From positions 1 to 26,749 of IMG/VR virus record IMGVR_UViG_3300042516_000743: DNA of 26,749 nt; one strand, written 5' to 3'. Every line of letters starts with the position of its first letter. Within the stretch, counting starts at the first letter, position 1. This DNA is from a virus. The notes below the pieces were generated by a model, which did no database searches, was not told the DNA's origin, and was given only the letters and a program-made list of their open reading frames with translations. Positions 1 to 26,749 of the stretch are shown one piece after another. Position numbers and translations under genes: made by a program.

Positions 1-1
1 G

Positions 2-247
2 TTCTCTGGTGGTTACGGGCGTTCGGGTGTCCCTGATGATATAGCTTGCTATCAGGGGTTTTTTGTTGCAGTGGAGTACAAAGCGAATGGGGGCAAGCCG
101 ACTGCCCTTCAGTTAAAAAACATGGACGATATACGCAAGAGTGGCGGCGTAGCGTTGCTCATTGATGAGGAGAACGTCCATCAGTTAGAGGAGTTAATCA
201 ATGCTGAAATTCAAAGTAGTAGGACAAGAGAAGTTGTTAGTCCCTGA
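2..247 (+). CDS. VRR-NUC type nuclease, C-terminal part (5' end cut by window edge)
   Basis: The reading frame is open from the left edge and stops at TGA 245-247, giving 81 residues. The visible part has the VRR-NUC (PD-(D/E)XK superfamily) signature: a GVPD loop at visible residues 9-12, then VEYKANGG with the catalytic E-x-K pair, then a conserved glutamine (Q39), and a final helix-strand unit (GGVALLIDEENVHQLEEL). Family members cut branched or structured DNA such as flaps and Holliday junctions, and phages use them in replication, recombination or packaging. The N-terminus and any extra catalytic residue lie outside the window. Its last 47 bases overlap the next gene, whose RBS (AGAGGAG) lies inside this frame. 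Family call is fairly sure; the exact substrate is unknown. Confidence 0.8.
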   Translation, partial: FSGGYGRSGVPDDIACYQGFFVAVEYKANGGKPTALQLKNMDDIRKSGGVALLIDEENVHQLEELINAEIQSSRTREVVSP

Positions 248-398
248 CGTAGAGCAACAATACCACATAAACCCATTAGATAATTTTAAGTGGGTAGCTG
301 GTGCTGATGTGCAGAAGGTATGGCGTAAGTATGGGTGGGTTCCCCCTAGTGAGTATCGGGAGGACTATCTTTTTAAGAAAAACAGAGAGGGTAAGTGA
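201..398 (+). CDS. Small conserved-looking phage protein, unknown function
   Basis: A 65-residue protein starting at ATG 201, with AGAGGAG about 7 bases upstream. It has no signal peptide, membrane segment or cysteines. The composition is mixed, with a basic end (FKKNREGK). The middle (VQKVWRKYGWVPPSEYREDY) looks like a small folded unit: an amphipathic helix followed by an aromatic/proline turn. It overlaps the preceding nuclease gene by 47 bases and its stop is two bases before the next ATG, so it is probably translated as part of the early gene string. I do not recognise the family. Confidence 0.7.
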   Translation: MLKFKVVGQEKLLVPDVEQQYHINPLDNFKWVAGADVQKVWRKYGWVPPSEYREDYLFKKNREGK

Positions 399-400
399 TC

Positions 401-835
401 ATGAAAAACGGAATGAGCGTAAGAAAATTCTTGATGCAGAATCCTAATGCAAAGACGAAGGCCGTGGTGAAGGCAACCGGCGCGTCACCTAAAACTGTTT
501 ACTCTGTTCGTTGGAAGATGCGGCAAGAGCAGAAGGACAGCGTGATCGACCTGACTATTGCAGGTTCCCCGCTGCGTCCTAAGACACGGCTGTTGAGTGG
601 TACAGATATTTACAACATCACCAAAGGCAAGGAAGTCGATCTTGTAAACAACCCGCCACACTACACCACAGGTGGCATCGAGACTATTGACTTCATTGAA
701 GCTAAAGGTCTGGGCTATAACTTGGGCAACGTGGTGAAGTACATTACACGAGCCGACCACAAAGGCAATCGCATAGAAGACTTGCAGAAAGCTAAGTGGT
801 ATCTGGAGCGTGAGATTCTTTCCGCACACATCTGA
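401..835 (+). CDS. DUF3310 protein with N-terminal helix-turn-helix-like domain
   Basis: A 144-residue protein. I chose ATG 401 over the in-frame GTG 395 because the RBS GAGAGG (385-390) is 10 bases from the ATG but only 4 from the GTG. Residues 1-45 (NAKTKAVVKATGASPKTVYS) read as a winged or simple helix-turn-helix. Residues 82-139 match DUF3310: NPPHY at 84-88, an IETIDFIEA helix, NVVKYITR at 110-117 and DLQKAKWYL at 127-135. DUF3310 is widespread in phages; relatives such as T7 gp1.7 are linked to nucleotide metabolism, but biochemistry is thin for most members. The HTH-DUF3310 combination suggests DNA binding coupled to the DUF3310 activity; this is inference. An intrinsic terminator follows directly. 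Confidence 0.85.
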   Translation: MKNGMSVRKFLMQNPNAKTKAVVKATGASPKTVYSVRWKMRQEQKDSVIDLTIAGSPLRPKTRLLSGTDIYNITKGKEVDLVNNPPHYTTGGIETIDFIEAKGLGYNLGNVVKYITRADHKGNRIEDLQKAKWYLEREILSAHI

Positions 836-843
836 TCTGTATG

Positions 844-874
844 ACGGTTCAGGTTGCCCTGAACCGTTGTTTTT
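844..874 (+). terminator. Intrinsic (rho-independent) terminator inside the early gene string
   Basis: A perfect 10-bp stem (844-853 pairing with 858-867, ACGGTTCAGG / CCTGAACCGT) closes a 4-base loop (TTGC) and is followed by TGTTTTT at 868-874. It lies in the 54-base gap between the DUF3310 gene and the zinc-ribbon gene. It should stop or attenuate plus-strand transcription. Genes downstream would need read-through, antitermination or a promoter that I cannot see. Confidence 0.85.
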
Positions 875-889
875 CCGAGGTATATCAAT

Positions 890-1183
890 ATGCAGTGCCC
901 TAAATGCAGTGCTGGCAGCAGCGTGTCCACAACAGTCCAATTAGATAAAGAAGTTAAGCGTCATCGCAAGTGCAAAGCATGTGGCAGTAATTTCGTCACC
1001 ATCGAATCAGTTGTTGAAAGTGTGCCCGTAGGTAGACCTGCTAAACCGAAGCCACTCCCCGACCCTAGGGGCATATACAAACCCGCTGATGTCGTGACCT
1101 TAAAGATGCAGAAGGTTGAAGTAAGGCGCAAGAATGAAGACAGAGTATCAAGCTATTACATTGAGGATGATTATGATTATTGA
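890..1183 (+). CDS. NrdR-like zinc-ribbon protein without ATP-cone
   Basis: A 97-residue protein with a four-cysteine zinc ribbon at residues 3-31: C3-x2-C6 and C28-x2-C31. The spacing and flanks (MQCPKC ... RHRKCKACGSNFVTIE) closely follow the zinc ribbon of NrdR, the repressor of ribonucleotide reductase genes, including the basic RxRKC turn and the F-x-T-x-E strand. NrdR is about 150 residues with a C-terminal ATP-cone; here the rest is a proline-rich linker and a short charged tail ending in acidic/tyrosine residues, so the ATP-cone is absent. A small nucleic-acid-binding protein is likely; a link to nucleotide metabolism is only inferred. RBS CCGAGG lies just after the terminator. Confidence 0.75.
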   Translation: MQCPKCSAGSSVSTTVQLDKEVKRHRKCKACGSNFVTIESVVESVPVGRPAKPKPLPDPRGIYKPADVVTLKMQKVEVRRKNEDRVSSYYIEDDYDY

Positions 1184-1376
1184 GAGCGTCAGTTTCAAGC
1201 GTGTGTGGGAATGGATTAATAACGTGTGGGCTAAGTCTCTCATTGCTGTGGTCTTGTTCTTCATTGGCATGAGCATAGGGCAGATACAAGCTGAGAGCCG
1301 CATCGCATCCGACTGCAAGTTCGCTGGCGCGTTTCGTGTAGAGATTCAGGCATACAACTGTCAGAGGAGGATTTGA
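1173..1376 (+). CDS. Small single-pass membrane protein with two extracytoplasmic cysteines
   Basis: A 67-residue protein. I chose ATG 1173 because GAGG (1163-1166) sits 6 bases upstream; ATG 1167 and the upstream ATG 1134 are alternatives. An amphipathic start (SFKRVWEWINNVW) is followed by one hydrophobic segment at about residues 22-38 (SLIAVVLFFIGMSIG). A C-terminal tail follows with C48 and C63 that could form a disulfide if periplasmic. The tail (DCKFAGAFRVEIQAYNC) resembles a small membrane-protein family common in phages. It overlaps the zinc-ribbon gene by 11 bases and the next gene by one base (TGATG). Function unknown; membrane modification or superinfection exclusion is possible. 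Confidence 0.75.
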   Translation: MIIESVSFKRVWEWINNVWAKSLIAVVLFFIGMSIGQIQAESRIASDCKFAGAFRVEIQAYNCQRRI

Positions 1377-1537
1377 TGAGGTACGAAGTCTACGATGAGG
1401 AAGGTAAGTTGTTTCGAAAATTCTGGGACAGATACGAGGCTGAGAAGTTTATTCAGCAAGGCTGGAAGTTGATAACCAAGGCCAAGCACAAAGAAGTTAA
1501 ACCTACAACCGAGACCCACGGCACGGCGCTGTGGTAG
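1376..1537 (+). CDS. Small unknown protein, 53 aa
   Basis: A short ORF starting at ATG 1376, overlapping the preceding TGA by one base (TGATG). It has a strong RBS (AGAGGAGG) ending 7 bases upstream and ends at TAG 1535-1537. The sequence begins MRYEVYDEEGKLFRKFWDR and continues as a charged helix (YEAEKFIQQGWKLITKAK). This strand-strand-helix-strand pattern suggests a compact fold of the kind in which a residue-modified strand pairs with a following helix. No cysteines or membrane segment. I do not recognise a family. The strong RBS, coupling and in-frame coding character support a real gene. Confidence 0.7.
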   Translation: MRYEVYDEEGKLFRKFWDRYEAEKFIQQGWKLITKAKHKEVKPTTETHGTALW

Positions 1538-1552
1538 AGAAAGGGAAAAACT

Positions 1553-2026
1553 ATGACATCATTCCGCGAACAGTGGCAGAAGACAATCAAAGGTGACGGC
1601 GGCCACTGCCCGACCTGCGACAGGTGGGGAAAGATTTATGGCCGCAACATCAACAAGACAATGGCTACGTCACTGCTGTGGCTGACTCAAGCGCCATCAG
1701 ATAAAGATGGCTGGGTAGATGTTCCACTGAAAGCCCCTCGCTGGCTAGTGCGCTCGAATCAGTTGCCGACTTTAAAGTGGTGGGGATTGGTTGAGCGCAA
1801 GCCCGTAGATGCCAAGTCAAAGAACAAGCACTCGGGTATCTGGCGCGTGACAGACAAGGGCAAAGACTTTTCTCTCGGCACGGCGTCAATCCCTAAGACA
1901 GTCTTTACTTACAACGACACGGTGCAGTTTGTTAGTCCAGAGCAGGTACAAATGAAAGACTGCTTCAAGGATTACTTTGACTACAAAGAGTTGATGAACT
2001 CTTACTATCCGGGGGCGATCAAATGA
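1553..2026 (+). CDS. Phage protein with CPxC knuckle and winged-helix-like domain
   Basis: A 157-residue protein. Residues 18-22 (HCPTC) form a half zinc knuckle next to DRWGKIY, with no obvious second cysteine pair nearby. Residues 33-105 look like a winged helix: a helix (INKTMATSLLWLTQA), a segment with proline and basic residues (KAPRWLVRSNQLPTLKWWGLVE) and a wing ending IWRVTDKGKDF, which is typical of wHTH proteins. The C-terminal third is acidic and aromatic (CFKDYFDYKELMNSYYPG). It probably binds DNA, but neither target nor partner is visible. RBS AAAGGG is modest. The last four bases overlap the start of the next gene (ATGA). Confidence 0.75.
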   Translation: MTSFREQWQKTIKGDGGHCPTCDRWGKIYGRNINKTMATSLLWLTQAPSDKDGWVDVPLKAPRWLVRSNQLPTLKWWGLVERKPVDAKSKNKHSGIWRVTDKGKDFSLGTASIPKTVFTYNDTVQFVSPEQVQMKDCFKDYFDYKELMNSYYPGAIK

Positions 2027-2214
2027 AACCGCTTGAAGCCGCAGCCGTTGGGTTCTATGCTGTCATTGCGATGTTCACGCTGTACTTCATTGTGCTAGTC
2101 AACGTGAAGCCGCCTCCGGTAAGACACAATATCTGCACAGTAGCGGAGATCAGTCCGGACGTAACACCTGAAGAGCACAAGCGTTGCCGCGAGATACGGG
2201 GACACAAGCTGTGA
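2023..2214 (+). CDS. Small single-pass membrane protein, paralogue A
   Basis: A 63-residue protein, coupled to the preceding gene by a 4-base ATGA overlap. It has one membrane segment at about residues 7-27 (AAVGFYAVIAMFTLYFIVLV). A short extracytoplasmic tail follows with C38 and C55 and the motif VAEISPD, ending CREIRGHKL. The gene at 3302-3508 encodes a clear paralogue with the same layout: MKPxE start, FY..IA.FT in the membrane segment, a PP pair, two cysteines 17 residues apart, EISPD, and RGHKL at the end. Two conserved cysteines suggest a disulfide in the periplasm. Function unknown. Confidence 0.8.
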   Translation: MKPLEAAAVGFYAVIAMFTLYFIVLVNVKPPPVRHNICTVAEISPDVTPEEHKRCREIRGHKL

Positions 2215-2507
2215 ACAAGGTTAATCAGGACACGTACGCAAGGGTGATGCAGATGTTATTAGCCCGTCCTGTAACAGCGTATGACATTGCTGACGAGACC
2301 GGACTACACATAGTGACAGCGCAGAGGCTGATGCGCACGTTCAAGCAGTACGAGATCATCCATGTGTGTAATTGGCGACAGGACTCGAAGGGTAGGGACA
2401 CCACTCCTGTGTACGAGATCGGCTTTAAGAAAGATAAACCCCGTCGCGCTATGACCCAAGCGCAAAGGCAAGCGAGATGCAGAGCCAAGAAGAAAGGGAA
2501 GGTATGA
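2211..2507 (+). CDS. Winged helix-turn-helix DNA-binding protein
   Basis: A 98-residue protein, most likely starting at GTG 2211, whose GTGA overlaps the previous stop codon; a TTG at 2184 is an in-frame alternative with no RBS. Residues 10-75 form a wHTH: a helix (YARVMQMLLARPVTAYDIA), then the turn-recognition helix (ETGLHIVTAQRLMRTFKQY), then a wing (WRQDSKGRDTTPVYEIGF). The tail (residues 79-98) is very basic (RRAMTQAQRQARCRAKKK), which would add nonspecific DNA affinity. Likely a phage or host transcription regulator. It overlaps the next gene by 4 bases (ATGA). Confidence 0.8.
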   Translation: MNKVNQDTYARVMQMLLARPVTAYDIADETGLHIVTAQRLMRTFKQYEIIHVCNWRQDSKGRDTTPVYEIGFKKDKPRRAMTQAQRQARCRAKKKGKV

Positions 2508-2854
2508 ACAGAGATGACATTATCCGCATAGCGAAAGCCGTAGGGTTGGGTGAAGTTGATAAGGACGGAGACATTTGGTGCAGCGATGGGTTTTACACCG
2601 AGGAGATAGATAGCTTTGCTCAATTTGCTTATGACGCAGGACGTAAAGCGGAGCGCAAGAAAATGGAATTGGATGGAATTCATACTTGCCACAATAATTG
2701 CCAGCGACCTATATGTGTTGCAGTTCGTGAAGCCGTAGCAGCAGAGCGCGAGGCGTGCGCGAAGGTGTGCGATGTGTTAGCTGATAAACATACGTTTGAA
2801 GGCGGCTACGCAAACGAGTGCGCTATTGCTATCCGCGAAAGGGGTGCGCCATGA
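2504..2854 (+). CDS. Conserved-type small phage protein with C-rich centre
   Basis: A 116-residue protein. ATG 2504 is preferred over ATG 2477 because AAAGGGAAGG lies just upstream and the ATGA overlaps the previous stop codon. It begins MNRDDIIRIAKAVGL, a layout common in phages of betaproteobacteria. It has a helix with YDAGRKAERKK, a cysteine/histidine cluster (HTCHNNCQRPIC) that could bind a metal, and the AAEREACAKVCD helix seen in many phage proteins. The C-terminus (GGYANECAIAIRERG) is also typical of that group. The family is recognised only by recurring motifs; function unknown. Confidence 0.75.
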   Translation: MNRDDIIRIAKAVGLGEVDKDGDIWCSDGFYTEEIDSFAQFAYDAGRKAERKKMELDGIHTCHNNCQRPICVAVREAVAAEREACAKVCDVLADKHTFEGGYANECAIAIRERGAP

Positions 2855-2875
2855 CTGACTTTATAAAGGTAGAAG

Positions 2876-3115
2876 ATGCCTAAGCCACCGAAGCCCGACC
2901 ACGAATGGGATGCAGTGATCAACGGCTACCGCGTCGGTGTGATGCGCGTCATCAATAGTATTAACAAGGGAGAGGTAGAAGAGATCGAGCTTGAGAAGCT
3001 GCATAACTTCGCGCAGTTCGCACTGGCCCTGATGCAGATAAGTGGACGGGAGAAGTGGGAACGGGCGAAGCTGAACGCAGAAATGATGATGTACTTTAAG
3101 GAGAAAGATAAATGA
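2876..3115 (+). CDS. Small helical phage protein, unknown function
   Basis: A 79-residue protein starting at ATG 2876 after a 21-base gap (RBS region AAAGGTAGAAG). After a proline-rich start (MPKPPKPDHEWD) it is almost all helix. The middle is acidic (GEVEEIELEKL) and is followed by HNFAQFALALMQISGREKWERAKLNAEMMMYF. Its last four bases overlap the next ATG (ATGA). No membrane segment, metal site or known motif. Real by spacing and coupling; function not recognised. Confidence 0.65.
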   Translation: MPKPPKPDHEWDAVINGYRVGVMRVINSINKGEVEEIELEKLHNFAQFALALMQISGREKWERAKLNAEMMMYFKEKDK

Positions 3116-3315
3116 AAGCATTTCCAAACATGTCAGGCCAGCAAGGCATGGACTTGCGCGATTACTTTGCAGCGAAAGCGATGCAAGGTTTGTTGTCTAA
3201 CCCAAAGCTGCAAGCGCAAATCCTAAACACAGGCGGCGCGTGGGGCAGTTGGGTTCCTGAGTCTGCTTATGGTTGGGCAGACGTAATGATGAAAGCAAGA
3301 AATGAAACCACCTGA
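3112..3315 (+). CDS. Conserved phage/prophage small protein (DLRDYFAAKAMQGLL family)
   Basis: A 67-residue protein with a good RBS (AAGGAG, 3099-3104) and an ATGA overlap with the previous gene. The core MDLRDYFAAKAMQGLL followed by a short variable loop and a final helix (YGWADVMMKARNE) is the layout of a very common phage and prophage protein: GMxLRDxFAxxAxxGLL ... AYxxADAMxxAR. Its role is unknown in every member I know of. It overlaps the following membrane-protein gene by 14 bases. Confidence 0.8.
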   Translation: MKAFPNMSGQQGMDLRDYFAAKAMQGLLSNPKLQAQILNTGGAWGSWVPESAYGWADVMMKARNETT

Positions 3316-3508
3316 GATCGTTGCCGTCGCATTTTATATAACTATCGCACTGTTCACTGTCGTGTTCGGGTACAAGGCGGTAAATACGAACCCACCGCTG
3401 CCTTGTGGTGTATCAGAGATTAGCCCTGACATAAGCACCGAGGTACGCGAGAAGTGCCGTCAGATGCGAGAGCAGAGAGCGAGAGAACATAGGGGGCATA
3501 AGTTATGA
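3302..3508 (+). CDS. Small single-pass membrane protein, paralogue B
   Basis: A 68-residue paralogue of the protein at 2023-2214. Both have MKPxE, one membrane segment (IVAVAFYITIALFTVVFGY, residues 6-24), a double proline, two cysteines 17 residues apart (C35, C52), the EISPD motif and a basic tail ending RGHKL. This copy has a 6-residue insertion (QRAREH) before the last RGHKL. The start overlaps the previous gene by 14 bases and the stop overlaps the next start (ATGA). Divergence is large, so the duplication is old or the copies came from different phages. Confidence 0.8.
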   Translation: MKPPEIVAVAFYITIALFTVVFGYKAVNTNPPLPCGVSEISPDISTEVREKCRQMREQRAREHRGHKL

Positions 3509-3609
3509 ACGACATTATATTGGCTTTGCTGGGTATCCCTATGGTGATACTTGCATGGTTTGGGGTTGGTCTATGTATTTATGCGATATGGAAAGAGGTT
3601 AAAAAATGA
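3505..3609 (+). CDS. Very small membrane protein, 34 aa
   Basis: ATG 3505 overlaps the stop of the previous gene (ATGA) and its own TGA (3607-3609) overlaps the next ATG at 3606, so it sits exactly in frame with the coupled string. The 34 residues are nearly all one hydrophobic helix (DIILALLGIPMVILAWFGVG, then LCIYAIW) followed by a basic end (KEVKK). This orientation would place the C-terminus in the cytoplasm. It could be a holin-like or accessory membrane peptide working with paralogue B, but no function can be assigned from sequence. Confidence 0.7.
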   Translation: MNDIILALLGIPMVILAWFGVGLCIYAIWKEVKK

Positions 3610-4067
3610 CCATCACACTAACCCGCGAGGAAGCGCAGCAGGTGCTGGATGCGTTGATTGATGCGGCAGATTCGCAAAACTGGGAGATGCAACAAAACAT
3701 AGATCAACACGGCGAGTGGTACAGGCGTTCTAGATATTTAAAGCAAGCGGTAGCAAAGTCTCAGGAAACAATCGAAACCCTCCGCGCCCGACTTAGCGCA
3801 CCTGAACCGGAGCCGGTGGCAGAACTTTGGCAACACGGAGAAACAGGGCGTACTCGAATCATTACGCCGGACATGATTACAGACTGCGGTGCTAATTGGA
3901 TCAAAGTATCTGATCTCTACACCACCCCACCACAGCGCGAATGGCAGGGGCTGACGGATGAGGAGGTTGTGCAACTGCTTGGCGGGGTGCGTGAACGTCT
4001 GGACGGAGATGTGTTTGGCGGTTTTGCCCGCGCCATCGAAGCCAAGCTAAAGGAGAAGAACACATGA
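3606..4067 (+). CDS. Phage protein of the LTREEAQQVLDAL type, unknown function
   Basis: A 153-residue protein starting at ATG 3606 with a weak RBS (AAAGAGG), coupled to the previous gene by a 4-base overlap. Residues 1-60 are a helical, coiled-coil-like segment (TREEAQQVLDALIDAA ... SQETIETLRARLSA). A proline-rich linker (PEPEPVAELW) follows, then a short strand region ending DLYTTPPQREWQGLTDEE. The end is helical (FARAIEAKLKEK). This modular layout is common in phages and prophages of Burkholderiales, where linker and end modules are exchanged. Function unknown. Its last bases carry the 18-bp AAGGAG...ATGA element repeated 155 bases downstream. Confidence 0.75.
   Translation: MTITLTREEAQQVLDALIDAADSQNWEMQQNIDQHGEWYRRSRYLKQAVAKSQETIETLRARLSAPEPEPVAELWQHGETGRTRIITPDMITDCGANWIKVSDLYTTPPQREWQGLTDEEVVQLLGGVRERLDGDVFGGFARAIEAKLKEKNT
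4050..4067 (+). repeat. Direct repeat copy 1 around RBS and start codon
   Basis: The 18 bases AAGGAGAAGAACACATGA occur here and again at 4205-4222. Each copy holds the end of one gene (KEKNT, stop), the RBS and start codon of the next, and the ATGA coupling overlap. The two copies exactly flank the 52-aa gene, so recombination between them would delete or insert that gene as a unit. Confidence 0.85.
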
Positions 4068-4222
4068 AAGACTATTCAAATTACGAAACACAACGAAGCA
4101 TTTTGATTGAGTACCTGCAAGTAATGATTGCTCGATGCGATTGGCATGGGGTAGCTGATGTAGCTATGGACTTGCGCGAGATGGAAGCCGAGCGCCGCAC
4201 AATTAAGGAGAAGAACACATGA
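4064..4222 (+). CDS. Small helical phage protein, 52 aa
   Basis: A 52-residue ORF starting at ATG 4064 (ATGA overlap with the previous gene) and ending at TGA 4220-4222, which overlaps the next ATG. It has a strong RBS (AAGGAG). It begins MKDYSNYETQRSILIEYLQV and continues with DWHGVADVAMDLREMEAERR. This pattern (YLxxMxxRxDWHGVADxAxDLREMEA) recurs in phages of Gram-negative bacteria. Both ends sit inside copies of the same 18-base sequence (4050-4067 and 4205-4222), which suggests cassette-like insertion. Function unknown. Confidence 0.8.
   Translation: MKDYSNYETQRSILIEYLQVMIARCDWHGVADVAMDLREMEAERRTIKEKNT
4205..4222 (+). repeat. Direct repeat copy 2 around RBS and start codon
   Basis: Second copy of the 18-base element AAGGAGAAGAACACATGA, identical to 4050-4067. 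It encodes the shared C-terminal KEKNT of the 52-aa protein and provides the RBS and ATG of the gene at 4219. Confidence 0.85.
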
Positions 4223-4428
4223 GTGAAATACGTACAGCACGGCAGAGCATTATCGACTTCCTTGAGAAGAACAAGGCGGTCATGGGCAGCATTGAAGCGG
4301 TAACGACAGTCGATGGCAGAACCATTGACCTGAATAACATGACTGACGAGGAAGCAGCAGAGGTGGCGGACATGCTGATGGGTGTAGGTACACCAACGCG
4401 CTTGGGCGCACTTGCAAAAATTAAATAA
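4219..4428 (+). CDS. Small unknown protein, 69 aa
   Basis: Starts at ATG 4219 inside the second 18-bp repeat, with RBS AAGGAG and an ATGA overlap. The protein is helix (TARQSIIDFLEKNKAVMGS), strand (IEAVTTVDGRTIDL), then an acidic helix (MTDEEAAEVADMLMG) and a basic end. No metal-binding or membrane features. Its TAA stop overlaps the next ATG by one base (TAATG). The family is not recognised. Confidence 0.7.
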   Translation: MSEIRTARQSIIDFLEKNKAVMGSIEAVTTVDGRTIDLNNMTDEEAAEVADMLMGVGTPTRLGALAKIK

Positions 4429-4595
4429 TGAACGACACAAAGTTTTGTACAGGCTGTCAGGTGACACGCCCTATCGAGGGGGGCATCATGAAAAAGTCTG
4501 GAAAGATTATCCGGTGGCAATGCAAACTATGCCAAGAGAAGAAAAGTTTTAGTCCATACACTAAGAAAGAAACCAATGAGTCTAGTCACCCTTGA
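4428..4595 (+). CDS. Small zinc-finger protein, 55 aa
   Basis: A short ORF from ATG 4428 (overlapping the TAA of the previous gene by one base) to TGA 4593-4595. Two CxxC pairs, FCTGC (C7, C10) and QCKLCQEK (C32, C35), separated by a loop with basic residues, form a compact zinc ribbon. The tail is basic and polar (KKSFSPYTKKETNESS). The spacing resembles small phage zinc-ribbon proteins with MKK..G....W.C..C. It overlaps the DNA polymerase start by 20 bases, so it may be translationally linked to the polymerase. Likely binds nucleic acid; role unknown. Confidence 0.7.
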   Translation: MNDTKFCTGCQVTRPIEGGIMKKSGKIIRWQCKLCQEKKSFSPYTKKETNESSHP

Positions 4596-6456
4596 CTGGG
4601 AAACCTACTACGCCACAGGGTTTGGTTTTAAGAACCTGACCACTGAGGAGTACATCCGCGACAAGCAGTTCGAGGAGATTGGTGTCGGCATCAAGATCGA
4701 TGACGCACCGGCGTATTGGGTTTCAGGTACACATGAAGAGATAAAGAAACATCTGACGGAATTGACAGACTGGACGGACTCCGCCCTGCTCTGTCACAAC
4801 ACCCTTTTCGACGGGGCGATCCTCGCTTGGCGATTTGGTATTCGCCCCGCTTTTTATTTAGACACGCTGTGCATGGCTCGTGCGCTTCATGGTGTGGATG
4901 CAGGTGGTAGTCTCGGCGCGTTGGCTGAGCGTTACAAGATCGGTGAGAAGGGCGATGAGGTAAACAATGCTTTGGGCAAGCGTAGGGCAGACTTTACCCC
5001 GGCAGAGTTGGCGCGGTACGGTGAGTACTGCAAGAATGACGTAGAACTTACTTACAAGTTGTTTCACCTGATGGCCCCCGCGTTCCCCGGCGATGAGATA
5101 AAACTCATTGATATGACGCTGCGGATGTTTATCGAGCCTGTCTTTATGGTTGACGATGCGCTGCTGGTTCAGCGCCTAGAAGACTTGAAGAAAGAGAAGA
5201 AAGAATTATTGGCGACGTTGAAAGTAAAACTGGAGTGCGAAGATGAAGAAGCTGTTAGGAAGAAGTTGGCTAGTAATAAGCAATTCGCTGCACTCCTTGA
5301 AGCACTCGATCCTCCAGTCATACCGCCAACAAAAATTAGTCCGGTTACAGGCAAAGAGACATTTGCTCTGGCAAAGAACGACGAGGGATTTATTGCACTC
5401 TCGGAACATGAAAATCCACTCGTTCAACAATTGTGTGCAGTCAGACTTGGTACTAAATCAACTCTGGAAGAGTCTCGGATCACACGATTCATCGACACTG
5501 GTAAGCGAAATCGAGGACTACTGCCCATCCCCCTTAAGTATTACGGCGCACACACTGGGCGATGGAGTGGTTCAGACAAGGTTAACTTCCAGAACTTACC
5601 AAGCCGAGATAAGAAGAAGAAAACCCTCAAGAACGCAATCCTCCCACCAGACGGCTTCGTGGTCATTAACTGTGATTCTTCCCAGATTGAAGCACGAGTG
5701 CTGGCTTGGTTGGCAGGACAAGACGATGTGGTGGAGCAATTCGCCAGCGGTGACGACGTCTACTCGATCTTTGCTTCCAAAGTCTACAACCGCACCATAA
5801 CCAAGAAGGATGCAGAGGAGCGGTTCGTTGGCAAGACCTGTATCTTGGGGCTGGGCTACGGCACTGGCTGGAAAAAGTTACAGCACACGTTAGCTACCGC
5901 ACAGCCGATTAGTGTCTCGCTTCCCGACGATGAATGTCAGGCCATAGTAAATCTTTATCGTGGCGTAAACGACAATATCATTTCGCTATGGAAGGAATGC
6001 GACAACGCGCTGATGGAACTAGCCAATTGGGATGCCAAGAGCGACCCGTTTTATCTAGGACAACATCAGGTGTTGCAAGTTGCCCAAGAGGGCATATACC
6101 TTCCGAATGGCTTGTTGATTCGTTATCCGAAGCTACACTTTGATACGTCCGGGGAGAAGTCTCAGTACAAGTACAAGTCGAGGAAGGGCGAGATCAGTAT
6201 CTGGGGCGGGGCAGTGGTCGAGAATGTAGTCCAAGCGTTGGCTAGGATTGTGGTAGGCGAACAGATGCTTGCTATTAATGAAAGGTATCGAGTCGCCCTA
6301 ACTGTACATGACGCGGCGGTGGTCGTTGTACCCGAGGCGGAGCGTGAGGCAGCTATGGAATTCATCGTCGAGAAGATGTCCATTCCACCGACTTGGGCTA
6401 AGGGTTTACCTGTTGCATGTGAGGCGAAATGGGGGCATAGTTATGGAGAGTGTTAA
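4576..6456 (+). CDS. Family A DNA polymerase with 3'-5' proofreading exonuclease
   Basis: A 626-residue phage replicative polymerase of the Pol I type, without the 5'-3' nuclease domain. The DnaQ-like exonuclease occupies about residues 1-170: Exo I DWE (D7, E9), Exo II N75 and D79 (CHNTLFDG) and Exo III Y151/D155 (YCKNDVE). The polymerase domain starts near 300: TGRWSG (327-332), motif A DSSQIE (367-372, catalytic D367), motif B with K420 to Y428-G429, and motif C VHDA (H578-D579-A580). Most family A enzymes have HDE at motif C; here the Glu is Ala, while both metal-binding aspartates (D367, D579) remain. It begins 20 bases inside the zinc-finger gene. The Cas4-like nuclease gene follows after 16 bases. 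Confidence 0.95.
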   Translation: MSLVTLDWETYYATGFGFKNLTTEEYIRDKQFEEIGVGIKIDDAPAYWVSGTHEEIKKHLTELTDWTDSALLCHNTLFDGAILAWRFGIRPAFYLDTLCMARALHGVDAGGSLGALAERYKIGEKGDEVNNALGKRRADFTPAELARYGEYCKNDVELTYKLFHLMAPAFPGDEIKLIDMTLRMFIEPVFMVDDALLVQRLEDLKKEKKELLATLKVKLECEDEEAVRKKLASNKQFAALLEALDPPVIPPTKISPVTGKETFALAKNDEGFIALSEHENPLVQQLCAVRLGTKSTLEESRITRFIDTGKRNRGLLPIPLKYYGAHTGRWSGSDKVNFQNLPSRDKKKKTLKNAILPPDGFVVINCDSSQIEARVLAWLAGQDDVVEQFASGDDVYSIFASKVYNRTITKKDAEERFVGKTCILGLGYGTGWKKLQHTLATAQPISVSLPDDECQAIVNLYRGVNDNIISLWKECDNALMELANWDAKSDPFYLGQHQVLQVAQEGIYLPNGLLIRYPKLHFDTSGEKSQYKYKSRKGEISIWGGAVVENVVQALARIVVGEQMLAINERYRVALTVHDAAVVVVPEAEREAAMEFIVEKMSIPPTWAKGLPVACEAKWGHSYGEC

Positions 6457-6472
6457 CAAATAAAGGTATCCC

Positions 6473-7132
6473 ATGCAGCCAATCAAGTGGTCGTTTTCAG
6501 GTCTCAAACAATATATAAACTGTCCAAAGCAGTATCACGAAGTAAAGGTACTTAAAAACTATGAAGTCAAACCGACACAACAAATGCTTTACGGCACTAG
6601 CGTTCATGAAGCGTTGGAGAACTACGCGAAAGACGGCACTGAGTTACCACAAAACTACAAGAGGTTTGCGCCCTTGGTTGACCCACTGTTGGAGATCGAT
6701 GGTGAACGGTTTCCTGAACATCAAATGGCGCTAGATGAGAACAAGCAACCATGCGGGTTTCATTCTAAAGAGTATTGGGTAAGAGGTATCGTTGACTTGA
6801 TGATCATCTCCGGTGACACAGCGTTCATCGTTGACTACAAGACAGGCAGCGACCGATACCCTGATGTAAAGCAGTTAAGGCTGATGGCGTTGATGACTTA
6901 CGCGCACTTCCCCGAGGTAGAGAAGATCAAGGCGGGGCTGATGTTCGTGATGCACAACAACTTTATAACAGAGGACTATCACCGTGGGCAGATTCCGGCG
7001 TTGTGGAATAGCTTTAACGGCGACCTTGCGCGTATGAAGGTGTCGTACGAGAATGACATGTGGCAGATGAATCCTACGCCACTGTGTGGTTGGTGTCCGG
7101 TCAATACGTGTGAACATCACAGGAGTCGATGA
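6473..7132 (+). CDS. Cas4/RecB-like PD-(D/E)XK nuclease with putative Fe-S cluster
   Basis: A 219-residue nuclease. It starts with SFSGLKQYINCPKQY, the usual opening of the PDDEXK_1 (Cas4/RecB) family. The catalytic set is H45 (GTSVHEALE), D108 (GIVDLM), D121-x-K123 (IVDYKTG) and Q134. Four cysteines are placed as in Cas4 and AddB: C17 near the N-terminus and C205, C208, C213 at the C-terminus (CGWCPVNTC), which normally hold a 4Fe-4S cluster. Such phage enzymes act as 5' or 3' exonucleases in recombination and end processing. RBS AAAGG is 7 bases upstream of ATG 6473. Its position next to the polymerase fits a replication-recombination role. The gene overlaps the next by 4 bases. Confidence 0.9.
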   Translation: MQPIKWSFSGLKQYINCPKQYHEVKVLKNYEVKPTQQMLYGTSVHEALENYAKDGTELPQNYKRFAPLVDPLLEIDGERFPEHQMALDENKQPCGFHSKEYWVRGIVDLMIISGDTAFIVDYKTGSDRYPDVKQLRLMALMTYAHFPEVEKIKAGLMFVMHNNFITEDYHRGQIPALWNSFNGDLARMKVSYENDMWQMNPTPLCGWCPVNTCEHHRSR

Positions 7133-7353
7133 TGAAGAGAAGCTGGGGAGACTTTCACGTTGAGCCGATTGAAGCTGAAGAGTGGGACGAGGAGTATCAC
7201 CCCGATGCCAAGCACCCCCACCAAAGAGCTATATGGCGGGGCATAGACCTAACAACGATGCACAACGACGAAGTACATGGGGTGAGCAATGATATTAACT
7301 ACGGAAGCCGTCACGAGAGAAGCGTTGAAAATACTGGAGAAATCTTTCAATGA
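7129..7353 (+). CDS. Small acidic unknown protein, 74 aa
   Basis: Starts at ATG 7129 (ATGA overlap with the nuclease gene), with RBS AGGAG 5 bases upstream. The first half is very acidic and aromatic (FHVEPIEAEEWDEEYHPD). The second half is polar and less protein-like (HGVSNDINYGSRHERSVEN). A second ORF in another frame starts at 7289 inside it, so the true end is less certain. Such an acidic N-terminus could mimic DNA, but it is too short to argue for. Unknown function. Confidence 0.6.
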   Translation: MMKRSWGDFHVEPIEAEEWDEEYHPDAKHPHQRAIWRGIDLTTMHNDEVHGVSNDINYGSRHERSVENTGEIFQ

Positions 7354-7459
7354 CACGTACGCGAAACAATACCGAACAACAATCGGCGGAAACGAGTACG
7401 TACACAATGTACAAAGGGAGGCGACTACCGACAGTAAAGCAACTGCGGCAGTCAAATGA
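7289..7459 (+). CDS. Possible overlapping ORF, 56 aa, third frame
   Basis: An ATG at 7289 with a G-rich sequence (GGGGTGAG) just upstream opens a 56-codon frame ending at TGA 7457-7459. The product (MILTTEAVTREALKILEKSF ...) reads as a good helix followed by a short strand-rich part (YRTTIGGNEYVHNVQ). It looks as protein-like as the other two ORFs that cover the same bases (7129-7353 and 7350-7577). All three frames cannot easily be conserved at once, so one or two are probably non-coding. Low confidence. Confidence 0.35.
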   Translation: MILTTEAVTREALKILEKSFNDTYAKQYRTTIGGNEYVHNVQREATTDSKATAAVK

Positions 7460-7577
7460 GAGAATGTTTAGGCGAATCACTTCGTCTAACGAACTAATGC
7501 ACGGAGAACCAAATGCCATACGTCAACAAGCCGAGGCCGTACAAAAAAGAGTACGAGCAAGAGAAAGCAAGGGGTGA
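7350..7577 (+). CDS. Small basic unknown protein, 75 aa
   Basis: Starts at ATG 7350, overlapping the TGA of the previous ORF (ATGA), and ends at 7577, 64 bases into the HNH-like gene, which is a large overlap for this genome. The product is polar and basic with arginine and glutamine runs (RNNTEQQ, KGRRLPTVKQLRQSNERMF, QKRVRARESKG) and could bind nucleic acid. The section 7289-7459 is open in all three plus frames, so coding status is moderate. Confidence 0.45.
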   Translation: MTRTRNNTEQQSAETSTYTMYKGRRLPTVKQLRQSNERMFRRITSSNELMHGEPNAIRQQAEAVQKRVRARESKG

Positions 7578-7824
7578 ACACCCTGACCGCATGGAGCGCC
7601 AACGTGCGCGTCGAGCGATGGACAAGAAGGGAACGGATGCCAACGGTAACGGTAAGGCAGACAAGCGTGAGGGTAAGGACATCGCGCATAAGAAAGCTTT
7701 ATCAAAAGGCGGTAGTAATAAGGACGGAGTGATGGTACAGTCAGCGTCCGCAAATCGATCTTTCAAACGAGCAGCCTCTGGTGCGTTAGTGTCAGAGACA
7801 AGTAAGCGCGAAAGAAAGAAGTAA
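7513..7824 (+). CDS. HNH-like conserved phage protein
   Basis: A 103-residue, strongly basic protein with RBS CGGAGA 6 bases before ATG 7513. It begins NKPRPYKKEYEQEKARGEH, followed by RMERQRARRAMDKKG. The C-terminal half has the pattern DIAHKKALSKGGSN ... NRSF, which parallels the HNH core DHxxPLsxGGsN ... N, with H59, N69 and N81 as candidate metal/catalytic positions. There are no zinc-knuckle cysteines. The family is common in tailed phages and often called HNH endonuclease, but in related proteins the motif reads IDHKKPLS; here it is IAHKKALS, so the enzyme may be weakened or inactive. Last gene before the 164-base gap. Confidence 0.75.
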   Translation: MPYVNKPRPYKKEYEQEKARGEHPDRMERQRARRAMDKKGTDANGNGKADKREGKDIAHKKALSKGGSNKDGVMVQSASANRSFKRAASGALVSETSKRERKK

Positions 7825-7988
7825 TTTATAGCCGTAAGGTGTGGGTGGGCGGGGGTTTTTCCGCAACGGTTTTTCCCCCCATAAACTACATCAGTTACTT
7901 AGTGCCGCCCTTTCGAATGTTTGCTGAGGCACGGATGTAACCGACTAACCCCCGCAAGGGGTCACGTTAAATTTACAGTGAGGCAAAA
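7825..7988. promoter_or_regulatory. Structured G/C-rich intergenic region, candidate regulatory or origin site
   Basis: The largest gap in the window (164 bases). It holds G-runs (GGGTGGGCGGGGG, 7843-7855), then the imperfect inverted repeat GGGGG-TTTTT-CCG-CAA-CGG-TTTTT-CCCCC (7851-7879). That repeat also contains two direct copies of GGTTTTTCC (7854-7862 and 7868-7876). A short hairpin CCCC-GCAA-GGGG with a GNRA-type loop (7950-7961) lies 27 bases before the helicase start. I see no convincing sigma-70 promoter, tRNA or ORF. It separates the early and replication gene blocks, so it could carry a regulator-binding site, promoter or replication origin. Confidence 0.4.
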
Positions 7989-9569
7989 TTGAGTGATATT
8001 AAGTTTACAGTGGTGGATGACGCCGCCCTCAAATATAAAGTTCCAAACGCTTTGGCTGATACACTTCTAAACTACATCGAGAAGTGCGAGATACTAAACC
8101 GAGGCGACACCGAGACCACACTGCTTACCTACTGGGGTCTCAAAGAATCTACCTTCCTGACGCAGACAATGGGTATGCCTAACGTGCCCTCACCGATGTC
8201 GCGTGACTACAACTATCCCGGCCTGTTTACACCGTTCGACCATCAGCGTACAACTGCCGAGTTCCTCTCGACTAGACAACGCGCGTTCTGTTTCAACGAG
8301 GCGGGTACGGGCAAGACTTCTTCTGTTATCTGGGCGGCTGACTACTTGATGTCACAGGGCATCGTGAAGCGGGCGTTAGTGATCTGCCCTCTGACAATTA
8401 TGTATTCAGCATGGCAAGCCGATGTGTTCAAAACAGCTATGCACCGAAGCGTAGGCGTAGCCTACGGGCCAGCGGCCAAGCGCAAGAAGATCGTTAACGG
8501 TGAGTACGACTTTATCGTTACGAATTACGATGGTGTAGGTATTCTTTTTGATGACATCAAGTCTGGCAAGTTCGACCTGATCGTAGTGGACGAGGCCAAT
8601 GCCTACAAGTCTACAAGTACCGTGCGCTGGAAGATGTTGGCAAAACTAATCCAGCCCCACACCCGCTTATGGATGCTGACCGGCACACCGGCATCGCAGT
8701 CTCCGCTCGATGCGTTCGGCTTAGCGCGTTTGGTTTCACCAGACAAAGTTCCCAAGTACGCTACAGCGTGGCGGGATAAAGTCATGAACCAAGTCACACG
8801 GTTTAAGTGGATACCCAAGCCTACGTCGAAGTCCGAGGTGTTCAGGGCGTTGCAGCCAGCGATCAGGTTCTCCAAGGCAGACTGCCTAGACTTGCCAGAG
8901 GTTCTGTACCAGACGAGAGATATACCGCTGACTCCACAGGCACACAAGTACTACAACCGTATCCGTGACGATATGCTGGTGGAAGCCGCAGGGGAGCAGA
9001 TAAGTGCAGTAAACGCAGCGGCGCGGCTCAGTAAGCTCTTGCAGATTTCAGGCGGCGCGGTGTACTCCGACGACAAAGAGGTGGTTGAGTTCGACATAGC
9101 CCCGCGTCTGAAAGCGTTGGATGAAGTACTAGACGAGACCGAGAACAAGGTCATTGTGTTCGTGCCGTTCACTCACACTATCGATCTTGTTTCACGGCAC
9201 TTGACTGACAATGGTGTCACCAACGAGATTATTAACGGAGCGGTATCTGCTGCGGCGCGGGGGCAGATCGTTAATAAGTTCCAAACAACGCCGACACCGC
9301 GAGTGCTGGTCATCCAGCCTCAAGCAGCATCACACGGCGTCACACTAACTGCTGCCGACACTATCGTCTTCTGGTCTCCTGTTATGAGTGTAGAAACTTA
9401 TCTACAGTGCGTCGCCCGTATTGATCGCGTGGGTCAGAAGAATCGTATGACAGTGGTTCACCTACAGGGGTCAGACGTAGAGAAGCGAATGTACAAGTTG
9501 CTGCAAGGGAAAGTTGATTCACATGAACAACTGATTGATCTTTATAAATCTGAATTGGGAATAGGGTAA
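7989..9569 (+). CDS. SNF2-type (SF2) DNA helicase/translocase
   Basis: A 526-residue SF2 helicase starting at TTG 7989 with GTGAGG 5 bases upstream; no better ATG is available. Motifs in order: Q-like region FDHQRTTAEFL (83-93), Walker A AGTGKTSS (105-112), motif Ia region ALVICPLTI (129-137), Walker B DEAN (201-204), motif III LTGTP (230-234), motif IV region VIVFVPF (388-394), motif V QPQAASHGVTL (443-453) and motif VI QCVARIDRVGQ (473-483) with the arginine fingers R477 and R480. The QxxxRxxRxGQ form is typical of SNF2/Rad54-like proteins. Phage members help replication, fork remodelling or recombination. Followed after 4 bases by the coiled-coil gene. Confidence 0.92.
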   Translation: MSDIKFTVVDDAALKYKVPNALADTLLNYIEKCEILNRGDTETTLLTYWGLKESTFLTQTMGMPNVPSPMSRDYNYPGLFTPFDHQRTTAEFLSTRQRAFCFNEAGTGKTSSVIWAADYLMSQGIVKRALVICPLTIMYSAWQADVFKTAMHRSVGVAYGPAAKRKKIVNGEYDFIVTNYDGVGILFDDIKSGKFDLIVVDEANAYKSTSTVRWKMLAKLIQPHTRLWMLTGTPASQSPLDAFGLARLVSPDKVPKYATAWRDKVMNQVTRFKWIPKPTSKSEVFRALQPAIRFSKADCLDLPEVLYQTRDIPLTPQAHKYYNRIRDDMLVEAAGEQISAVNAAARLSKLLQISGGAVYSDDKEVVEFDIAPRLKALDEVLDETENKVIVFVPFTHTIDLVSRHLTDNGVTNEIINGAVSAAARGQIVNKFQTTPTPRVLVIQPQAASHGVTLTAADTIVFWSPVMSVETYLQCVARIDRVGQKNRMTVVHLQGSDVEKRMYKLLQGKVDSHEQLIDLYKSELGIG

Positions 9570-9573
9570 AGCT

Positions 9574-9972
9574 ATGAAAGATATGAACGAATTAGTAGAA
9601 GCCTACTTGACTATTCGAAACGAGCGTGACAGGATAGAGGCAGAATTTAAAGAACGCGATCTTGAATTGAAGTCCGAGATGGTGGTTCTTGAGCAAGCGA
9701 TGCTGGCTGGGTGCAACGAGATGAAGGTCGAGAGTCTACGTACCAATAGCGGCACAGTTATTAAATCACTGAAAGAAAGGTATACCTGTTCAGACCGCGA
9801 TAACTTCAACAAGTTCGTGCTTGAGCATGGTGCTGTTGAATTGTTCGCTGCACATTTACATCAAAATAATTTTAAAGAATTCATGTCTGAGCGGCATCAT
9901 GAAGGTTTGCCGCCCGGTGTGAACGTGATGCGTGAATTTACCATCACAGTTAAGAAGCCCACAGTTAAATAA
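9574..9972 (+). CDS. Coiled-coil phage protein of the replication block
   Basis: A 132-residue protein starting 4 bases after the helicase stop (RBS AGGGTAA). Residues 1-45 are a charged coiled coil (RNERDRIEAEFKERDLELKSE). A beta region (MKVESLRTNSGTVIKSLKERYTC) and a conserved-looking C-terminus (LHQNNFKEFMSERHHEGLPPGVNVM, then a short strand FTITVKKP) follow. I recall proteins with this layout next to helicase and ssDNA-binding genes in other phages, but without a tested function. It may be a loader or accessory factor for its neighbours; this is inference from position only. Confidence 0.7.
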   Translation: MKDMNELVEAYLTIRNERDRIEAEFKERDLELKSEMVVLEQAMLAGCNEMKVESLRTNSGTVIKSLKERYTCSDRDNFNKFVLEHGAVELFAAHLHQNNFKEFMSERHHEGLPPGVNVMREFTITVKKPTVK

Positions 9973-9993
9973 AGTTAATTAAAGGAAATGACC

Positions 9994-10839
9994 ATGAGTA
10001 CAGAACTCGCAACGATTCTTGCAAACAACCCGATGATCATTCAGTCGGGCGTCGATGAAGATACAGCGGCGTTGGCCGGTGGCAGTCTTAATCAAACTAA
10101 GCGCCTTTCAATCAAGGGCGGCGTGTTCCGCAAGATGGTAGGCGGTAAAGAAGTTGGTAGTATCGAAGACCGTCACATGAACATTATCTTTGTTCGTGCA
10201 GCGCATAGCGCGTCGCGTCAGTGCTACGAGGGTACGTATGAAGAAGGAAAAGTCGCTTCACCCATTTGCTGGTCAAACGATTCCGTTAAGCCAGATACTG
10301 ATGTTGAACAGCCCTGTGCACCGTCGTGCGATGTATGCCCGAACTCCGCTAAAGGAAGTAACGACAGTGGTGTCGGCGCGAAATGCAAGCTGTCATGGCG
10401 TACCGCTGTCGTCCTCCCACAGGACCCTTCTGGTGACGTTTTGGAATTCGTTATCCCCGCAGCATCGTCTTTTGGCAAAGAAGAGAACGGAAGATGGCCT
10501 TTCAAGTCGTACGGTGCAATGGTAGCAAGCAACAACATCAGCCTTAATCGTCTGGTCACCAAAGTGCAGTTCGATACCAAAGTGCAGTTCCCTAAAGTGC
10601 TGTTCTCTCCATCGGGCGCGGTTGACCCCAATGATTATGAGACCATCAGCAAACAGGGCAAGACATCAGCAGCGGAGTCAGCTATCAAACTCACCGTGTA
10701 CAAGAAGAAAGCTACACAAGAGGGAGAAGCAGCGCCGGAAGTGGAAGCCCCTGAGCCAGTGGTACGGGAGTCGGCAAAGAAACCCACTACCCAAGCAACT
10801 GATGCTACTGATGTAATTAAAAAGTGGACTAAGAAATAA
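9994..10839 (+). CDS. Putative phage single-stranded DNA-binding protein with Cys cluster
   Basis: A 281-residue protein. ATG 9994 is preferred over ATG 9988 because GG (9984-9985) is 8 bases from 9994 and too close to 9988. After a polar N-terminus comes a beta-rich core with a cysteine cluster C92, C108, C112, C115, C131 (CAPSCDVCPNS ... KCK), a likely zinc site. Residues 134-205 are strand-rich (WRTAVVLPQDPSGDVLEFVI; MVASNNISLNRLVTKVQF). The tail is Pro/Ala/Glu-rich, ending DVIKKWTKK. Its size, zinc site and place between helicase and primase fit phage SSB-type proteins, as in T4 gp32 systems, but no OB-fold signature can be proven by eye. Residues TKVQF repeat in tandem. Confidence 0.6.
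   Translation: MSTELATILANNPMIIQSGVDEDTAALAGGSLNQTKRLSIKGGVFRKMVGGKEVGSIEDRHMNIIFVRAAHSASRQCYEGTYEEGKVASPICWSNDSVKPDTDVEQPCAPSCDVCPNSAKGSNDSGVGAKCKLSWRTAVVLPQDPSGDVLEFVIPAASSFGKEENGRWPFKSYGAMVASNNISLNRLVTKVQFDTKVQFPKVLFSPSGAVDPNDYETISKQGKTSAAESAIKLTVYKKKATQEGEAAPEVEAPEPVVRESAKKPTTQATDATDVIKKWTKK
10558..10605 (+). repeat. Short in-frame tandem repeat in putative SSB gene
   Basis: ACCAAAGTGCAGTTC occurs twice, at 10558-10572 and 10576-10590, 18 bases apart, followed by a degenerate third copy (CCTAAAGTGCTGTTC, 10591-10605). It encodes TKVQF-D-TKVQF-PKVLF, probably an extended beta strand made by local duplication. Confidence 0.8.
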
Positions 10840-10847
10840 GGAGAACC

Positions 10848-11162
10848 ATGTCGCGCCCGTACAGTACAAAGTTTTTAAGTGAGTTAGATAGTGCGGATGA
10901 CACCTACCGCATCGGCTACAGGATGGCTAAGCTATGTGTTGCAGCAAACCTGCCAGCCAAGTATGTAGCTGAAGCGGTAGAAGTTTCCCGCGCTACTGTT
11001 CATAACTGGTTTCGCGGCGCGGTGTTGCGTGGTAAGAACGAAGACGTAGCTTTGGCTTTCATCAGGCTTATAGAGAAAGACTTGGGGGCAGGAGTATTAC
11101 CCGCCAAGTCCGTGAAGGAAGCCAAAGCCTACATTGAAGACATGATAGGGAGATCAATATGA
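10848..11162 (+). CDS. Helix-turn-helix DNA-binding protein
   Basis: A 104-residue protein with a near-ideal RBS (AAGGAG, 10839-10844) before ATG 10848. Residues 20-62 hold an HTH: RIGYRMAKLCVAANLPAKYV leads into AEAVEVSRATVHNWFRG, with SRATVHNWFRG as recognition helix and turn, similar to phage and transposon regulators. The C-terminal part is helical (VALAFIRLIEKDLG ... AKAYIEDMIG). Positioned between the putative SSB and primase genes, it could regulate this block or assist origin binding. It overlaps the next gene by 4 bases. Confidence 0.8.
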   Translation: MSRPYSTKFLSELDSADDTYRIGYRMAKLCVAANLPAKYVAEAVEVSRATVHNWFRGAVLRGKNEDVALAFIRLIEKDLGAGVLPAKSVKEAKAYIEDMIGRSI

Positions 11163-11311
11163 AATACCTAATCGCAATCTGGGCAGTCGCCGCTGCCGGT
11201 ATGGCTTACGCTGGCTGCTCTTCACACAGCTATTCATACAACGGACGGTACGTATACTGTACAACTTGCTGCGATAGCAACGGAAATAATTGCAATACGT
11301 TCTGTAACTAA
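11159..11311 (+). CDS. Cys-rich small exported peptide or lipoprotein, 50 aa
   Basis: A short ORF from ATG 11159 (ATGA overlap with the HTH gene; RBS AGGGAGA) to TAA 11309-11311. Residues 1-19 are a signal peptide: MKYLIAIWAVAAAGMAYAG, followed by C20-S-S. AYAGC is an imperfect lipobox (Tyr at -3), so either lipidation at C20 or signal peptidase I cleavage after AYA is possible. The mature part is 30 residues with six cysteines (C20, C34, C37, C38, C45, C49) and many Tyr/Asn/Ser, suggesting a disulfide-bonded knot in the periplasm. Possible superinfection exclusion or lysis-control role, inferred only from small exported phage peptides in general. Confidence 0.65.
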   Translation: MKYLIAIWAVAAAGMAYAGCSSHSYSYNGRYVYCTTCCDSNGNNCNTFCN

Positions 11312-11334
11312 GTAGTACGTAATTCCTATCAACT

Positions 11335-11364
11335 AGGCAGGGCTTCATGCCCTGCCTTTCTTGT
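11335..11364 (+). terminator. Intrinsic terminator between Cys-rich peptide gene and primase gene
   Basis: A 9-bp perfect stem (AGGCAGGGC 11335-11343 with GCCCTGCCT 11349-11357), a 5-base loop (TTCAT) and a T-rich tail (TTCTTGT). It ends the helicase-to-peptide transcript, and the primase-helicase ATG follows only 10 bases later, so read-through or an internal promoter must supply primase mRNA. Confidence 0.85.
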
Positions 11365-11374
11365 CTCTGCGGAT

Positions 11375-14254
11375 ATGATAAAACAATTTTACGAGAAAGC
11401 ATTGCCTTCGCAGGGCGTCTACTGTGTGGCAAAGATAGACAACAAACGCACCACACAGAGATTTGCGGAGTCCATAGATGATGTTGAAAATCTTGCAAGA
11501 CAGTTTAGCTTGGAAAAAGCTAATGTCTACGTCGCCCTTGCATCCTTCGACGGTTATAGTCGCAAGGCAGAGGACGCGCAATTCCTACGTTCATTCTTCA
11601 TTGACCTTGATGTTGGGGCAGGGAAAGCAGAACTCAGAAGAGGATATGCTACTCAAGGAGATGCGCATATTGCACTACAGGCTTTCCTCCCAAGAGTTGA
11701 TTTACCTCCCCCAGTTATCGTCGATTCAGGCACGGGCGTACACGCCTACTGGTTCTTTGATCGAGACATCCCCGCCGCTGAGTGGAAGCCATACGCCGAG
11801 AAGTTCAAGACGCTATGCCTTGAGAATGACTTATTCATTGATCCGGTTGTTACAGCGGACGTGGCGCGGATTATGCGCTGTCCTGAGACATTTAATTACA
11901 AGACTACGCCACCTAGCAAGTGCGAAGTAATCAGCGACGAACTCCCCGTCTATTCGTTCGATGAGTTCAAAGAGTTCTTAGGGATAGTAGAAGAGTCGCC
12001 CGCAGAAATCTTAAAGAAGTTGCCCAAGGGTCTGGACGATGACACTAAGGCGTTGATGAAGCTCGACAATCAGGAGACCTCCTTTGAAAAAATCGCTATC
12101 AGAAGTCTTGAGGGTGATGGATGTGAACAGATTAAGTGGGCGATTGAACGATCTTCAACATTACCCGAACCCGTCTGGACAGCCGTGTTATCCATTGCAC
12201 AGCATTGTACAGACCGCGATGAGTCTATCCACAGACTATCGGAAGATTATCCCGGATACTCTTTTGAAGACACGGAACGAAAGGCAACATTACGGCAAGG
12301 AAAACCTTATTCCTGCACAGTCTTCGATAATGAAAACCCCGGTATATGTGACACCTGCAAGTACAAAGGTAAGTTTACCAACCCGCTTGCGCTCGGACGA
12401 ATCATCAAGATCGCCCAAGCCCCTAAAGAGGACGCAGTTCGGGAGTACGAGAATCCCGAAGATATTCCAGCAAACGTAATCCCTGACCACCCACAGGCGT
12501 TGTTCCCCTATTTCAGGGGCGAGACAGGCGGCATTTACTATCAGCCAGCGCCCAAGGTAGACAAGAAAGGTAAAAAGACAGAGTTCGACCCGCAGTTAAT
12601 TTACCCACACGAGTTTTTCCCGATACGCCGGATGTACAGCAAGATAGATGGCGAGATTTTAATGATGCGCCTTCTGTTGCCGAAAGACCCGCCGCGTGAC
12701 TTTATGATCACTACCAGAAGCCTCAACGCAACTGACGAGTTCAAGAAGGCAATTGGCTTTATGGGAGTGGTGGGTGGCGTAGAAAAATTACAACACATCA
12801 TGAGGTACGTAATGAAATGGGGACACTACTTGCAGACTCAGTCCGAAGCAGAACTGATGAACATGCAGATGGGCTGGACAGAACCAGTAAGTGATACAGA
12901 GCGGTTGGGCCGTTCGTATGTTCTCGGTAATGACTTAATTAAGTCAGACGGCAAGATTGTACTAGCGCCTGCATCACCTGCAATTCAGAAGATTGCAAAG
13001 TACTTTAAACCAAAGGGTAGCTTTGAGGTGTGGCGTGAATGCGCTCAGCAGTTGAACCGTCCATCGATGGAGATGCACGCGTTTGGAACCTTGATCGGGC
13101 TTGGCTCACCGCTCATGCCCCTGACATCCACACCGGGCGCTGTCGTTAGTTATACAGGTAAATCAGGCAACGGTAAGACCGGTGCGCTGTATGCAAACTT
13201 GAGTGTGTGGAGTGATCCGGTTGGTGTTTCGGTTTTTGATTCTACAGATAACGGATTGAACCAGCGGTACGTAACTTTGAAGAACGCATCGTTCGGTGTC
13301 GATGAAGCACATGAACGTAAGATAGAAGAACTTAGCAAGATGGTTCACGCTATCTCGCAGGGTAAGGCCAAGATCAGGATGCAGGGGTCGATCAACGCTG
13401 AGCGAGAGCATGAACTTTTAGCGTCGGCGATTGCCATGATGACGAGTAACGTGCCGCTGCTGGACATGATTATGTCCAAGAACTCTATGGCTACAGGACA
13501 AATGGCACGTATGATTGAGTTTCTCATAATGAAACCACAGCTATTGTTTGATGAGCCAGACTTTGGCCCCAAGGTCTTTGACTTGTTCAAGTACAACTAC
13601 GGTCATGCAGGGCGTAAGATTATCCAAGCGTACTTTATTCACGGTGAGGTCGCGCTACAGCAGATGGTAAAAGAGTGGATTGCCCGCTTCAAGCGGGACT
13701 TTGGCAACGACGCGATTTACCGCTTCTACGAGAACATCGTCGGGGTGACTATGACAAGCGGTATGGTAGCCAACGAGTTCGGCATCATTGACTATGACCT
13801 AGAGCGTATCTATTCCAAGGTCTGTAGCGATATGATCATCATCCGGGACAAAGTGGTGAACCTTGGCGAGACGGATTACTCGTCGTTGGTCGGTGACTTC
13901 ATCAATAAATACTACACGGGCTTCTTGGGCATCAACGACGGCAAGGTCACGATGGAGCCGAGAACGAGTCTGGTTGGCAGGATTGACCTAGCGACGGGGC
14001 TTGTCACCATATCGACCACCGAGTTCAAGAAGTATCTGATTGAGAAGAGCGTCAGTTCACGGGAATTCGAGCAGAACATGCGGGAGAAGAAAATACTGAT
14101 CGATGTGAAAAAATCCCGCTTGGACGCTGGCTGGAAGCAAGCTCTGAGCATCCTTGACAAAAACATGAATGTGAACACCTATGTCTTTGCGACCCAAATC
14201 CCGGATTCTTTCTTTACCCCCGATGGACATGGAGAAGCTGACGGAGGAACCTGA
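11375..14254 (+). CDS. Primase-helicase fusion (AEP-like primase plus DUF927-like ATPase)
   Basis: A 959-residue bifunctional replication protein. Residues 50-180 look like an archaeo-eukaryotic (RepB/PrimPol-type) primase: FFIDLDVG with D77-x-D79, SGTGVHAYWFF with H123, and a later DPVVTADVARIMRCP. Residues 314-328 contain C314, C325, C328 (NPGICDTCKY), a zinc site typical between the two halves. The C-terminal ATPase resembles DUF927 helicases: Walker A GKSGNGKTG (595-603), a STDNGL motif (623-628), and Walker B FGVDEAHE (D643, E644), then KAKIRMQ. It should unwind DNA and make primers for the family A polymerase. The start at ATG 11375 has a weak RBS and directly follows a terminator, suggesting tight control. 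Confidence 0.85.
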   Translation: MIKQFYEKALPSQGVYCVAKIDNKRTTQRFAESIDDVENLARQFSLEKANVYVALASFDGYSRKAEDAQFLRSFFIDLDVGAGKAELRRGYATQGDAHIALQAFLPRVDLPPPVIVDSGTGVHAYWFFDRDIPAAEWKPYAEKFKTLCLENDLFIDPVVTADVARIMRCPETFNYKTTPPSKCEVISDELPVYSFDEFKEFLGIVEESPAEILKKLPKGLDDDTKALMKLDNQETSFEKIAIRSLEGDGCEQIKWAIERSSTLPEPVWTAVLSIAQHCTDRDESIHRLSEDYPGYSFEDTERKATLRQGKPYSCTVFDNENPGICDTCKYKGKFTNPLALGRIIKIAQAPKEDAVREYENPEDIPANVIPDHPQALFPYFRGETGGIYYQPAPKVDKKGKKTEFDPQLIYPHEFFPIRRMYSKIDGEILMMRLLLPKDPPRDFMITTRSLNATDEFKKAIGFMGVVGGVEKLQHIMRYVMKWGHYLQTQSEAELMNMQMGWTEPVSDTERLGRSYVLGNDLIKSDGKIVLAPASPAIQKIAKYFKPKGSFEVWRECAQQLNRPSMEMHAFGTLIGLGSPLMPLTSTPGAVVSYTGKSGNGKTGALYANLSVWSDPVGVSVFDSTDNGLNQRYVTLKNASFGVDEAHERKIEELSKMVHAISQGKAKIRMQGSINAEREHELLASAIAMMTSNVPLLDMIMSKNSMATGQMARMIEFLIMKPQLLFDEPDFGPKVFDLFKYNYGHAGRKIIQAYFIHGEVALQQMVKEWIARFKRDFGNDAIYRFYENIVGVTMTSGMVANEFGIIDYDLERIYSKVCSDMIIIRDKVVNLGETDYSSLVGDFINKYYTGFLGINDGKVTMEPRTSLVGRIDLATGLVTISTTEFKKYLIEKSVSSREFEQNMREKKILIDVKKSRLDAGWKQALSILDKNMNVNTYVFATQIPDSFFTPDGHGEADGGT

Positions 14255-14432
14255 GTGGATTTTCCCGTATGACTACATGGCGGTTGGGGAGAGTTTCTTT
14301 ATCCCCACGCTGCGCCCTGCCCAGATGACCTACGTGGCGGACGTTGCCGCCAAGAAATCCCGCATCAAGGTAAAGATTTATACCTGTGAGCGGGAGGGAC
14401 ATCTGGGAATTAGGGTGTGGCGTACAGCTTAA
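14223..14432 (+). CDS. Small conserved phage protein ending in RVWR
   Basis: About 69 residues from ATG 14223; an in-frame ATG 14181 would add 14 residues inside the primase gene and has no RBS, and ATG 14229 is a further option. The sequence YDYMAVGESFFIPTLRP, a helix (VADVAAKKSRI), a strand (KVKIYTCE) and GHLGIRVWR at the end recall a frequent small phage protein (MxVGxSFFVP ... GVRVWR). It resembles a compact strand-helix-strand fold. It overlaps the primase gene by about 30 bases. Its stop codon (14430-14432) overlaps the stop of the giant minus-strand gene. Function unknown. Confidence 0.75.
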   Translation: MDMEKLTEEPEWIFPYDYMAVGESFFIPTLRPAQMTYVADVAAKKSRIKVKIYTCEREGHLGIRVWRTA

Positions 14433-17400
14433 AACTCATACCCCATAGCCGTGTACATATCGACAAGCTGTTTCTTAAGGAGTGTCTGCTCTGCTCTATT
14501 CATCTCCAGCAAAGCGCGTTTGGTTGCGTAGTCATAGTCCGTGTTGATTCGGATTTCCTGCCCTTCACTACGTAACTTTTTAAGCTCCCCATTAGCGTCC
14601 TTGTTGTATTGAACAGCCAGAAATTCGTCTAATGGATTGTCGGCTAAGTACTCGTAGTACGCTGTGATGTTAGCCTTTTCTAGTTCATTTAACATGTCGC
14701 TGCGGGCTTTCAAGTCCTTCTCAATCTTGTTCCACATACGCGCGTCGTAGTCAGAGCGCGTTCCGACAAAGCCGCTAAAGAGTAGGCTGTCCTGCTTTAA
14801 TCTCTCCATCGTTGAACGGTCGCCCTCAGTCCCGATAGCAAACAGATTCCAAGCCGCGACCCCGGCTTTAGACAAAGCGTCCACGTATGCGGAGGCCAAG
14901 AAGTGCATCTCGTTAGGCCCGAACCTCGCCCCAAAGTTTTCAAACATAAACGCAGAAGCGTCCTTGAACAGCTTGGGCACGTTGTCGCCGCCTGTGTAAA
15001 CACTGCCGTTCGGGCCTTGACGGTTGTTGTAAATCTCTTGCCCAAGAGAGTTGTAGTTCATGGCGAACTCAACAAGGGGTCTAGCCGGTGCGGGCATCAG
15101 ACTATCAACGAAGAACTCAAGCGGGTTGTCTTTTATACTGCCTTTGGAAATAGGTACCGGCAAGAACGAGTCCATGAGGATAGGCACGGAGTTCGCCATA
15201 ACATCTGTGAACTTGGTATCAGACACCCCAAGAGAGGCGAACTGAGCGCCGAGCGCGGCAAACGCGCCCATACCGAAACCCCAAGGGATGGTGATGATGT
15301 CATTGATCCCGTCGCCCACAAAGAACCGAGCGTCCCGCATCCACCGGCTCATGTCATCTGTGGCTACCCGGTTGCGCCCGAAGTCATCCTGCCCAGCCAT
15401 GAGATACGACAGATAGTACACAGCGACCCCGACCCCGCTGATGACGGCCACGGTATTTTTGCCGCGTGTGGCTTGTTCAATAAACTTCTTGTTAAACTCT
15501 TCCCGATTACCTTTGTCTTTCAATTCTTTGGGCAACTCGCTCCATGCCCGGTCTGCCGCCTTCTTGTACCCACCAAAGACAGACGATATAGCAGGGGCCA
15601 GCGGCTCAATAACTCGCACCGCACCTGTGGCTGACGCGCTAAAGAACATGAACCATGAGCCTAACTCTCTAGCGTTCAAGCCCTTCTCTTCGAAGTTAGC
15701 CAGACCCTTGGCAAAAGCAGCGGCGGGTTTGTTGGCAGCTTTCTCTGCCTCCGCACGGCTCATACCTTTTGCCATCAGCTTACCCATCTCTTCAGCCTTG
15801 CGGATTTTGAACGCAGCGGCACGGGTAGTAAATTCAAAGCCCGCTTGATATATGTCGAAGAACTTGCCGATGGCTTCTTTTGTCTTAAGCACCGTGCCTT
15901 GAGGGCCGCGTTGGTTCTTATCTAGCAGATCACTGAACTGTCCTTTAGCGGTAAAGCTGCTGACGTAGGCGATGTCACCGCCGTTTTGCAGGTAGTCCAC
16001 TAGGTCTTTAACGTAGCCAGATTTATCACTAGCTATTAGGGCTTTAATTTTTGGGTTTTTAGTTGGGTCAGCACCGCCTTCATAAAAAGCTTTAGCCACC
16101 AGTCCAGATTTCACAAACCCGTTTTTTACTACCCCGGAGGTCATGTAGTTCGCAATCGCTCCTACATAGTTAGCCGCAGCGCCGGGGGACATATCAACAC
16201 TGATATTGAACGCGTTAGCCAACATGTCGCGCACAAAGTTCTTGGGTGCGAACGCTACGTTAAAGCGAGTGTGCATCTGCCCCATGCGGCTGGTGATGTA
16301 TTGCAGGGTGTCTAGCGCCCAGTTTTCATTCTTGAACGTCTTGCGAAGCGAGTTACGTAGTTTCTCGTCTTTGACTGAGATAACAGCTACCTCACCGTTG
16401 GGCATGTAGTGAAGGAAGACGTTCTGCTGATTCATCAGTTTGTATAGCTCAGAGTCTTCTTTTAACTTGTAGCGATCTGCAAACGGCACTATCTTCTCGA
16501 TCTTGCCATTGATTAACCCTGTTTTTACAAGATTGTATAGAGTCTTGGACACGTCCTTGCGGCCAGAACGCGCAGCGGCAATCGATGCGTCAGCCATCAT
16601 ACTGAGGATGGGATTATCAGGCAGGGTGTAGCGCCCCTCCTGCGTAAATTCTTTCTGCTGTAACTCTTTCCCAAGACGCTGCTCACCGCCGTAGAACAAG
16701 TCCGCGTCTTCTTCTTTCTCAGGTTTGCCTTTGTATGTGACGTAGTTCTCGTAGCCGTAGAAATTAACAAGGTTATCAACCTGCGGCGACCAGTAGTTGG
16801 CCTGCTTGTTAAGCATGATAGTTACATCAGATAGCTCGCGCACCTCTTTTAAGATGGCGTCCATTATCTTCTTTTGTTCTGGGTTTTTATTGAAGTTATC
16901 AATATGGTTCTTAACGTCTGCGGGGGTAAGACCGCCCAGCACAGTATATTTATCGCTGCTTACGTCATGCTGTGGGACAAATTTATTATCCGGACCGGGG
17001 TCAAGGTTCTTCTTGTCAGCGACAATATCCTCAAGCAGTTTGCGATATGCCTTGGCTAGGTCTTTGGATGTCATGCCCAAGCTCTCAGCTTTGGCTTCGA
17101 AGCCACCTGAAGTTAAATCTGCGATGATGTTGTCACGCGCTGTGGCGGGGGGAATCATTTTCCCGAACCAATTTATATTTTTCGCCATGTCGTCCGAACG
17201 CAACGGCACGTTCTTCAGGTATTTAACCTTCCGCACTTCAGACTCGTGCATGACTTCACCGTACGCTGCCAAGTGCTGCATTGCTTCGTCCAGCGTCAGC
17301 CCTGTCTTCTTGACCATATCGACCAACATCTCGTTGATCTTGTTTAGATGGACGTTGACGTAAGTGTTTTGCAGATTACGGAAGTTACCAGCACTAAGTG

Positions 17401-20400
17401 ATATGGCGTCGTACAGATTGTTCGCGGTGGCTTCATCCTCCAATACAAGCAAGCCCGCTCGATTTAGCTGACGCTGAAGGTCTTTTATCCAATACTGCTC
17501 ATTCTGATACTTGACCGCAGCTTCCTTGGCGCGTTTTGTATAGCTGCCGGTAAACCACGAGAAGATGGACGACAGGAAGCCTTTGGGTTTATCAGGAATC
17601 TTTTGCCCAGCGATAAACTCTTCTGTGGACTTGCCTGTGTATTCCCCCGCCTTCTTCGGCTCTTTGGGTTCAGCCATGAACGAGACGCCCTTGGCCTTCA
17701 TACCTTTTACCGGCCCGGTAATCATCGTCTGGATATTTTCCAGAACTTGGCTCGACGCGCTGTCGCCCTTGATGCCGAGAAGCTGCATCACACGGGTTGC
17801 GAACTCACGCAGCGCGTTGGGTACTTTAACGACAGTTGTAGCCGGTGGAATCTTAGCCATCTCAGCCACGAACTCTGAATCAGAAAACGACTGAGCGATG
17901 AACTCTTTAAGGGTGCCGATGTCGTACTTCTTACCCAGCTTTGACTTGACGTGTTTGTGCAGCTTGTTGAGATTATCGAGTGCGATCTTCTGGATCGGGG
18001 TCAAGCTCTGTGGATTGTCCACCGCACGGTCAGTAATGAAGTGGGCGTACTCGTGCAGTACAACAGTATCAAGCGATACGTCACGCGGCGCGGTAGGGTC
18101 AACCGTGATTGTCTCAGTTGCAGGGTCATACATGGCAGGGCGGTTATCCGTCACCTTGCCAACAACCACGGTCGGCTTCATGCCAAACTGACCAAGAGTC
18201 GCTTCAATACGAGTCGCAAACAGCTTGGTAGCCGGGTCGGTGTAGCCGGTCTTAATAGCCCGCAGGATTGTGTCGGAGTTACCAGAGCGCAGCGCCTCTA
18301 CTGTCTGACGCTCGATTACGTTTTCGCTTTCCTTCTTCTCTTCAATCTTTCTTGTCGTAACAGGCCGCGCTTTGCCTACCTTAGCAGTGGCAACCGTCGT
18401 GCCAGCGGTGGCTTTCTTACGCGCTTCGCGGATGTCGGAAGCACTCTTCTTGCCTAGCTTGGCTACGCCTTTAATCTCTGCTTCAAGAGTATCTTTGCGC
18501 TTGGTTTCAACAGCTTTCTGTTGCGCCTCAGTCAGTGACTTGACGAACGCTTCCCGCACCTGCTTTTTCTTCGTAGCGCGTGGCTTAATTTTACTTTCGT
18601 CGATAGCTTTACTAACAGCGGTTTGACGCTCAGTCGGAGTCATACGAGCCAAAATATCATAGACCGTAACGTCGTCTGGCTTGAGCGATTGGATGCCTAG
18701 CTTCTCGTTCTCTCTGAACTTAGCCTGATTGGCTGCGTTCTCAGCCTTTATCTGATCAGCATAAGTTGCTTTGAGGTTGTCCAGCGCTGAGTCAAACTCA
18801 TCAAACGCTGTCTCGGCACCGGCGTGGTCAATAGCTTCGTTTATGTCTTTAGGCGGCGCGGCGCGTGTTTTGACATCTGCGGCAACGAACGGTTTGTGCG
18901 CTTCGGTAAGCCCTTCACCAAGCGTTATAGGCTCCTTCTTTACTTTCTTTGGAGAAAGTAATTTTATTTTTCTTCCTTCTATTGCTTCTATTGCGGGCGC
19001 GGGTTCCTTCTTCTCTACCTTGGGAGCGGGTTCCTTCTTCTCTACCTTGGGAGCGGGCGCTATTTTACTGGCAAGTTCCGCATCAAGTTCAGCTTGCAGA
19101 GCGGCTTCTTCATCTACTGCGGGTGCGGCTGCTTTCGCTTGTCCTTCTTCTTTTGTTTGCTTGGTTTCAGCGGCTTGAGTGACACTGGGTTTCTCCTCCG
19201 TTATAACTTCTTCAGGTGTTGGTGTTGTTTCTTGCTGTAAGCTTGTAATAGGCACAGAGCGAAGAACTTCGCCCATTTCATCTTTTATACTTATTTCTGC
19301 ACGATCACCTGAAGTGCTTAGTACCGTGACCGGAGTGCTACCTCCAAGCTCATTTAAAATTGCAGGACCCGGTACTAATGCAGGACGCTGATCCGTCGCT
19401 GGAGCAATAATTGATTGAGCACCCCCTCCAGAATCATCCAGTCTAGAGTTGATAGGTGTTGTAGATTCTCCGGAGGCGACTGCCAATTCTCGTGGAGCGC
19501 CAGCAGCGCCAGACTGATCTCCTGCGGCGTTAATTCCAGCAGATTGTGCGGCACTGGCTCGGATACGTTCGACATTTTCGGCTCCCAGTCTTTTTTCAGC
19601 TTTACCTAGTGCTTCTGTTTTTCTTTTTACTTCTATCGGTGTAAGTTTTTTACCATCCGAATCCACGCCAAGCGCAAGTTCAGCGCCGTATCTAATTACT
19701 TTTTGCTCATCTGTCTCATTTTTTACTTTTGCAGGAGGCAACTCGGGTTGAGCGCGCGCAGCGTCCATCTGCGCGTCTACAGCGGCAAGCGGGTCTGCTT
19801 CCGGGGCTGGGGCTGGTGGGTTTATAGCAGCAGCTATCTGTTCAGGCGTGGCGATACCGAACGGCAGGTTAGCGGGAGGCTTGGCGGCTTGCTCTGCTTG
19901 CGCTTGAATCGCTTGGGCATCAGGAACAATAGCGGCGGCAGTCTCTTGGGCTTGCGCCAACGCTTGCTGCGCTTCCATATCTTTCTGGGCGGCGTCGGCT
20001 GCTAATTGGTTACGCGCTTGAAGGGCACCAATACCTGCACCCGGAATAAAGCCAAGAGCCGCACCCATCGTGGCAGCACCCGCCACACCCTTCATCGGGT
20101 CAATCCGTGGGTCGTACGTCTGAGCGGCTGAGCGCCCAGAATACTCGGTGACACCTTCTTCCAACGCTTCTTGAGCGGCTTCAGACAGACCTGTTTTAAT
20201 CGCGCCGCCTAACGTAGAAGACGCGGCTTTACCGCCCACACCAGCCAAGAACCGTTCGACACCGAACGCGCCAGTTGCACCACCAATCAAGGCAGGGACG
20301 AACGACGCACGGCGAGCCGCAGTAGTTGCAGCTTCTTCTTTTAGTTTCTCTAGCGATATGCCTTTATCTACTTGGCTACGAATGTAGTCGTTCTGTAAAA

Positions 20401-20980
20401 GAATCTCGTCTGGTGTATCCATCACCATGCGATAGGCTGAACCACCAGCGTCACCACCTGCCATCATGGCGTTTGTTACAACACCGGCTCCCAGACCTGC
20501 GCGGCCCGCAGCTTTCTCAGTGAGTTTTAATAACTGAGCGGCTTTTACAGAGCCTTTAATAGCCAGACCGGGGCCAAGAAAAGAGCCAACCGCTTGACCG
20601 GCTGCTTGCAGTGGGTTTTCAGCGATGTACTTGGCAACGGCAGCGACTTCTTCCCCACCTGTTTGAGCGACTTCCAAATCCTTCTGGAATTTTTCCCGCC
20701 CAGCTTTGACCATGTCGCTTTGTAAATTTTCTGTTGTCTTAGTAAATTTATCAATAGCTTTTGAGAAAGAGTTACCCGGCGACACGTAATCAGCCGCTGC
20801 CTCTATACCGCCCGCGAACGAGTTGGCAATTGCTATAGCAGTATCACTAGCCACCCTGAAAACATTCCTAGACTCGGGCGCTTTCTTTGGCTCTTCTTTA
20901 GGCGTATTCCATTTCCGCTCCCATGGGGCAGAAGGCTCTTTAGTAGCAGTAGACCAATTACGTTCCCAAGGTGCAGCCAT
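14429..20980 (-). CDS. Giant polyvalent virion protein with zincin motif and LPD38-like region
   Basis: A 2183-residue protein, ATG at 20980 with RBS AGGAG. The first residues repeat APWERxW (3-9 and 18-24). Residues about 60-330 are Ala/Gly-rich with several hydrophobic helices (GVVTNAMMAGG, FVPALIGGATGAFG, MGAALGFIPGAGIG), as in ejected pore-forming proteins. Residues about 330-760 are low-complexity, with a 9-residue repeat (APKVEKKEP). A metallopeptidase-like motif HEYAH lies at 976-980, with E1026 a possible third ligand. Helical, charged segments follow. Residues about 1570-1780 (RFNVAFAPKNFVRDMLANAF) resemble LPD38, a domain of polyvalent phage proteins. Two hydrophobic segments occur near 1846 and 1890. 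The role is probably DNA ejection plus peptidase effector delivery; inferred. Confidence 0.8.
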   Translation of the reverse strand: MAAPWERNWSTATKEPSAPWERKWNTPKEEPKKAPESRNVFRVASDTAIAIANSFAGGIEAAADYVSPGNSFSKAIDKFTKTTENLQSDMVKAGREKFQKDLEVAQTGGEEVAAVAKYIAENPLQAAGQAVGSFLGPGLAIKGSVKAAQLLKLTEKAAGRAGLGAGVVTNAMMAGGDAGGSAYRMVMDTPDEILLQNDYIRSQVDKGISLEKLKEEAATTAARRASFVPALIGGATGAFGVERFLAGVGGKAASSTLGGAIKTGLSEAAQEALEEGVTEYSGRSAAQTYDPRIDPMKGVAGAATMGAALGFIPGAGIGALQARNQLAADAAQKDMEAQQALAQAQETAAAIVPDAQAIQAQAEQAAKPPANLPFGIATPEQIAAAINPPAPAPEADPLAAVDAQMDAARAQPELPPAKVKNETDEQKVIRYGAELALGVDSDGKKLTPIEVKRKTEALGKAEKRLGAENVERIRASAAQSAGINAAGDQSGAAGAPRELAVASGESTTPINSRLDDSGGGAQSIIAPATDQRPALVPGPAILNELGGSTPVTVLSTSGDRAEISIKDEMGEVLRSVPITSLQQETTPTPEEVITEEKPSVTQAAETKQTKEEGQAKAAAPAVDEEAALQAELDAELASKIAPAPKVEKKEPAPKVEKKEPAPAIEAIEGRKIKLLSPKKVKKEPITLGEGLTEAHKPFVAADVKTRAAPPKDINEAIDHAGAETAFDEFDSALDNLKATYADQIKAENAANQAKFRENEKLGIQSLKPDDVTVYDILARMTPTERQTAVSKAIDESKIKPRATKKKQVREAFVKSLTEAQQKAVETKRKDTLEAEIKGVAKLGKKSASDIREARKKATAGTTVATAKVGKARPVTTRKIEEKKESENVIERQTVEALRSGNSDTILRAIKTGYTDPATKLFATRIEATLGQFGMKPTVVVGKVTDNRPAMYDPATETITVDPTAPRDVSLDTVVLHEYAHFITDRAVDNPQSLTPIQKIALDNLNKLHKHVKSKLGKKYDIGTLKEFIAQSFSDSEFVAEMAKIPPATTVVKVPNALREFATRVMQLLGIKGDSASSQVLENIQTMITGPVKGMKAKGVSFMAEPKEPKKAGEYTGKSTEEFIAGQKIPDKPKGFLSSIFSWFTGSYTKRAKEAAVKYQNEQYWIKDLQRQLNRAGLLVLEDEATANNLYDAISLSAGNFRNLQNTYVNVHLNKINEMLVDMVKKTGLTLDEAMQHLAAYGEVMHESEVRKVKYLKNVPLRSDDMAKNINWFGKMIPPATARDNIIADLTSGGFEAKAESLGMTSKDLAKAYRKLLEDIVADKKNLDPGPDNKFVPQHDVSSDKYTVLGGLTPADVKNHIDNFNKNPEQKKIMDAILKEVRELSDVTIMLNKQANYWSPQVDNLVNFYGYENYVTYKGKPEKEEDADLFYGGEQRLGKELQQKEFTQEGRYTLPDNPILSMMADASIAAARSGRKDVSKTLYNLVKTGLINGKIEKIVPFADRYKLKEDSELYKLMNQQNVFLHYMPNGEVAVISVKDEKLRNSLRKTFKNENWALDTLQYITSRMGQMHTRFNVAFAPKNFVRDMLANAFNISVDMSPGAAANYVGAIANYMTSGVVKNGFVKSGLVAKAFYEGGADPTKNPKIKALIASDKSGYVKDLVDYLQNGGDIAYVSSFTAKGQFSDLLDKNQRGPQGTVLKTKEAIGKFFDIYQAGFEFTTRAAAFKIRKAEEMGKLMAKGMSRAEAEKAANKPAAAFAKGLANFEEKGLNARELGSWFMFFSASATGAVRVIEPLAPAISSVFGGYKKAADRAWSELPKELKDKGNREEFNKKFIEQATRGKNTVAVISGVGVAVYYLSYLMAGQDDFGRNRVATDDMSRWMRDARFFVGDGINDIITIPWGFGMGAFAALGAQFASLGVSDTKFTDVMANSVPILMDSFLPVPISKGSIKDNPLEFFVDSLMPAPARPLVEFAMNYNSLGQEIYNNRQGPNGSVYTGGDNVPKLFKDASAFMFENFGARFGPNEMHFLASAYVDALSKAGVAAWNLFAIGTEGDRSTMERLKQDSLLFSGFVGTRSDYDARMWNKIEKDLKARSDMLNELEKANITAYYEYLADNPLDEFLAVQYNKDANGELKKLRSEGQEIRINTDYDYATKRALLEMNRAEQTLLKKQLVDMYTAMGYEF
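19001..19057 (-). repeat. 27-bp tandem repeat in the giant gene
   Basis: A 27-base unit starting GGGTTCCTTCTTCTCTACC occurs twice exactly (19001-19027 and 19028-19054), plus 3 bases of a third copy. On the minus strand it encodes a repeated Ala-Pro/Lys/Glu-rich nonapeptide (APKVEKKEP) within the disordered linker. Recent slippage is likely, because the copies are identical. Confidence 0.9.
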
Positions 20981-20994
20981 AATTACTCCTGATA

Positions 20995-23340
20995 TTAATT
21001 CTTAGCCCAGTTGTTTTTGTCGTTCGGGTCGCCACCCTTAAACTTATAGCCATCAACAATCTGGCCGGGCTGTAATGTGCTATCCGCGTTACGTGGAGCT
21101 TCTGGTTGTTTATCCGGACCAGCCAAGTCACCGAGCCGCGCCAATGGATACATAGCGGGCAGATTAGCAATATATGCCTGCCGTTCTGCTTTAATCGCTT
21201 CGAGGTCTCGCACCGCTTGAATGTACATCGGGTTGTCAGGTTTACTTGCAAGCGCGGCTACTTTTCTTTCAGCATCTTTTTGTTTATCTATTCTAGCTTT
21301 ATTCTTTTCAAAGTTCTCTAACGCTTTTTGGGCGTTAACAGTCTGCGCGTCTTCACGCCTTCTGTTTTCTTTTTCCGCCCGCTGATCCGAACTTTGACGC
21401 GATGCGGCCTGTATTCTTTCCGCTTCAATACGCGCTCTAGCCCCCATCTCTTCCCCAGCCAACTGGCCCGACACTCTCAATTTTGCTTCTTGCTCGTTGG
21501 CTTGCAACTTAGCAAACTCTAAAGACGCGGAGGCAAGTTTAGCCTTAGCGTCTTGATCAAGCTTAGACGCTTCATCGAGCTTGCCTTTCTTCTCCATAAG
21601 CTCAGCTTTGTCTAGCTCATATATAGTCTTCTTGATGCTTCTCTGAAGTGCCCGAGCACGGGTCTGGTCATCCAACAGATCAGGCACTGTGTCGTTAATC
21701 GCAGTAAGTGCAGCCTTCAACACGGGGCCGGGGGTTGAGCCGAACTTAGCAAACATCTGCGCCCAGCGTAGATGCTCAGCTTTCTTAGCGTCGCCATTCG
21801 CTTCTTCTAACGCTCTCTGTTGCTCCGCCTTTTCGTTCTGATACATAGCCATAGGATCGACGCCATACTTGTCGTAGAGTTTCTGACGGCGCTCCATCTG
21901 ACCTTCTATACCTACATCCGCGTCTGTTTTATAACTATCCCGCAGAGTTTTCAATGCGGTAAGACCTTCATTTGGCGTAGCGGCTACGCGTTTAAAATCA
22001 GCCTGATATGGGCTGGTTTCTGCTACAGGTTTAGGTGCAGCGGCTTTTGGGCGTGCAGCAACCGGTGGGGCTTCTTTCTTTGGTTCTTCTTTTGGGTTTA
22101 CGTCGAACGAATTGCCAACCTCGTCTTTTACGCTTTTCCCTTCTTTAAACGCAACGGCACCGCCGCCCGCCATGCCACGCACTTGGTCACGGCGCTTCTT
22201 CTCAGCTTGAGCAATGCCCAAAGTTTCAGGGTCGGTATCTCCACCCATCTTGTCTTTAAGCTGATCGTCAGACAACTTCTTCATCATGCCCGGCAGCTTG
22301 TATGGGTCAACGCCGGTGGCAATACCACCGCTCGCCATCTCTTTAATTTCGCCACCTTCGGCTTTCATAGCCTGATAAAGATTTGCGCCAGCGCCAGCCA
22401 GACCTACAGCCTGTTGCAGTGCTGGGGGTTGAGCCTGATACATCTGAGTCGTAGACGCTTGCATCGGCAAACCGCGCAGCATGTTGGAGAGCGTACCCAG
22501 TTGGATGAACGGATACTGCTGTGCGGTAGCATAGTCTTGGATGATCTGATTCAGACGGGCCTGCTCGTACTGCTGCTGTTTACCACCGATTTCCATCTGC
22601 TGACCTAGAAGACCCATCTCCTGACCGTACTGTTGCTGACCCAACGCGCCAAGCTGACCAGCACCTCTCATAGCTCCTTCGTAACCTTTGAGTCCTAACT
22701 CGGCACCGAACTGTTGCGCTTGCTGTGCCGACTGAAATGCGTTCTGCATACCCTTGCCGTAAATGTCTTCTTGTTGTTGGGCAAGATTACGCTGCCGTTC
22801 AGCTTCTTGAAGGCCAAACCGGGAGCCTCCAAAAGCGCCAGCTTGAACAGCTTGTGACGTGTTTTGCCGACCCTGCATAGCTGACTGGCGTGCAGCCTCA
22901 CGCATCTGTGGCTGTAATGCGTTTTCCATATACGGCGACATATATGCCCGCATAGAGCCGGGATCAGTTGCTTGTCGCGCATAGTCGCTACCGGCACCCA
23001 TAGAACCCATACTAGCGTAGCCAGTCATCTCAGTAGCTGCGCCTGTCTGCCCCGGCAGTTGATAGCTGCCAATACCCTGCATGGCTTGTCTTTGCATTGG
23101 GGTAAATCCGGCAACCGTCTCACCCTCGAACGGTTTATATGGTTGGAAGCCAGTTATGTTGCCCTTGTCCCCGTAGGTATAGACTTGTTTCTCAGTAGAA
23201 CCCAACATGCGCTCGACATACGGGCGCGCGTACTCAGGGATGTTTGAGGTCTCAGACTTAGTCGTGGTCGGCCCACCGCCACCTCCAAAACTAAAAGTGA
23301 ACCAGTCAGGGTTAAAAATAAATTTAAAAATGTTAAGCAT
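20995..23340 (-). CDS. Large virion structural/internal protein, 781 aa
   Basis: ATG 23340 with RBS AGGAGC 6 bases upstream. The N-terminus has a hydrophobic aromatic start (MLNIFKFIFNPDWFTFSF) then five glycines. Residues 120-300 are Gln/Ala/Gly-rich (RAYMSPYMENALQPQMREAA, SQAVQAGAFGGSRFGLQEAE), a pattern I associate with internal or tail proteins of marine and freshwater podoviruses. Short GG motifs occur at 327-340 (AEGGEIKEMASGGI) and near 388 (MAGGGAV). Residues about 480-730 are a long, charged, helical region. The C-terminus is Pro/Asp/Asn-rich. It lies between the 148-aa protein gene (8-base overlap) and the giant protein gene (14 bases). Probably part of the ejected protein set; no catalytic motif seen. 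Confidence 0.7.
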   Translation of the reverse strand: MLNIFKFIFNPDWFTFSFGGGGGPTTTKSETSNIPEYARPYVERMLGSTEKQVYTYGDKGNITGFQPYKPFEGETVAGFTPMQRQAMQGIGSYQLPGQTGAATEMTGYASMGSMGAGSDYARQATDPGSMRAYMSPYMENALQPQMREAARQSAMQGRQNTSQAVQAGAFGGSRFGLQEAERQRNLAQQQEDIYGKGMQNAFQSAQQAQQFGAELGLKGYEGAMRGAGQLGALGQQQYGQEMGLLGQQMEIGGKQQQYEQARLNQIIQDYATAQQYPFIQLGTLSNMLRGLPMQASTTQMYQAQPPALQQAVGLAGAGANLYQAMKAEGGEIKEMASGGIATGVDPYKLPGMMKKLSDDQLKDKMGGDTDPETLGIAQAEKKRRDQVRGMAGGGAVAFKEGKSVKDEVGNSFDVNPKEEPKKEAPPVAARPKAAAPKPVAETSPYQADFKRVAATPNEGLTALKTLRDSYKTDADVGIEGQMERRQKLYDKYGVDPMAMYQNEKAEQQRALEEANGDAKKAEHLRWAQMFAKFGSTPGPVLKAALTAINDTVPDLLDDQTRARALQRSIKKTIYELDKAELMEKKGKLDEASKLDQDAKAKLASASLEFAKLQANEQEAKLRVSGQLAGEEMGARARIEAERIQAASRQSSDQRAEKENRRREDAQTVNAQKALENFEKNKARIDKQKDAERKVAALASKPDNPMYIQAVRDLEAIKAERQAYIANLPAMYPLARLGDLAGPDKQPEAPRNADSTLQPGQIVDGYKFKGGDPNDKNNWAKN

Positions 23341-23779
23341 TTAGGTGCTCCTCGCGGTACTCCGCAAAGCGTTCGTTAACAATATCTTTCCACATTTCCG
23401 GCACGTATTTAGCGGCTTTCTCTGGCCCGACACACGCGTGGATGGCGTAAGCTAAAATATTTCCCGCAGCGTATCTAAGCATGTGCGCGGCTTCTAACCC
23501 ACGTTCGTCTTTCTCACGCTCAAACTTATTTGCGGTCTGGTACGCTGATACGACAGTTATCCACATTGGCATCACATCGCGCTGTATTCGTTGATAAAAC
23601 GGGTTGAGCGGTAGGTAAACAAGGCAAATAAGAAAAGAGTTGTTTATATCTAGCTCAGTTACGTCTTTGTCTTTATCAACCAAGTCATCCCACAGATGCG
23701 CAAGATCAACCAACATGCGATACATCTGCAACGCGTCATCATTACCACCAAACCATTCTAGTTTCCCGTAATTATTCAT
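23333..23779 (-). CDS. Conserved virion-block protein, 148 aa, helical
   Basis: ATG 23779 overlaps the stop of the 600-aa protein (ATGA). Almost entirely helical. It contains DLAHLWDDLVDKDKDV and LPLNPFYQRIQRDVMPMWITV, followed by an amphipathic helix (AYQTANKFEREKDERG) and a hydrophobic one (AGNILAYAIHACVGPEKAAKYV). I recall this WDDLVDKDK ... NPFY layout among podovirus structural-block proteins of unknown role. No signal peptide or clear membrane segment. RBS is weak, consistent with translation by coupling. The last 8 bases overlap the 781-aa gene. Confidence 0.7.
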   Translation of the reverse strand: MNNYGKLEWFGGNDDALQMYRMLVDLAHLWDDLVDKDKDVTELDINNSFLICLVYLPLNPFYQRIQRDVMPMWITVVSAYQTANKFEREKDERGLEAAHMLRYAAGNILAYAIHACVGPEKAAKYVPEMWKDIVNERFAEYREEHLNA

Positions 23780-25578
23780 GCGGGCAGATGCTTGTCGGCT
23801 TTAGAGTTAACAGCTACTTTTTTCTTGCCTATACTCTTCTTACGTGTGGCTTGCACTCGTTCCATCATCGCGTAGAGCTTACGGGCACCGGCCTCGGTTG
23901 AACCGTTGCCGAGTTCAGAGACAATACGTGCGGGTATAACAAACTCACCATCAGCAAGACGAGCAGGCTGCCGCTTACCAATAACAGCAGGAATAGAATC
24001 CGAAACTCCATCGCCGGGTCCCCTCAATAAACGACCGCCATCGGAATAGCCGCCCAATCCGTGCATGATGCCGCCCTTAGCAGCCTCGATTGGGATGTCC
24101 ATATAGTTATCAATATCCCCCAGATTGGTTTTAGGCATTTCAACCACAGGCACTTTGGTTTTTTTACCCAGTCGAGCGTGTTCAGCCATTGCAGCGGAGA
24201 AGGGGCTACTCATTTCTTGTGTACGACTACGGCGGATAATGCCGGGGTCTGAGCGTTCATTAAACAACTTCATCGCCTCTTTCTGACGCTCTTCTTCCAT
24301 CTCTTCGTAACTTTTTGTCAGGCTTTGCGCAGCGCGTTGCCCACGAGTTCTAAGTCCATACTCACGACGCTCTGCCGCAGATAGACCGCCTTCGGCAAAC
24401 CGCTGTTCTCCGCTATATGCGCCCACACCCGCACCGGCTGACGGCGCGACTACATTTACCGCTTCAGGTCGCTGCACTGCGGGGTTGGAATACATAGATG
24501 TTTGCAGGTTTGCCATCGGGTATCCAGTATTAGCCCCGACCGCATTCATTGCAGCCATCTGTTCAACCGGGCCACCAACAGCGTAGCTCTGGTATTCATA
24601 CGAACGGGTAAACGGACGCTGCACTGGGGTTGAGGGCTTGAACTCCGACATATCCACAGTGCTCTTGTACTTGTCTTTGTCCTCTTCCTCGGGCTGATTC
24701 ATGTACTGCCCAAGCGACATCAGACCCAATCCAGTATTTATTTTATTGTCGCCCATCCACTCAAAAGCCTCACGAGCACCTTTTGCCAAAGGACTCTCTG
24801 GTGCCAACGGGAACTGTTCAGCATAAGTAGGCTTTAGCATCAACTCGCTGGTTGGCGTAGTGTTCATTTGCGCTATGCCTTTTTCAGCAGCTTGAGACCC
24901 TGCCCTAGCAAAAGTGCCGGGGTCAGTGTAGGGCTTAGCTGCAAAAGGTGGTTGCGTCACTGGGGCTTTACCGGGCAACGCTACGTCTGGAGTAATAAAC
25001 TCCGGCACTGGACCCGATGGCCCGCTTGGTTTAAACGGCGAAAAAGATTGACTTGGATCGCCCATCGTTGCTTTTTCTACAAGCGGAGTTTGTCCTCCGG
25101 GACCTGTAGCTACTTGCTCGTATCGTGGAAACTTAGACAAATCCGTAGGATTAGCTTTTATTTGCGCAAGCTGCTGCTCCAAAGTCATAGGCGGCGCGGT
25201 AGGTGTCGCAACGGGCGGTCCACCAGCCGGAGGAAGCGGTGTAGCGGGGCCAGCAGGAGTAATTGGCGTACCAGCAGTTGGCGGAACACCGGCAGGGTTA
25301 GAAAAAATACCCTGTTTCATCGCTTCTACGCCGGTTTGCTGCCCAGCTTGGGCAAGACCTTGCTTAGCGACTTCGGTTCCAACCTGTTTAGTGGCTTCCA
25401 CCCCCACCTGTTTAGCAGCTTCCGTGCCCATTTGCTTCATGCCTGCTTGGATCGCCTGCTGTTTAGCTAGTTCTAGCGCGGCGGTGGTTCCAGCAGCGGA
25501 GAGAGTAGGAGCAGCGGCGGTAACAACGGGCGCAGCTACAGCGGTTTTAGCAGCGGCGGCAAGTAAAATCTGGGGCAT
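23776..25578 (-). CDS. Virion structural protein with C-terminal GPGDGVSDSIPA domain, 600 aa
   Basis: ATG 25578 with RBS AAGGAG. The N-terminus is Ala/Val-rich (LLAAAAKTAVAAPVVTAAAP), followed by an imperfect repeat GxEAxKQVG at about 50-90. A Pro/Gly/Thr-rich disordered part follows (about 95-260). Short GG motifs occur at about 331 (YAVGGPVEQ), 393 (FAEGGLS) and 497-516 (AKGGIMHGLGGYSDGG). The C-terminal domain, LRGPGDGVSDSIPAVI, then PARLADGEFVIPARIVSELGN and GSTEAGARKLYAMM, is a widespread phage virion domain. It then ends in a basic tail. The GG-motif style is shared with the 781-aa protein. Role likely structural or ejected; uncertain. Confidence 0.75.
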   Translation of the reverse strand: MPQILLAAAAKTAVAAPVVTAAAPTLSAAGTTAALELAKQQAIQAGMKQMGTEAAKQVGVEATKQVGTEVAKQGLAQAGQQTGVEAMKQGIFSNPAGVPPTAGTPITPAGPATPLPPAGGPPVATPTAPPMTLEQQLAQIKANPTDLSKFPRYEQVATGPGGQTPLVEKATMGDPSQSFSPFKPSGPSGPVPEFITPDVALPGKAPVTQPPFAAKPYTDPGTFARAGSQAAEKGIAQMNTTPTSELMLKPTYAEQFPLAPESPLAKGAREAFEWMGDNKINTGLGLMSLGQYMNQPEEEDKDKYKSTVDMSEFKPSTPVQRPFTRSYEYQSYAVGGPVEQMAAMNAVGANTGYPMANLQTSMYSNPAVQRPEAVNVVAPSAGAGVGAYSGEQRFAEGGLSAAERREYGLRTRGQRAAQSLTKSYEEMEEERQKEAMKLFNERSDPGIIRRSRTQEMSSPFSAAMAEHARLGKKTKVPVVEMPKTNLGDIDNYMDIPIEAAKGGIMHGLGGYSDGGRLLRGPGDGVSDSIPAVIGKRQPARLADGEFVIPARIVSELGNGSTEAGARKLYAMMERVQATRKKSIGKKKVAVNSKADKHLPA

Positions 25579-25579
25579 T

Positions 25580-25888
25580 TCAAATCTCCTTCTTCATCAG
25601 TACAAGGCCCATGTTTTGCCCGTACTGGTATAAGCCAAACATTTTAATAAGTTTCTGAGCTTTTATATCATTTTCGAAAGGCGTTGCGTAAACTTCATTA
25701 TAATTATGCGCCTTCAAAAACGGTACAATTTTGTCAACAAAGATACTGCGATACTTCTTGAACTTGCCTACCGACCACGCCCCCGGCGTAATGTTCAAGT
25801 GCAGTGCCACTATGTTAATGCCTGACAAGTAATCACACAGGAAATGCACGTCGTCATCTTGGTACAGGGTTTCACGCACGTCTTCCAT
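25580..25888 (-). CDS. GNAT-fold-like virion-block protein, 102 aa
   Basis: Starts at ATG 25888, four bases after the stop of the upstream gene, and ends one base before the 600-aa gene's start codon. The sequence follows the core of an acetyltransferase (GNAT) fold: a strand (INIVALHLNITP), a turn (GAWSVGKFKKY), a helix (IFVDKIVPFLKAHNYNEVYA) and TPFENDIKAQKLIKMFGLYQ, the typical ENxxAxKLxxxxGF element near the end. The loop usually holding the acetyl-CoA pyrophosphate (QxxGxG/A) is not clear, so activity is uncertain. T7-like phages have a GNAT-like internal protein (gp13 type), which fits this position. Inference from fold pattern only. Confidence 0.6.
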   Translation of the reverse strand: MEDVRETLYQDDDVHFLCDYLSGINIVALHLNITPGAWSVGKFKKYRSIFVDKIVPFLKAHNYNEVYATPFENDIKAQKLIKMFGLYQYGQNMGLVLMKKEI

Positions 25889-25891
25889 TAG

Positions 25892-26212
25892 TTACCCGAC
25901 TTTCCAGTCAGTGCCGTCTGAATAAACAGGCACTTTGTCAGTGCCGCCGCCCGCCACCGTCGTGCCAAATGTTGTTACCGAAGAGTCAATGACAAACGCC
26001 CTAGCTCCTGCGCCCAACGTATTTGCACCGGGTAATGTTGCTACTTCGTATACGCCACTTAAACAGAACTGCGCGGCAAGGTTGTCAATCGTAGTGAAGT
26101 ACTGCCGCAGAATATTACTAAACGTGTCTTGATACCCCCGGTCATACTGCACGGGAGCAGCCGGTAGCAGCGGTGCTTTTGGTAACGCAATCGTTTTAGT
26201 CTTTACTGTCAC
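25892..26212 (-). CDS. Small conserved virion-block protein ending in a DGTDWKVG motif
   Basis: 106 residues starting at GTG 26212 with a full RBS (AGGAGG, 8 bases upstream) that overlaps the last codons (Arg-Arg-stop) of the upstream gene. Residues 10-45 include LPKAPLLPAAPVQYDRGYQD and a helix (TFSNILRQYFTTIDNL). The C-terminus, EVATLPGANTLGAGARAFVI, then TTFGTTVAGGGTDKVPVYSDG and TDWKVG, resembles a phage module (GARAFVTDAT ... AGGG ... VPVYSDGTNW) found in tail-associated proteins. Probably a small adaptor or tail-associated protein. Good gene call; role unknown. Confidence 0.7.
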   Translation of the reverse strand: MTVKTKTIALPKAPLLPAAPVQYDRGYQDTFSNILRQYFTTIDNLAAQFCLSGVYEVATLPGANTLGAGARAFVIDSSVTTFGTTVAGGGTDKVPVYSDGTDWKVG

Positions 26213-26217
26213 CTGTA

Positions 26218-26749
26218 TTACCTCCTGCCGTCAGGTCTAACATCGAGTCTCGGTACACCCAACTGCCATTGAGTGCCTAACGTGAAAGACTCAACCTTGA
26301 ACGCTATCTGACGCCCACGGATTCTTGTGTACACGATCTCGGTGAACTCTTGCACATTGTAGACCTGCTGCCCAGCGTAAGACCGCGTAGACCCGACGAC
26401 CGGGCTAGGGGCCACACCATAACCAGAGCCGGGGTTTTGCCGTGGGCGCACTACAAAATTAACTTCTGGCACATTCGGTGCGGGCGTAGTAGACCCGTTA
26501 AATGTAATGTCTGGCAACATGCGCCACGCAAACCCGTAGTTGTGCCCGTCTTCAATATCGAAGTCAGACGACTGAATGTATGCACTAATTGGGCTTGGCG
26601 GGTTAGTCGAACCATCATCCACCGCTGCTTCGTGGTACACAACAATATTGCCAGTAGTTGCAGCCATCGGGTACTGGCGCAGCGAAGAGTCTAGCCATGC
26701 AGTTCTGCCCATCGTGCCGTAGTACCAGACACGGTCGAGATAGTTAAAG
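26218..26749 (-). CDS. Tail/head-stabilisation protein, C-terminal part (5' end cut by window edge)
   Basis: The frame is open to the right edge and ends at TAA (26218-26220), giving 177 visible residues; the internal Met at 26712 is not a likely start because the frame continues upstream (YLDRVWYYGTMGRTAWL). The visible part is beta-rich with repeated aromatic turns (SSLRQYPMAATTG, HNYGFAWRMLPD), and ends with IRGRQIAFKVESFTLGTQWQ and RLDVRPDGRR. This end and YYGTMGRT recall beta-propeller-like tail hub or packaged-DNA stabilisation proteins of P22/T7-like podoviruses. Family call by eye only. It is the first visible gene of the minus-strand late block. Confidence 0.65.
   Translation of the reverse strand, partial: FNYLDRVWYYGTMGRTAWLDSSLRQYPMAATTGNIVVYHEAAVDDGSTNPPSPISAYIQSSDFDIEDGHNYGFAWRMLPDITFNGSTTPAPNVPEVNFVVRPRQNPGSGYGVAPSPVVGSTRSYAGQQVYNVQEFTEIVYTRIRGRQIAFKVESFTLGTQWQLGVPRLDVRPDGRR

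Follow-up and report, generated by a model that had tools for sequence, protein, structure and literature searches.

The window analysed here, a virus record of 26,749 bases, carries two short open reading frames with the same set of motifs, lying 1.3 kb apart in one string of genes. The original prediction regarded these two genes as the outcome of duplication and divergence, perhaps giving a heteromeric assembly with a part in exclusion, lysis timing or envelope change. The locus raises two questions, namely whether the two genes form a unit and what their products do.

Both ORFs, hereafter copies A and B, are present on the + strand as predicted (Table 1), and their features can be read directly from the translations. 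A start of the form MKPxE, a PP, the motif EISPD and a terminal RGHKL are common to both, the membrane segment reads FYAVIAMFT in copy A and FYITIALFT in copy B, and each tail holds a pair of cysteines 17 residues apart (C38 and C55 in copy A, C35 and C52 in copy B). The similarity persists in alignment: BLASTP gives 45% identity (33/73 columns; E 5e-16 for that single comparison), and none of 5000 shuffles of copy B attained the local alignment score of 129, the best of them scoring 58. The membrane halves and the tail halves each beat their own shuffles (0/5000 each), and a search of the whole record with copy A returned copy B as the sole other match (E 8.7e-11). Copies A and B are homologous along their length.

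Table 1. Copies A and B and the small genes near them in the window.
Feature	Position	Strand	Remark
Small single-pass protein, 67 aa, two Cys in tail	1173..1376	+	weak PHROG 4568 match (unknown function)
ORF, 157 aa, PHROG 2693 (unknown function)	1553..2026	+	4-base overlap of its stop with the copy A start
Copy A, 63 aa, predicted single-pass membrane protein	2023..2214	+	tail C38..EISPD..C55R..RGHKL
Possible winged-helix protein, 98 aa, after copy A	2211..2507	+	GTGA overlap at 2211; weak HTH matches
ORF, 67 aa, matches C-terminal part of PHROG 2201 (unknown function)	3112..3315	+	14-base overlap with the copy B start
Copy B, 68 aa, same family as copy A, other clade	3302..3508	+	8-residue insertion before RGHKL
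Membrane ORF, 34 aa, after copy B	3505..3609	+	ATGA overlap at 3505

Both copies belong to a single unnamed family of small early phage proteins, the plan of which is a membrane helix, a short linker and then CxxAEISPD(x5)RxxCRxxRGHKL. Members were recognised by a membrane helix, a C-x16-CR arrangement enclosing EISPD and a basic, RGHKL-like end, all of which are present in A and B. Iterated profile searches of the fetched loci yielded 88 family ORFs, of which 62 are unique; those of the loci L003–L040 that repeat contigs present again in the IMG/VR set were dropped before counting. Setting aside L041, which is cut by a contig end, left a set of 61 sequences. The tail residues C, E, P, D, C and R are identical in all 61; part of the EISPD conservation is built in by the IMG/VR retrieval pattern, [VI]AEISPD[FVI], and the cysteines and the CR lie outside that pattern. 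Furthermore, the cysteine spacing is 17 in each of the 57 sequences that passed a separate membrane-plus-two-Cys scan, and the histidine of RGHKL is present in 50 of the 61. The membrane part is variable, and the tail is far more uniform across otherwise different phages. Copy A itself departs from its kin at residue 52 (2176–2178 region), which is His in place of the Arg found in 60 of 61 family sequences, including the same-species contig L043.

The ORFs of this family are coding and under purifying selection. The ratio ω was below 1 in 200 of 201 close pairs, with a median of 0.19, these pairs overlapping and hence not being independent, and the tail was at least as constrained as the membrane part in most of the pairs listed. 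Between copy B and its nearest kin from another contig, L026, dS was 0.47 and ω 0.03. A divergent member, in which EFNPD replaces EISPD, was observed at 14195–14374 (+) of locus L081; the record, 60 kb long, also has an ordinary copy about 4 kb away, and kin of the divergent form occur in two further contigs.

In IMG/VR, 198 of 323 candidate stretches encode a confirmed relative, and the best 80 of these 198 were analysed. Among 50,697 records of named phages, all matches to A and B were noise (E 8 or higher), and of the 28 stretches that a pattern scan picked out in contigs of bacterial and archaeal genomes, none was confirmed. The EISPD family is known here only from uncultured viruses and has no cultured carrier among the 50,697 phage records. 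For polA, the kin belong to Rhizobium and Pseudomonas phages, with an identity of about 35%.

It had been suggested that no described family has this motif set, and none was found in the libraries searched. Pfam, PHROGs and NCBIfam returned only noise for A and B. Matches to phrog_37130 (E 0.0017, 1 of 15 members), Tudor_2 (E 0.013) and holin_5 (E 0.0046, 2 of 47 members) were likewise judged to be noise. A search of the PADLOC defence models with A, B and eight further proteins (E up to 1) detected no family, and the family profile (A1), run at E up to 10 against all PDB chain sequences, had no match. Neither the Rfam nor the tRNA scan of the window found anything. In a literature text search for the letters EISPD, the papers among the matches listed were unrelated by title.

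To count copies, 82 records were searched whole, comprising 80 from the IMG/VR relatives and two more. One copy is carried by 78 of these records and two copies by four, a pair count that is a lower bound, because the 82 include many fragments and no record with a completeness rating of 90% or more. Among records of at least 30 kb, 23 of 24 hold one copy and one (G044) holds two. It is thus largely a single copy that is conserved in relatives, with the proviso that fragments may hide second copies. The two-copy records are G001 and G002, which belong to the window's own species, G039 (locus L077) and G044 (locus L081, where one copy is the EFNPD form). The same-species contigs L042 and L043 keep both homologous genes.

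A tree of the 61 sequences (63 columns kept, with a warning of few columns and long branches) contains a branch, supported at 98/95, that separates A from B and places each nearer to the genes of other phages. Beyond its own species, the rows nearest to A are L044 and L045; those nearest to B are L026, identical over the columns kept, and L072. Forcing A and B into one clade, together with L043 and L026, was rejected (p-AU 0.0199), and forcing the two L077 copies into one clade was not (p-AU 0.09). Tree and AU test together reject the predicted lineage-specific duplication of A and B, with moderate strength in view of that warning. Close relatives of the window phage carry one copy each, in varying places. 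L051, whose polA is 94% identical to that of the window phage, has its copy near the A place, after the counterpart of the gene at 1553 with about 480 bases between them, and this copy groups with B's side of the tree despite its position. In L091 (polA 91%), the copy stands at the B place, after the counterpart of the gene at 3112, and in L059 (polA 92%) a B-type copy lies elsewhere in the same stretch.

An old duplication followed by many losses would also fit this distribution; whether by that route or by gain of a cassette, the A/B pair is not a conserved unit. As the early region around the copies shuffles, their pairing resembles the addition of a cassette more than it does an obligate heteromer. 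That A and B duplicated in place and act jointly as a heteromer is very improbable. Their closeness in one gene string, its retention in L042 and L043 and the two further two-copy records, for one of which (L077) a single clade was not rejected, speak for such joint action; the single copy in 78 of 82 records and the placement of A and B in different clades, with a single clade rejected, speak against it. The homology, the membrane character discussed below and the want of a described family thus stand from the original interpretation, and the path from own-lineage duplication to heteromer does not.

The predicted neighbours are present, namely the ORF after copy A, whose best Pfam E-values for helix–turn–helix models are 7e-4 and 9e-4, below curated cut-offs, and the small membrane ORF after copy B. 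The genes flanking the family are shuffled among contigs, and the loci counts that follow include near-duplicate contigs. Relatives of the winged-helix candidate occur at five other loci only, of which two belong to the same species and two have the gene on the opposite strand. Relatives of the 34-aa ORF, a short query whose kin could be missed elsewhere, were found only in two contigs of the same species. With relatives so sparse, neither is a constant partner of the family. The gene at 3112 is recurrent, at 34 loci, all on the same strand as the family and 22 within 1 kb. Its 14-base overlap with the following start recurs in several B-type copies. The two-Cys membrane protein at 1173 recurs on the same strand at 18 loci, 14 of them with the two genes within 1 kb.

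The window's early region also encodes polA, an SNF2 helicase and a DUF927 protein, and a polA relative lies on the family's strand in 29 of the 30 loci that hold one. An upstream ORF overlaps the start of the family gene in 40 of 61 cases, a gap of at most 40 bases separates the two in 12, and no upstream ORF was found in 9; the start overlaps are as in tight early gene strings. Elsewhere in the window, a late protein of 2183 residues (14429–20980, −) carries an LPD38 domain (Pfam E 1.3e-9) and has no tblastn match in the 50,697 phage records.

The N-terminal segment of both copies is hydrophobic, and each has the look of a single-pass membrane protein, as had been proposed. AlphaFold2 models of copy A (mean pLDDT 80, pTM 0.42; helices 3–28, 36–39 and 49–59) and copy B (mean pLDDT 82, pTM 0.38; helices 3–28 and 46–66) each consist of a long N-terminal helix and a C-terminal helix, with the tail of copy A reaching a pLDDT of only 56–75 by block. 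A fold search with the copy A model, at E up to 10, gave 21 viral matches and 12 from the PDB, none of them reaching 0.001; the best of the viral matches was A0A6J5N0C7 (E 0.44), which comes from an uncultured phage and is itself uncharacterised. The balance of net charge favours an N-in/C-out orientation in 40 of the 61 sequences and the reverse in 11, with a tie in 10. Raw Lys/Arg counts, which average 1.11 before the helix and 1.56 in the 15 residues after it, reveal no N-in preference, and the whole tail has a net charge of +2.07. Given its basic character and the raw counts, the tail could face the cytoplasm; a periplasmic tail closed by a disulfide is suggested mainly by the invariant cysteine pair.

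Among known systems, the NCBIfam model matched by most members was TrbK-alt (TIGR04360, a putative plasmid entry exclusion protein), with 10 of 47 members and a best E of 0.045. None of ten tail-shuffled decoys made from four of the matching members met this model. Copy A scored 13.8 bits, copy B had no match and the best score seen was 14.1 bits, all below the curated cut-off of 33 bits, and of 14 unrelated control genomes, 8 likewise gave matches to the model (E up to 10). Profile comparison gave a probability of 8%, equalled by 3 of 199 column shuffles, with only C55 falling on a TrbK-alt cysteine and the pair out of register. Homology to TrbK-alt was not upheld by model scores, profile comparison or column shuffles, and the match is kept as a weak pointer, a likeness of plan. 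Like the family, TrbK-alt has an N-terminal membrane helix, a linker and two tail cysteines with basic residues around them. However, its cysteines are 13 residues apart rather than 17, it has neither EISPD nor RGHKL, and its conserved Trp and Phe are absent from the family. In seven plasmid records with gene tables, it lies between trbJ and trbL, whereas the family occupies a phage early region.

Outer-membrane spanin lipoproteins of the Rz1 type carry a lipobox directly before the cysteine that ends their signal sequence. Inspection by eye of the 62 sequences revealed no lipobox, the first tail cysteine following a polar or proline-rich linker. T4 offers two small proteins for comparison. 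Spackle (gp61.3) is an early, helical periplasmic protein that contains a disulfide and inhibits the tail lysozyme of an incoming phage (PMC7677548); no tail lysozyme was recognised in the window. It shares with the family early expression, small size, helical structure, two cysteines able to form a disulfide and periplasmic action, the last of which would apply to the family by inference; unlike the family, it is cleaved and soluble (75 aa when mature), a bundle of several helices with no membrane anchor (PMC7677548). The antiholin RI acts in the periplasm and illustrates how a small periplasmic phage protein can hold back lysis (PMC8385771). It resembles the family as a small phage protein, with periplasmic action such as the family would have, and differs in having a cleaved signal peptide and a soluble domain (PMC8385771). 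The PDB search with the family profile gave no sequence kinship to Spackle and no sequence match for RI.

Two other small two-Cys proteins in these phages were compared with the family. The PHROG 4568-like protein at 1173 resembles it in having a single helix, a two-Cys tail and a basic end, on the same strand and often within 1 kb, but differs in its motif, DCKFAGAFRVEIQAYNCQRRI, and in a cysteine spacing of 15. A shared origin was rejected, as the profile probability was 0.2% and 182 of 200 shuffles did as well. This type (Cys 15 apart, SDCKFAGAFRVEIQAYNCQRRI) has no match in the 50,697 phage records; its members include those at L059, L061, L063, L066, L069, L083, L084, L086, L091, L094, L097 and L104, among others. 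Furthermore, a secreted two-Cys protein with a signal-peptide-like start and the end VCKTIKVHKKLEG (CKTIKVHKKL) was seen at 20 other loci, for example L007 4086–4268 (−), L048 11363–11584 (−) and L067 3571–3786 (+). Its CKxIKxHKKL recalls the CRxIRGHKL of the family; a shared origin was not accepted (profile probability 4.4%, equalled by 4 of 196 shuffles).

What the family does is most likely to be sought at the envelope of the infected cell. The proposal ranked first, tentatively and as one possibility among several, is superinfection exclusion by an early protein of the inner membrane, its periplasmic tail closed by a disulfide. The N-terminal helix would anchor the protein in the inner membrane with the tail in the periplasm, where the two cysteines would form a disulfide closing the short helical tail. 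Made early in infection, the protein would stop the DNA entry of competing phages by binding to a conserved host entry protein or to a component of the machinery with which the incoming phage injects its DNA. One copy would suffice for each phage; the window phage would carry two because small genes are exchanged as cassettes in its early region, and having a second copy may widen what is excluded. The location beside replication genes, on their strand and in tightly overlapping gene strings, is consistent with this proposal, as are the invariant two-Cys tail beside a varying membrane part, ω below 1 nearly throughout, the charge balance of the 40 sequences and the helices modelled in both copies. 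Spackle is a precedent of the same general kind (PMC7677548), and TrbK-alt is a weak pointer, though one that fails as homology. On the other side, the raw Lys/Arg counts and the basic tail allow a cytoplasmic tail, a region of arms-race specificity seldom shows tail conservation so strong, and the gene has no match in cultured phages (50,697 records).

A more doubtful possibility, placed second, is host takeover, in which the conserved tail would bind and switch off one conserved host envelope or inner-membrane protein, for example in division, secretion or wall synthesis. The early location agrees with it, and the uniformity of the tail relative to the membrane helix is what would be expected of an interface with one slowly changing partner, although such conservation could equally serve self-assembly. 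Exclusion is ranked ahead of takeover, and both ahead of the rest, on the early position, the likely periplasmic tail and the cassette behaviour. It is unlikely that the tail is instead cytoplasmic (N-out, C-in) and reduced, drawing to the membrane a replication factor, a nucleic-acid factor or some other cytoplasmic partner: its net charge of about +2 and the neighbouring genes that act on DNA would suit such a role, but two invariant cysteines lack further conserved metal ligands (the RGHKL His being present in 50 of 61), and the net-charge comparison leans C-out. Distinctly unlikely is a part in lysis timing, as an antiholin-like or lysis-inhibition protein on the general plan of RI. A small exported or membrane-held protein with a probably periplasmic tail would fit the example of RI, a periplasmic antiholin (PMC8385771), and 2 of 47 members gave weak holin-model matches (NF037949, best E 0.0046), but the family gene sits among replication genes, no holin or endolysin was recognised in the scanned parts of the window and the PDB profile search was without a match. 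Returning to exclusion, a bolder and improbable form of it would make the family a new class of phage entry-exclusion proteins, in which clades A and B recognise different targets, copies are gained and lost as cassettes that change the competitors excluded, and a double specificity is carried by the window phage.

Few phage genes are as poorly understood as those for small early membrane proteins. The family described here is real, widespread among uncultured phages, unnamed and of an ordinary kind, and the pairing in the window is the exception; the finding adds an unnamed family and not a mechanism. As a short, near-invariant tail is common to many uncultured phages, an experiment on one member would probably explain the family, and the rare two-copy phages would allow specificity to be compared within one genome.
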